In this document: positions 1-64,000 of the stretch, piece after piece | Layout of the letters: each line of letters begins with the position of its first letter | Position numbering within the stretch: position 1 is the first letter of the stretch | Assembly: GCA_030220185.1 (NCBI GenBank) | Contig: JASPKZ010003421.1 | Span: forward strand, 821,501-885,500 | Direction of reading: 5' to 3' | From: Diploptera punctata | Taxonomy: Eukaryota; Arthropoda; Insecta; Blattodea; Blaberidae | DNA: 64,000 bases | Translations under genes and position numbers: made by a program | The notes under the pieces: model-generated | Told to the model about the DNA's origin: nothing | The model's input: only the letters and a program-made list of their open reading frames with translations | The model's database searches: none

Positions 1-566
1 CTTGTGACGAAAGGTACTCACATCGAAAACTTATAAAGTATTTTTTGAAAACTCGAAGAGTTTCTCTTTAATCCCACGTAACTTTTGTTCTTATATATAT
101 TATGCAAGGGAAATTAAATAACTTTGAAACCCCGTCCATCATTTTGGATCACCCTGTATATTACGCATTTGCAATATTGTATTTTTATAATAATAACATA
201 CTAATTAACTCCTTCACGAAATTTCATTATATGAAATTCAATCTTAGATGCTCTTCACAAAGAATTTAAAACATTAATTGGATACAAAAATATTAATAAG
301 GGAAGAACATTTATTTTTATTTCACTATTTTAAATGTTCTTCATATCGTACCCATCTATTCCCACAAGATAATATGAAGATCCCGCTTTTCATTTACTGT
401 TTATCCCAACAGATATTGAACTTAACCGGGGAAAAATTAAGATGCGTTTGAGAGTCATACATCTTTATTGGGGCTCAGCTGAGATTGGGTACTTCATGTT
501 TGTGTGCGATATCAAACATATAGGCCCCTATATATATGTATATATATATATACTTATATATACAAA
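1..566. other. AT-rich sequence with no recognised gene
   Basis: I see no coding or RNA gene here. The reading frame near 442 runs into a TA-rich tract and then into the inverted repeat of the next element. The end of the first 180 bases (GGATCACCCTGTATA) looks like a transposon terminus but has no visible partner in the window. Confidence 0.5.
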
Positions 567-1441
567 TAGTAAAAGCTCCTTATTCGCGGTTCTCTTATTC
601 GCGTTTTCATTATTCGCAGGTTAAGAAATTACGACACAGTTTCTGTATTCGCGGCCCAAAAAGTCTTTATTCGCGGATCCAGTCGGTATATTAAAAGGAT
701 TAGTAATCTTTGTTAATCATCCCCAACTTTTTTTTTTCTGCAGCCACGTGCCAAGCAGGTTTTACAAGGAGAGATTCAAACCAAATGGACAAATTAATAT
801 CAAAATAAAACAAACGTTATTGTCACTTAACATAAAGTTCGTTGTTAAAAGTCGCCGCCGCTGTAATTCACGTGCCGCTATGTCCGTTGATAAACGCCCC
901 CCTTTCCATATTCGGTGTTTTATTGTTTGAACTTTTTGATTGAACAACACGCGTCCCTTCTGCTTTGTTGCCGATTTATAATGTAGAGAAAAAAGAAAGA
1001 AAATTAGTTTGGAAACGGAAAAATGTAGTGTTGCTGCTTAAAAAAATATAAATGTTTGACCGTTTACTTGTTGGCGTGTCGTTTGTATTTATATCAGGCT
1101 GTTTCAGTGTTAATGAATCAATTGTACGATTCATCAAGAAATCCGAACACAAATAAGGAATTATATTGCTGAATCACGTCTAAATTATCAATCTGAATTG
1201 ACATACCTTAAAAAAGCGCAAAAACAGGAAAAAATTACTAAGTTCTTTAAGCCCTTGCCTAAGCCAGACAGTAGTACTTAATAGAAATTGTTCAAAATCT
1301 CTCATTAATTGATTTTATTTAGATAATTTTTATTTTATTTTGGAACCATAGAACGTATACCCATAGAAATTACCGTTCCATATTCGCGGTTTCTGTATTC
1401 GCATCATATTTGCGGCCCCCGCGAATAAGGAGCTTTTACTG
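567..1441 (+). mobile_element. pogo/Tigger-type deletion derivative (family A)
   Basis: The ends are inverted copies of a sequence like CAGTAAAAGCTCCTTATTCG, and TA follows the right end, as expected for pogo/Tigger elements. Inside are remnants of a transposase on the plus strand. One peptide resembles the N-terminal helix-turn-helix region (VNESIVRFIKKSE, about 1110-1150). It is followed closely by a basic C-terminal tail (KITKFFKPLPKP, about 1230-1265). The catalytic middle is absent, so this is a non-autonomous, internally deleted copy. A homologous copy lies at 60601-61525. Assignment to pogo/Tigger rests on the TIR, the TA flank and the tail peptide. Confidence 0.65.
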
Positions 1442-1505
1442 TATTGAGAGAACTTGCGCTTTATAAGAGGTATTAAACATAAGCGATTGTATCCTATTAA
1501 TATTC

Positions 1506-1795
1506 GTCTTGTCACGCAGCGGGCCCGGGTTCGATCCCCGGTCCGGTCAGTTTTTCTGGGTGAGGTTTCTATCGGGGGTTTTTCCTCACCTGTAAGACAA
1601 ATGTCAGGAAAACTTTAAGGCCCAAACGGTCCCCGAAATCATATGGCCATCATCATCCTTCACTGGTGTGGAAAGCAACGGGAAGCTACCACATCTACAA
1701 TTCCCTAGTAAAGCTGCAAGCATAGCATGAAAATGCTATGGTTGCAGTGAAGGACCTGCCCTCGGACAGAATATTACCATGGATGAGCTCATATC
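1506..1795 (+). mobile_element. SINE family 1, tRNA-derived, 5'-truncated
   Basis: It begins in a tRNA-like box B region (GGGTTCGATCCCCGG) and continues with a body that includes CCTCACCTGTAAGACAAATG and a GCTGCAAGCATAGCATGAAA segment. It ends near TACCATGGATGAG. The same body is found in the fuller copy at 50551-50888, and its head is reused in the chimeric SINE at 21209-21548. The 5' half of the tRNA-like head is missing here. Confidence 0.75.
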
Positions 1796-2087
1796 GGGTA
1801 AAGGAGGTATGATTACACATTTAAAAAATATGTATTGGTATGTATGTACATATATTCCAATATCAACCATTGCACTATTCGTGCTATGGATCACGTACTA
1901 GCGGATAGATGGCGTTAATGTTATCTCTTTTAAACTTGTAGACAACTTTCGCAGACCACTTCCCAAAGATGATGTGTACTAGTATTGTGTACAGATATGA
2001 TTATAGGATGAATGTATATTTTGTGTGTTTATATGTAGTGTAGGCGTGTTGTATGAGGCATGATGTTGAAGAGAAGAGGTGATGTAT
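1796..2087. other. Unclassified intergenic sequence
   Basis: No open frame, RNA gene or repeat partner in this window was recognised. Confidence 0.4.
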
Positions 2088-3989
2088 AATTGGGTGGGCC
2101 GATTTTTTTTTTATTTCGAAGTTGTAATAGCGCGGAAAAGTTGCGAATTATATGGACGAATGAATTTTTTTTTTAAATTATCAAAATCGTTTGATATCTT
2201 CCGGTTACGCAAAGGCTCTAACGTTTGACAGAATATGAAGCAAAAACTTATTTTTTGCTATTATTTATTTAATTTTAAATAGATGTTTTCGTAATGTAAT
2301 AGTTTGTAACGTCTTCAAACAGAGCCTAAAAACACTGATTTTAATTTGGTTTAGGTCAGTTGATATCTTCCGGTCGCGCATAAGCCCCAAAACTTGCCAA
2401 AATAATGAAATAATACATTTTTACTCCTTTTTGGTATTTGATAACTGATTAGTATTTAAATGTAATAGCAGTAGTATTTTTTCACACGAACTGATAATGA
2501 GGTACAAAAAATACTGTCAAAAACGGAATAAGAAAAATTGGAGCGGTATGCAAAAGTGAAACAAACAAGCGTAACAAAGCATTGGAAAAGAAGTTACGGG
2601 ATAGTCATTTATATGAAGAAGATGTTTCAAAGCCCTTATGCTCACATTCTGTTTTAAATTTAGTCGAAACTGAAGATGAAGGACGTTGTCTTCCTAGTAT
2701 GGACAGTGATAGCTACCAAGATTATACAGTTCAAACAAAAAAATCTTCTAAATCTATTTGGCAGATGAGAGTTCAGTTAAAATCTTCTGCATTAGTAAAC
2801 AACCGTTATTGTGTTTCCCTCTTATCGAACGGAATGGTTTTTTTTCGCCCACCCAGAACACTTACTGTTAGCCATGACTCAAGATAGTAAGGAACACATA
2901 AAAGAGCTCGGACATCGAAGAATTCTGAAGACAAGGCAGATAGATGCAAGAAGGGCGCCACCAAAAATCAACTTCAAAGCGCAAGAATACTCAGGAATGA
3001 TCAACTGGATGGACTGTGAATTATCTTCTCCCCCATTGTTGGCAGAAATCAGTGACGACGAGATCAAATCGCACATCGACAGTGACTCAATCCCTGACTG
3101 GACATTACTTTGAAGCAATTCCCAGTTCACACGCAGCCTGTTGAACGCTGTGTAAAACTCGTCACGGAAACCTCAGGAAAAGTTTGTGGAACTGAATCTC
3201 GAGACGGATTTTTAAGAATCACTCTACTGTCCAGATCATCAATGCTTAACTTCATCAACAAATCAGTCTACAAAGTACCTTCGGCTACAAAATAGAGAAC
3301 AGTACTAATGGACAGGTTCAACTAACATTAATTATTTATTCAGAACTCTACTTTTATTTTTTTATAAAAGTAAGTTTATTGTTAAAACTATACTGTAACT
3401 TAAATATTTAAGCTTTTTTTTTAAATATAGAGCAAATAGAAAAGTACCATGCCCATTCTTACTGTTATCACACATCATGTCATAGTCTTAACTATATTGT
3501 TTCAGGTATTGTTTTCTATAGCATTCGGGTCATTGCGCGACCAGAAGTTAATTTATTCGCATCATAGTAAAACACAATGTTTTTATGTTTAAAAATAAAA
3601 ATACTGTAACTATTACGTTAAAAAGTGTAGGTATTAAAGATAAAAAAACTCGTAAAAATATGAAATTTTCAATATTGTCGCAAATTTTAGGCCCTATGCG
3701 CGACTGAAAGATACCAAGTAATCTAAACCAAATTAAAACACAATGCGTTTTGGCTCTACTTGAAGACGTTACAAACTATTACATTACGAAAACTTCTAAT
3801 TCAAAAATATAAAAAAACTAATCGCAAAAACGATTTGTTTTTCATATTTTGTTAAACTTTAGAGCCTTTGCGCGACCGGAAGATGTCAACAGATTTTGAT
3901 AGTTGTTTTTTTTTGTCTATGCAGTTCACAACTTTTTCGCGCTATTACAACTTCGAAATAAATAAAATGAGTTTTATCAGCCCACCCTA
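2088..3989 (+). mobile_element. DNA transposon with ~300-bp TIRs, superfamily unknown
   Basis: The two ends are long inverted repeats, about 2088-2400 and 3685-3989. The outer tip is GGGTGGGC on the left and GCCCACCC on the right. Shared inner landmarks are GTAATAGCGCGGAAAAGTTG against CAACTTTTTCGCGCTATTAC and the repeated GATATCTTCCGGT-GCGCA motif. The interior holds a decayed plus-strand ORF (2582-3295). TAAT lies close to both ends but does not abut them symmetrically, so I do not claim a target-site duplication. The family is not recognised. Confidence 0.7.
2582..3295 (+). pseudogene. Degenerate ORF of the long-TIR transposon
   Basis: Three overlapping frames together look like one broken protein. 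A first segment (2582-2880) is acidic and serine-rich. A second (about 2860-3113) carries ISDDEIKSHIDSDS. A third (3110-3295) carries the strongest motif, HTQPVERCVKLVTETSGKVC, followed by RDGFLR. I associate an HTQ.VERCVKLVTE motif with uncharacterised arthropod and cnidarian proteins that are probably transposon-encoded, but I cannot name the enzyme class. At least two frameshifts and an internal stop make it a pseudogene. Its position between inverted repeats supports transposon origin. Confidence 0.5.
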
Positions 3990-4199
3990 ATGTGCAACCC
4001 GTAGTCTACTACTGTCGTAAACATCAAGGGGCTTAACATCCCGTTCGATGGATGATTTGCTCTCAACAGAATTACATGTCCGTCAACATATGTACTGCAG
4101 AAAAATTTTGAATTTAACATCACGTATCTTCGAAACCGAGAATTTTACAATTAAAATTTCCAACCAAGTCATCGTCTTATAATTCCGTCCGGCTTAATC

Positions 4200-4290
4200 G
4201 TGTGAGTAGTAATAATAAAATAATATTAAAATAATAGTAAAATAACAGTAATGTTAATAATAGAAATAGTAATAGTAATAATAAAATAGT
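4200..4290 (+). repeat. AATA/ATAGTA low-complexity tract
   Basis: A run of imperfect AAT/AAATAGTA units, a microsatellite-like stretch with no coding potential. Confidence 0.6.
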
Positions 4291-4460
4291 AATAGAAATT
4301 AAAGTGTTGGAACAGGCTCCACACTTCCAGTATTTGTGCTACGATATAACTTAAGAAGAAGAACAAGATTAAATAAGAAAATTAAGATATGTCAATAATT
4401 TTGTGGAACAATCAGATGAACACTGAGGAAAAAAGTAAGAAAGGACACGCAGCTAAGATT

Positions 4461-5345
4461 TTACTCAACGATGGCACTACTACCAGTGACGATGTATGGA
4501 AGTGAGCGCTGGGTCCTGAAGGAAAAAGAAAAAAGTAAAATTCAAGCAGCGGAAATAAGATTCCTACGGGCTGTGAAAGGTTGTACAAGAGAAGAACATA
4601 CAGGGCTCTTCAGAAAGAAGGAACATACTTTAAACATCTTTCTTCCGAACTACAAAAAATATAACACAATTCCAACGTTCCTGGAAAGAGAAAACTTCAA
4701 ATTTTACCATTTTATGGATTCAATATGAGCATCAAGTATTACACGACAAATAAACAGCTCGTCTCTAGTTATCGAAATCACAGCTTCAACAATTCGATGT
4801 TGCAAGTTTTCCAAGAGTGTCAGGCATAGGGGAGATTAAAACAAGGTCTTCTACGAAATCCCACAGATAAATCACACGGGGTTGGGTCGGGTGACGTGGG
4901 AGGCCACCGGTAATGAAGTTAATCTTCTGTTCCTCCTCCTCCAATCCAACGTTCAGTTGTGTCGCCATTTTAAATACAAGCAATCAACATGATAAGCATG
5001 TGGCCGTGATTAGAATTTCGAACTTTAGTCTTTCCAGGAATGTTGGAAATGTGTTTCTTTTTTTTGTAGTTTGGAAGAAGTAAATGAGAATTTTAGAGCG
5101 GAACTAAAAGTACAACATATTATAAATGAGAATATTAAAGAGGAACAAAAAGAAAAACCACTTCTTCAACAAATAGAAGAACACAGGAACAATTGGATAG
5201 AACATCTGCAAAGAATAACAGAGGATAGGATACCAAAGATGGTATTGATGCATAATCCTGGAGGACGAAGATCGGTAGGAAGACCAAGAAAATGCTGGGC
5301 TTTACAGATGTGAGATTGGAACAGGCAAAGACCTAATCCGTGAAG
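4461..5345 (+). mobile_element. LINE 3' part (RTE-like), interrupted
   Basis: The conserved C-terminal region of a non-LTR reverse transcriptase ORF appears in two pieces. Residues such as MYGSERWVLKEKEKSKIQAA and RFLRAVKGCTR lie at 4471-4590. The continuation, with ENFRAELKVQHI, WIEHLQRITEDRIPKMVL and GRRSVGRPRK, lies at 5071-5310. The two halves are adjacent in related LINEs. Here about 480 bases containing an antisense transposase fragment (about 4650-5060) separate them. A GATGATGGTGATGACGATG tail after the ORF fits a LINE 3' end. The clade name is inferred from motif style only. Confidence 0.65.
4745..4985 (-). pseudogene. mariner-type transposase C-terminal fragment
   Basis: Two minus-strand frames together give a catalytic-end motif of the SPDLTPCDFFLWG type: SPDPTPCDL in one frame, then YLWDFVEDLVLISPMPDTLG in another. 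This is the third-Asp region of IS630/Tc1/mariner-superfamily transposases. The frame change in the middle and the lack of the rest of the protein show a dead fragment. It sits inside a split LINE copy, so it probably arrived by insertion. Confidence 0.5.
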
Positions 5346-5382
5346 AATGATGATGGTGATGACGATGAAATTTCCAACCCCA

Positions 5383-5452
5383 CAGGCTATCGAACTCGGA
5401 CCCACTAATCAGGAAGTAAGCGTTCTAGCACCTGAGCTAGTGCGGCGGATTT
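5383..5452 (-). mobile_element. tRNA-like SINE head remnant
   Basis: On the minus strand the sequence has a box A-like CTAGCTCAGGTGC and a box B-like GGTCCGAGTTCGATAGCC about 35 bases apart, as in the promoter head of a tRNA-derived SINE. It abuts the 3' tail of the preceding LINE copy. No body could be followed. Confidence 0.4.
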
Positions 5453-5459
5453 TTTGAAA

Positions 5460-6000
5460 TAATATTAATTTAAAGTGGCAGTGCTTTTCTTGAATATGAT
5501 TAAACCTGCGAACATTTCAAAGTAAAATAACGAAATGAAATGCGTTATATGTTATAATTTGAAATTCCAGGAGTAAACTTTCTTTTTACCGAAATTAAAA
5601 GTCAAATTAATGGAGGCTAACAAGTAGGAAATGCTTTTCATGAAGCAAAACTCGTCTGTATCCATAGAAGTTTAAAGTTTATCTCGTAATTACAAAATAC
5701 TTTGTACTTTTCCCTCGGCTGTGCTAATTTCCAGAAATTCTCTGTGAGAGTATCATTGACTTGATGGAATAAACAGGACGGAACATCACACGGAGTAATA
5801 ATTATATTACGCTTGGGGATATTTATTCTCAAGTAATCCCCAAACTAAAATTCCAGGGAAAAAATTGTTCATACAACAGAGAATTTCCTTTCATAAAACA
5901 ATACAAAAATATTTAAAAAATATATCTAAAATGTAAATACCTTATATCAATCCATTAGTGCTTATAATCCCAATAAATACTGTAGAAATAGTAGTTTCAA
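5460..6000. other. AT-rich sequence, nothing recognised
   Basis: No gene, inverted repeat or repeat partner in the window was found here. Confidence 0.4.
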
Positions 6001-6640
6001 TTTTGTTTTGTTATTAGTGCAATAGTATATTACAATACGAAGTTGGGAAGTGGTTTTAACAGAAGCGAGGAAATTATTAAAAACCAAGCGATAGCGAGGT
6101 TTTTAATCTCCGAGATTCTGTTAAACACTTCAAAAACATGCGTTACACATTAATTTTTCACGATAGTGTTTTCAAAATAATATATAATAGTAAAAATAAT
6201 AACATATTTGTTGGAAATATTTGCGTTCATTATAAACAACGTACTAACGTTAACAGTCTGGCCAATGTTTATACGGTAAACGCCGAAAATAATTAGTTGA
6301 GACTACAGCAGGCCGTGACACCAATCAATCATAAAATAGCGGCAAGTACGAATTTATTGTTTCATATCGTTTAAAATAAAATTCAGTTCGTTTAAAATGC
6401 AGTGATTTGTTTCTTATAATGTATATTAACATTACCTTTTGGATATATTATGTTTATATATACTTGTACGTGGTATACATAAGGGGCAGTGGTTTTACTT
6501 CCCGCACTAGGTAGGCAATTTGTAATATTGCAGTATAGTTATTTAGTTATTTATAGGTTGGGAACCCCGAAATTTAGGAAATTGAACTTCCAATCATGGT
6601 CGCCATTGCTGTAAGTACAACAGAACACACTATCGTACAA
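6001..6640 (+). repeat. Dispersed repeat R1, copy 1
   Basis: About 620 bases align with 45790-46420. Shared landmarks are AGTTGGGAAGTGG, an inner palindrome of the form AAAACC-AGCGATAGCGAGG-TTTTTA, the CACTTCA-AAGC/ATGCGTT segment and the terminal CGCCATTGCT-TAAGTAC. It is noncoding in both copies. The internal palindrome and sharp ends suggest a non-autonomous DNA transposon, but no superfamily is evident. Confidence 0.6.
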
Positions 6641-6696
6641 AAATATTTTACAGTATACACAGTTTATTACTGGTACTATTATTAACCGTCAAAAAA

Positions 6697-6700
6697 ATCA

Positions 6701-6730
<30 letters not shown>
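6697..6730 (+). repeat. (TG)n/(TA)n microsatellite
   Basis: An uninterrupted run of TG dinucleotides passing into TA dinucleotides. Confidence 0.9.
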
Positions 6731-6732
<2 letters not shown>

Positions 6733-6882
6733 ACATGATAAGAAAAATAAATGCTCCAACGGGACATGAACTCGGACCTCTGGATTGATACCCCAGTGCG
6801 CTTCCGATTACGCCACCGAGCAAGTATCAATCCAGAGATCCGGGTTCAAGTCCCGTCCGAGCATTTATTTTTCTTATCGTGT
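6733..6882. repeat. Palindrome built from tRNA-like sequence
   Basis: A 71-nt tRNA-like sequence is on the minus strand at 6752-6822, with box B at TCCGAGTTCATGTCC and matching ends TGCTC/GAGCA. It is followed head-on by an inverted 3' half at 6824-6864. The arms at about 6737-6791 and 6824-6878 pair with a few mismatches, and they include the flanking AAGAAAAATAAATGCTC. The 5' half of the tRNA-like unit forms the spacer. A 7-nt anticodon loop GTATCAA can be drawn for the minus-strand unit, but the acceptor stem is imperfect, so a functional tRNA is unlikely. Confidence 0.6.
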
Positions 6883-7067
6883 GATATTAAGCTTGCATTG
6901 CTCTATGTCAAAAATTTAATTATAACATGGATAAAGCGTCACTGCTATAAAGTAAAAATATTATCTTTAAAATACTGCAATTACATGGAGACGACGTGTC
7001 TGTGAGCATCGTCCATCAGTTGTAAGTCAGCAATACGTGCAATTCCACGTGCAAACCTTTATCAAAT

Positions 7068-8044
7068 GAAGAGAAATCAAGAGTTAGTGCCTTCAAGGAG
7101 ATGGGCCTTTCCAATAGACAAATACCTACGAAATTGGGGCTTCGAGATGTGTCATTGATAATTTTGTCAAACTGGGCTCACAATATGAAAAAAAACGGGA
7201 AATATGGTCGGACAAGAAAATTGTCTGAGCGCACTAAACATGTCATTTTACGTAAAGCAAAAGGTAAGAATATGTTTTCTTCTCAAATCCAGGCTGATTT
7301 GAAGATTTGAAGTTGTCATTAACAGCCAGACGAGTAAGACAAATTCTGTCAGAAGAGAAGAACCTAAAATTCAAAAAACGTCTTGGTAAACTACCTCTGT
7401 ACAATGCACATAAGGAAGCTAGAATGACTTTTGCTGAAGAACACATGTCCTGGACCTCAGAATGGAATAAAGTAACGTTCAGTGATGAGAAGAAGTTTAA
7501 TCTGGACGGGCCTGATGGCCTTCAGTATTACTGGAACGACCTCCGTACTGAAGAGCAAGTTAGAATGAGTAGAAACTTCGGTGGTGGAGGCGTTATGATT
7601 TTGGCAGCATTCTGCTTTAAAGGAAGATCAAAAATAGCATGGATACGCACCAAGATGAATTCTGAGTCCTACACTGAGGAGCTTCTGGAGTCCTAATTGA
7701 TACGAATGTATGAGGAATTTGGCGAAGATCTAATTTTTCAGCCAGATAATGCTTCCATTCACGTGTCTGCTGAATCACAGGAGTGGTTCAGGAAGAAAGA
7801 AATATCACTTTTGACGTGGCCAGTCAGAAGTCCTGATTTGAACCCGATTGAGAACTTATGGGGGGTCCTGGCAAGGCGTGTGTATCGCACTGGACGGCAG
7901 TTTGGAACAGTGACTGAGCAGAAAAATATTATTCAGGAAAAGTGGGCTTCAATCTCAGTGGAAGAAATAAACACCCTCATCAAGTCAATGCCAAAGAGAA
8001 TCTTCCAAGTAATTAACAATAATGGAGGTTCAACTAAATTTTAG
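7068..8044 (+). pseudogene. Tc3-like transposase (DD34E), broken
   Basis: The order is as in nematode Tc3 transposase. An N-terminal helix-turn-helix region has MGLSNRQIPTKLG (7101 onward), then a basic linker has GRTRKLSERTKHVILRKA. The catalytic domain has SDEKKFNLDGPDG (first Asp), PDNASIHVS (second Asp) and SPDLNPIENLWG (Glu). Thirty-four residues separate the second Asp and the Glu. All three catalytic residues are kept. Two lesions break the ORF: a frameshift near 7305 between the DNA-binding and catalytic parts, and a TAA at 7694-7696 after EELLES. The family's role is cut-and-paste transposition in the nucleus. Confidence 0.85.
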
Positions 8045-8304
8045 AACTTTGTTGTAAACTTTGCGCTCAGTCTTTTTGGTTTAATCTGTGAAATACACAA
8101 AGTGCTAATTTCCACCCATATGTGAGAGTGGCTTCAGTTTTCATGTACTTTTTTGGACGGAAACGGATAATTACTTTTGACATTATTTGTGTGTGTTTTA
8201 TACTCAATCACCTCCTAAGTTAATATAGAAAAATGCCAAAGAAAGAGTAAATAAACTTGTGTTAACCCTTTTAACAAGTGGCTTTATACCAATTTCCTCC
8301 ACTG
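7068..8304 (+). mobile_element. Tc3-like transposon, 5'-truncated
   Basis: A Tc1-superfamily transposase pseudogene is followed by a right terminus that, read inward, is CAGTGGAGGAAATTGG and abuts TA at 8305-8306, as Tc1/mariner insertions do. I could not find the matching left TIR upstream of 7068, so the 5' end appears lost or replaced. Confidence 0.7.
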
Positions 8305-8306
8305 TA

Positions 8307-8792
8307 CTACGGACTCCGAAGAAAATATATAAAAATGCTAGCATTCCAATTCGCCATTAGAAATGGCCTTAAACACCCTTCTTCAGAAGATAAAAAAAGT
8401 CAGCTGAAAAATGTGGCTTTAGAGGCTTTGTCTTTAAAATAATAAACTTAGTAAGACATTGAGACAATGCCTCAAATGTTTCCAATGGGCCCTTGAACAC
8501 TGTGGAGCCGATTACTTGTTCGTGTGTCCAACGTACATGCTGAAAAAGTGATGTTTTGAACTAAATCAGAATAAGGGACAGCATTTATAATGAGTCTCAT
8601 AGTTGGAGCCCATTTTTTATTGTACTTTCGCAATCGGTCAGTCTTTTTAATAAATATTTTTCATTTCAAAATTATTAATTTCGTGCTCAGGGAATTGTTA
8701 CTGTGGTAAATTTGTAACTACCTCATATGAAAATCAAGTTAACTTTTCTCTTAAATTAATTTACATTAAAAAAGTCTTATATTCCGTCACTT

Positions 8793-8796
<4 letters not shown>
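8307..8796. other. Unclassified sequence
   Basis: No ORF or repeat partner recognised between the Tc3-like right end and the TA tract. Confidence 0.4.

Positions 8797-8826
<30 letters not shown>
8797..8826 (+). repeat. (TA)n microsatellite
   Basis: A pure TA dinucleotide run. Confidence 0.95.
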
Positions 8827-8829
<3 letters not shown>

Positions 8830-9084
8830 CTAATATTGTATTGTGATTCATAAAGTTTAATGTAACTTAAGGTTGTCAAGGTAAGTGAAAAAAAAATAAA
8901 AACATGTTAATTCCATCAGGACATATTAATGAATGCTAAAAATAAATACTAATTAGGACTGCTTATTTTCTAAGTTGAATTCAATAAATATGTTTGACAC
9001 ATGCTTGGATCGAATGAAATTCTGCAGAGAAAATTTCACAATTGCTAAGGGATATTGTCTGAGCGTATTGATAGAAGTAGTTCA

Positions 9085-9150
9085 TTGTTTCCGGTGAGTA
9101 AAAGAGCAGACCACATGGCCTTAACTCCACGAGAATAAATAGATAAATAC
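9085..9150 (+). mobile_element. LINE 3'-end stub (CR1-like family)
   Basis: It shares the hallmark 3' end of the family, GTGAGTAAAAGAGCAGACCA then GGCCTTAACTCCACGAGAAT and an AATA-rich tail. Only the terminal ~60 bases are present, as in a strongly 5'-truncated insertion. Confidence 0.6.
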
Positions 9151-9602
9151 ATAAATAAGTAATTTAGATGTGATTTCCATTTTCGAGAGAAGTATGGTTA
9201 AGTTAGAGATAGGGATGAAACAATAAAACTGGTAAACATGATTTTTGTTTCATGAGTACCAATAGTCGTACGTAATGCAGTTTTTTATCGTGTTTTCAAA
9301 TATGTATTCGGAATTTGTCCATCACCCACAGTTTTTTAATTTCAATTTCAATTAATGGATTTAAATTATTATTTTTTTAATAAACGTTTTTTCGTCCATT
9401 TCTCCATTGTAAAATAAAGCGAAATGAGCTAACTCAGAAGATTTCAGCTATGGAGAAGAGATATCAAGGCAAATGGAATCCTAATATGCTGACCGATTAT
9501 TGTTAGACCATCAAGAGGGATGCTCCCCAGGCAAAATATATCGCAGAAAATCGTCATTTCTTATTTTCTAGGTGAGTCCGAATGTTCGAATATTATGTAG
9601 TT

Positions 9603-10160
9603 GGCATGTCCAAGTAAAACATCTAAAAAGATCTTCTCCATAATGCATTCCCCAAAGCGTCTCAAAAATTTTATTCCTACAGCTCTTAAAAGAATTTTAA
9701 TTCAAACCTTAGCGATGCCGCATTTTGACTATTGTGACGTTCTACTAACTGACAAAGTGACGGATTGTCGGACAAACTACAGCTTGTCCATAATATGTGT
9801 ATCAGATTCATATTTAATATTCGAAAATACGATCACATTTCTCCATTTTTCCACGAATTGTCATGGCTACATCTAAAAGAGAGAAGAAAATCGCATTGTC
9901 CAATTCTCTTATTTAAGATCCTACATACCTTGATTCCTAATTATTTATCATCTCGTTTTCAGTATCTATGCTCAAACCATATCTTAAACACAAGATCACA
10001 ACATAATCTCTTGCTTAATATACCGCAACATAGAACATCACATCACTCCATGTCATATACTATCTTCACTTTTCGCAACTCAAATTCCCTACCACAAGAA
10101 ATAAGAGGCTGCCGGACATTGGCATCTTTTAAAAGAAATCTAAATTTATATTTGCCCTAA
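9603..10160 (+). pseudogene. CR1-like reverse transcriptase, C-terminal part
   Basis: The first piece has PHFDYCDVLL, typical of the region after the catalytic palm. A frameshift near 9765 then leads to the conserved thumb/connection block LQLVHNMCIRFIFNIRKYDH, a SWLHLKERRK segment and the C-terminal QEIRGCRTLASFKRNL. It closely parallels the minus-strand copy at 46774-47283. The catalytic YxDD box is not included because of 5' truncation. Assignment to the CR1/L2-like group is by motif resemblance. Confidence 0.75.
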
Positions 10161-10199
10161 CCTCAACTTCATCATTACCCAGTGTAAGATATATAGGCC

Positions 10200-10234
<35 letters not shown>

Positions 10235-10566
10235 TGGTGTTTCTCGTATAATCTATCATATTCATACTATTATTATAAATATTATCATCATCATTATATT
10301 ATTATTATTATTATTATTATATTATCAATATATTATTATTATTATTATCATCGTAAGTGTTATTATTCTTATTATATAAAATGTTGTTTGTACATGAAAT
10401 TTACATTGCTACATTTAATGCATCTTTAACTGTTTATAATTAGTGTAGTGTATATATACATTTGTCAAATATTTATTTGTATTTGTGCTGGTTGAGTGGA
10501 AGAGAAGGCCTTACGGCCTTAACTCTGCCAGAATAAATAAAACATTATTATTATCATTATTTTTAT
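9603..10566 (+). mobile_element. 5'-truncated CR1-like LINE with TSD
   Basis: The insertion contains the C-terminal part of a reverse transcriptase ORF, a 3' UTR, the family hairpin (AAGGCCTTACGGCCTT) and an ATT-rich tail. TAGTT flanks it at 9598-9602 and 10567-10571. The paralogous repeat at 53215-53700 is uninterrupted at the same point, which fixes both boundaries. AT-repeat and ATT-repeat expansions occupy the 3' UTR (10200-10345). Confidence 0.8.
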
Positions 10567-10689
10567 TAGTTACGAACGTAGAAAATGTTAAAGTGCTTGA
10601 AATTATAAATTCCTGTCTCTCGGAAACCTTGCGTGATTGAGAAAAACCGATATCATATTTGAATTCAGGAGAAAAAATACTATCAGAAT

Positions 10690-12244
10690 CACATATTTTT
10701 CTTTTTGCGACAAAAAAAAGTTTATTTTTTGTTGCTCAGTGCAATTCATAAAATGACTAAACTGTGCACGCATATCGCAGGTTATTGTATTCGTCTGGGA
10801 ATACTTTGATTTTATTACGTTTCATATATTTCAGTGAATTTATAATGTATAAGTTCTTTAAAGCAATTTTTCGGTTATGGGAAATAAAAAGAAAATAAGA
10901 AAGATGGTGTAGTATGATTATATTTAAGAGCTATAATGAGTAGATCACTGTCTACATTTAAAACGAAATGAGATTGTTGAGTGGTTTAATCCACTGTATC
11001 GTTTTTGATTTGCTTTTTAATTTGTGTTCTTTGTTCTAACAGCAAGGAGAGTAAATAATTGATTCGCGCGCTCGCTCTCCTCTCTGGTAGCGCTGCTCAC
11101 AATTCACAAGGAAAATTCCCGACGTTATTAAATCCACTTGTTCCACTCGCTCTGAAAAATAATCACTCCATAGGCTTTATGATTTCCTCTTTTACTGAAA
11201 TATTCCAAAGAAAGACTAAAATAAACTGCATTTACATAAGCCTTTCAGCACCACATTTATTCAAAGCCTTCGTTACTCATCTGCTTTAATAGGCTATATC
11301 TTTGTAACATTGACTCTTCAGATTATTTCCTTTAGAAGTACTCGCCGAGAATCTTAAGATCAAAATTTATAAAATTATAATCTTCACTGAAATATTTTAT
11401 TGGCATAAAACTTGGTACCTTAGATTAAGACAAGAAACTGACTGACTCACTTGCACTACTGAACCGGAATTTCATGACCCCGCGGATATTATGTAATTTT
11501 TTCCAATAATTTACAGTAAGATTATAATTTACCTCCTTCAGTCATGGTTAATATTATTTTCCGACCACATTGTAGACGTACTTACTGGGCGTTTCCCCTC
11601 TAAAACTAGAGTAGTGCTCTTCTTTCATTCATCATTCGTGCCACATGCCACTCCTATCGCAATATTTTCCATAAGGACATATAGCTAATTTTTGTATGAT
11701 TTACGCAGTTCATCTGTCTGTTCGTTTCTCTTTAATCCCCAATAACAATTCTCATGTGTGCCACTGACGAATAAGCAATTAAATACTTTAAATCAGTTTG
11801 ACGTATACAAATCAACTTTGTTATCACATTCTTTTAAATTTGTATTCTCCCTTAGGGTAAGATGATATTTCTTATTCATATAGTATATAGAATTATTTAA
11901 TAACAAACTAACTTATACACCTCACTGATAGTATTCTTTTAGCAATATTAATATATTTAATTATTTATGTAAATAATATTAAGAACAACAAATATTTTTA
12001 TTTGTTTTGTTTTAAATATTGTATAATCGTAAAATTAGTTTTCTATATCTCATTACTTTCCTGTTTTTTATATACACTAGACAGGGACAATTTAATATGT
12101 CTTGCTTGTATACATTTTATTATTAGTTTTAGTCTTAATTTTAACTAATATTAACTGGATGTATTATAGATCGTAATATGTATATTAGATATTATCTTTT
12201 GATCAAATTTTTACTTAGTGTTTAATATTAGAGTTAATTAAGAT
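10690..12244. other. AT-rich sequence without a recognised gene
   Basis: The 76-codon frame at 11059-11289 has no recognisable motif and reads like chance. I saw no TIR, tRNA-like sequence or repeat partner. Confidence 0.5.
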
Positions 12245-12345
12245 TGTTATATTCTTATGTAATATATGTTTGTCCTGGTGAGTGGAAGAGAAGGCCACAT
12301 GGCCTTAACTCCACCAGGCTAAATAAATCTTAAAAAAAAAATCTT
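12245..12345 (+). mobile_element. LINE 3'-end stub (CR1-like family)
   Basis: It has the shared terminal sequence: GTCCTGGTGAGTGGAAGAG, then AGGCCACATGGCCTT, then ACTCCACCAGGCTAAATAAA and an A-rich tail. No coding part is recognisable upstream, so it is a very short 5'-truncated copy. Confidence 0.7.
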
Positions 12346-12449
12346 AAATCTTATATATGGAAGAATAAACGTTTTATATATAATTTTAGATTATCCTTTT
12401 TTTTAAGAAGTTAGGATGACGAGCCCATGTAATTAATTATAGTATATGT

Positions 12450-13690
12450 TTCCTGAGTTGAGTTTATGTAGTTTATTTCTTTCTGCACCACATTCCAGAT
12501 TCTAATTATTGTACTTAGATACTTGAATTGTTCATTTGTTATTAACTGTCCATTTCTAATACAACATTTATTTATACGTATGTCTTTTTGTATTATTGAA
12601 AGGCTCTATTTACTTCAGCCACAGTTTCTTAGTGTTATTTAATATATTGTATGCATTGACTTTTAGTATTTTCACATCGCCTAATAATATTGTATCATCA
12701 ACATATACTAAACAGCTGATTAATACTATTCAGTTATAAGCCTCTTTATCCTCTAAAGATTTGATTGCATGTTCTAGAACAAAATTGAATAGCAGAGGAG
12801 ATAGCATATGTCCTTGCTTTAATCTATGCAAATTTGAAATACCAGGAAACTTCTTGAGTCGTTTAGAAACATTAGAATTAGTTTAACATTTTATGAAATA
12901 CGAATTTCTTACTTTAAGGGAGGAAAGGAGATTACGATTATTTGAAAATAAAGTTCTTAGGAAAATTGTTGGACCAAAAAGAGAGATGAATAGACAAGTG
13001 AATGGAGAAAATACACAACAGTGAACTACATGGTCTCTATAGGAGGCCAGTTATAATGATATATTTAAGTCTCCGAGACTGTGATGGGCAGGACATGTGG
13101 CACGAATGGGTAATGAAATACGTGCATGGAAGTTCCTTGTGGGAAAACCAGAGGGAAAACGCCCAGTTGGTAGGCCAAGAATGAGGTGGGAGAATAACAT
13201 TAACTATGATTTGAAGGAAGTAGATTATACAGGGGATGTTTGGAAAACATTGGCTCGGGATAGGGATATATGGAGAGCTTTTATCCGCGCGGCCATGAAT
13301 CTATGGGTTCGATAGTGGCAGTGAGTTAGTAAGTTAGTTAGTAGGATACTATACAACTTATTTTAATTCAATCGTATGCCTTTTTTTTATATCTACATGT
13401 AGTTTATGGATAATACCGATATATTACCATTTTTTCTTCAATCTGTCATGTACTAACATTTTTATTTATTGTAAACCTATTTGCTCTAAATCCACATTGG
13501 TGATCATATATTATGTTGTCAAAATAAGGAATAAGTCTGAACACTAATGTATCTGCTAGAATTTTGAGTGAAGGTAAATATAATGAAATGCCCTTGTAGT
13601 TGTTGCAATTGATCTTTCCTCCCTTCTTATAGTTTAGTACGATAATTGATTCTTTCCATTCACTTGGAAGAGACGCATTTTCCTAAGATA
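12450..13690 (-). mobile_element. LINE reverse transcriptase remnant, interrupted
   Basis: Minus-strand translation gives, in order, SEWKESIIVLNYKKGGKINC and NNYKGISLYLPSLKILADTL (13690-13530). Then comes DHQCGFRANR (about 13480). After an interruption, GHMLSPLLFNFVLEHAIKS and the palm box VYVDDTILLGD (12860-12640) follow, then QFKYLSTIIR (about 12540). This order is that of a non-LTR RT. Many stops and shifts are present. The part missing between 13445 and 12860 coincides with a plus-strand fragment of a similar LINE. Confidence 0.65.
12885..13370 (+). mobile_element. LINE C-terminal fragment (RTE-like)
   Basis: The plus strand encodes EFLTLREERRLRLFENKVLR, then, after shifts, WAGHVARMGNEIRAWKFLVG, KPEGKRPVGRPRMRWENNI and ARDRDIWRAFIRAAMNLWVR with a stop at 13313-13315. 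This is the terminal region of a widespread insect LINE ORF2. The 3' end is a GTGAGTTAGTAAGTTAG short-repeat tail. It lies inverted inside a minus-strand copy of what looks like the same family. Confidence 0.7.
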
Positions 13691-14480
13691 AGAAAATAAA
13701 ATAATGTTATTCGAAATTATAATCCTAAGACGAATATTCGGTAAAATAAAGGATGAAAATGGAGGAATCGTCACAAAGAGGAGTTCCACATTTTTATATC
13801 GTTGTTGTAAAATTGTCAGATTGAGTTGCGAACTCGAATAGGCGAGAGTATAAATACTTTCAAACTTTTTTATGATGAAATCTTTCACAATGAGGAGCTA
13901 CATAATTTGTACTGTTGTCCTAATAATATCAGGACAATTAATTAAAAAATATTGAGATGAGTAGATCGTACAACTCGAATGGGCAAGAGTGGAAATGCTT
14001 CTAACACTTTATTTTATTTATTAGGGAAAATACCATTTGGAAGACCTATACACAGTGGAGAATAACATTTTGATGGTTAAATATTAATTATATTAAATGG
14101 GATTAACGTAGAGCTTGGTGAGCGCAACATTGAACATTTTGATCTCATTTGAAATTGAGCAAATGAGTTAGGTAACTAGTAGTTTCCAAGCGATTTGAAA
14201 TTCCCATTAAAATTCTTTTTTGTTTTTATTAATTTTGTCCATCTTCCATGCAGATTTATGTTTCACTGAACTTACGCTAGAAATATCTATTAATGTCAGA
14301 AACTAATACGAGAATCCGGAAATTGAACATAGGTTAGAAATATCGATGGTCATTTGTATAGACCTATAAGCTAAGTTTACTTACATTTTGAAACATTAAA
14401 AAAACACTGTAATTTTTCTGAATAATGTATATTTGGATAATAGAAGATGCCAATAATAATTTTAAAACCATTTATGAAAA
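13691..14480. other. AT-rich sequence, nothing recognised
   Basis: No supported gene or repeat. Short motifs near 13825 and 13970 (GAACTCGAATAGGCGAGAGT and CAACTCGAATGGGCAAGAGT) suggest a small internal duplication of about 150 bases. Confidence 0.4.
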
Positions 14481-15140
14481 GTACGAAATGGGCAACTTCT
14501 GACAAATGAGGGAAATTTTGAAGAAGTGACTGAATTCAAATACCAAGGAAAAATAATCACAAATAGGAATGATATGCATACATAAATTAAACATAGGCTG
14601 AGTTCTGGAAATGCGTGCTAATATGCATTACAGGGACTCTTGTCCCAATTCCTTTCAAAAAACGTTAAACTGGAAATATATAAAACTGTTATTCTACCAA
14701 GTTATATGGATACAAAACATGGACTCTTACTTTAAGGGAGGAAAGGAGATTTATAGTATTTGAGAATAAAGTTATTAGGAAGATTTTTGGACCAAAGAGA
14801 GGCGAAAAGACAGGTGATTGGAGAAGATTATATAACAGTAAACTACATGGTCTTTATAGGGAGCCAGATATAATAAGAGGTCTCGTAGACTGCGATGGGC
14901 AGAACATGTTCTGTAGTACGAATCGGGAATGAAAGGCGTGCATGGAATGTTCTTGTAGGAAAACCAGATTGAAAACCCGCAGTTGGTTGACCAAGAACGA
15001 GGTGAGAGAATAACAGTAACCATGATTTGAGGGAAGTGATTAACAGGGAATGATTGGAAAACATTAGCTCAGAATAGGGCTTTTATGTCCGCGCGGCCAT
15101 GAACCTCCGGGTTCGATAGTGCAAGTGAGTTAGTTAGTTA
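14480..15140 (+). mobile_element. LINE C-terminal fragment (RTE-like), second copy
   Basis: Homologous to 12885-13370 but more decayed. It has a stop-ridden frame containing GNERRAWNVLVGKP, then VRAAMNLRVR just before GTTCGATAGTG and a GTGAGTTAGTTAGTTA tail. The upstream part (14520-14700) retains RT thumb-like residues such as EFKYQGKIIT. Multiple frameshifts and stops. Confidence 0.65.
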
Positions 15141-15779
15141 ATATATACAGGCAATGGCTGGAAAATACTTCTTCATGATAAATATGTATGGAGAGTTTAT
15201 TTCCACGCGGGCACTGGATTCAACTGTGGCACAGGGTTAGTTATAGATTCGTATCATCCAATCACTGATTTTTTAGGCTATGTTTTATATTAGAAACATC
15301 AGTATTTTAATTCCTGGAATGCCAGCATTATTACAGTAAGATATGTACCTCTAATCCATTCTTCATTCTTTGTAACTTTTTCTTTCGATCTGCTAGTGTC
15401 ATTTCTAACATCTTTCACTTGTCTCTCTACTCGGCATTCTGACGTCATTAAGCTGAAGTTTGGGTCATTCTCTGGCTGAGGGCAGGGCAGTGCCAGATGT
15501 CAGCACTGTCGTCTTCTCTGTAAGCGTAATGGAGCATGGCTGTTATAAATCATGGACACTGAATCCTTTCTTTTTTCCTCTTGTTATCTAGTTCTTCACT
15601 TTGGATTCCCATTGTTTCTCAATCTACAACCAAGCTTTAGTTTCATAAAGACATCACTTAATTAATGCCTCAATCTCTAATAAAATTGCTGGAAAAGTTT
15701 CAACATAAGCTTCATTGAGTCGCAACAATAATTAAGACTTGTTACATTACACTTTTAACGCAGAAAATATGGAGGCCAA

Positions 15780-16870
15780 TTTGATTGGTCGAGGATATTA
15801 AGATAATAAAAATTTTAGACGATGTCCCTATGCAGAAATATGGATTACTTTAAGACATATGGGAATCAAGACTGTAATAATTAAAGCTACACAAAATTTA
15901 TATGACAATTGCATATCTAAAATTAAAATTGGCAGTAAATGAATTGTCACATGGTTTTACGACAAATAAAGGTCTTCGTCAAGGTTCTTGTCTATCACTG
16001 ACTCTGTTTAAAATATATGTACATGAAATATTAAAGAATTGGAGGAGAAAATGTTCAAGCATGGGAATTCCCATTTCAAACAACAAAACTTTATACAACT
16101 TACATTTTGCAGATGATCAATTGTTAATTGCACACGATTATGAACATTTAGAATATATGGCTAGAAAATTAATAGAAGAATACGAAAAATGGGGATTAAT
16201 TTTGAACATGAAAAAAAAGTATTTATCAGTTGGTGAACCAGAACAAAATTTAATTTTGGAGACTGGAGAAACAATAAAATCTTAGAGTGAGATTACATAT
16301 TTAGGATTTAAATTAAATAAAAATGGGAGTTATGAAGAGGAAATAAGAAATAGAAAAAATAAAGGAAAATTTGTAATTGCTTGCCTCAATGGAATATTGT
16401 GGGATAAAAATATAAGTAATAAAAATAAAATGAATATATTTCATACAATTGTTAAAAGCATAATTACTTATGGAGCAGAACTTGGGTCATTAACAACAAA
16501 AACAAATAAGTATATTTTGGCAATGGAAATTGATTTTATATGAAGGGCAGCAAGAATTTCAAGAAGAGAAAAAATAGGAACTCAGTTATAAGGGAGAAAA
16601 TTAAGATTGAAGACACTATTTTAGATTATATTAAAACTCGGCAATTAAGATGGTAGAGACATGTCCAGTGAATAAAAGAGGATCGCCTACCATCTGTTTT
16701 GTAATGGAAACTTGAGGGAAGACGAGGAAGAGGAAGACCTAAAACCTCCTGGAAAGGGAATATATTTATACATGAAGGAGGAACATCTACAACCAGGAAA
16801 TTGGATGGACCGACAAAATTGGCAATTGGGAATCGGACGATGTCAAAGACGTTAGTCGACCGATGATCTA
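15780..16870 (+). mobile_element. LINE RT remnant, second family (GMGIPI type)
   Basis: The longest intact piece is 15902-16285: GLRQGSCLSLTLFKIYVHEI (fingers/palm), MGIPISNNKTLYNLHFADDQ with the FADD catalytic box, and LIEEYEKWGLILNMKKKYLS. After a stop at 16283-16285, EITYLGFKLNKNG, YGAELGSLTTKTNK and later decayed C-terminal pieces follow to the GRCQRR-like end near 16850. The palm Asp pair is kept, but several stops prevent function. The same LINE type appears on the minus strand at 25626-26270. Confidence 0.75.
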
Positions 16871-17054
16871 TCTATCTAAATCTTTAGACTATAGCAGAAA
16901 TGAGAATAGTACATTTGGACAGTTGTAGTGTTAATATTATATTAGGAACGTAATAAATAGAAAGGAGAAACAAATTAAAGGAAAGACAACATTAAGACAT
17001 TTATTTCAGGAACATAATTAAAATGGAAGAACTATCTTGGAGTCTACTTGTAAT
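16871..17054. other. Unclassified sequence
   Basis: No recognised feature. Confidence 0.3.
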
Positions 17055-17378
17055 GGTCTGCAATTTTTTTTCAATGTCCGAGGTTGTCATTTCGACATTT
17101 CTGGTGTTCTCTCTTGGCATTGGCTTAATTGTAACCCACTTCTGAAGTTCGGGCGCCTTGAAGGCAGAGTTACGTTACCCCGATGATTTGATGGGTGATA
17201 AATCATAACGAAGCGCCAGGAGAGTTCTTAACCTAAACCTAAATTCCGGACCATTGGGCAACCACATGAAAGATTCCCTTTAAGGAAAAATTCCTATGGT
17301 TTGACCGGGAATTGAACCCGGGACCTCATGAAGAGTATTCAGAAACGCTGACCACTAGCCCATGAGGCTGGTCGTGGT
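17055..17378 (-). mobile_element. SINE family 2, full-length copy
   Basis: On the minus strand it starts with a tRNA-like head (CCTCATGGGCTAGTGGTCAG as box A region and GGTTCAATTCCCGGTC as box B). It runs through CATAGGAATTTTTCCTTAAA, TCTCCTGGCGCTTCG and ACGTAACTCTGCCTTC, and ends ATGTCGAAATGACAACCTCG. A full plus-strand copy lies at 24262-24580. Confidence 0.8.
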
Positions 17379-17571
17379 CTGCAATGTTATGGTAACAAAT
17401 TTAGAATAGTGAATAAAAGCAAACAGATTTTGAGTTAGGCCTGTATCTGTAGGTTGAGGATATGGGAGGTAAGTTAAAAAAAAGAAAAGCAAATGGGGAT
17501 TCAGGCACTATGAAAGTCTAGGGATATAATGGAAGTAATGTTAGAACACAATGTAGAAATCTTTGATACTT

Positions 17572-18290
17572 TATCATAAGTAATGCCAGCAGTGATTTCC
17601 AATTTATCTAGATAGTTTGGAAATCAAGAGTGGCATTTGTTAGGACTATTTAACGAATAAAATTAAGCTGTTTATTCACAAATCATTATTTAACTAAAGT
17701 TATTTTAAAATATTTATATATTTAATGTAAACGGCAATGTTTGAAAACAAATGAGAAACGATTGTTACGCTTCATTTGCTTCTTTTGTTCATCACTGCAA
17801 CCAGATCATATTATTTGTTGCCAAAGGATCGCAATGTTGTAAGAATGCATCCTAGTGGAGAAATTTATAACCAACATTATATGTATTAATTAATTTCTGA
17901 TGTCCTATGATGTAAATATGTCAATTATATTTTTCTGCAGCGTTATTTCCTGTAACATAATTCGTTTAAGAAAGTGCAAACAGTGGTTTCTTTTTTTTTT
18001 TGGGTATGAACAATTGCTACAAATATTTTTATATTATCTCCCGCATGCGCTTGCTGACATTCATACACTATATTATATACAATCTGGTAGCCGTATTTCT
18101 TGTGCAGTCATTCACTGCAAAATAATGCTATGACCTATTCAGAATGTTACAGAGGAGGAGTTTTCTTTAATGTGATAAAATTCGGTTGATAAATTCGAGG
18201 CGAAACACGACTGTGATTGGTTGTAAATAAAAATCATTGAAATGTGATTGGTCGTTGACTCCCATTTGAGGCATGAGTTAAGTAGTCATC
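17572..18290 (+). repeat. Dispersed repeat R2, copy 1
   Basis: About 710 bases are an inverted copy of 42490-43210. The left end has a small internal inverted repeat, GTGATTTCCA against TGGAAATCAAGAG. Shared inner landmarks are GCAAACAGTGGTTTCTTTTT, ATACAATCTGGTAGCCGTAT and CACTGCAAAATAATG. Both copies are noncoding. The class is unknown; a non-autonomous DNA transposon is a reasonable guess. Confidence 0.7.
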
Positions 18291-18469
18291 ATAAACTTTA
18301 TGGATTAAACCTCATTAAACTTGTTCTGATCCCCGCCTTTATCACTGTTGAACCCATCTTGTCTTCGGTATTCCAACGTTTCTTCTACTCTCTGTGTTCA
18401 TCATCAGTTTTGGTATGCGATCGTCTTTCATTGTCGGTATATATTGTTTCTAATTAATTGTACTTTGTT

Positions 18470-19720
18470 TTATTTCGTCTATTAATTAAAAATATTTAGT
18501 TCCTTCCTTGTATCTTCACTTCTTTTTTTTTATCCAGTAAGGTATATCCCGCGATAGATCTCAGAAATCCCATTTCCGCTGCTTCAGTTCTCCTTTCCTC
18601 TTTTCTTGTCATTAACCAAAACTCAGAATCATAAAGCAACAATACTACTGTCAATACTTTATAAAATTTAATGTCGGTTTGCTTTCTGGTATTTTAGGGA
18701 TATTTTGATTACGCTCCATACATAACTGAATTTATTTATTCTGTTTTGAATATCGTCAGTCCTCATATTGGAAATACTGAAGCCGATGTACCCGTAATTA
18801 AATCATCTTTATTTTTCCAGGCAAGACTTTCAGTTCTGCTTCTATAAATGCTAAAATTTTTGTTAACTGAAATGTTTCGCATTAAATATTTACTTATATT
18901 ATTAAATTGGAATAGAGCACTGTGTGTATCATTTTCAGAACTAAATTAGATATTAAAACTAGTCCATGGGCTAATATAAGCGTATCTAACACATTTTTTT
19001 ATCCCTAAAATGTTCCTTGAAATCCATGTGTCATTTCGTTAAGATTTCGTCAATAAATATTAAAAATTGACGGTGAAAGTGGACACCCTTGCAGAATTTT
19101 TTGATTCTTAAATAATGTTCCTTGAAATCCATGTGCCATTACGTCAAGATTTTGTCAACAAATATTAAACATTGACGGTGAAACTGAACATCTCTGACTT
19201 ACTACTTTATTTATTGTTTTGATAGCCTATATTCTTTCTTTTTATTGATGTAATTCCTGTTATAATTTTTTTCAACACAAAGGCTTTTTATTGCAGATTT
19301 TAAATGTTCAAGAATACCTTTTCGCGTTAATATAATTCATAATTTATTTCAGTAGACATTGTCAAAGGCTTTTGTTAATCTAAGAAAATCATATTATCTC
19401 TATTATTTGCCTTATGGTAAATTTACATCATCACAATATCTCCCTTTCCTAAATCGGTTTTGACTTACTAAATTAAACATTTTCATTATAATATTGAGTT
19501 GAGCATTTAATATTCACGTCTATAATATTATAGCATAAGTTATATTAAACATATTTATACGTCTGTAATTATATACATTTTTATTTTATTTTTATGTATT
19601 GGACATATTTTCCCTACCCTCCATTCTTCAGGTATGTGTCCTTATTTCCTGCAAATGTTCATGAAATCTAATAATCAGTATTTTAGAGATAAATAAAGTT
19701 TTATTAATGCACTGTTAATA
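18470..19720 (-). mobile_element. LINE reverse transcriptase remnant
   Basis: Minus-strand pieces in RT order are FLRLTKAFDNVY (about 19380), GCPLSPSIFNIY-like residues (about 19070), and MILSFG-type text with RKEERRTEAAEMGFLR (18690-18560). So fingers, palm and thumb remnants are present but scattered over frames. A ~112-base segment is tandemly duplicated at 19003-19114 and 19115-19200, each starting ATGTTCCTTGAAATCCATGT. Confidence 0.55.
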
Positions 19721-20809
19721 TTATCGTTTCTCGAGGATTTTTGTATTCTAAAAGTTACGTATTAAGAATAATTAATTCATAGAATGTAATAAGTCCTTAA
19801 ATGTTCATCTGTATGCGTTGAAATATCTTCTTATTCTTTTTCTGTCCATAAATCCTGATACTGTTGTAACATGTTTCTTCTGGTATTAAATTTATTTGTA
19901 GATTATCTTATTCTTTCTTATATAAATGTAATAAACATGTTGTGGGTTGTATCCTATCTGCCATGGAAATCATATTCTATATTGCTTATGTATTTATTCA
20001 AGGAATTTATATTTATTTTCCTTACGAAAAATTTCACATTATTTATTTTCTCTTTGAACAATTCACATTTTTGTTTATATTCAATTAAATTCCCCCCCCC
20101 CATATTTTCAACGGTAGTATTTTGGGTGCTTGTCAGGTCAGGTCAGGAAGTGTGGGAGAACCGATTAAAAATATATCCCTAAAATATTACCAGAATGAAG
20201 TGGCTCGTATGAAATATTGAAGTTATTAAGACATCTTCAATATAAAATACAAATAAAACTAATATATAAAAAATATACGTCAAAATATTAATCATAACAA
20301 AAACTCACAAGTATGAATTTGTGGTTAGCTACTCGTATTTTCAATATTGCTTGTAATATAGAAACAGGTGAAGGTCGTTCAATCAGTATTGCCAATTGAC
20401 GAAATGAAATTCCAAATGTATGAATTCATAACTATTAAAATGCATTTTTGTAACGGGAAATAATTTATTTCTGGTTGAACTTATAATTAAATAAGTATTA
20501 TTGATATGGGCTTATTATTTATGGTCATGCAATTTCTAGCAATTATTCTGTTATGTACTTGTACAATTACTAATTACAATTCCAATGGTTTATACATATT
20601 ATGTTGGTGGAATTTTCATCCGTTTTGGTGAATACTGCAATACATTTACTGTAATGTTCCATTTCCGAATTATCATAAGTCCCAAGAGTACAGAAATAAG
20701 CCATAGTATTGAAATAAAGCATAAGTTTATTATACCTATAAATTCCGTATTGACTAAAGCAACGGATTACGTAAGTATGTCCAACAGTTGAGCATCTTAT
20801 TGCGTTTGT
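19721..20809. other. AT-rich sequence without a recognised gene
   Basis: The frames at 19871-20182 and 20585-20791 are low-complexity and show no motif. A CCCCCCCCC run is at 20092-20100. Nothing else is supported. Confidence 0.45.
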
Positions 20810-21110
20810 GAGTCACCTAGTTGTTTAGAGTACTGTAGACGGCACAAACAAGTAACGCCTCACCCACTTCTTGTTCCTGGCGAACCGACGCCCGGCGTCC
20901 CGACGTCAGGGAGGCGCCGCGGCGCATTAACTGGATGAGACTGCTGCAGTGATTTTAAAACATCCCCCAAGGCTTGTTAATTAATGTTAACACCGCGCGA
21001 GTTCCTTAGTTTCCAATCAGTGACATGATGACACAGTCTACCGGCTTCTACTTGGCGACTCTAGTTCTTCTTCAATAAAATAACATACAACAATTCAAAC
21101 GACACGTCGC
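20810..21110 (+). promoter_or_regulatory. CpG-rich stretch, candidate regulatory region
   Basis: In otherwise AT-rich DNA this stretch is notably CpG-rich (CGACGCCCGGCGTCCCGACG and GGCGCCGCGGCGC around 20890-20925). It includes a GACGTCA core like a CRE/AP-1-type site. It is not shared with another locus in the window and lies just upstream of a well-initiated small ORF at 21154. No direct promoter evidence exists, so this is inference from composition. Confidence 0.25.
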
Positions 21111-21153
21111 TTCCTCGCTTCAGGATTTAAAATTCGCTCTTTTAAGACTGGCC

Positions 21154-21210
21154 ATGGAAAATTTGGATGATATTTTAGCAGATTTAATATTAACTCAGAC
21201 GCGTACACCG
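21154..21210 (+). CDS. Candidate host first exon with an LD-like motif
   Basis: The ATG sits in a good insect context (GGCCATGG). The first residues, MENLDDILADLILTQT, resemble the leucine/aspartate-rich LD motif at the N terminus of paxillin-family adaptors. A TTCCTCGCTTCAG acceptor-like sequence ends 30 bases before the ATG. The frame then runs straight into a SINE, so the exon must end near 21200-21210 if real. Candidate donors are GTACAC and GTGTGC, neither strong. The evidence is short and compositional, and chance is a serious alternative. Confidence 0.2.
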
Positions 21211-21548
21211 GTGTGCCTTGTCACGCAGCGGGACCAGGTTCGCTCCCCGGTCGGGAAAAGTTTCCTCACCTGTAAGAAAAATGCAGAAAACGTTAGGGGT
21301 CAAACAGTCCCCGAACACCATCTGGCCATCATTATCATACATTTCGTATTCGTCTAATTAGATTAAGTTCAGTTTAAGTCCTCTCCTGGCGCTTCATTAC
21401 CATCATCATCAACTCTCAAATCATCGGGGCAGCGTAACTCCGCCTTCCTGGCACCCAAACCTCAGAAGTGAGTTACAAGTACGCCATGCCAAAAGAGAAC
21501 ATCAGAAATGTCGAAATGACAACCTGAGGCATTGTAAAATATATATTA
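21209..21548 (+). mobile_element. Chimeric SINE: family 1 head, family 2 tail
   Basis: The first ~130 bases match SINE family 1 (CTTGTCACGCAGCGGG, box B-like GGTTCGCTCCCCGG, CCTCACCTGTAAG, GGCCATCAT). From about 21355 the sequence matches the body of family 2 (TTAGATTAAGTTCAGTTTAA, TCTCCTGGCGCTTCATTA, ATGTCGAAATGACAACCTGA) to its normal 3' end. Neither pure family has this arrangement. Confidence 0.7.
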
Positions 21549-21610
21549 AGTCAGAGAGTGATCATAATTGTAAATGTCAATAATCAATATAACCTATAAA
21601 ACATTATATA

Positions 21611-22127
21611 CAGAGTATCCCATTCAAACCTCCCACATTTTAATTTATCATAACTAACAAAGTATGCGGAATTATGAAACGAGGTTGGTATTAAACGAAA
21701 CAGAAACTCAAAGAATTTTCATTGTCACACATTAAAACACCTCTATTTGTTCGCCATTTCTTCAATTGTTTCTACTGAAACACGTGTACGACCACCTCCT
21801 GATTCTTTTTTTAACGCTTCCAGTCACCAGAAACTTCTCAAGCCATGTCTTAATGGTCTTCCCATCAGGTGCATTTCCTCCATATTCTCTCCGGTAATTC
21901 CTTTGCACTGTAATTATTGACTTCGTCTCTGTATACCATAAACAGTTGTGCTCGCCATTTTGTTTTATGTCATTATGTTCGACATGCGACAGATGAATTA
22001 ATTGCAACAACGAAAACAAAAATTCTTTGAGTTTCTCTTTCTTTTAATACCAACCTCATTTCATAATTCCGCATACTTTGAGAGTTATGATTAATTAGAA
22101 TGTTGGAGGGTTGAATGGGACACGGTG
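21611..22127 (-). mobile_element. mariner-type deletion derivative retaining the HTH
   Basis: Terminal inverted repeats of about 110 bases (AAGTATGCGGAATTATGAAA on the left, inverted on the right) are bounded by TA on both sides. The interior keeps only the N-terminal DNA-binding part of a transposase on the minus strand: SIITVQRNYRREYGGNAPDG, then KTIKTWLEKFLVTGSVKK. The catalytic domain is absent, so it could only be mobilised in trans. The HTH style matches the mariner-like family at 30907-32113, but the TIRs differ. Confidence 0.7.
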
Positions 22128-22129
22128 TA

Positions 22130-23870
22130 TTTGAATGTCCTATATTCTAAAGACAACGATTCTACTTAAACTTACTTTTAAATGATGGACAGACTTCTTC
22201 CTCAATGTGTCAAGTGATTTTTAAGAACCAAAATTATTATGAACATTTTATGAAATTCATAACACACATTCGTAACAATATGTAATATTTCGACAAGACT
22301 CTTATAAACAATTTATGTAATTCATAACAATATGTTAATATGTGTGTATTACAATACATGTGTAGCAAGCTACAACCCTAACATGTCTTTGTTGCAAAAT
22401 AGGATTTCAAAATATTTGGAGATTCGATAAAAATAATAATAATTACAAATGTAGTCAGTGGAGTTTTTCGGGGTAGGTAAATTAGATGACGCTTTCATCG
22501 GTGAAATTCGAAGCCATATGTCCTGTGTTACACTTACAAGGTATCTGTCAACCATTACTTGCCGAAACCTATCTTGAAATTTCTCCTAGAGATGTGTTGT
22601 GATGTTCCAAGGCCGTGTACAAAAAAATCTATCGTTTTTAACTTCAAGGCACAGAAATCTAAGCCGTAATCCAGATATATCAACCAACTGTACGGAGCAG
22701 ATGGTCTCCCTGCATGAATAACGGTCTCCCTGCATGAGCAACAGCTGAGTGAAGTATGGCGGGACGCGGCGCGGATGGCAGGTAGTGAGGATTAATCCAA
22801 ATCTACCAATCCAGGTTTTGCTACTCTAAAGTTTAAATTAGAGATTTGGCGCTGGATTTTAATGCTTTGTAGTTAAAAAGGCAGATAATTCTCTGGACAC
22901 AGCCTTTATACATCACAAGGGTTCTCTGGAATAAATTTCAAGGCAGGTTTCGGCATGCCATGTTTGAAGTTCCTTTGTTAGATCTGAAAAGTACACTTTA
23001 GGAATTTGAGATTGTCAGATTACGTATATCGAATCGATGGCAGTAGGAATGTTCTCAAAGTTGTTATTGAAAGGCCCTTGGGGAAGAACTATCAGAAAAC
23101 ATAAGAGTAGAGGGAAGATCTTAGGGAACAGGGTATAGATTGTAAGAACTGGGTTCAGTTAGTTGAGAATATTGATCAAATGGCTCTATTAGCCAAAGAG
23201 TTAGTTAGATATGTCTCTGATATCATTTTCAGTACTAATAAGAACGGATTCTCCTGGCGTTCGAATTAATAGAAGAAATAGGAGACGTTAAAACTCTTAA
23301 AAAACAATTATTTCTTTGAGCCAAGGGTTGACAATAGATAATGGATTTAAAAGTTTTTGAATACCTAAATATTTCAGATTCGTTTATGGGATTGTTGTCA
23401 GGTATAGCGTATGTTTAGTTTATATTTGCTTTTAAAATAAATAGATTTCTTCATGGATAGGAATTTATTTGTAATACATTAATTTGATATTAATTATTCT
23501 ACACTAGAATATTTTTATAATACATAAAATAATATGTAATACCGAAAATTGATTTAAATGCATGTCAGTGTCATTATTAAAAATACCCTTTAACGAAATC
23601 TATAACTTTTTTCGACTTTTCTGGTTTAAAGTAGGCTTATTAAACTATATCCAAATTGGCGATTGAAGAGTATGTAGATAATGCTCCTACAGTAATTAAT
23701 AACAGAATATTGGAGAACAATATAAACATTGGAATATAACTTACAACTAATATCAATTGTTTTAAAATTCATTACGAAATACCGTTGAGGTCGCTATATA
23801 AAAGTTAGAAAATATATTTACTATCTGCGATCTCAGTCATTCCTAACCACGTAAAATGTTGTAAAATACT
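22130..23870. other. Mostly unclassified sequence
   Basis: No intact gene. Around 23040-23230 a plus-strand frame (RNVLKVVIERPLGK and later KNWVQLVENIDQMALLAKEL) faintly resembles the C-terminal end of a LINE ORF2. A CATGAATAACGGTCTCCCTG duplication at 22695-22735 is a short tandem repeat. Otherwise nothing is supported. Confidence 0.35.
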
Positions 23871-23878
23871 TTGAAGTC

Positions 23879-23906
23879 CTTTCGGAAGAACATGTTTCAT
23901 CTTCAG
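23879..23906 (-). other. CTGAAGA...GAAAG motif (Penelope-end-like)
   Basis: The minus strand reads CTGAAGATGAAACATG, with GAAAGG about 10 bases further. It resembles the motif found after Penelope-like ORFs at 27860-27885 and 63338-63365, although the stem is less clear. Probably a leftover of an element's 3' region. Confidence 0.35.
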
Positions 23907-24261
23907 CTTGTAAAGGGTACTGACTGTTGCTGGTTTAAATTTTACGTATACAGTTCAGGCCACTGGTTATGTTCTCATCGATTTTTAAACTACCATAAAC
24001 ATTTTGGTGGTACCATGCCCTGGGGTCGACTCAGCCTCTAACTGATATGAGTATCAGAACTTTATCTTGGGGTGAAGTCAATCGTCACGCAGGGCTGACA
24101 ATCCGTCTGACATCTATTGCCGATTGTCTAGAAAGCTGAGAGGTATAAGATCCTACTACCCCAAAGGTCTCCTAAGATCTATAGTGGGATCACTTACATT
24201 TTTACTTTATAAATTAATCTCTTTAGTGTATATTGATTATACTCATAACCATACAAAACTC

Positions 24262-24580
24262 CGGCCTCATGGGCTAGTGGTCAACGTTTCTGACTACTGT
24301 TCATGAGGTTCTGGGTTCGATTCCCGGTCAAACCATAGGAATTTTTCCTTAAAGGAAATCATTCCTGTGGTTGCCCATGGTCTGGAATTTAGATTAAGTT
24401 TAAGTTAAGAACTCTCCTGGCGCTTCATTATCATTTATCGCCCATCATATCATTGGGGTAACGTAACTCCGCCTTCCTGGCACTCCAACTTTAGAAGTAG
24501 GTTAAAATTAAGCAAATGCCAGGAGAGAATACCAGAAATGTCGAAATGACAACCTGGGGCATTGAATAAAGAAAAGAAAA
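24262..24580 (+). mobile_element. SINE family 2, full-length copy
   Basis: It has head CCTCATGGGCTAGTGGTCAA, box B GGGTTCGATTCCCGGTC, the body with TCTCCTGGCGCTTCATTA and GTAACTCCGCCTTCCTGGCA, the end GAAATGTCGAAATGACAACC and then CATTGAATAAA. It is a direct counterpart of 17055-17378. Confidence 0.85.
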
Positions 24581-25625
24581 CATACAAAACAAAAATAATA
24601 TTTATTTTCAAAATACAATGTATAGCGGGAAACTATAGAATTCTGAAGTATTTGCGTTTTAATTTCGAAATACAAAAGTAATAAAAAGAGCTAGAGAATG
24701 TAAAACAATACTTTAACCCCTGTTCATTACCAAACTTGTCGGGGATGTGTAATGTTAAAACAATGTATTTTATTCGTTCCGCGTTTATTTCCGTGCAATC
24801 TTTACCTAGCGACGTGGATAAAATGTATATTGTTACATTTCTTTTTTACACTCCTGGTTCTTACAGAGGCGTGTAAAATTATTGTGGATCTAGATGCTCA
24901 AATGTTTCTGGAAACGGTTGCCTGGTTATAGTGTTCTCCTTTCCATCTCTTTCTCCATGTGTTTGGGCTATTGAAACATTGTCGTTTCGGGTTACGACTT
25001 TTTTTACCCCCAAAATTGTTCCAACCGTTGAGAGAGAGAAACAGTATGAGGAAGGGAGAGAGAGGGGCCTTCATCTATAATCGCCTGAAGCGTGGAAAAG
25101 GCCAGCTCATGAATTTCAAGTTCTGTAGAGGAAATAAAGAAAGATTTTATTTTACTTCCTCTTTGGAGGTCGTGGAAATTGATGCCATTTCCTCCCACTT
25201 TTCAGAATGGTGTCCACTCCCAATTTTGTGCAGCACACTTCACTTTTATTTCTCACACAGGAAGTTGCCTCTTTCCTTTTATTTTCATCTACTCCTGTTG
25301 GGAACTCCACTATCGAGCGACCGACATTCCTGTCATTTTCAAATTGTAGGGCTTCTCTCGGGTTTCAGTAGAACGTGCGGAAATGAAATATTTAATGAAA
25401 TTGAAAAGTCGATAATGTGATTTACCTTCATTTTGTCACTTTATGTTCATGTTTCAAGGTAAAATTGTTAGAATATTTGCCATTCATTTGCAATATACTT
25501 GAATTTAGTTCATACGAGTTTTTTTTAATTTTAACACTTTTAGATCTAATTTTTTCATTTTCATGTAAAATAAATGCAATATTTTCTTTTTTAACCAATA
25601 TGATCCATCAAAATGCATCTTTGTG
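24581..25625. other. No supported gene
   Basis: The 153-codon plus-strand frame at 24959-25420 is the longest non-repeat ORF outside clear transposons, but it shows no domain. It overlaps an antisense frame and lacks splice or repeat context. I leave it unassigned. Confidence 0.4.
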
Positions 25626-26270
25626 GTATCATCATCATCATCATCATCCGGTATCATGGCAGCTGCCGCCGTCTTCCGGAAACCAAACGCCATTCCTCTC
25701 TATCCATACATTGATCTTCCTCCATTCCTCTGATATTCATAGCTGCTTGTACCCCTTCTATCCAAGTTTTCTTCGGTCTTCCTCTCTTCCTCCTTTCCAT
25801 TGGGATCCATTCCATAACAATTTTTGGCAATCTTTGCTCTGGCATTCGTTTGACATAACTGTACCACTGCAATCTTTTCTTTTCTATGATGTCTATGATG
25901 TCCGGCTCCTCTTGTACACCCATAATTTCCCTTATTTATTTTTTTTCGTATTCTATCCATTCTAGATTTTCCAGCTGATCTTCTTAAAACATCCATTTCT
26001 GTACTTAAAATTCTTTTCATTTCCCTGGTAGGAATTTGCCAGACTTCAGCACCATATGTTAAAATGCTCTGAATTATGGTTTGATATATTTGTAATTTTC
26101 TATTTTTTGTAATATTTTTGCTCCACCAAACAGAGTTTAAAGCATTTATTGCTTGTTTTGTTTGTGCGATTCTATTTTTAATTTCCACTGTGTTATTGCC
26201 TGAATGGTCTAATTTTGTTCCTAAATCAGTGAATTCAATACTCGGTTTTAGTTCTTCTAGTTAGTGAAAT
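25626..26270 (-). mobile_element. LINE 3' part (GMGIPI type) with (ATG)n tail
   Basis: Minus-strand residues 26188-25925 give NRIAQTKQAINALNSVWWSK, SILTYGAEVWQIPTREMK and RRSAGKSRMDRIR. After a frameshift near 25925 come LQWYSYVKRMPEQRLPKIVM, RRKRGRPKKTW and EEWRLVSGRRRQLP. This is the thumb and C-terminal region of a non-LTR ORF2. The ORF stop is followed by GATGATGATGATGATGAT, the microsatellite-like 3' tail of such LINEs. The antisense frame at 25417-25965 is a shadow of this. Confidence 0.75.
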
Positions 26271-27855
26271 TTCCAAACCTTATGGCCTTCTTATATCTCC
26301 CAATATTATCTACACACCCCTAACTTTAAAAAAATTCAATATATATTTAAAATCGACGTTAACATCAACATTATGTATAATGCGTCATTTAACATAAAAT
26401 TAAGTTGTTATTACGTAAGTCATAAAGGTTATTATAAACCATTAACTAACGTTAATAAAAAAATAACCAAACATTTAAGAGACCCATATAAATTTAAGCA
26501 ATACATATAAAACAGGCATATTTAATAAAAAATATGTAACAACGGGGTTACTATATCAATTGGGCAGTTGAGGATTAAATAACTGAATTAGGTTTATAAT
26601 AGAATGATTTAGGTCAATTGAGCTTCATCAAAATATTGTAATTTTATTATAACCTAGCAAAGGAGAAAGTAGATGCAAATTATTTGTCGAACCACATTAA
26701 AATTACCATTAATTCCATTACACTTCATATACGTATTTAGGGCCTATACTATAATAATAGTAATAGTAATGTTTTATTTTAGCTGGCAGAGTTAAGGGCA
26801 TAAGGCAGGCATGTTCAGGGCTCCAAGTTCCGTGCGGAGCGCGGTACTAACTCTGGAGCATGCATTCTACTTCCTACTTCTCCGGTGGGACCTGTACGAA
26901 ATACTACCATTGTCACGAACGCTTATAACAGGAGGAATCGAAATATAAAACAACGCACAAACAGGAGTAAAGCATTTATTAATGAATAGTATTAACTGGT
27001 TTACAGTATTAATTAATACCTCAAAATATTTTAATCTGCAATATTTAATATTTGTCTGAAAAAAAAGATCCAATAGACCTCCACGTACAAGCAAAACAAA
27101 GGATGAGAATACGTTTAAAATATTTATGTGTTTCTACACCATTTTAACAAACATGATTTAATATTTCTTGGTACAGGAAAAAAAAAATAGTGGGTATATT
27201 TATTACTCATACTGTAGGAAAATAAATCACCTGTTTTCAGGGTGCTACTTCCCGGCATTCTCACTTGACACTTGACATTTTTATTATACTTTTTATATAA
27301 AACATTCCTCATTAGAGGATTACCACAAAGACGAAGTGATGCAGACAATTTATTTTCGAAATTACTGATGAAATACATTTAAAAAATTTCAAATTGTAAT
27401 TGAAGTATATTCTATAAAATCGAAATTTTGTAATCATGACTTCTTAAAATTGAAATTAGGTAGCGATGGCAATTTTAGAAAGATGCATTCTGTCCAAATC
27501 TAAGACATTTCAAAATTTAGCTAAGAATCCTGGTATCTTGCCCCGATCATCAATCCTGTGGCAGTTATACTATCTAATTGGTATTTATCTTTGTAATAGT
27601 CAACTGTTGGCTCATATATGGCATTCCTTTCAGAGTCAACTTCCTCAGGTTGGCTACTATGAGTCTTAAAACGGATTGTGGGATCTAATATCATACCAAT
27701 TTTAGAAGATGGTCTAAATGCTATAGTATTCATTCGTCTATTACTCCCATTTACTAATTTAATATTAAACATATAAAATTAGTACTTATTAAACCTGTCG
27801 TCCTCAACTAAAATCAGGTTCTGTTTGAAAACTTCGTCAAGTAGTTAAAAATATG
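26271..27855. other. AT-rich sequence; one LINE 3'-end stub
   Basis: At 26755-26805 on the minus strand is the CR1-like 3' end (AGCTGGCAGAGTTAAGGGCA), flanked by an ATAGTAATA tract. Elsewhere no gene is supported. The frames at 27124-27378 and 27521-27772 show no motif. Confidence 0.45.
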
Positions 27856-27859
27856 ATGG

Positions 27860-28490
27860 CCTTTCAAAACAGTGTTTCATCTTCTGTATTTCAACTGGTA
27901 TTATCACCTCACTATGATGGTTGTCCGTTTATATAAAGGCGGGTGGCGCGACAATGCTTGACAATGATTAACATGTGGACTTATTATAGTGGCGGTAGTC
28001 GGCATCTTTGCATTAAATTATATATAACAGCTGCGGGGAAACAAAGCGAGCCGCTGGACAACCACCATAGCGAGGCTTCAATACTAATGTTGTATAAGTT
28101 GTACAACGGGTTCAGATCTGCGGGCGTGTTCTTGTTGAGCAAGTCTTTATTCTCAGCTTCTTTTAAAATTTCTATGTATTCTAGGATGCTAATCTTGTTG
28201 CTGTTATTCTGTCTGTGTAATTTTAACATAATATTATCGATTTTGTCGAATCGGTGACCCGTTTCTAGTATATGTTTGGCAAAAATTGATTTTTCTTCGT
28301 TATTAATATTTTCTTAATGTTCAGTATATCTTGTTAAAAAATGTCTTGTTGTTCTACCGTTGTAAAACGTATCGCAATTTTGTATTTTAGTTTATAAACG
28401 CCATTATTTTCGTATTTATTTATTACTTCAATTTTGTTTGATACGATGTTGTTGAGTTTGTTATTAGTTTTAAAGGCGATTTTTATGTTT
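27860..28490 (-). mobile_element. Penelope-like element, GIY-YIG 3' part
   Basis: The minus strand encodes, across frames, NGVYKLKYK (GIY-like), then FYNGRTTRHFLTRYTEH (the YIG/R block), IFAKHILETGHRFDKIDNIM and SILEYIEILKEAENKDLLN. This is the GIY-YIG endonuclease domain that closes the single ORF of Penelope-like retroelements. The RT domain is not recognisable upstream. About 100 bases after the ORF lies CAGAAGATGAAAC...GAAAGG (27861-27885), a variant of the hairpin motif seen at other Penelope ends here. The element is broken by frameshifts. Confidence 0.75.
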
Positions 28491-28599
28491 TTGGTCTTGT
28501 TTTTTCATCGAATTAGCTAATTTAACCGTTTCAAAATTGGGAGAGATATTCTGTGTCAAAAAAATACGAAGGCTTGATTCTCGCGAGGTCTCCAAGCTG

Positions 28600-28700
28600 A
28601 ACGTAGCCATGCTCATCATATACGTCAGCCACAGTGGGTTAGTTGTTATGTTTCTTGCCTCTAATTCCGAGGGACGCGGATCCAAACATGACCGTGATTG
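28600..28700 (+). mobile_element. SINE family 3 head, degenerate
   Basis: CACAGTGGGTTAGTTGTTAT followed by TTGCCTCTAATTCCGAGGGA parallels the tRNA-like head of SINE 3 (GCGGTGGACTAGCGGTTATG, TTGCCTCTGGTCCCGAGGG). No body follows. Confidence 0.4.
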
Positions 28701-28799
28701 ATTGATTTTTAGGTTATAAAAATCTAAGAGACCAATCCTTCGGGAGAGATTGTAGGCTTGAATAAAGAAGTCTCTGTCCAAAATTTACCGACCGTTACT

Positions 28800-29860
28800 C
28801 ATACAAGTAATGCCTTAGTTACCCACTAGGTGTCTCACTGAGGCGGTATGCCGACTCACTGACATCTTGGGGGGGAAATAACTGTAACTGAATTAGCTTG
28901 GTTAAAAACACTCTTACTAGGGAACATACTAATCCCATACGGGGAAGTACGGGGTATGTATAGTAGAAAATGGAACGGAGGCCTACAGGCATAAAGAATA
29001 CATATTTTATAAGTTGAGGACGACGGATGTTACCTAAGAAGAATTTATTTTATACCTAGAATATGACAAGTTTAAAAACAGCAATTGCAATTATTTTTAA
29101 CAGCAGGTAAGTAAAATTGGGTGGATGGGCGCTAGAAATGTTTGATTCTCAAAGTGGACTCTGGGCGAAATAAGTTTGAAGAGCTAAGTAGTAGAATGCC
29201 ACTCACTATAGGCTACCTCTTTCTACCTAAGTTCCAGCTGTAATGTATACAAAACAAATGTATGACTGCATTTTCATTGGGGTGTAAGAATTATAGTTTC
29301 CTCTTTAACACTCGAAATAGATTAAATAAAAATAATAAAGATATGTATTATCTAGTATATGTCTATATAAGTTACATAGGAAAAACTTTAAAATGTATAA
29401 TTACAATTTTAATAGACTAAATATTCTTTGGCATACACAATGCAGAATACATTGAAATTTCAGTTGTTTCGTAATGGCCGCTTCCGTATACCGGTATGTA
29501 ATTATAAAACGATAGAGAGGAGAGAATATGAAAAGCGGAGAGACACAAATGATTTTTTAATATTTTCAAACAGTTTAGTGAAAAAATCCTACAATAGGCA
29601 TTGAGAATGTGGTGAAAATAAGATTTATAATGTTTCTGAACAATTTTCCTGATTTTTTTTTTATTTCAGATGTTTAATATACGATTATTTAAGTATTTGT
29701 TGCTGCTGCTCATCCGATGGTATTTTTATCTTGTTTATAGTGCAATGTTTTGTATGGTTAAATGACCCGCGAGCTACTCTGACAGTAGCATTGCAATTAG
29801 GAGTGTCACCCATGCCGGACACGTAAAAACACTACCGTCAAGAAACGCGTACATGGGTTC
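28800..29860. other. Unclassified sequence
   Basis: No supported gene, tRNA or repeat was found. Confidence 0.4.
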
Positions 29861-29864
29861 CACT

Positions 29865-30050
29865 GAGGTAAAACTTTCCGGAAATCAAATAGATCCCAAT
29901 TTGGGCCTGCGAAGGAAGAATCTATGGCAAAGCAGTAACCATGATTTAAGGGAGTTGAATTATAAAGGAATGATTGGAAATCATAAGCTGAGGATAGGTA
30001 CGTATGGAGAACTTAGGCCCGCGCGTTCATGAACATCCAGGTTAGTTTTA
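29865..30050 (+). mobile_element. LINE C-terminal fragment (RTE-like)
   Basis: A short stretch parallels the end of the LINEs at 13200 and 15000: AGCAGTAACCATGATTTAAG, AAGGAATGATTGGAAA, GATAGGTACGTATGGAGA and CCCGCGCGTTCATGAAC. Coding frame is lost. Confidence 0.55.
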
Positions 30051-30733
30051 TTATTCGATTTATTATCAGAAGATATTTATTATTTTTGTTATATTTAATT
30101 TACAATTGATAAAAAAGTTTTTAATTCTGCATTAAACATAAATCGATGTCATTTAAACTAGCTGCTAATTAAAGGTGTCAGTGCTTTTTAGAGGTATTAT
30201 TTATTAAATACAATTATTAGATATTTTTATCTAGCATGAGGGAGTTTTTGTTTCGCTTTAATAAAACTATTTGACTAATGTAGCGCTTTGAAATAGCCTT
30301 GTATAAATATTATTATGTTAAAACATGTAAACAGTCGCTGTAAAACTATTATCCAGGTCTGTCGGGGGTTTGGATGCAAAAACTATGCTCTACGTGACAA
30401 TTTCAAAGGGATATTTCAAACAAATTCCTCATCATCACATTAATCAGTCTTTCAACTACCGCTCGCTTTTACACTGTAAACGAAAACGACTCTTTTTTTT
30501 ATAAAAGCCAATGTTTATGGGAGCTGAATACATTTACCAGCATCCACGGCGAAGTTGTACTATTTGGAAATTTGTTTATTGTCATTTAATCTATCCTTCC
30601 CCAATCTCCAAATTTGTTATCTTACGTTAACTTTATAAAAAATATACATTCATTCATTTAACATTTTCCCTTCAGCTTTCAATAGTCTATTTTCCTTGAA
30701 AACCCCAAAAATCTGAAATTGTAAAAAAGTATC
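30051..30733. other. AT-rich sequence, nothing recognised
   Basis: No supported feature. Confidence 0.4.
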
Positions 30734-30734
30734 T

Positions 30735-30780
<46 letters not shown>

Positions 30781-30825
30781 TAATAATAATAATATTAATA
30801 TTAATAATAATAATAATTAATAGAT
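30735..30825 (+). repeat. (AAT)n microsatellite
   Basis: A long run of TAA/AAT trinucleotides with a few interruptions. Confidence 0.95.
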
Positions 30826-30906
30826 AAAGGTTGAGGAAATAAGGTAGTAAACCACATTGCCCTTCTATATAAAGATGTCAACAAAATAATACTCTGTTAA
30901 AATATA

Positions 30907-32113
30907 CTGGGTGTCTATAAAGTCCCAGTACATTTTTGGGAAATAGCAATTCAATTACAACACAAATTATGTTACAGTATACACAAGATTACTCTCTTTC
31001 CACGTAGCCACCGTCCATTTAAAAACATGATTCCCAACGGGTCACGGTAGCCCTGAATATCTTATGTAACATAGCCACAGTCATCATGGCACATGCCTCT
31101 CTTATCCGTTAATTCAAAACTGCCAAATTACCAACTTTTGTTCTGTAGACTTATCTTTGACGAAACCCCACAGAAAAAAGTCCATTGGGGTAAGATTAGG
31201 TGAACGGGCTGCCCACAACCGAGATGATCCTATTCCAATCCACCTGTTAGGACATTTTGTGTTCAGGTATTTTCGAACTGGTAGAGCAAAGTGGGGTGGT
31301 GCATCATCTTGTTGGTACACCAATGTACCAAGGATATCATCTTGTTGTAACTGAGGTTCCAGGAACTGTTCGAGCATGTCGAGATACGTACCTCCAGTTA
31401 CAGTGTTTTCAATAAACATGAATGGCCCATACACTGTTTGCTTGGTGTGATAACCACCCACACATTGACCTTTGGTGTGTCCCTTTGCCATTAAAAGGTA
31501 TTATCATAGGATCGCTCATTACCCCATATGCGACAATTGTGGCGGTTCATCGCCCCACAGATGAGGAACGAAGCCTCATCGTTGAAGATAATGTTGTCCG
31601 TTAAATGTTCCCGCTCTGCAGCCTCGTAGAGGTCGTAACACATTGCCCGTCTTGCAGCATAATCCTTTACTTCCAGATTGTGTAGCATCAGTATATGGTA
31701 AGCTTTCTTTTTTAATGTGAAATGCAATACTTTCCACACACTGTCGCACGAGGTATCTCTAGTTCACGGCTTAGACAACGAGTGAATGCATGTGGGCTAC
31801 GCTCGATGGCTTCACGGATAGTTTCCACTCTCTCCTGGATTGTGTGTGTGTGGCCGACCTGACCATTGTTCATCTGCTATGGACCCCGTGCGCATACATT
31901 TGTTCACCAGCATTTGAATATTCTGTTGCGTTGGGGGCAGGTTTCCTAAATCGTCTTTGAAAGTCATGCCTCACTTATCGGTACGTGTGACCTCTTATAC
32001 TCCTGACAACAACTGCTATCCGTTCTTCTACTGTAAACATTCTGGTACCTGTAAAATAAATGAGATCTCTCAACTATAAGTCAAAAATATACTGGGACAT
32101 TATAAACACCCTG
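30907..32113 (-). mobile_element. mariner-like element, both ends present
   Basis: TIRs of about 30 bases (left CTGGGTGTCTATAAAGTCCC; right, inverted, CAGGGTGTTTATAATGTCCC) sit directly between TA dinucleotides at 30905-30906 and 32114-32115. The 1207-bp length is typical of a full-size mariner-like element. It encodes a decayed transposase on the minus strand. Both termini and the TA duplication are intact. Confidence 0.85.
31114..31980 (-). pseudogene. mariner-like transposase, catalytic Asp lost
   Basis: The minus strand gives IIFNDEASFLICGAMNRHNC and RIWGNE (first Asp block, 31640-31500). After a frame change come YQQDDAPPHFALPVRKYLN (second Asp) and AARSPNLTPMDFFLWGFVKD. In related proteins the last motif is SPDLTP, so the third catalytic Asp is Asn here. 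About 36 residues separate the second Asp and this Asn. Upstream minus-strand text to about 31980 is the decayed N-terminal DNA-binding part. A frameshift near 31491 and the Asp-to-Asn change make it inactive. Confidence 0.8.
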
Positions 32114-32115
32114 TA

Positions 32116-33043
32116 CAAAATTTAAAAAATGTCTGGGCTTTCTGTCCAATTTGGTTCTTCTTCCTATGTAAGGACTGTAGTTGGTTCTTTAAGAACTATA
32201 CGGTTTAAAAAAATGTTCAAGTTTTCTAATAAGTCCCATGATATTTTCGTAACACTGAAGAAATTGAAAATTTATTAGATGCCTCCTTCATAGAATTATC
32301 TTCTTCTGTGTGGGATTTAATTTCGCGGATATTTCCTATTTCAAGTCTAATACCAAATGAAACTGGGAGGATTTCTCTTATTAGGTGCAATATGTAAACA
32401 CATCACTTTACTGAATTCAATGTGTATTGTTAAATTTGTGATGTGACTAAACATTTGTTCTAAATACCGCTTAATGAAAATTCCATATCAATGAAACAAG
32501 CTTCTATGTTCATCACTGTTAATATTTTTCCGTTTATGGACATAATTTAATCATAATTTTTTCAGTCACTATTTTGAGCTGATTTTCTGAAATGATGGGC
32601 ATTTGTAGCTTATCTTGTTCATACTTAGCAAAATATTTCTTCATGTAACTGAAATATGGAGAGTAAGCCTACGATATGATTTAAATATGTTTTTGGCCAC
32701 TCAAATGTAATAAAATTCTTAAATCACATTTTTCACTTCTAAGATTTTTCCGGAAATGTTTTGGTCAAATTGATGTAAAAAACTTAAAAATTGTAATAAA
32801 TATTTGAAATAAATAAAAGATCTGAATTCACACTGACGATATATTACTTACGACACGACACTCTTTTTATCGTAATTTTGTTGCATACTACTTTCATTCT
32901 TTTTCTATAACTGTAGTCCCAAGAACTGAACCTAGCAGTTAACAAAAATCCTGCATTACGCAAATGTTCTCCGAGATAAAATACATTAAACATGTAAAAA
33001 TTTATATCTGTTCACACCGCTGATGATTTTTATTTATGCGAAA
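32116..33043. other. AT-rich sequence without a recognised gene
   Basis: No supported feature. Confidence 0.4.
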
Positions 33044-33799
33044 CTAGCTAATACGTGGCGTACACTGCTACGCCTAAATAAATGAAAATGTATGTGCTTT
33101 CATGTTTAGTTGAATAAGTAATAGAAAAATAATTATAAATTTATATTTGTAGATACCCCGTGCTGATTACCCGGCATTGCCCGGAAATCTACTTATCCCG
33201 ATCTTCTTGACATAAATGAACTGAAATACGAAAATTGATGTGCTTTATGTTTAAGTTAAATAAGTGAAAGTAAAAATTTATATCGTAATTATTTTTAGAT
33301 ACCCCGTGCTGTTTACCCGGCGTTGTCCGGGAATTTACTTATCTCTATCGTCTTCGCATAAATGGGCTAAAAGACAAAATTCGTTATTGTGAGTTATCCG
33401 TAAAATAATATTCGCCATGTGCTGCTATGCTTGCACAGGAATGTACGTCTCGATTTTCTTGCCATCAACGAAATACAAAAATGGTTATTGTGAGTTATCC
33501 GCAAGAGATAAACATATGCTGTCGTGGACTTTTTTGTAGAGGTTTTTAGATATTCAATTGTGTGTACATTAATTTTGTGTATTTGTTATGGTTTAGACAG
33601 CGTAAACCATTTAAGCGTCCAAAGAGCTGATTTTTTTTCACGTTTTCCACTATAAAAGGCGAATTTTAAGGGCGTAAGAGTATGTTCATCCTGGGAATCT
33701 TCTGAACATTTTGCAAAAAAACCCATCACAATCGGATGAACAGTATGGCCGCGCATAAAGTACGAACAAACAAACAAAGATTCATTTTTATATATTAGA
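33044..33799 (-). mobile_element. Non-autonomous Helitron, family H2
   Basis: On the minus strand the element starts TCTAATATATAAAAATGAAT and ends GTAGCAGTGTACGCCACG, ATTAG and CTAG. The 3' part can form the short hairpin typical of Helitrons, with stem GGCGT/ACGCC in consensus. It is followed by about 9 bases and CTAG (the CTRR rule). Flanks are A before TC and T after CTAG, the canonical A|T insertion. There are no TIRs, no target duplication and no Rep/helicase ORF. Other copies: 37416-38252, 38253-38860, 43469-43880 and 44005-44313. Confidence 0.75.
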
Positions 33800-34249
33800 T
33801 AGTAAACCTACATTATTTTTTATATATGAAGTTCAATTTCCCTAACTAGACATAACTATAATAATTCACCATAACTCAAGATGTTTTAACGTCTCTCTTT
33901 ACCTGTGTTGTGACACACATAGGTATGTTTTAAAATAATTGTACTTATAATGAAAATGGAAGTTATACCAATTGGACTTAGCGCATACAAACAATATTTT
34001 AATATCTGTAAATTGTGTAGAATAGGAGAACAGTGGTCTGTAAAGTAGAATTTCTGAGTTATAAGGAAATAAAGTAAATATAGGCTGATACTAATAAATC
34101 TATGCGACAGTAAAACAGCAGTGTAATTTTTGCGAAATTGACAGTTTTATTGGAGACTTTGAGAAACCTGAATATTATTTAATGACCTAATTGATTAACA
34201 ATTTTTTTCGGATGTATTGACTTGGGTTTTCACGGCCGGACTTGCTATG
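33800..34249. other. Unclassified AT-rich sequence
   Basis: No supported feature. Confidence 0.35.
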
Positions 34250-34963
34250 AATAGAATATAATAATTTAGCCTGGTGGAGTTAAGGCCATGTGGCCTTCTC
34301 TTCCACTCACCAGGACAAACATATATTATATATAAATACAATAAATTACAATAATAGTCATACTAAACAATTAATTATCTGTCAAATTGAATAATAATGA
34401 AAATAATGTCTAATAATACAATACAATTAAATACAGTTAAAATTAAATTGATGATAGAATTAATACAGAAAGGAATAACAGCTCGAGTCTGCTACACATG
34501 AAAAGAAAAGAAAGAAAAAAATACAAAGAAAGTAATAAACTACAATGAATTAATCTATTGCTTATTATACAAGGCATTAGCTAAATATATTAACAGATGT
34601 TAAAACTATTTTTATGAAATAATGAAAAAAAAACAAATTATTAATTTTTAAAAAGTAATATTAGTGAGTTGTTTCTGTTAGTAATTTTATTTTCAATTTG
34701 TTTCTGAAAGATGGTAAAGTTTGACAGTCTCTGCACATAAGATGGAAGGGAATTCCATCTTCTAACAAGAGAAATTGTAAATGATTTCGAATAATAGGTA
34801 GTATGATGATCTTGAAGAAGATTTCAGGGCTGTAGGCCGTGGTCTTTTGAGGCTTGAAGTTCCCCGACATTTCGCCCGGAAATCTTCAAGATCATAATAT
34901 TTTCGGAATTTGGTATCTGTATTATTCTTAAGCTTTAGGACAAAAATATTGTAACTTACCAAC
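34250..34963 (-). mobile_element. CR1-like LINE 3' part
   Basis: The minus strand ends with the shared family 3' terminus (CCTGGTGAGTGGAAGAGAAG, CCACATGGCC, TTAACTCCACCAGGC). Upstream is the decayed C-terminus of the ORF, including LLLEDGIPFHLMCRDCQTLP and SFRNKLKIKLL, parallel to the RSWNLLPQDIRGCRTLGTFK region at 46774-47283. It is interrupted or bounded at 34963 by the tRNA-like array. Confidence 0.65.
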
Positions 34964-34994
34964 ATTCTTTATAATATTTGAAGAGAAAAATTCT

Positions 34995-35068
34995 CGCCTA
35001 GACCGGGACTCGAACCCGGGACCCTTGGCTTTCCGGGCCAAGTGCTCTACCAACTGAGCTACCGAGGC
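34995..35068 (-). tRNA. tRNA-like gene, array copy 1
   Basis: It folds as a class I tRNA with acceptor GCCTCGG/TCTAGGC, D arm GCTC-AGTTGGTA-GAGC, TpsiC arm CCGGG-TTCGAGT-CCCGG, box A TAGCTCAGTTGG and box B GGTTCGAGTCC. The body looks like eukaryotic tRNA-Lys. The anticodon arm is abnormal: TTGGC/GCCAA closes a CCGGAAA loop, giving GGA with C instead of the universal U33, and one extra base precedes the stem. GGA would mean serine, but eukaryotic tRNA-Ser has a long variable arm that is absent here. Function is uncertain, and a tRNA-derived pseudogene is likely. Confidence 0.6.
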
Positions 35069-35295
35069 GAGTCACGATCTAGACGCAAATTTTTCTCTTA
35101 TGTACGTTGTAATTCCCTTGCGCCAAATGCTTGAAACCATAGCTTCTATCTTGCAAATGGCGGCTTCTTAGTTAAGAAGACATATATTGGGAATTTAACA
35201 CTACTTTATAGCCAGTAGGGCTTCTATTGACGATTTTATTATTAATTTAACACTTCTCATTGAAGGATAAATTATATTTGAAGAGAAAAAATTCT

Positions 35296-35369
35296 CGCCT
35301 AGACCGGGACTCGAACCCGGGACCCTTGGCTTTCCGGGCCAAGTGCTCTACCAACTGAGCTACCGAGGC
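35296..35369 (-). tRNA. tRNA-like gene, array copy 2
   Basis: Identical to copy 1 as far as I can read, 301 bases downstream of it, with the same anomalous anticodon loop. Confidence 0.6.
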
Positions 35370-35595
35370 GAGTCACGATCTAGACGCAAATTTTTCTCTT
35401 ATGTACGTTGTAATTCCCTTGCGCCAAATGCTTGAAACCATAGCTTCTATCTTGCAAATGGCGGCTTCTTAGTTAAGAAGACATATATTGGGAATTTAAC
35501 ACTACTTTATAGCCAGTAGGGCTTCTATTGACGATTTTATTATTAATTTAACACTTCTCATTGAAGGATAAATTATATTTGAAGAGAAAAATTCT

Positions 35596-35669
35596 CGCCT
35601 AGACCGGGACTCGAACCCGGGACCCTTGGCTTTCCGGGCCAAGTGCTCTACCAACTGAGCTACCGAGGC
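35596..35669 (-). tRNA. tRNA-like gene, array copy 3
   Basis: Identical copy, 300 bases from copy 2. It is the last minus-strand unit before the inversion junction. Confidence 0.6.
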
Positions 35670-35895
35670 GAGTCACGATCTAGACGCAAATTTTTCTCTT
35701 ATGTACGTTGTAATTCCCTTGCGCCAAATGCTTGAAACCATAGCTTCTATCTTGCAAATGGCGGCTTCTTAGTTAAGAAGACATATATTGGGAATTTAAC
35801 ACTACTTTATAGCCAGTAGGGCTATGGTTTCAAGCATTTGGCGCAAGGGAATTACAACGTACATAAGAGAAAAATTTGCGTCTAGATCGTGACTC

Positions 35896-35969
35896 GCCTC
35901 GGTAGCTCAGTTGGTAGAGCACTTGGCCCGGAAAGCCAAGGGTCCCGGGTTCGAGTCCCGGTCTAGGCG
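35896..35969 (+). tRNA. tRNA-like gene, array copy 4
   Basis: First plus-strand unit after the junction. Same sequence as the minus-strand copies; its upstream flank is cut at GCTATGGTTTC by the inversion. Confidence 0.6.
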
Positions 35970-36195
35970 AGAATTTTTCTCTTCAAATATAATTTATCCT
36001 TCAATGAGAAGTGTTAAATTAATAATAAAATCGTCAATAGAAGCCCTACTGGCTATAAAGTAGTGTTAAATTCCCAATATATGTCTTCTTAACTAAGAAG
36101 CCGCCATTTGCAAGATAGAAGCTATGGTTTCAAGCATTTGGCGCAAGGGAATTACAACGTACATAAGAGAAAAATTTGCGTCTAGATCGTGACTC

Positions 36196-36269
36196 GCCTC
36201 GGTAGCTCAGTTGGTAGAGCACTTGGCCCGGAAAGCCAAGGGTCCCGGGTTCGAGTCCCGGTCTAGGCG
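36196..36269 (+). tRNA. tRNA-like gene, array copy 5
   Basis: Identical copy 300 bases after copy 4. Its downstream spacer carries the 6-base duplication near 36306. Confidence 0.6.
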
Positions 36270-36501
36270 AGAATTTTTCTCTTCAAATATAATTTATCCT
36301 TCAATGACAATGAGAAGTGTTAAATTAATAATAAAATCGTCAATAGAAGCCCTACTGGCTATAAAGTAGTGTTAAATTCCCAATATATGTCTTCTTAACT
36401 AAGAAGCCGCCATTTGCAAGATAGAAGCTATGGTTTCAAGCATTTGGCGCAAGGGAATTACAACGTACATAAGAGAAAAATTTGCGTCTAGATCGTGACT
36501 C

Positions 36502-36575
36502 GCCTCGGTAGCTCAGTTGGTAGAGCACTTGGCCCGGAAAGCCAAGGGTCCCGGGTTCGAGTCCCGGTCTAGGCG
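36502..36575 (+). tRNA. tRNA-like gene, array copy 6
   Basis: Identical copy 306 bases after copy 5, the longer spacing being due to the extra TGACAA. Confidence 0.6.
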
Positions 36576-36801
36576 AGAATTTTTCTCTTCAAATATAATT
36601 TATCCTTCAATGAGAAGTGTTAAATTAATAATAAAATCGTCAATAGAAGCCCTACTGGCTATAAAGTAGTGTTAAATTCCCAATATATGTCTTCTTAACT
36701 AAGAAGCCGCCATTTGCAAGATAGAAGCTATGGTTTCAAGCATTTGGCGCAAGGGAATTACAACGTACATAAGAGAAAAATTTGCGTCTAGATCGTGACT
36801 C

Positions 36802-36875
36802 GCCTCGGTAGCTCAGTTGGTAGAGCACTTGGCCCGGAAAGCCAAGGGTCCCGGGTTCGAGTCCCGGTCTAGGCG
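36802..36875 (+). tRNA. tRNA-like gene, array copy 7
   Basis: Last unit. Its 3' flank (TTTTTCTCTTCAAATAT) runs directly to the right-hand direct repeat. A T-run just downstream could serve as an RNA polymerase III terminator, as in the other units. Confidence 0.6.
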
Positions 36876-36911
36876 AGAATTTTTCTCTTCAAATATAAAT
36901 TCTTTATAATA

Positions 36912-37415
36912 CTTCATTTCTACTTGGCTGATCATTGGTTACCATCTCATAATTATTTTGTGAGATCACTCTGTAGCTTATTAAAATGGAATATTGTAAT
37001 TCATTGCTGTTTCCATAATATTTGTCATTGAGGCTTGAAAATGCAACTTTATATATGAGTTATATTTCATTTAATGCCTATATTCTAAGGATAAAAATGT
37101 GACTTTATATATGAGATATTTTGCATTTTAATTCTTATATTCTGACGTTAAAAATGTAACTTTATATAGGAGTTATTTTACATTTAATCCGTATATTCTG
37201 AAGTTACTATATCTATAGTAGTATATTATACCATGTTATTATGGTAAGCCCTTAGATTATATAGTTCGAAATTTTAATTAGCGTATTTCACAGCAGTAAG
37301 AGAGATCACTAGACACTGCTGTATTTTTTAAAATTCTAATATGAATGTGAGGTCAGCAGCTGGCTGGTAGACGAAGGACTATCTAAAGTCTATGTAGGAG
37401 GAAATAAATAAATTA
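36912..37415. repeat. Short internal repeats in AT-rich sequence
   Basis: Three imperfect copies of a ~60-base unit run from about 37020 to 37205 (AAAATGCAACTTTATATATG, AAAATGTGACTTTATATATG, AAAATGTAACTTTATATAGG). There is no gene. Confidence 0.6.
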
Positions 37416-38252
37416 CTAGATAATACCCGGCGTGCGCTGATACGCCTAAATAAATTAAAATTAATGTGCTTTTATGTTTAATTGAATAAGTAAAAGCAAA
37501 AATAATTATAAATTTATATTTTTTAGATACTCCATGCTGATTACCCTGCCTTGCCCGGAAATCTACTTATCCCGATCTTCTTGACATAAATGAGCTGAAA
37601 TACAAAAATTGTGTTTTATGTTTAGTTAAATACGTAGAAGGAAAAAATTATATCCTAATTATTTTTAGATACTCCGTGCTGTTTGCCCCGCGTTGTCTGG
37701 AAATATACTCATCCAGATCGTGGCATAAATGAGCTGAAAGACGAAAATGAATGTAGTTCTTATGATAAGTTGAATAAGTAAAATAAAAAAATAAATATAA
37801 ATGTATAGCGTAATTATTTTAGGATTTCCCATGCTGATTACCCGGTGTTGCCCGGGAATCTACTTATCTCGATCTTCTTGGTATCAATGAAAGACAAAAA
37901 TTGTTATTGTGAGTTATCCGTAAAAGATAAATATATGCAGTCGCGGATGTTTACTAGATCTTTTTGAGATATTCAATTCTGTGTACATTAATTTTGTGTA
38001 TTTGATATGCTTTAGGCAGCGTAAGTCATTTAAGCGTCCAAAGAGCTACTTTTTTTTCGCGTTTTCCACTACAAAGGGCGATTCTTAATGGTGTAAGAGT
38101 TGAGTATCACAACTCTCTTACAGTCTATGTACATCCCGGGAATCTGCAGAACATTTTGCAAAAAGCCTCATCACAACCGGATGAACTGTATGGCCGCGCA
38201 TAAAGTGCAAACAAACAAACAAACAAACAAACATTCATTTTTATATATTAGA
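37416..38252 (-). mobile_element. Non-autonomous Helitron H2, tandem copy 1
   Basis: Same family as 33044-33799. It begins at CTAG (37416), with the hairpin region GGCGTGCGCTGATACGCC, and ends at TATATATTAGA (38252), after an AAAC tetranucleotide run. The internal text (ACATTTTGCAAAAAGCCTCA, ATGGCCGCGCATAAAGTG) matches other copies. Confidence 0.75.
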
Positions 38253-38860
38253 CTAGCTAATACCCGACGTACACTGCTACGCCTAAATAAATGATAATAT
38301 ATTTAGTTGAATAAGTAAAAGGAAAAAGTAATTATAAATTTATATCGTAATTATTTGTAATTATAAATTTATGTTGTAATTATTTGTAATTGCAAATTTA
38401 TATCGTAATTATTTGTAATTATAAATTTATATCGTAATTATTTGTAGATACCCCATGCTGATTACCCGGTGTTGCCAGGTAATCCACTTATCCCGATCTT
38501 CTTGGCATAAAAGGGCTGAAAGGCAAAAGTGGTTATTGAGAGTTATCCGTAACAGAATACCCGCTGTGCCTCGCCACGCTTGCCCGGGAATCTAGTCATA
38601 CCGATCTTCTTGGCATTAATGAGGAGAAAGATAAAAATGTATATTGTGAGTTATCCTTAAAAGATAAGACATATGCAGTCCCCGATGTTTTTGTAGATTC
38701 TTTAAATATTCAATTCTGTGTACATTAATTTGGTGCATATATTATGAATTAGGGAGCATAAGTCATTTAAGTGTGCAAAAAGTTCCGAATAACAGTTTTC
38801 TCTTCAAAGGGTGATTTATAAGGGTGAAGGGGTTGAGTATTACAACTCTTATAGTCTAAA
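38253..38860 (-). mobile_element. Non-autonomous Helitron H2, tandem copy 2
   Basis: It starts with CTAG on the very next base after copy 1 (TTAGA|CTAG), so the two are head-to-tail without a spacer. It carries a local triplication of ATAAATTTATRTYGTAATTA at 38330-38440. It loses similarity near 38860, so its 5' end is missing. Confidence 0.7.
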
Positions 38861-38861
38861 A

Positions 38862-38990
38862 CAGGATCTGAAGGTTGTGGGTGTTTAGGAATATAGAAGG
38901 AGGGCTGAGGACAGGGATGGATGGAGGCAAATCGTTTGGACGGTTAAGGCCTGCAATAGGCTCTAGCACCGAACATGACGATGTCATATA
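38862..38990 (+). mobile_element. LINE C-terminal scrap
   Basis: Plus-strand residues EYRRRAEDRDGWRQIV and WTVKACNRL resemble the end of an RTE-like ORF2. Short and without a stop-free frame. Confidence 0.45.
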
Positions 38991-40030
38991 CAGTACAGGG
39001 TGAGAATGCATAATAGCCGAGATTTAGTTACACAATTGAATACAATATTAATGCATGGAATGTTTGCAGAATTTTATATTAATAATATTTAGGCCCGGAA
39101 AATATAATTGTGAATTTATTTTTAAATGTCTTTTGCAGTTTATGTGGAAATTTCATTAAATTGTAACTTATTTTATATTCTACTAATCATTAGAAAAAAT
39201 AATTTATTGAAATATTCTAAGAATAATGGAACTTCAATTTGTTTAACTGCGTAAATAACTACCTCTCCAATATAGTTACGCTATGAAAATTCAAAATGGT
39301 CGACAGTTACAGAGTAAATAAAGAGATCCATTTCTGAAAATTTAGAAATACATTTACAATCATTATTTCCATACCTAAACATATACACATATAAAATTCA
39401 ACAAACATCCCATTCAATAAAATTGCTTGAGAACATTTCGACTATTATACAATCCTATCGATAAACATTACAGATAATTAAAATATTTAACAAAAAAGGA
39501 TACACAAATTTATTTTATAATGTTCATATATTATAGGAGCTAAAGTGACATTAAAATGAATCTACTTTTTCTACATTAATTACGATAAAGTAACACAATT
39601 AAATCTAACTATCCACTACGTTAACATGTATTTACGTTAGGTCGAATTACTATTTACAATTATTAACATTAAGTTTAAGTGCAGACAGTACTGACAGTGC
39701 ACCTAAAAGAGATATATTTACATATTCTAAGACGTTGCTTAAAATTATTCACGGACCTAATGATAGTGATAATACTGATAACTGTGATACAGAAATGAAC
39801 TGACGTCAACATAACATAACTGTTGCAGAAAATATGTATAACGTTGACACATGTAAAATTTTCGGAATATAACATAGGTATTGCGAATACTGTATACTGG
39901 TGATGTGATAGTATCCAGATTATTGTGAAGCCGTTAGGCATCTTTAGTAACATCTTAACCTCTAGTCCGCAGGAGTCCAGAATTGTTCAGTCAGAACGCT
40001 CATGTGTGGGAGAAAATACTGTGATACGCT
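38991..40030. other. AT-rich sequence without a recognised gene
   Basis: No supported gene. The minus-strand frame at 39675-39953 has no motif. Confidence 0.4.
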
Positions 40031-40034
40031 GAGA

Positions 40035-41120
40035 CTTATCTCCCGTTGGAGGATCCCGATATTTTTCAAGTTTTTCCTTCGGGAGTCGGGGAAAATGTTG
40101 TGGGACGTTTTCTCCTCTTCTCCCACTGGAGGATCCCGATATACTTCAGGTTTTTCCCTTGGGAGTCGGGGAAAATGTTGTGGGGCGTTATCTCTTCTTC
40201 TCCCACAGGAGGATCCCGATATTCTTCAGATTTTTCCCTTGGGAGTCGGGGAAAATATTGTGGGACGTTTTCTCCTCTTCTCCCACTGGAGGATCCCGAT
40301 ATTCACGTTTTTCCCTCGGGAGTCGGGCAAAATATTGTGGGACGTTTTCTCCTCTTCTCCCACTGGAGGATCCCGATATTCTTCAGGTTTTTCCCTCGGG
40401 AGACGGGGAAAATGTTGTGGGACGTTTTGTCCTTTTCTCCCACTGGAGGATACAGATATACAACAGATTTTTCCCTCGGGAGTCGGAGAAAATGTTGTGG
40501 GACGTTTTCTCCTCTTGTCCCATTGGAGGATCCCGATATTCTTCAGGTTGTTCCCTCGGGAGTCGGGGAAAATGTAGTGGGACGTTTTCTCTTCTTCTCC
40601 CACTGGCGGATCCCGATATTCTTCAGATTATTCCCTCGCGGGTCGGGGAATATATTCTGGGACGTTTTCTCCTCTTGTCCCACTGGAGGATCCCGATATT
40701 CTTCAGGGTTTTCCCTCGGGAGTCGGGGAAAATGTTGTGGGACGTTTTCTCCTCTTCTTCCACTGTAGCATCCCGATATTCTTCAGGGATTTCCCTCGGG
40801 AGTCGGGGAAAATGTTGTGGGACGTTTTCTCCTCTTCTTCCACTGTAGCATCCCGATATTCTTCAGGTTTTTCCCTTGGGAGCCAGGGAAAATGTTGTGG
40901 GACATTTTCTCCTCTTCTCCCACTGGAAGATCCCGATATTCTTCATGCTTTTCTCTGGGGAGACGAGGAAAAATTTGTGGGTTGTTTTCTCTTCTTTTCT
41001 CGCTGGAGGTTCCTATATTCTTCAAACTGTTTCCTTGAGAGTCGAGGAAAATATTGTGAGATATTTTTGTCTTTTCTTCTATTTTCAAGTTGGTCTCTCG
41101 GCAATCCATTTTCTGTTATA
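40035..41120 (+). repeat. 80-bp minisatellite, ~13 units
   Basis: The unit contains GGGAGTCGGGGAAAATGTTG, TGGGACGTTTTCTCCTCTTC and TCCCACTGGAGGATCCCGAT, then ATTCTTCAGGTTTTTCCCTC. Unit starts at 40081, 40161, 40241 and onward show a period of 80, with one 77-base unit from 40241. Homogeneity is high in the middle and decays to the right after about 41000. Because 80 is not a multiple of three and the unit has no stop in any plus frame, all three forward frames read as long ORFs (191-240 codons). These are artefacts. Each unit has a TTTTTCCC...GGGGAAAA inverted repeat. Confidence 0.95.
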
Positions 41121-41239
41121 TTTTCGACTTTTTTTCCACTGCATGTTCCCAGTATTAAGATGTTCTGAGATGTGTTCGATTCTCTTCCCACTCGAGGATG
41201 TCGATGTGGTTACAGTTGCTCTCTAGGAAGTCGGATATC

Positions 41240-41965
41240 ATTTTATCGGACTTTACGCTTCATATCTCAATTATAATTGTTGCCTCGGGAATCAGGAGGA
41301 TAGTAACACAATCCAAATGTTTCATTTTACTACGCATTGCTATTTTTCTGAATTAACTGAATTTCCTTTTGAATATATTCTCTAGATATCTCCTGAACTC
41401 TTTGTACTGTCATGTGTGTTGCATTTATAGCGACATTTTTGGTCAAATATTGATTTATGTTTTTTTTTAATTCAATGTCTCCTTTTTAGTTTCTCGCTGT
41501 AAGAAAACATATTTTGCCTTGTTGATGATGTTCACGTTTTAATGTAGCTGATTGGAATTTCATTTTTTTATTGTCCACAGGCTGAAATTAGTTTGTATAT
41601 TGCATTAATTCACGCCCACACTCCGTACATGAAGTAAATAGACATTACTTACTCTTTTTCTCAGTTATTGTATTAAAGTATTTTTAACTTATAGCTGCCG
41701 ATTTCGTCCATTTAATTCATCTAGACTTTTTCTTCATTCCTGTTTCTCTAGTTGATAATTTTCACTTTTACGTAACTAACTGTAATGTTTTATTTTATTG
41801 TCCACAGTATGTTTATTGTAAGATTTTATACTCTCGATGCATGTTTCTCTATGCTCAGTTATTATAATATTAACTAATTAAAACCTGTAGAATATGTAAA
41901 TTTAATTCCTTTTGATTTAATTTACTTACACAGAATTTAGAGAGTATTTATAACTGATAGAATTT
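41240..41965. other. AT-rich sequence without a recognised gene
   Basis: Nothing recognised. Confidence 0.4.
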
Positions 41966-42192
41966 AAAATTAATATAAAATTAAGGAATATTCACCTGAA
42001 AGGTCCGTCTCCTCAACTTAATTAATCATTTAACTGTAGCGCTTTCGGGGCTTGTCCCATCATCGGCAGGATTCAAAACTTTTGATTCCTGCCGATGATG
42101 GGACAAGTCCCGAAAGCGCTACAGTTAAATGATTAATTAAGTTGAGGAGACGGACCTTTCAGGTGAATATTCCATAATTTTATATTAATTTT
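41966..42192. repeat. Near-perfect 227-bp palindrome
   Basis: Arms of about 113 bases, 41966-42078 and 42080-42192, pair around 42079 with only a handful of mismatches. Each arm carries CCGATGATGGGACAAGTCCC followed by GAAAGCGCTACAG. The core is of the CTGANGA-hairpin-GAAA type seen at Penelope-like ends elsewhere here, but with C at the second position. It could be two inverted terminal pieces of a Penelope-like element. A strong cruciform or hairpin is expected. Confidence 0.85.
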
Positions 42193-42489
42193 GAATAATA
42201 CCTCAACGGAACACATCATGAATCTTATAAAAGTTGATGATAGAATTTATATTTAATTTAAGATTCAGTTTCGTAGCAACTGTCTGACAATAAGTTTCGT
42301 ATAAAATTAACAGTTCTATTGGGATCAGAATACAATTGTTTGTAATATTGTAACTTAGGAACAAAAAATTATATCAATAAAATATTTCACGTGTCAAATA
42401 ACAGTTCTATTCTCAACAATCCAGGAAGAATGCAAGAGGGGTATAAGTCCTCATACGCCCTCTTGTCACGAAATTTATAATGGAAAAGC
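42193..42489. other. Unclassified AT-rich sequence
   Basis: No supported feature. Confidence 0.3.
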
Positions 42490-43210
42490 TTTATTTTGAC
42501 TATTTAACTCATGCCCCAAATGGGAGTCAATGACCAATCACGTTTCAATGATTTCTGTTTTACAACCAATCAGAGTCGTGTTTCACGAAATATTTATCAG
42601 TGTTAAATTTACCATATTAAAGAAAGCTCCTCCTTTTTAATATTCTGAACAGGTCTGACCATTATTTTGCAGTGACTGAGCCTGTAAGACATACGGCTAC
42701 CAGATTGTATATATAGTACATAGATTTCAACACATAGCGCTTGCAGGAGTTAATATAAAAACATTAGTAGCAATTTATTATACCACCAAAAAAAGAAACC
42801 ACTGTTTGCACGTTCTTAATTGTATTTTTCCCAGGTAATAATGCAGAAAAATATAATTGTCATATTTACATCATACGACATCAGAAATGAATTAATATAC
42901 AGTTTTATGTTTCATTTTTTCTCCATTAGAGAGCATTCTTACAATATTGCGTTCCTTTGGCAATAAATAGTATGATCTGGTTGCAGTGATAAACAAAAGA
43001 AGTAGATGAAGCGTAACTATCGTTTCTCATTTGTTTTCAAACATCGCCGTTTATATTAAATATATAAATATTTTAAAATATCTATAGTTAAATAATGATT
43101 TGTGAGTAAACAGCTTAATTTTATTCGTTAAATAGTCCTAACAAATGCCACTCTTGATTTCCAAATTCTCTAGATACATTGGAAATCACTCGTGGCATTA
43201 CTTATGAAGA
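42490..43210 (-). repeat. Dispersed repeat R2, copy 2
   Basis: Inverted counterpart of 17572-18290. It contains AAAAGAAACCACTGTTTGCA, ATACGGCTACCAGATTGTAT and GCAATATTGTAAGAATGC-type segments in reverse orientation. Noncoding. Confidence 0.7.
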
Positions 43211-43246
43211 CATGTTTAATTTATTTTAAAGAAATGAGTAGTATAT

Positions 43247-43420
43247 ATCGTGAGCATTTGCCTCTAGTCCCGAGTGTCTCAGGTTCAAATCTGGCCGGGG
43301 CCACTGGATAGGCTACTTAGGGTGGGAAAATTCAAAGGGACAAGTCCTCCGGGAGGGACGTTAAGTTATGGGTACTGAGTCTGATGATTTTCAGGCTCGT
43401 AAAAGTATCGTAACCCTGTA
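43247..43420 (+). mobile_element. SINE family 3, partial copy
   Basis: From the tRNA-like head: TTGCCTCTAGTCCCGAGTG, box B-like AGGTTCAAATCTGGCC, then GGGACAAGTCCTCCGGGAGG and TCTGATGATTTTCAGGCTCG. Matches 53866-54086 on the opposite strand. Confidence 0.7.
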
Positions 43421-43468
43421 CTAAAGTATATCTGTACAAAATTTAAATTATAGGTCATTATTATAGGT

Positions 43469-43880
43469 TACTGGTTAATATCCGACGTGCGTTGCTACAC
43501 CTAATAAAATGAAATGTGTTTTTATGTTTAGTTGAAAAAGTGAAAAAGAAAATAATTATACATTTATATCGTATTTATTTTTAGATACCCCGTGCTTATT
43601 ACCCGGCATTGCCGGGAATCTAATTTTCCCGATTTCTTGGCGTAAGTGTGCTGAAAGATAAAAATGGTTATTGAGAGATATCCGTAAAAGATAGATAAGG
43701 TATATGCTGCTGCGGACTTTTTTTGTAGACTTTTCTGGTATGTTCAATTCTGTGTACGTTAATTTGGTGTATGTTATGGTTTAGAGAGCGTAAGCCATTT
43801 AACAGTCCACAAAGTCCCGAAAAACATTTTTTCTGTACAAAGGGTGAAGGGGTTTACAACTCTCTTATAGACTATAACTT
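43469..43880 (-). mobile_element. Helitron H2 fragment
   Basis: It begins CTGGTTAATATCCGACGTGC (CTAG mutated to CTGG) and continues with GTGCTTATTACCCGGCATTG and the AGTCCC..ACAAAGGGTGAAGGGG internal region. The 5' end (minus strand) is missing. Confidence 0.6.
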
Positions 43881-43970
43881 TCCAGGGAAACTCCTGAACT
43901 AATTAGGGCCTATATTATATTTAGTCTGATCATCGTACCTCAATAGTAATGTTGATTTGTTCTTGAACAT

Positions 43971-43999
43971 GTTTCAAAACAATTCTGTTTTATCGTCAG
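43971..43999 (-). other. CTGACGA-hairpin-GAAAC motif
   Basis: The minus strand reads CTGACGA-T-AAAAC-AGAATT-GTTTT-GAAAC, then ATGTTCAAGAACAAAT and ATTGAGGTA. The same continuation follows the Penelope-like ORF at 63.3 kb, so this is a stub of that element's 3' end. Confidence 0.6.
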
Positions 44000-44004
44000 C
44001 TTGT

Positions 44005-44313
44005 CCAGTCTGGACTTTTTGAGATATTCAATTCTGTGTACATTAATTTGGTGTTTTGTTATGGTTTAGGCAGCATAAGCCATTTAAGCATCAAAAAAGG
44101 GACTTTATTTCACGTTTTTCGCTACAAAGGATGATTTTTATGGCTGAAGGGGTTGAGTATTACAACTCCGTTATATCCTATGTTCATCCCGGGAATCTCC
44201 TGAACATTTTGCAAAAAACCTGTTCAAAATCGGATCAACGGTATGGCCGCGCATAGAATACGAACAAACAAACAAACAAACAAACAAAGAAACAACCATT
44301 TTTATATATTAGA
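44005..44313 (-). mobile_element. Helitron H2 fragment with intact 5' end
   Basis: Shares GAGATATTCAATTCTGTGTA, the ACATTTTGCAAAAAACC and GTATGGCCGCGCATA internal blocks, the AAACAAAC run and TATATATTAGA at 44303-44313 followed by T. The CTAG side is missing. Confidence 0.65.
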
Positions 44314-44399
44314 TAATCAGAAGTAAATAAAAAAATATATAAACTAACTTGTTTTTCATAATTTGGATGTTAAATATATATTTTTTCTATTTTTTTTAG

Positions 44400-44483
44400 G
44401 GTTAAACGTAACTACAACTCCCATCTACAATAATGATGGTTCGAATTTATTCGGATTGAAAGAGTTGCATCTTAAAACGAATG
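44400..44483 (+). CDS. Candidate 84-nt host coding exon, LRR-like
   Basis: A long T/C-rich tract ending TTTTTTTAG (AG at 44398-44399) precedes the exon, and GTAAGT follows it at 44484. Both are strong consensus splice sites. Only one frame is open: two bases, then 27 codons, then one base. The peptide includes LNVTTTPIYNNDG and SNLFGLKELHLKTN. The latter fits the leucine-rich-repeat pattern LxxLxLxxN. The exon length is a multiple of three with symmetric phases, as common in LRR genes. It lies in the only non-repeat stretch between two Helitrons (44314-44786). No neighbouring exon was identified, so the gene cannot be named. Confidence 0.5.
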
Positions 44484-44786
44484 GTAAGTCATACAGTTTG
44501 TGTTCTTTAAATATATTATTATTGTAATTGTTAAATATTGAATATTTCTATATATATTTGAATTTACATAATATCCATGCATTAATTTAATTTAACTTAT
44601 CTTTACTTCAACCGAAATTGTTATAAAATTGCATGCCTTCTAAAAAAATAATTAAGGATTGATGGCAATGTGTGTACATTTTAGAGTCTCAACCAAGTTA
44701 ATAAACTTTATATCTATGTTGACATTGAACACTGCGACCTAGAAGTTGGATTAAGAATATTTGTTGGCGATTAAATAAAATATATA

Positions 44787-45285
44787 TCTTAATATATAAA
44801 AAAATCGTGTCACGTTGTTTGTCCGCGATGGAATCCTAAACTACTGAACCGATTTTAATAAAATTTTGCACACTTAATGCAGTTTGATCCAACTTGATAC
44901 TTAGGGTAGTTTATAACTAAATTTATAGTCGGATTATTTTTTTATTGCAAATGACTTGTTTATTATTTAACAAAGAGTTATAATTATCTGTGTTCCGTAC
45001 GATTCTAACAGATGGCGGTAATTATCTGCGAGTTCCATACGATTCTAACAGATGACGGTGTAAGGTAATTGGTTTATTATTTAACAAAGAGAGATCCAGA
45101 TGGCTGTGCTTTTTGTTGCAACCGCGAATTTCAATTCAATTACAAATATTGATTATTTCATAATTTAAGTGTGTTTATTTTATTTTCAATATTATTAATT
45201 TCGTGTGTAAGTATTAGTTTTAAGTAATCTGGCTGAAATACAGCAACGTAATTTAAATTTTTAACGTATACCTTAGCTAACTGAA
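44787..45285 (+). mobile_element. Non-autonomous Helitron H1, 3'-truncated
   Basis: It starts TCTTAATATATAAAAAAATC after an A, then GTGTCACGTTGTTTGTCCGC, AATCCTAAACTACTGAACCG and TTTTAATAAAATTTTGCAC, matching 49829 onward. The similarity stops at ACGTATACCTTAGC, just before the 3' hairpin and CTAG end present in the other copy. Confidence 0.75.
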
Positions 45286-45359
45286 ACATATAAAATGTAA
45301 TTATATGAAGAGTTCCCTAGACCAATTCCAAAAAGTACACCACATTTATTTATTAAAAA

Positions 45360-45600
45360 ACTAGCAACTCACTGGCACCCATAGGTTCATGGCCGTGTGA
45401 ACAGATAAGTTCTCCATATATTCCAATCCTGAGTTAGTGTTTCCAATAATCCCATGTACAATCTACTTCTCCCACTTCATTATTTGACTAACTACTAGGC
45501 TATTTCCTCGATTTTCTACGGAATTTCCATGCCCCGCTTCCTTTCCCCATTCGTGTCACATGTCTTGCCCATCGCAGTCTTGAGTCATTAATAAATAATG
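45360..45600 (-). mobile_element. LINE C-terminal fragment (RTE-like)
   Basis: Minus-strand DNA parallels the ends of the 13.3-kb and 15.1-kb LINEs: GACTGCGATGGGCAAGACAT, ACGAATGGGGAAAGG, and CATGAACCTATGGGTGCCAG at the 3' end. Frame is broken. Confidence 0.6.
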
Positions 45601-45789
45601 TTAAAATAATTCTACCTATATTTCACCATGAATTATACTTTAAAATTAAATCTAAAATGCGATAAAAAATATTGTTTTCAAATACGCTCCTGAAATAATT
45701 ATGGATAAATATATTTTAATGTCTTGTTCCTCCAAACGTGGAGTGCTGGATTTTGTTTACTTGTGCTCTAGACCAGTCACACATAAAGT

Positions 45790-46420
45790 TAATTAAACAA
45801 TAATAGTATATTACGATGCAAGGTTGGGAAGTGGTATTTACAGAACGGAGGAAAATGTTTAAAAACCTCGCTATCGCTCGGTTTTTACTTTCCGAAATTC
45901 TGTAAAATACTTCACAAGCGTGCGTTGTACATTATTTTTTGCGCGATGGTGTTTTCAAAATAATACAAAGTAGTAAAATAATAACATCCTTGTTTGAAAT
46001 ATGTGCGTTCATTATAAACAATTGAGTAATGTTAACAGTGTGGGCAATGTTTATTAGTTGAAAGTACAGGAGGCCATGAGATCTATATTACTGATAAAAT
46101 GACCGCAATTACATATTTATTGTTTTATATTGTTTCAAATAAAGTTCAGTTCATTTAAAATGCAGTGATTTGTTTAGTACGAGTACAATGTATATTAGCA
46201 CTACCTTTTGATATTTTTTGAATATACATTGTACGTAGTATACGTAGAGAGCAGTGGTTTTTCTTCCCGCACGTGGGCATAAATGTGATATTTCAGCATA
46301 GTTATTTAGGTTGGCAATCCCGGTAAGTAGGAAGTTGAACGTTTAACCATGGTCGCCATTGCTCTAAGTACGACAAAACGCATTAGCGTGCAAAAATAAA
46401 TATTAAAAGCAACAATATTT
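45790..46420 (+). repeat. Dispersed repeat R1, copy 2
   Basis: Counterpart of 6001-6640. It has AAGGTTGGGAAGTGG, AAAACCTCGCTATCGCTCGG (inner palindrome), GTGTTTTCAAAATAATA and CGCCATTGCTCTAAGTACGA. Confidence 0.65.
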
Positions 46421-46430
46421 TTAAAAGTAA

Positions 46431-46436
<6 letters not shown>

Positions 46437-46478
<42 letters not shown>

Positions 46479-47310
46479 TTTATTTTACCTGGCAGAGTTA
46501 AGGCCTTAAGGCCTTGTCTGCCACTCAACCACGTTTAAAAAAATATAAACAAACAAAAATAATCTTAAATCTAAATTACAATATATATATATATATATAT
46601 ATACATATATATAAACGATTACAAGTTATGAATACAATACAATTAATATTTATAATTTATTTTGATTTACTCCAAATTTAACCAATTAAATATATAATAT
46701 GTACAAGATATATAAAAAATAGAGGAAAATATTAATGACATAGTATAAAATTAAATAAATAGAGAAAAATTAATTATATATTAGACAACAGGTAACTGTA
46801 TAAGCGTGACTTAAATGTGCCAAGTGTGCGGCAACCCCTGATATCTTGAGGAAGGAGATTCCAGGAGCGGGCAGAGGCTACTGTGAAGGAAGTAGAATAG
46901 GAGGAAGTGCTAAGAAGAGGAATTGTTAGCAGATTGCTATCTTGTGACCTAGTGTCAATATTGTGGTAAGAGGATAACTTCTCAAATCTGGACGCCAGGT
47001 AAGTATTAATGTAGGAATTCAGAAGCTTGAAAAGTAGTGAAAGAGAGTGCAATTTACGTCTGTCAGTAAGACGGAGCCAAGAGAGGTTATTAAAGTGTTC
47101 GGAAATATGGTCATAACGGCGGATATTGAAAATGAATCGAACGCAAGCATTATGAACACGCTGCAGTCTCTGCGACAAGTCATAGTTTAGATCATTATAT
47201 ATAATGTCACAATAATCGAAGTGTGGTAACACAAGATTCTGCACAAGGATTTGTTTTAACATCATGATTGTTATAAGATTCAAAATTCTCTATGTTCTAC
47301 TTTGTGAAAT
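46437..47310 (-). mobile_element. CR1-like LINE, 5'-truncated
   Basis: On the minus strand: an RT C-terminal ORF, a 3' UTR with a TA repeat, the family terminus GAGTGGCAGACAAGGCCTTA/AGGCCTTAACTCTGCCAGG and an (ATT)n tail at 46437-46475. It is the best preserved of the family in the window. Confidence 0.8.
46774..47283 (-). pseudogene. CR1-like RT C-terminal ORF (open, truncated)
   Basis: A 169-codon open frame has LVLPHFDYCDIIYNDL, then LQRVHNACVRFIFNIRRYDH, SWLRLTDRRKLHSLSLLFKL, LASRFEKLSSYHNIDTRSQD, and RSWNLLPQDIRGCRTLGTFK near the stop. It covers the thumb and C-terminal domain only; the palm with YxDD is lost by 5' truncation. No internal stop suggests a fairly recent insertion. Confidence 0.8.
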
Positions 47311-47339
47311 GGTATATATATATTGGTACCTACAATAAA

Positions 47340-47960
47340 TTTACACATATGTTAAAAGAACTCCGATTGAAGTGACTATTTATCTCATAGAACGATAATT
47401 TTGCATCTACCTGTTGATAAAATTGCCTCTTCCTGTTCGTAATGGGAGATATCTCCGCAAGTTAACTTCTTTGACAAGGACATCGATTCAACAATGTACG
47501 ATCGATATGGTACAGCAAGAAATACCAAAACAATACAACTTCAAAAATTACAAAAAAAATCGTTCTGTTGCTCTAAAAAATTAATTGAATGTTGTATAAT
47601 GAATCTGCATTATTGTTAATAGTTATTTCTCATACAATCATCTGTTATTGATTTTTCCCAAGCCCAAAGTGATTTAACAGTAAATATATGCTATTCATAA
47701 CAATACAGCAGGCTTAGAAATCGCCCGGAAGTAAGATCGGAATACATAACCTCACATTTGGTAAATATTAAACATTTAATTATTTTTAGTTTCTGATGTT
47801 GTATTATTCGCTAAATAGTCACTCCAAATCCAACGCGAGGTTGAGTTTTTCATCATAAGAAATTACTCGCGACTTTGTTGCTCGTGATGTTTCAAAAAAC
47901 ACGACCTCTTTTTAGATTGTTGTTGATAAATATTCGTGTATTACTTCTTATTATTTATTT
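47340..47960 (+). repeat. Dispersed repeat R3, copy 1 (uninterrupted)
   Basis: It aligns with 55100-56265 apart from the LINE inserted there. Landmarks are AATTTTGC-TC-TTCCTGTTCG, GAGATATCTCCGCAA, GATATGGTACAGCAAGAAAT, CTCATACAATCATCTGTTAT, CATTTGGTAAATATTAAACA and CTCGCGACTTTGTTGCTCGT. Noncoding. Confidence 0.75.
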
Positions 47961-49394
47961 AATGATGTAACAAGTAGACTTACTTTGTGTTTTTAGTACT
48001 GCAGTGTTGATTCAAACAGTTTCGTTCCTTCTTATAATATCTGATATGTGAAAAAAACATAATTTACGTACATTGTATATTTCGCCATTCATTATTAAAT
48101 TATTTCTAGGCCTACTAAAATTTTTCCAATATAATTAATTAATTTTACCTTTACTTGAAGTTGACGACATGCTGATCTTGTATATAAGTACAACATATAA
48201 CATTTAGTTATCCGTACGATACAGCTATCATAGCGAAACAGTGACACAGTTTTATCCTGTTTAGACCTGAGTTTGACTGCAGCCGTGACATCAAGCAAAT
48301 TACGTGCATCGCACGTAACTTGATATTTTCTTCAGCGGATGTTTTCTTGCTCTTGATTATTGGCACATTCAAGACGGTTCACATGGAACGCACAATAGAA
48401 CATTTTTTCTTTAAACATTTTTTATAAACAGCATAATACACAATACATGGTTACGAAGTTTCTTTGGATAAGATTTCATTTCGTTTAATTTTATTTGTAA
48501 TACCCATACCATGAAATAAAAAAAAAACGAAGGAAAGCGTTTTTCTGTCTGCATGAAAATCAGTCTGTGGATATACTTTTGCTATAAAAGTAATGCACAA
48601 TAAACTTCCGTACAAAAACGTTTTTTTAGAAAACCTTACATATCTACCCAAAGGGTAGGCCTGTAAGGTATGTTTTTATTATAATTACCTTAAGCTAATT
48701 ACTGCTTACAATCGGAGCACACATTTGTACACCCTTGTAATAAAAGTTCTAAATATTCATAATAATATACGACTGTTACGTGAAAAATAAAGCGTACTTC
48801 GTACGGGTAAAATTTATGATGTTATTATATCATTAGCTGAAAATAAACAGTGAATTGTAAAGTTGCTGAAAAACCAATTAAGTAGAAGAACTTCTTGTTC
48901 TTGATAAAGAAAAAAACACAACAAAGACAATTCTTTCTACTACGTTTGTTGCTTGGGTTACAAAGTCACTGAATCTTTTCTGCTCATTCTTATGCAGAAT
49001 ACCTATCCAACTTTTCCTCCACTCCTCCTAATTTTGTGTCATTTTCTTATTCCCTTTTCAATAGTTTCCTTCCCTTATATTTCCACCAGTTTTCTTTCAT
49101 CTCTTTCTCCTGGAATCTCAAGTCATTCAGCCAAGAAAATACGCTCTCCCCCGAAATATATTTCTAAAGAAGCAAATCATACAGATTTTATTCTCATTTA
49201 TCACAAGAACTTTAAAAAACTAACACAATTAAAATTAATTAAGAAAGAAATATCCTGATATCTGTGTTAAAATTTAAATTGATGCAGTTATTCTAAGAGA
49301 TACTCATTGAATTAATTTTTTTCTGCGGTTAGTTTCAACACTCAAATGCTTTATTGTATAGGTATTCTTTATCCATAAGCTTACAATCCAACTG
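47961..49394. other. No supported gene
   Basis: The 101-codon frame at 48953-49258 is hydrophobic and serine/proline-rich, without a recognisable domain. The minus-strand frames at 48095-48298 and 48451-48651 show nothing. A tract at 48520 is A-rich. Confidence 0.4.
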
Positions 49395-49760
49395 ACATTC
49401 ATTGAACCTGGAGGTTCATGATTGCGCAGACTTAAGCTATTTACAAATCCATATCCTGAGCTAATTTTTTTAAATATTTCCCGTATAATTAACCTTCGTC
49501 AAATTAAGGTTAATGATATTCTTCCACCAATTCTTGGAACACCTACAGAACGCTTTCCTGCAGATTCCTAAAGAAAGTTTGTGTGCTCCTCTTCCATACT
49601 CAATTTGTATCATATGTGCTGCCTATCGTACTCTGAGACTTAATGTTTTTTTTTTATTATATCTGGTTTCACATAAAGATCATGGAAGTCACTGTTACGT
49701 TGCTCCATGCATCCACACGTCGTTTCGTCTCTTGGGCGAGAACGTTATTTCCAAATACTC
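49395..49760 (-). mobile_element. LINE C-terminal fragment (RTE-like)
   Basis: The minus strand keeps VFGNNVLAQETKRRVDAW and, after shifts, ESAGKRSVGVPRIGG near the GRP-rich C-terminus. The 3' end TCATGAACCTCCAGGTTCAA matches other copies. The (TA)n tract abuts its 5' side. Confidence 0.55.
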
Positions 49761-49761
49761 G

Positions 49762-49763
<2 letters not shown>

Positions 49764-49820
<57 letters not shown>
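49764..49820 (+). repeat. (TA)n microsatellite
   Basis: About 55 bases of pure TA. The apparent IYIYIY ORF over it is an artefact. Confidence 0.95.
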
Positions 49821-49821
<1 letters not shown>

Positions 49822-49828
49822 CGATATA

Positions 49829-50370
49829 TATTAATATATAAAAATTTCGTGTCACGTTGTTTGTCCGCGATGGAATCCTAAACTTCTGAACCGATTTTAA
49901 TAAAATTTTGCACACAGTGTGCAGTTTGATCCAACTTGAGACTTAGGCTAGTTTATAACTAAATTTATAATCGCATTATTTTTTATTGCAAATTATTTGT
50001 TTCTTATTTAACAAAGAGTTGTAATTATCTGTGAGTTCCATACGATTCTAACAGATGGCGGTGTAATTATCTGTGAGTTCCATACGATTCTAACAGATGG
50101 CGGTGTAAGTTAATTTGGTAAGGTAATTGGTTTATTATTTAACAAAGAGAGACCCAGATGGCTGTGCTTTTTGTTGCAACCGCGAAATTCAATTGAATTA
50201 CAAATATTGATTATTTCATAATCTAAGTGTTTTCAGTGTTCATTTTATTTTCAATATTATTAATTTCGTGTGTAAGTATTAGTTTTAAGTAATCTGGCTG
50301 AAAGACAGCAACTTAATTTAAATTGTTAACGTATACCTTAGCCACAGCAACGCGTGGCCGGGACTTCTAG
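49829..50370 (+). mobile_element. Non-autonomous Helitron H1, 3' end intact
   Basis: The 5' region (TTAATATATAAAAATTTCGT, then GTGTCACGTTGTTTGTCCGC) matches the copy at 44787. The 3' end has a hairpin GCCAC-AGCAACGC-GTGGC (50341-50358), then CGGGACTT and CTAG (50367-50370), followed by T. This is the Helitron signature. An internal direct repeat, TGTGAGTTCCATACGATTCT-ACAGATGGCGG, is present twice (50030-50103). No coding capacity. Confidence 0.85.
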
Positions 50371-50550
50371 TATATATATAGTTAAGAGATCATGTCTCGC
50401 ATTCGTATAATATTACTGAAAGAGTAGCCGTTTTATATACTTCTAGTTAACCAAGTAATAGCTCTATTTGTTAATAACAAACTAGAACACGTATTCTGAA
50501 CGACTATAATGTTTGAGTTTACTGAATTGCGAAAAATTAAATTTTATTTG

Positions 50551-50888
50551 TGAGACCGTTGTGGTCACGAGGTAACGTGCTGCCTTGTCACGAAGCGGGC
50601 CCGGGTACGATTCCCGGTCGGGACAGGCTCCTGGGTGAGGTATTTTCGGTTTTTTTTCCTCACCTGTAAGACAAATGTCAGGGAGCCCAACGGTTCTCGA
50701 AAATCATCCGGCCATCGTCACCATCATCCTTATCATTATCATCATCAGCATTCACCGGCGTGGAAAGCAACGAGAAGCTACCACACCTATAATTCCATAG
50801 TAAAGCTGCAAAGCATAGCATGAAAATGCTATGATTGCAGTGAAAGACCTACCCTCGGGTAGAATTACTCTGGATGGATGGATGGATA
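50551..50888 (+). mobile_element. SINE family 1, full-length copy
   Basis: The tRNA-like head has TGGTCACGAGGTAACGTGC and box B GGGTACGATTCCCGG. The body has CCTCACCTGTAAGACAAATG, a CATCATC-rich stretch and AAAGCTGCAAAGCATAGCAT. It ends with a GGATGGATGGATGG tail, which probably serves as the simple-repeat 3' end. Confidence 0.85.
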
Positions 50889-51985
50889 TGTTCTAGTTCG
50901 AAAATTTATGTTGTGATGAAAAGCAGTATCGTTGGATACATAAAAAACACATTCGTACGATACTTTTAGGTTTGTGATTATTTTTATATAGAGCTACTTT
51001 ATTTGACGAAATTGATAAGAAGATTCTGTTTAAGTCTACTTAGATATGGTATAGTGTTCAAAATGTCCATCCACTGACTATAATCTGCAGCTAGTCAACT
51101 GAGCTCCATTATCTATTAATCAAATTATTTAACTGCATACACCACATTTAACTCCAGGGACAAACATAGGGCCTATGAATTATATTATGCTTGTCATACT
51201 TCAATCAAAGATTAAATTTTTATGATTATTTTAATATAGGCCTAAATCCCTTTTTAATTCTGTGCAAAATAGCTTCAAGCACTTTTTTATTTAACATATG
51301 TACAGATAATGCAAAGTAAGTACTTATTTTAACGAAGTGGAACGTTACAGGTATTAACTTTATAATTTTATATTTTAACACGTATTGTTACGTATACAAA
51401 ATGTAATTAATTATATACTAACTCCTAATGTGACATGCCTAGAAAGCCCTTGGCCTTCCTGCCGGCTGCTGGCCTCACAGCCGCATATGTATTAAAACAG
51501 AGTTGGACGATTCCAGCCAGTATAGGTGTTAAGGGTGACATGTAGTCAACATATCGTGTCCCGTAGTCGTTATATATTATTTTATTAACCTGGAGACGTT
51601 ACTTATAGTAGCTAACAATTTCTCACAATGCTGAGTGAGCACCGGTTCAATATCGCTCGAAATACCGTGAGACAATATTGTTCCCTGTTGAGGACTCGAA
51701 CCAGCGCTAGTCCCATAGCTCTGTACCAGGGCATCATGCCTTAAACTTCTCAGATATGGCGCGAGACAATTATATATATATATATATATATTAAAATTAA
51801 ATTTACCAATAATGTACTAATAACGTATATTATCGTTTTTAAAATCACCTGTTGTTTGATATCTGTAAGGGTGGTTAACGGAAAAAATGGAAAATAAAAT
51901 TAATATATGTTTCAATGTGAAGTGATTCCGGGCGAGCTTCACGTCGAGCCTCCGACCAGGAAACAACACCTAGAAGTACTCGCCA
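50889..51985. other. Mostly unclassified; weak tRNA-like remnant
   Basis: Near 51670-51740 the minus strand has a box B-like GGTTCGAGTCCTC and a distant box A-like stretch, a possible SINE head. A TA run lies at 51772-51790. No gene. Confidence 0.35.
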
Positions 51986-52017
51986 CTGAAGATGCCCTCT
52001 GCAGTTGAGGGAGAAAC
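51986..52017 (+). other. CTGAAGA-hairpin-GAAAC motif
   Basis: CTGAAGA, T, G, then stem CCCTC-TGCAGTT-GAGGG, A, GAAAC and GTCTGG. It is the clearest stem of all the copies. No Penelope ORF is visible next to it, so its parent element is inferred only from the motif. Confidence 0.5.
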
Positions 52018-52193
52018 GTCTGGTAGAAACACCAGTAATGGAACACAATCACATAGCCTGGAATCACTCAACATTATGATTACCGGCCGTATAAGCCTGC
52101 ATTCAATTAAATTGTATGTTTTTATATAACGCAATATATTGATACTACAGTCTGGGCATTTTTATAAAAAAAAACTTATATTCGCACTATTGG

Positions 52194-52194
<1 letters not shown>

Positions 52195-52269
<75 letters not shown>
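52195..52269 (+). repeat. (ATA)n microsatellite
   Basis: About 74 bases of uninterrupted ATA/AAT trinucleotides. Confidence 0.95.
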
Positions 52270-52272
<3 letters not shown>

Positions 52273-52439
52273 TCTCATAAAGAAAGTTTACGGACATCCA
52301 AATGGGTAGGTAGGAGTCTATATAATTCAAACTGTTATCATATAATTGCAATGCTTTTATTTATGCCAGCAACCAACTGAATTAAAAGCATTGCTAAAGT
52401 CAAGTCAGAGTTAATGCCGTCAGTTCACTTTAGTCCATT

Positions 52440-52890
52440 ACTTCCACTAAGTTCAGAAGTGCAGTTGCAGTATTTCGTCGGGTTCTAAAGCCAAATAGAT
52501 ATGCGTCAAGTAAGTGGCAAGTTTATAGGTAACTAAGTCAGTTTTTTGTGTATTATGTGTTCTAGGGGATTTAGAAAGGGCAGAAATAATACTAATTGGT
52601 CCGTAGACTCTGGGTGATGTCGGGTTTGTTTCATGCAGATATTTCACTATTGCCATTTTCCATTTCGTTGGGAAGATGCCGGTCTTACTTGAGGCTTGAA
52701 TATGTGTGCCATAATTGGAAATCTTACGTAAAATGTCTTTGTTAACAGAGATTACCAACTTGATCATCTCTTTGGACTTTCGATGTATACGTTTCGGTGC
52801 TTTCCTGACGTCAGTCGGTGTGATATTTGTGAAGTAAATCTCATCACATGTAGGAGATGTATAGGAATACAGTTTCTTCTTCATCGGCTT
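52440..52890 (-). mobile_element. LINE RT fingers (jockey/CR1-like)
   Basis: The 143-codon minus frame has YFTNITPTDVRKAPKRIHRK, ASSKTGIFPTKWKMAIVKYL, then SPRVYGPISIISALSKSP, the conserved N-terminal RT fingers of a jockey/CR1-like LINE (normally DYRPISIISALSK). Downstream minus text keeps YLALEPDE-like residues. The DYRP Asp is Val-Tyr-Gly here, and frames shift after it. The pre-RT part of the same LINE may be at 54085-54400. Confidence 0.65.
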
Positions 52891-52894
52891 TCCC

Positions 52895-53145
52895 CACTTA
52901 TAGGTTTGTCGACTTCAGTTTCTATTTATTTCTATCATTCTAATCTTCTTCTTCCAAATTCCTATAATCCATTATAGTTTTGACATAGGTTTTCCATTTC
53001 TATCTTGGTCTGCCACGTTTATTTCTTCCAGGGGTTACCATTGTTATATATTTTTTGGCCATCTTTCATTTTTCATTCTTTGTACATGACCATACCATTT
53101 AAGAGTTTGGTTTTCAATTCTCTTAACAACAGATGTGGTGATATT
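52895..53145 (-). mobile_element. LINE C-terminal fragment
   Basis: Minus-strand residues WYGHVQRMKNE, then WPKNIYNGNPWKK, then a broken RPRQRW-type end resemble the C-terminus of the GMGIPI-type LINE at 25.7 kb. Confidence 0.5.
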
Positions 53146-53214
53146 CATTTATCTCCAAAGGAATTAATTTCTTATTTTATCCTGCCTTGTGTTTTGAAGG
53201 CATCTTGCATGATA

Positions 53215-53700
53215 ACATTGGTCAACATGATTTTTGTCTCATGAGTACCAATAGTTGTACTTTATCGTGTTTTCAAAGATGTATTCGGAATTTCTCCATC
53301 ACCCACAGTTTTTTTATTTCAATTTGAATTAATGGATTTAAATAATTATTTTTTTAATAAACGTTTTTTCGTCAATTTATCCATTGTAAAATAAAACCAA
53401 ATGAGCTAACTCAGGAGATTTCACCTATGGAAAAGAGATATCAAGGCAAATGGAATCCTAAAATGCAGGCCGATTATTGTTGGACCATCAAGAGGGGTGC
53501 TCCACAGGCGAAATATAGCAGAAAAATCGTCATTTTTTACTTCCTAGGTGAGTCCGAATGTTCGAATATTGTGTAGTTACGAATGTATAAAATATTAAAA
53601 TGTTTGAAATTATAAATTCCTGTCTCTGGAAAATCTTGCGTAATGGAGAAAAACCGATATCATATTTGAATTCAGGAGAAAAAATGTAAGCCTATGTTTT
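53215..53700 (+). repeat. Dispersed repeat R4, copy 2 (uninterrupted)
   Basis: The continuous counterpart of 9225-9602 plus 10567-10690. A plus-strand peptide, KRYQGKWNPKMQADYCWTIK then RGAPQAKYSRK, is open here. Its function is unknown. The site homologous to the 9.6-kb LINE insertion reads TGTGTAGTTACGAATG without interruption. Confidence 0.75.
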
Positions 53701-53865
53701 CCCTTTACACAGATTTAGGCGCTCTCCCCCTACAGGGAAGAATTTGAACCATACTAATTTAGTTACACTTGTTTTCGTATAAATGTCATTTTGAGTGGTA
53801 CGTGGTCAACGTTCCGCCTCATACTGAGATCTAGAAAACCAAGGTAATACTAGGACGGGAAAATT

Positions 53866-54086
53866 AGGTAAATTTTGCTTAGAGGCCTTTTCATTCAGGC
53901 TTAAGGATTTTTTACGAGCCTGAAAATCTTCAGACTCAGAACCCACGGCTTTAAAGTCCCTCCCGGAGGACTTGCTCCTTGGATTAATCCGTCCTAAAGA
54001 ATCCATCGACCCCGGCCGGGTTTGAACCCGCGACCCTCGGGACCAGAGGCAAGGAGCATAACCGCTAGTCCACCGCGGCCGATAAG
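53866..54086 (-). mobile_element. SINE family 3, near full-length
   Basis: Minus-strand head: GGCCGCGGTGGACTAGCGG (box A), TTGCCTCTGGTCCCGAGGG, box B GGGTTCAAACCCGGCC. Body: GGAGCAAGTCCTCCGGGAGG and TCTGAAGATTTTCAGGCTCG, to an AAAAAATCC end. Confidence 0.8.
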
Positions 54087-54400
54087 TACAAAAGTGCTAA
54101 TTTAAATCGTCGATGGTGAGTTACGGCAGTCTGCTGGAGATTTGTTGCTGCTTATCCCCAAGGATTTAATGCTTTCCACATTTCTTTTTTGTTGATATCA
54201 AGTAAGATAAGGGAGTAGGCATGTCGTATTTCAGCGTTTTTTATTGCCTATTAGTAGATTACGTTTATAAGTTAGCTATGGATTTATTCCATCGATACTT
54301 TTGATAAAATGCATCTCTTTGTATCTTGAGTGATTTTATTGTGTCTATCATCCAAGGTGCAAGCGGCATGGTAATTTTTTCAAGGTGTGTGTTTGTCTTA
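54087..54400 (-). mobile_element. LINE pre-RT fragment (jockey/CR1-like)
   Basis: The minus strand encodes APWMIDTIKSLKIQRDAFYQ, then KYRWNKSIA, the region between endonuclease and RT in jockey/CR1-like ORF2 (normally PWMTxxIKxLxxxRD). Order and strand are consistent with the RT fragment at 52440-52890, with SINE 3, R4 and another LINE lying between. Confidence 0.55.
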
Positions 54401-54662
54401 AAAGTATCATAAAGTCAATAAAGTAATTTAATGTATCTGTTATGGTAATGTTGAATAAGTGCGAGTATGTAAAAATAAGCTATAATTTCTGATAATTTAA
54501 TATTTTTGTGATTGCTTTTCAAAACTATTTAATCTATTTTAGGCAAACTTTTAATAAGAAGAGACCGAAATGCAATATTTTAGAAAAAAAGTAGACTGTA
54601 TTGAGGGAATTGCAAGATTTTTTTTTGTTCGATGCCACCAGGTTATTCACATCGATATTCTG

Positions 54663-54722
54663 GTAATGCCAGGAGATAATATCAGAATGTCAAAATGACG
54701 ACCTGGAGGCAATGAATAAAAA
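54663..54722 (+). mobile_element. SINE family 2, 3' fragment
   Basis: GGTAATGCCAGGAGATAATA then AGAATGTCAAAATGACGACC and GGCAATGAATAAA match the last ~60 bases of family 2. Confidence 0.7.
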
Positions 54723-55099
54723 AACTTCTTTTGCAATTCCCTCAATACCATCCATTGTTTTCTCTAAAATATCACATTTCGGCCTCTTCATATTGTACAT
54801 TTGACTTACTAACCAAAAACAGTCTAAGAAGATTTGAAAAAGCAACCATAAAAATGTTATATTATCTGAGATTAAGAGCTTACCATAACAGACACATTGA
54901 CCTTACAACAAAGTTATACTACAAACAGGCAACTCTAAAATATAAATAAATAAATATAGACTTTTTAAAAAAACGAAGAAGTTCGAAAATTTTAAATTTA
55001 AATTCACAATGAATGTAACATCTCAAAAGAATATATTACAACAGATTATATATTTTGTTAAAAAAGTATACTTCAAGGAATTCTCAGATTTCACAGACT
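54723..55099. other. Unclassified AT-rich sequence
   Basis: The frame at 54731-54949 shows no motif. No other feature. Confidence 0.35.
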
Positions 55100-55516
55100 A
55101 TTCAACTCATAGACCGATAATTTTACCTCTTCTTGTTGATAATTTTGCCTCTTCCTGTTGATAATCTTGCCTATTCCTGTTCGTAATGAGAGATATCTCC
55201 GCAAATTAAATTCTTTGACAAGGATATCGATTCAATAATATATGAACGATATGGTACAACAAGAAATGCCAAAAGAATAAAACTTCAAAAATAGCCAAAA
55301 AAGAAGTTAGTTCTTTTGCTCTAAAAAATTATTAAATGTTGTGTAATGAATCTGGATTACTGTTAACAGTTATTTCTCATACAGTCATCTGTTATTGACT
55401 TTTCCCAAGCCCAAAGAGATTTAATAGTTAAGATATTATATTTATAACTACACAGCCGGCTTAGAAATCGCCTGGAAGTATGATCGGAATACATAATCTC
55501 ACATTTCGTAAATATT

Positions 55517-56104
55517 TATTTATTTATTTATTTAAATGCAGTGGCTTTTGAAATTTTTCATTAGCCAATTATACTGAGGAAAACAAACAATAACAAACAA
55601 TAACAAGAAAGATTATAAAATGTTCATCATCTTTTCCCTGGCTTCCCAGTATCTGTCCACGAAACTTCTGGTTGTTAGGGTTGGGCAAGTTCGGATGTGA
55701 TCAGCATCCATATCTTCCATTGTGTTGCAGAGGATACATTGTTGAGTTGGTAGAAGACCGAGGTGGTGAAGGTGTTTACCTAGGCAGTCGTGTCCTGTTG
55801 CAGTACGGAATGATGCAACGGCTACTCTTCTGGGCCAATCTGGCAGTGTAGTTTGGATGGATGATTTCCAAGGTTTGTCAGTCATTTGGAGCTCTAGGGA
55901 GTCTGAAGGCTTCTCTCACTCTGAAGCGGATGTTCATAGCTGCTCTTGAGTAAGATATAATGTTCGGTGATGTCTGAAGGATGTGGGTTCCTTTCTTAGC
56001 CAGCAAATCTGCCATTTCGTTCCCTGTAATGCCACAATGGGATGGTATCCAGTGCAGAGAAACATTTTTACCTGCTATATTGAGATTTCCATTTTGTAAA
56101 TATT
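55517..56104 (-). mobile_element. 5'-truncated LINE with RNase H and CCHC end
   Basis: Flanked by ATTTCGTAAATATT (55503-55516) and ATTTTGTAAATATT (56091-56104), a 14-base target duplication with one mismatch. The 3' tail is a TATT/TTTA run at 55517-55534. The inserted strand is minus. The uninterrupted paralogue at 47340-47960 confirms the boundaries. Confidence 0.8.
55613..56090 (-). pseudogene. LINE RNase H and zinc-knuckle region
   Basis: The upstream part encodes NVSLHWIPSHCGITGNEMAD and LLAKKG, the last motif of a retroelement RNase H domain with the conserved His and Asp. After a frame change near 55890, the 90-codon frame gives LPDWPRRVAVASFRTATGHD, LLPTQQCILCNTMEDMDADH and IRTCPTLTTRSFVDRYWEAR. 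The CxLC...H...C cluster is the C-terminal zinc knuckle common in I/R1-like insect LINEs. The reverse transcriptase is missing by truncation. Confidence 0.8.
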
Positions 56105-56265
56105 AAATATTTAATTACTTTTAGCTTCTGATATTGTATTATTCGCTAAATAGTCACTCCAAATCCAATATGAGGCTGAGTTTTTCATTAGATAATATCA
56201 CTCGCGACTTTGTCGCTCGTGATTTTTTCAGAAAAAAAGAACAACCTCCTGTTAGATTACTGTTG

Positions 56266-56803
56266 AAACTACATCTAGACGCTAAGACTGGAACAGGTTT
56301 TAATTACTTAGGAAATTCTGTACACGACGATGCTGCTGAGGATGCTGCTCAAGGTTTAAGCTTTTTTTCTTTAGAATTTCTTCTTCATGGTAGGCTAAAA
56401 TACACACAGATATATATATATTTTTTTTCTGTGACTTCAAGTTTGTTCGTAATTGCATAAAAAAATTGTATGTATGATTACGTATTTTTATAAATAAATT
56501 CCGTTGGCCTGGGCTATTTTCTATATTTAATTCGTTTTAGAATCTTCATATTAAAATTTGGTATGAAGAGCAGAAAAACAAGTAACAGGAATCCTGTAAG
56601 TTGCATTAAGTATCTTTATGTAGCAGTTACGCTCTTCCCATGTAATATCTCTTTTTATCTGAAGAAGAGGGTAGCAACACCTAATCCAATCTCGAATTTC
56701 TCCCCAATAGTTCACACATCCTCTCCACGTCAATTTGAACCCCCTTCTCATCCTTCCAGAGAGTGGAGAGATTGGATCGATGACTCCCCATTGAATCCAT
56801 CTC
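56266..56803. other. Unclassified sequence
   Basis: No supported gene. Confidence 0.35.
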
Positions 56804-56819
56804 TCTCTCTCTCTCTCTG

Positions 56820-56890
<71 letters not shown>
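56798..56890 (+). repeat. (CT)n microsatellite
   Basis: About 90 bases of CT dinucleotides with a TGTCTGTCTTT interruption near 56818. The SLSLSL and ERERER frames on both strands are artefacts. Confidence 0.95.
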
Positions 56891-56891
<1 letters not shown>

Positions 56892-57159
56892 CGCTCCGTG
56901 GCACTTTTCTCAAATGAGCCCAAACACAGACGTCCAATAGGTTTGCGGCGAGCGACCATTTCCATCTGTCATCAGTGTTTAACCCTTTATCCCACCGGGT
57001 GGTTTCGATGCACAATCAGACTACCTCATTTATATGTCAATCGTTTGACCGTCTCAAATGTTCCTACTACGTATTTATTGCGATGATATGTAATACCTGA
57101 CAACGTATTTTATATTTTATGGTTGTAACAGAGAGTTCGTCGCAGTGATGACTCAATAT

Positions 57160-57380
57160 CAGCATATGAAGAGTCCAGGGGAAAAACCTGACAAGTCCAA
57201 AATTACATATTTTCTGATTTTTTAGTATTTTAATAGCCAGTGTAGTTTTATATGGTATCACAGAATTGGGTAACAATCTGACAAGTCCAGAGATATTTCA
57301 ATATATTTAAAACCTGTACAAGGGAAAAATCTTACTAGTCCATGCAAAACAGGGAAATATTCTAACAAGTCCAGGGAATC
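57160..57380 (+). repeat. AAGTCCA-motif repeat, copy 1
   Basis: A short motif recurs several times: AGAGTCCAGGGGAAAAACCT, GACAAGTCCAAAA, GACAAGTCCAGAG, CCTGTACAAGGGAAAAAT, TACTAGTCCATGC and AACAAGTCCAGGG. The same opening (ATGAAGAGTCCAG-GGAAAAACC) recurs in direct orientation at 60278-60540. Confidence 0.6.
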
Positions 57381-57618
57381 TAATTGGAAAATGTATTGAT
57401 GTAATGATTCCTAGCCTGTGTAGGTATAATTATAGTTGCAGCAAATATTGTTATTGTTGTAACAGTCATTGTTGTGTTTGATTATACCAGTTTAGTTTGT
57501 TTTTTGGAGTTTATGAAGCAAGTTCGGCCTAGTATCGTGTTGTGTGTAAGTAATATGAATAAACAAGAGAGTGACTCATCTATTCCTGAAGAAAATATTA
57601 TGTTTTTGGGGAAGCTGA

Positions 57619-58535
57619 CTAAAAAAAGGAAGGCGTTTGGTCGTTGTAGCTTCTTCTAAACCGAACCAGGGCTGCATTATCTCGTGTGACTTCCATTTCC
57701 TTTATAGGTCTAGATTGGAAAGAGAGTTTCTTCTTGTATGACGTATTATCCAGATGCGCCGTCCATCCTTTGATTATTTCTGGCTGTTCCTCAACATCAA
57801 TGACAACAAATGGCAAAGGATGCGTGCGTGAATCTCGAAAAACTGTGACACACACTCCTTATGCAATTTGCCCTTCCTGAGCCTGGCCAATCATACCACG
57901 TATTTTAATCACATTCAATGTACACATTACCTACCCTTCTGTGTAATGTACTCTTTACGAAGTCTAATATCCCTTTTTCTGTGTGGACTAGATGGTGAAG
58001 GAATCTGGAACACAGTTGTATTCTTGTTTTTGGGTGCCCTCCGCAGGAGTCGCAAAAGATCTCCATATCCCTTACTTCCTTGGATTTTCTAAAATGGTGT
58101 ACAAAATGATGCAGGCACTATGAAACTTCGTCTGCGCCCTTTTCGGCTTGTATGCTCTGGATAACTTATAAAAATAACTATCCCCCTGTTGATAAACAAC
58201 ATGAACATTGAAAAATAATAGAGACAACTGTCACTTATAATAAACTTCATTTTTCTATATTTTTGGACAATGAAAATTGTTACGTGTAGTCCATGTGTCC
58301 TTGCAACCTTAGATGAATTGCTTTTTGACTTTTCCTTTTTGGCTTTTCTCTTCCTCTTCATTGAACTATTTTTTTTGCTTTCATGAGCTGTTTCATTGTC
58401 TCCAAGTTCACTATGAAGTCGTTATTTTTTTTCCAGCATGATGATGCTGAATTCAGTTCCTTCCTCCAAATATTTTCTCTTCTCTTGGGCGAGATACTCA
58501 TGACCGGGACCACCGCAAAATTTTCGATTTTTTAA
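57619..58535 (-). pseudogene. Unidentified degenerate minus-strand ORF
   Basis: A coding-like minus strand runs in pieces. The pieces are GGPGHEYLAQEKRKYLEEGT (about 58500), MKRKRKAKKEKSKSNSSKVA (58361 on), KGYGDLLRLLRRAPKNKNTT, VFQIPSPSSPHRKRDIRLR, then VFRDSRTHPLPFVVIDVEEQ, PEIIKGWTAHLDNTSYKKKL and SRPIKEMEVTRDNAALVRFR. At least two in-frame stops (near 57930 and 57870) and frame changes break it. The residue pattern looks like a former protein, perhaps transposon-encoded, but I recognise no family. It sits between the two AAGTCCA-motif repeats. Confidence 0.45.
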
Positions 58536-59626
58536 GCCATTTTTTCGAAAAATTTCGTGAAATTTTTTTTCGGATTTTCGAGTCGATACCAAAAATCCAA
58601 ATTTACATTGAACTCTGAATACCTATATCGTATCGAAGAGCAAAAACCAAGAAAAGAGAGAGCTCTTTTTCATTCCTCCTCTCCATTCGCTTCTCTTTAA
58701 AAAATAAAAAACTTCTCCTTTAACATATTGAACTTTTTTTTGGATGTTCAAGGACGCGAGTAGGTAGATTTTTTCTCTCTTCGTCAAACTGTAAGGTGGG
58801 CTATTGCGTTCGGCGGGAACCTTAAAGGAACTAATGTGTCCCCTTATTATTTCACGTGATTCATCTGTTAAAAGTCAGGAGACGGGTTCTGTGTTTTCCT
58901 CGCCATCCTGTAGAGATTGGACTCCAGATTTAAGTTTCTTGAGTAAATGATCAACCTAGATCTTCTTTATTCCATGTAATGACATAAATTCATACTTGCA
59001 CACATGTATTTGTAGGACATTTTCATTAAAGTTAATAGAAACATTAAATTTTTAAGATGCATATCGAAAATGTGCCTGCTCTTCTCTTCTGGGACGCCTA
59101 CACTGTACAGAGAATACTGTGTTTAAACGACTTAAATAGAGGTTTATTTCGTCATGATTTTTTAATTGTCTTATTAATAAGATTGCTCCTATATATCAGC
59201 ACCGAGTTTATCAAAACAATTATTATTTTTACACTTACATGGTTTTTCTGTGTCATGTGATTGAAGTCTAAAACGTTTTGCAGCAATACAGTTTCGTTAG
59301 TTCTTCCTGAAAACAAAAGATGAGTTGCCATCTTGAGTGAGGGTGAGTTCAACCTACCATCTGCTCGATATGAAGGTACTGTAGTTCCCTTACAACAATA
59401 TGTGTTGAAGTTACTTTTATAATTTATATTTTTTTCGTATTATAATGATAATTTAATTAAGATATTTTGATTACTTTCCAGTTGATCTTAAAATATCTAC
59501 TGAGAAATACAGAGTTTTGCAGGACTTGAAACATTTTGCCGTAGTGAAGTGCAAGTGTATTCGATCGACTTCTGCATTGGTCACATCCAGCGAAAACAAA
59601 GACAGAATAATACTTCATATCAAATT
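58536..59626. other. Unclassified sequence
   Basis: No supported gene. A TTTTTTCGAAAAATTTCG inverted stretch at 58535-58580 is a small palindrome. Confidence 0.35.
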
Positions 59627-60144
59627 CAGTAAAACTTGCTCAAAGCGGAATCTCATGCGACCAATTTTTTCCACGTTGGACGAAATTCCGCATTAGAAAA
59701 ACTAAAAATTTTAATAATCTAAGATTACAGATACCGTATATGCTTTTTTATGTACCTTTGATTAATTGTAGTTCCACTGCCGTTAAAAAGTGAAGTATGG
59801 AATGCATGAGCGACTTCGACGGTAACGCGCGAAAAAACAGTCCCATTTCGTCAGCGTTAAAAATGTCCACTATTCGAGTTCGCCTCACAAGTCACTCCCA
59901 GCTGCTGTGCAGGGTAATTTATAGCCGGCATCTAAGTTTCCGGAAACATCGGCGTTCGCGATCTTTCGTGATTAGATCCTTCTCGAAATCGAACTATCGA
60001 AAAGCAAAAGCCAGAACAATCTGAAAAGTTCCCAGTGAGCATTCCCGATCAATAGTTGCTCCCCATAAATACCTTATGCCATATAAGGTGAGACTTTAAA
60101 ATCTCAATCCGGCCTAACAGACTCAGTAGTACAGTCAGTACAAG

Positions 60145-60173
60145 CTGAAGATAGAGTAATGATGCTCTGAAAC
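60145..60173 (+). other. CTGAAGA-hairpin-GAAAC motif
   Basis: CTGAAGA-T-AGAG-TAATGATG-CTCT-GAAAC, then ATGTCCTACAAGAAACAA and ATATGAGGTAGGATA. The downstream text resembles the end of the Penelope-like element at 63.3 kb. Confidence 0.55.
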
Positions 60174-60277
60174 ATGTCCTACAAGAAACAACCAATATGA
60201 GGTAGGATAAAAAAAAGAACCGTCAGTTTATTTATTAAGTAAAAGCTCATAACGTTACTTCTACTGTACTTACACAT

Positions 60278-60540
60278 ATGAAGAGTCCAGAGGAAAAACC
60301 TGCTAAGTCACAATTCTTATTTTTTTAGGAAACAAAATTTAAATTTTCAAGACTCGTAATATTTAATTTTCTCAAGTTATTTTTTATTTTTGATTAGGAT
60401 GATAACATATATACCAGAGATATATTAGTACTAAAATGTTATACATCTGATTAAAGTGTATAACAATATGCTGTATTTTTTGTCATGAGTGCAATTTGTA
60501 CAGGGGAAAAATATGACAGTGCATAACATATTTCAAGTTG
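60278..60540 (+). repeat. AAGTCCA-motif repeat, copy 2
   Basis: Starts ATGAAGAGTCCAGAGGAAAA and later has GTACAGGGGAAAAATATGAC. Direct-orientation relative of 57160-57380, inside the fold-back element. Confidence 0.5.
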
Positions 60541-60600
60541 CTACTTGGTTTCAAATACTTGTCACTTATTTAAATTCTCGTTACAATGAATTATCCAATA

Positions 60601-61525
60601 CAGTAAAACTTGTTTAATCCGGAACGTGAATAATGCGGAAATCTGTCCAATATGAACAAATGTATTGATCCCGGCGATATATTAGTAATTTTACATTTGC
60701 ATAAAACGGAATCTATCCAACGCGGAAACGGAAGGATATTTCTACACAATTCATGAAAAACATTTTATAAAGCGGAAAGGTATATATATTTATTAACCAT
60801 CAGCAGTTTTTTTTTACTGAAGGGAGGTGCCAAGACGGCTTTTACAAATAGTGATTCAAGCCAAATTGACAAATAAATATCGAAACAAAACAAACCTAAT
60901 TGTCACTGACCCTAAAGTTCATTGTTAAAAGCTGTTGTATTTCACATGCCGATATATACTTTGATAAATGCCTCCATCGCCACAATTGGTATATTATTGA
61001 TTCGACTTGTTCGTTGCAATAATTTTGATTGAATAACACGTATATCTTGTGCTTTGTTCTCAGTTTACAATGTCGAGTAAAAGGAAAGAAAAATAATTAG
61101 TACCGAAGAGAAAAATTAGTGTTGCCGCTTAAAGTAAAAATAAAAATGCTTGACCGTTTATACACGTTGGCGAGTCGTTTGCTTCTATATCACGCAGTTT
61201 CAATGTTAATGAATCAAGAAATTCGTAGACAAAAAAAGGAATTATATCACAGAATTCACAGCTGAATATCAGTCTTAATTGAAAGACCTTTTAAAAGCGG
61301 CAAAACAGGAAACAATTATTAAGTTCTTTAAGTCCTTGCCTACACCTGACGATAATAATGAATAGAAATTGTTCAAAATCTCAGACTAATTTATTTTATT
61401 TTGATAATTTTTATTTTCTTCTGTAACCTTGGAACGTATCCCCTATATACCCATTCAAATTACCATTCCGTATTCGCGGTTTCTGAAGTATTCGCGGCAT
61501 ATTTGCGGATAAGGAGCTTTCACCG
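60601..61525 (+). mobile_element. pogo/Tigger deletion derivative, nested
   Basis: Bounded by TA at 60599-60600 and 61526-61527, with ends CAGTAAAACTTGTTTAATCC and GGATAAGGAGCTTTCACCG. The interior parallels 567-1441 (GGTGCCAAGACGGCTTTTAC, TTCATTGTTAAAAGC, AATGTTAATGAATCAAGAAA). It ends with the transposase tail KFFKSLPTPDD and a stop near 61363. The catalytic part is absent. Confidence 0.7.
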
Positions 61526-61734
61526 TATAGATTCGGCCTCATTGCACATCCGTTATGCGAAACACAGATACCTTGCAAATAACAATTGCGCTGTAAAATC
61601 TTGAATTAGTTAAGTTCTGAGACCGATCTTTCACAGGTAGTGTTCTGATTTTACGGAATAAAGATTACTGAAACGTATGTATCATTCTCATTATTCGAAA
61701 AAGTGAAAGTTATTGAAGATAAATCTCCAAATAT

Positions 61735-62050
61735 TTACAGACCGATGCTCCAAAGTCAAGCTCTAGCTCTTGTTAAAACCCTAAGGGAATAACAATTTCA
61801 AGGAATCTTCAGGTTGACTGGACAGTTTTAAAAGATGACACAATGTAGTGTGGAATGAAATTTGCGGGGAATCAAATAATGTGGACGAAAGTGTAGTTAG
61901 TGAGCGAAAACCGAAACTGCATACTTGAATTTCAGGATGCGCGCCTAAGAGACATTTTTAACGCTGACGAAATGTGACGGTTTTTTCGCGCGTTACCGTC
62001 TAAGTCGTTCATATATACTATACTTCACTTTTCAACGGCAGGGGAACTAC
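61735..62050 (+). pseudogene. pogo/Tigger transposase fragment (CENPB-type HTH to first Asp)
   Basis: Across frames: YRPMLQSQALALVKTLREQQ, then FQGIF-LTGQF and VEXNLRGIK-like text. These match the second DNA-binding (CENPB-type) region, normally ending in a WLxRFKxRH block. DIFNADEMGLFFRALPSKSF follows, containing the first catalytic Asp (NADE). The ORF then passes straight into the 3' terminal repeat, so the rest of the DDE domain is deleted. Frameshifts and stops confirm loss of function. Confidence 0.7.
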
Positions 62051-62224
62051 AATTAATCCAATGTACATAAAATGACATACGCGGTACTCTATAATCTAAT
62101 ATTATTAATAAGTTTTAGTTTTTTAATGCGGAATTTTGTCCAATGTGGAAAAAAAATTGGTCCCATGCGATTCCATTTTGAACACGTTTTACTGTACAAA
62201 CAAAAAAGAAAATAAATATTATTA

Positions 62225-63240
62225 CACATTTTAATAACCAGTATTGTAGTTTAACAATCTTACATAATGCAGGAATACCCAAGCATTTAATTCAAGCGAT
62301 TCAAAGCATGTATCATAACACACGAATTCGAATAAAAAATAAATCAAATCAGCAAATCAGATAGACTAATATCCCAAGGTGTAAAACAAGGCTGTCCACT
62401 TTCCCCTCTTCTATTTAATTTATATATGAATGAAATCATAAAATTATGGCAAAACCAATCACAATCACACTTTATGATTGATGGTCGACCCCTCAACACA
62501 TTAATGTATGCAGATGATCAAGTAATATTGGCTACTTCTGAAGATCACCTACAAAGAGCAGTACATAGATTGTCAAATATAACCCAAGATTATAATTTAC
62601 AAATTTCGGTGAGTAAGACAAAAACTATGGCGTTTCAAGGAAAAATACCGATACGAACTAAAATTGTTATTAACAACAATATAATAGAACAAGTTAATAA
62701 CTTTACTTATCTTGGCTGCAATCTTTTCTACGGCACATGTAAAGACATAGACATAAAATTGGTCAAATTTCAAAAACTTATAGGAACAATAAAAAACATT
62801 CTTTTCCGAAAAGTACGCCCAGATACAATTCTAAAATTTTATAAAACAGTGGCTCTTCCAACTCTACTTTATGGTTCTGAAACCTGGACTCTTACTACAG
62901 GTAAATTAAATAGGATAGTAGCTGCAGAAATGAAGTTATTAAGATCTTTAGTGGGTTATACGCTTTATGATCACATACGTAATGAAGATATCCGCAAAGC
63001 TCTCAACACACCAGCAATAACTGAAATCATTCAAAAATATCAAAATAATTGGCATGAACACCTTCTTAGAATGCCAAACAATAGACTACCTCTGCAGCTA
63101 CTGAACTACAAACCCACAGAGCGAAGAGACCCAGGAAGACCTAAGAGGAGATGGAGTGATCAATTTCTTTCCTGAAGCGGAACAGGCCAACGGTCTAAAT
63201 TCATGCGTGCCATTGATGATGATTATGACAATTGTCACTT
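62225..63240 (+). mobile_element. LINE 3' half (RT palm to C-terminus)
   Basis: It starts with IPKHLIQAIQSMYHNTRIRI and ends after the ORF with CATTGATGATGATTATGAC, a short (GAT)n-like tail. The element is 5'-truncated, lacking endonuclease and RT fingers. It abuts the fold-back element's right end by about 30 bases. Confidence 0.75.
62285..63175 (+). pseudogene. LINE reverse transcriptase, YADD box present
   Basis: After a frameshift near 62370, the 249-codon frame gives the palm (QGCPLSPLLFNLYMNEIIKL in the adjoining text), the catalytic LMYADDQVILAT and the thumb SVSKTKTMAFQGK and NNFTYLGCNLFY. It continues with LYGSETWTLTTGKLNRIVAA, EMKLLRSLVGYTLYDHIRNE and the C-terminal YKPTERRDPGRPKRRW. 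The two catalytic Asp residues are intact, but the N-terminal part is lost. This is the best-preserved RT in the window. RTE-like by motif. Confidence 0.8.
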
Positions 63241-63770
63241 TACAATTGTCCTATTTAAATATTCTTTATATTATTAAGAGTCTGTGTATCTTACCTCAAT
63301 ATTATTTATTTCTGATGTATTATTTGTTCTTGAACATGTTTCGATTGGGTATCAATCATCTTCAGCATCTTGCCCAGGCTGGTTGGATTTATGTTGTAAA
63401 CCCTGGATGTCGATGTCAGCTCCCTCCTGTGGTTGGCCAAAGAACCTCCAAATGACCGTTCCGTCGGTATTTCGAAATTCATTATTGTTCTTGTTCTTCT
63501 GAATAAAGAGTTTTTTTCCCAAATAGGCAGCTCTTTTGTATTTTCTAACTGTTTTAATAATTTAGTGTCCGAATCTATATTATGTTTTTCAGACCAAACA
63601 TGAGCAGGAACTGTAGATTTTTCTATTTCCCCAGTTTTAATATTTCTTATGGTTCTAATTTGTAGGTTTCTTTTTTTCCCCCTATATATATCTTTTTACA
63701 GCCCGTATATTCAATTTGATATATTCTTGATTTTTTATTTTTATCAGTTTTAATTACAACTATTTAAATT
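63200..63770 (-). mobile_element. Penelope-like element, GIY-YIG 3' part, copy 2
   Basis: The minus strand encodes YQIEYTGCKKIYIGGKKRNL, then IEKSTVPAHVWSEKHNIDSD, ENTKELPIWEKNSLFRRTRT and RVYNINPTSLGKMLK. That is a GIY-YIG endonuclease domain in the cysteine-containing style of Penelope-like elements, where the YIG and the following K/R block are clear. The ORF runs almost into the CTGAAGA-hairpin-GAAAC motif at 63338-63365. The RT domain lies beyond or is lost. Confidence 0.75.
63338..63365 (-). other. CTGAAGA-hairpin-GAAAC motif at a Penelope 3' end
   Basis: The minus strand reads CTGAAGA-T-GATTG-ATACC-CAATC-GAAAC, then ATGTTCAAGAACAAAT and ATTGAGGTA. It directly follows (partly overlaps) the end of the Penelope-like ORF, which anchors the motif to this element type. 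Confidence 0.7.
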
Positions 63771-64000
63771 TATATTCTTAAGCATTTCATTGAGAGTTCT
63801 TGTGCATCCTATGAACATGTTACGTTTTAAATTTATTTTTGTTCTTCGTTATGATTTCGCAGAAGAGTAAATGTCTGTTACGTATACTGATATGTTATTC
63901 ATTTGTCCATTTCTGTAATTAAACATAGTAAGATAAATTTAAAAGTACGTCTGGTACAATTGAACTTTGCCATTTTGTATCCATGAAATGTCATCGTATG
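63771..64000. other. Sequence to the window edge, nothing recognised
   Basis: No gene supported; may continue the Penelope-like element upstream on the minus strand. Confidence 0.3.

Follow-up and report, generated by a model that had tools for sequence, protein, structure and literature searches.

The window analysed here is a 64,000-nt stretch of the genome of the cockroach Diploptera punctata (GenBank assembly GCA_030220185.1, contig JASPKZ010003421.1, positions 821,501 to 885,500, forward strand), and coordinates given without a locus name are positions within it. Between 34964 and 36911 it carries seven ~300-bp tRNA-like units, of which the first three run on the minus strand and the remaining four on the plus strand, with their 3′ sides facing outward. 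A first-pass annotation, made from the sequence alone, had described seven near-identical units in this arrangement, a 3-base GCT microhomology at the orientation switch and a perfect 13-bp flanking direct repeat, all of which we could confirm. The features of the block are the following, with u denoting positions in the reference unit.

34964..34976, no strand: target-site duplication, left copy, ATTCTTTATAATA, 13 bp
34977..35823, minus strand: minus arm of ~2.8 tandem units, outer A-type end TTTGAAGAG without tail, inner end at unit position 64
34995..35068, minus strand: tRNA-like core 1 (Rfam tRNA, 54.2 bits)
35296..35369, minus strand: tRNA-like core 2
35596..35669, minus strand: tRNA-like core 3
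35821..35823, no strand: head-to-head junction, 3-base microhomology GCT
35821..36898, plus strand: plus arm of ~3.6 tandem units, outer A-type end CTCTTCAAATATAA at 36885–36898, inner end at unit position 143
35865..35983, plus strand: 119-nt hairpin formed by a 32-nt imperfect inverted repeat that brackets the tRNA-like core (−61 kcal/mol, z = −7.2)
35896..35969, plus strand: tRNA-like core 4
35979..36278, plus strand: reference 300-bp unit (u1–u300), with the A end at u1–14, the tail segment at u15–56, the core start at u218 and a T5 run at u296–300
35993..36034, plus strand: 42-nt tail segment (u15–u56), internal in the window
36196..36269, plus strand: tRNA-like core 5
36502..36575, plus strand: tRNA-like core 6
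36802..36875, plus strand: tRNA-like core 7
36899..36911, no strand: target-site duplication, right copy, ATTCTTTATAATA, 13 bp

All seven cores, each recognized by ARAGORN, by the Rfam tRNA model and by alignment of the units, are 74 nt long and identical to each other. The units measure 300 or 301 bp, with one of 306 bp owing to a 6-bp duplication; their alignment contains no substitutions, and the differences amount to this duplication and one T-run difference. The core matches the Rfam tRNA model over its whole length, the Pol III A and B boxes being covered within that match rather than scored apart, and ARAGORN calls it tRNA-Ser(GGA). Serine tRNAs, however, have a long variable arm and a base other than C before the anticodon. 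Because the window core has no long variable arm and carries a C immediately before its anticodon, these general rules indicate that the cores are probably tRNA-like sequences and not working serine tRNAs. The fold of the 119-nt hairpin was equalled by none of 200 shuffled sequences. The longest stop-to-stop frame inside the array spans 58 aa, so that the element contains no open reading frame (ORF) for a reverse transcriptase or a GIY-YIG endonuclease, and a spurious ORF of the unit had no protein homologue in our search. An Rfam scan of positions 34900–36960 at E ≤ 1 returned no match but tRNA, and the hammerhead motif CTGANGA is absent from both strands of the unit.

The 13-bp repeat ATTCTTTATAATA occurs at the two array edges and at no other place in the window. 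Matches close to the ends reached at most 10 in 20,000 Markov flank pairs, and when ~20,000 pairs of real window positions were drawn at random, a single match (21 nt) was longer than 12. The array is unlikely to be a fold-back read artefact, because the 500-bp flanks on its two sides do not match in inverted orientation (score 24, where null comparisons averaged 22 and peaked at 36) and because a second contig (C6311, our locus L009) bears the same flank and the same arms as far as the contig end, which lies inside the array. A search of the assembly for an empty allele at the window locus found none. Elsewhere in the window, an 80-bp minisatellite of 12.8 copies, open in several frames, occupies 40039–41058, and a Tc1-like transposase broken by a stop lies at 7298–8044 (HTH_Tnp_Tc3_2 below the curated cut-off, DDE_3 above it).

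The unit belongs to a family dispersed over the genome. The window's own assembly spans 3.12 Gb in 10,165 contigs and contains 34,524 matches (17,242 + 17,282) to a 55-nt core pattern allowing at most 3 mismatches, against 0 for the reversed control pattern. Among the first 100 places listed, which are exact matches ordered by position, neighbouring cores within 1 kb were oriented ++ in 16 cases, −− in 12, −+ in 12 and +− in 1 (−+ versus +−, p 0.0034), and the spacing of tandem cores was mostly 300–305, which makes the tandem head-to-head layout a genome-wide habit. Exact core and spacer patterns gave 0 matches in separate viral and genome contig collections, and four stretches of core sequence had no occurrence in the open-licence papers searched. 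The search for the 300-bp unit itself, with copies, orientation and flanks, which the first-pass annotation had recommended, gave at least 188 matches (40 of 931 candidates scored) and likewise revealed dispersed copies that are mostly head-to-head and flanked by direct repeats. From the unit matches listed we took 36 other clusters, re-read 12 of them with wider flanks and, after dropping L009, which is the window locus on another contig, analysed 39 arrays including that of the window. By BLAST, 26 of the 39 have two or more arms, arranged head-to-head, and 13 are one-armed, although one of the latter (L028) shows a 17-nt second arm by eye; arms hold up to 12.6 copies of the unit. These figures support the earlier proposal of a mobile, palindromic, multi-copy tRNA-like element. 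Since the arrays were found by their similarity to the window unit, the sample leans to young copies. Units or parts of units only 70–73% like the reference are present at L064:2989–3284, L057:2815–2981 and L057:1700–1830, and the family thus seems to have old members as well.

Direct repeats of 10–15 bp, lying outside simple sequence and each of a different sequence, were found at the ends of 29 of the 39 arrays. Their lengths are 12 bp (13 arrays), 13 bp (10), 14 bp (2), 15 bp (2), 11 bp (1) and 10 bp (1); random pairs searched alike reached 10 bp in 39 of 1000 cases and 12 bp in 27 of 1000. The other clusters are therefore not the repeat-free arrays bound to one genomic context that had been named in advance as speaking against a staggered-cut insertion, and such an insertion is supported. 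The end analysis left out 10 arrays: two (L014 and L051) whose direct repeat lies inside TA repeats, one (L042) for which the automatic match was internal and the repeat read by eye is ATATAACCTCATG, and seven (L037, L045b, L048b, L052, L053, L055 and L056) with no direct repeat of at least 10 bp at their ends.

The outer ends occupy two points of the unit, called A and B, where B equals A plus the 42-nt tail. With all arrays oriented so that the A end (CTCTTCAAATAT...) points rightward, the B end reads ...CGTC in the unit sense, at about u56. Among the 29 scored arrays, 22 are A/B, the tail segment forming the outer B end of one arm, 6 are A-only and one-armed, and 1, the window copy, is a tail-less A/A form. 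In the six A-only copies (L015, L030, L035, L038, L045a and L050), the left end lies at a varying unit position through 5′ truncation. One array scored as A/B (L049) has an extra short inverted piece beyond its A side, and at L048 (3000–3649; array L048a) an A-run separates the A end from the duplication and may be left over from a polyadenylated template. Two further one-armed arrays with an A end (L048b and L052) have no direct repeat of at least 10 bp. Such repeats thus accompany 6 of 8 A-only and 0 of 3 B-only arrays (L053, L055 and L056), which hints that an A end can stand alone and a B end cannot, a lead only, as the Fisher p is 0.06 on 8 versus 3 arrays. The targets are biased: at the A-side boundary, A is found at −3 in 24, A at −2 in 23, C at −1 in 15 and A at +1 in 23 of the 29 arrays, and at the other boundary (right flank), T is the second base outward in 26 of 29.

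At the inner side, the 26 head-to-head junctions (L009 set aside) comprise 17 with an overlap of at least 1 nt, 8 with 1–9 inserted bases and 1 blunt joint, and the junction differs among most copies. Three pairs of loci depart from this pattern. L010 and L042 have the same inner junction, L040 and L044 have the same junction together with the same 6-nt insertion beside it, and the junctions of L019 and L025 differ by one T; within each pair the target duplications differ. Because these junctions are common to loci with different insertion sites, some palindromes may have been copied whole. The offset from one inner end to the other is evenly distributed (KS p 0.24), with 4 of 26 within 6 nt, which argues against a general snap-back origin. 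In addition, 12 of 52 inner ends cluster at u294–299, where the hairpin has its foot (1 expected by chance, p 4e-10), as would be expected if the polymerase halts there.

Sites without the insertion were sought by removing each array together with one duplication and searching the 26 joined sites among the array stretches read. Six of them had a spanning match of at least 85%, of which one (L036) was discounted as its own overlapping flank, leaving five insertion sites with uninterrupted paralogous counterparts:

L034 site: counterpart at L048 (96%), with a one-base gap in the L034 match ranked best by a second script
L044 site: counterpart at window 44016–44214 (89%), no gap near the site
L047 site: counterpart at L063 (90%), within a Penelope-like endonuclease gene, no gap near the site
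L050 site: counterpart at L057 (93%), no gap near the site
L054 site: counterparts at L017 (93%) and L064, no gap near the site

Copies of a 142–146-bp repeat lie on both sides of the window array (33084–33364, 37463–37792 and 43493–44286), and the counterpart of the L044 site is in the last of these intervals.

Variants among units bear on the template. Across 125 full units from 33 loci (some with more than one array), divergence is 1.06% within loci and 3.78% between them, and the 25 loci with at least two full units contain 165 singleton variant sites as against 22 that recur in several units. At L044, the same unit types follow each other from the outer end inward in both arms (first three ranks, five sites), and this matching order argues, at one locus with the remaining loci undecisive, that both arms were copied from the 3′ end of a linear multi-unit template. 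In the rank comparison of 12 loci, the same order is clear in L044 only; the other 11 are flat, opposite or uninformative, L045 and L047 pointing opposite to L044, and the values of L010 and L036 are inflated by badly aligned partial units. At L016, the unit type changes within one arm, which fits template switching, and at L010 one variant is present in two adjacent units, likely reflecting a change in copy number inside arms after insertion. The idea that the two arms of L040 derive from two different RNAs was withdrawn once partial units were included. End-to-end jumping between linear monomers was also set aside, as the unit joints look regular and the outer A ends vary.

The statement that such an element fits no known class proved too strong, because published passages and our survey of this genome both point to the architecture of Penelope-like elements. 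In Adineta, Penelope elements are described with inverted pLTRs, most often head to head, with 8–10-bp duplications in the examples given and, optionally, with an extra tail of 31 bp at one of the inverted pLTRs, and the corresponding passage leaves undecided whether their template is sense or antisense (PMC3846280). The tRNA-like arrays share with them the head-to-head inverted repeats and the target duplication, the one-sided tail (carried by the 22 A/B arrays, not by the window copy), the partial tandems and the 5′ truncation. They differ in having no long ORF, a tRNA-like core and 300-bp tandem units, and in duplications that are mostly 12–13 bp, as against the 8–10 bp of the Adineta examples (PMC3846280).

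In the genome of D. punctata, we found a 405-aa ORF with a GIY-YIG domain (Pfam), relatives of which carry reverse transcriptase together with GIY-YIG, so a reverse transcriptase part may be predicted for this neighbouring Penelope-like element too. A first look for GIY-YIG sequences in the genome gave 45,022 candidates, of which 150 were scored; Penelope-like coding fragments are present in several of the array stretches read, and the window itself contains an endonuclease fragment at 63453–63748 (minus strand), 49–54% identical to the L045 ORF. Within 240,315 bases read (overlaps between stretches counted), a filter retained 42 other palindromes, 18 of which have a direct repeat of at least 9 near their ends. 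In 14 of these 18, one side carries 28–50 extra nt and the other fewer than 10, compared with 22 of 162 for chance repeats; 3 of the 14 encode Penelope endonuclease and several others match one another, while one (L017) is doubtful, its repeat overlapping the tail motif. The window holds a palindrome with this Penelope-type anatomy at 41962–42196; its direct repeat, TGATAGAATTTA, measures 12 bp, and one of its sides has an extra 41 nt. The target boundaries of the Penelope-type palindromes (A at −3 in 11, A at −2 in 10 and T in 12 of 14) show a bias similar to that of the tRNA-like family, with the T one base further out. A tail motif common to the unit and to Penelope-like elements was not significant: with a purpose-built profile, the unit tail scored 12.3 bits against the sampled Penelope tails, a value reached by 80 of 600 shuffled sequences and by 52 of 600 random 60-mers. 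The Penelope tails sampled in this genome thus revealed no partner that carries the ends of the unit, and because the unit tail is unlike them, the likeness demonstrated is one of architecture, to which membership by descent would be a further assumption. Among titles and abstract openings of the open-licence literature, weak evidence of absence as these are, we found no paper linking Penelope with tRNA-carrying elements.

Other known systems match less completely. Like tRNA-derived SINEs (e.g. Blattella Sbg1–Sbg9), the family has a Pol III-type tRNA-like core, is non-autonomous and reaches a high copy number; compared with the SINEs as characterized in the relevant passages, however, its core is 3′-sided (starting at u218) and not a 5′ head, its copies are tandem and palindromic, and the arrays end shortly past the core or after the mostly one-sided tail, not in poly(A) or a microsatellite (PMC9191728). 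Metazoan retrozymes are portrayed in the pertinent section of PMC7229834 as carrying type I hammerhead ribozymes, and minimal hammerheads are mentioned there in Penelope-like elements, whereas our unit has a tRNA-like hairpin and no hammerhead was found in it. Helenus TRIMs are likewise non-autonomous retroelements with tRNA-like sequence in a terminal part that is repeated, but the animal members are described with LTRs, a primer-binding site and 4-bp duplications (PMC10886601), in contrast to the palindromic structure and 10–15-bp duplications (13 bp in the window) found here. Finally, unlike a foldback or MITE DNA transposon, the arrays have no conserved centre, most of the 26 junctions differing, and their ends are asymmetric (A/B in 22 of 29).

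Taken together, we consider it reasonably probable (about 70%) that the window block is a recent single insertion of a dispersed, non-autonomous retroelement made of ~300-nt tandem tRNA-like units and mobilised by Penelope-like machinery, that is, a reverse transcriptase with a GIY-YIG endonuclease. That the window holds one insertion of a dispersed family rather than a local amplification follows from the presence of copies genome-wide, each with its own direct repeats. It is well supported that the arrays insert in the Penelope manner; that Penelope machinery mobilises them we infer, and since the window array has no ORF for reverse transcriptase and GIY-YIG, it can at most be a non-autonomous relative or a client of Penelope-like elements. 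A staggered cut duplicates mostly 12–13 bp of target. During such an insertion, a multi-unit RNA template would be primed at A on the target, and the reverse transcriptase would then take a second, antisense template, unless the other target strand primes at B. The two reverse-transcription products would join at short microhomologies to give the palindrome, and the 119-nt RNA hairpin may promote stopping or switching of the enzyme. A more specific scenario, which we put forward tentatively and with some doubt, is that a tRNA-carrying tandem RNA parasitises Penelope: sense RNA would be primed at A, a switch to antisense RNA would run to its 5′ end at B, most insertions would be born palindromic, the hairpin would stand in the hammerhead's place, and palindromic copies, such as those of L040 and L044, would be re-transcribed and recopied.

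Several other origins have to be weighed against the Penelope-like one. Target duplications, 5′ truncation and junction microhomology are also typical when an ordinary LINE mobilises a SINE, here with twin priming at an unusually high frequency: the first strand would start at A, and the other strand of the target would find a second priming position on that RNA and yield the inverted arm; reverse transcriptase fragments do lie in the window (RVT_1 at 15881–16282 and 62336–63172). Twin priming, however, does not predict that the second arm ends at B whatever the target, as it does in 22 of the 23 two-armed arrays scored, and it should take upstream units, whereas both arms of L044 start from the same terminal unit types. 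A one-sided tail of similar length also marks this genome's Penelope-type palindromes, and we regard the LINE route as unlikely. Another possible template is an RNA circle of ~300 nt that is copied repeatedly, a scheme put forward for retrozymes; A and B would then be separate priming sites on it. This would account for the regular unit joints and for the many arrays with no or only private unit differences (the excess of singleton over shared sites), but the order of units in the two arms of L044 needs a multi-unit linear template and no ribozyme was found in the unit, so that this route appears improbable.

The simpler course offered by the first-pass annotation, a single inserted tRNA-derived element that later multiplied on the spot by fold-back replication, to which we add unequal exchange, is compatible with the near-identity of the window units, and a snap-back with a 76-nt loop can be fitted to the GCT junction. 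It fails to explain similar palindromes across the genome, a direct repeat outside both arms, inner junctions that mostly differ while the outer ends are fixed, and inner-end offsets that are evenly spread and not short, the 4 of 26 within 6 nt notwithstanding; we therefore deem it very improbable. Palindromic tandem-repeat arms with terminal inverted ends and a direct repeat could equally belong to a foldback or Mutator-type DNA transposon whose long terminal inverted repeats of tandem units are moved by a transposase, and a Mutator/Foldback family, Tm1, has been reported (PMC3169594). Yet the inner junctions differ in most copies, the ends are mostly asymmetric, six one-armed truncated copies have target duplications, and the duplication length varies from 10 to 15 bp, which makes a transposase origin scarcely credible.

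The origin of the inverted, tailed copies of Penelope is an open question, and a short, non-coding and abundant family makes that question countable, because its ends, junctions and unit variants can be read in many copies. Mobilisation of the arrays by Penelope-like machinery would suggest that tRNA-like repeats are able to spread on a reverse transcriptase other than the LINE and LTR types, and that such insertions are the source of this cockroach genome's tens of thousands of tRNA-like sequences.
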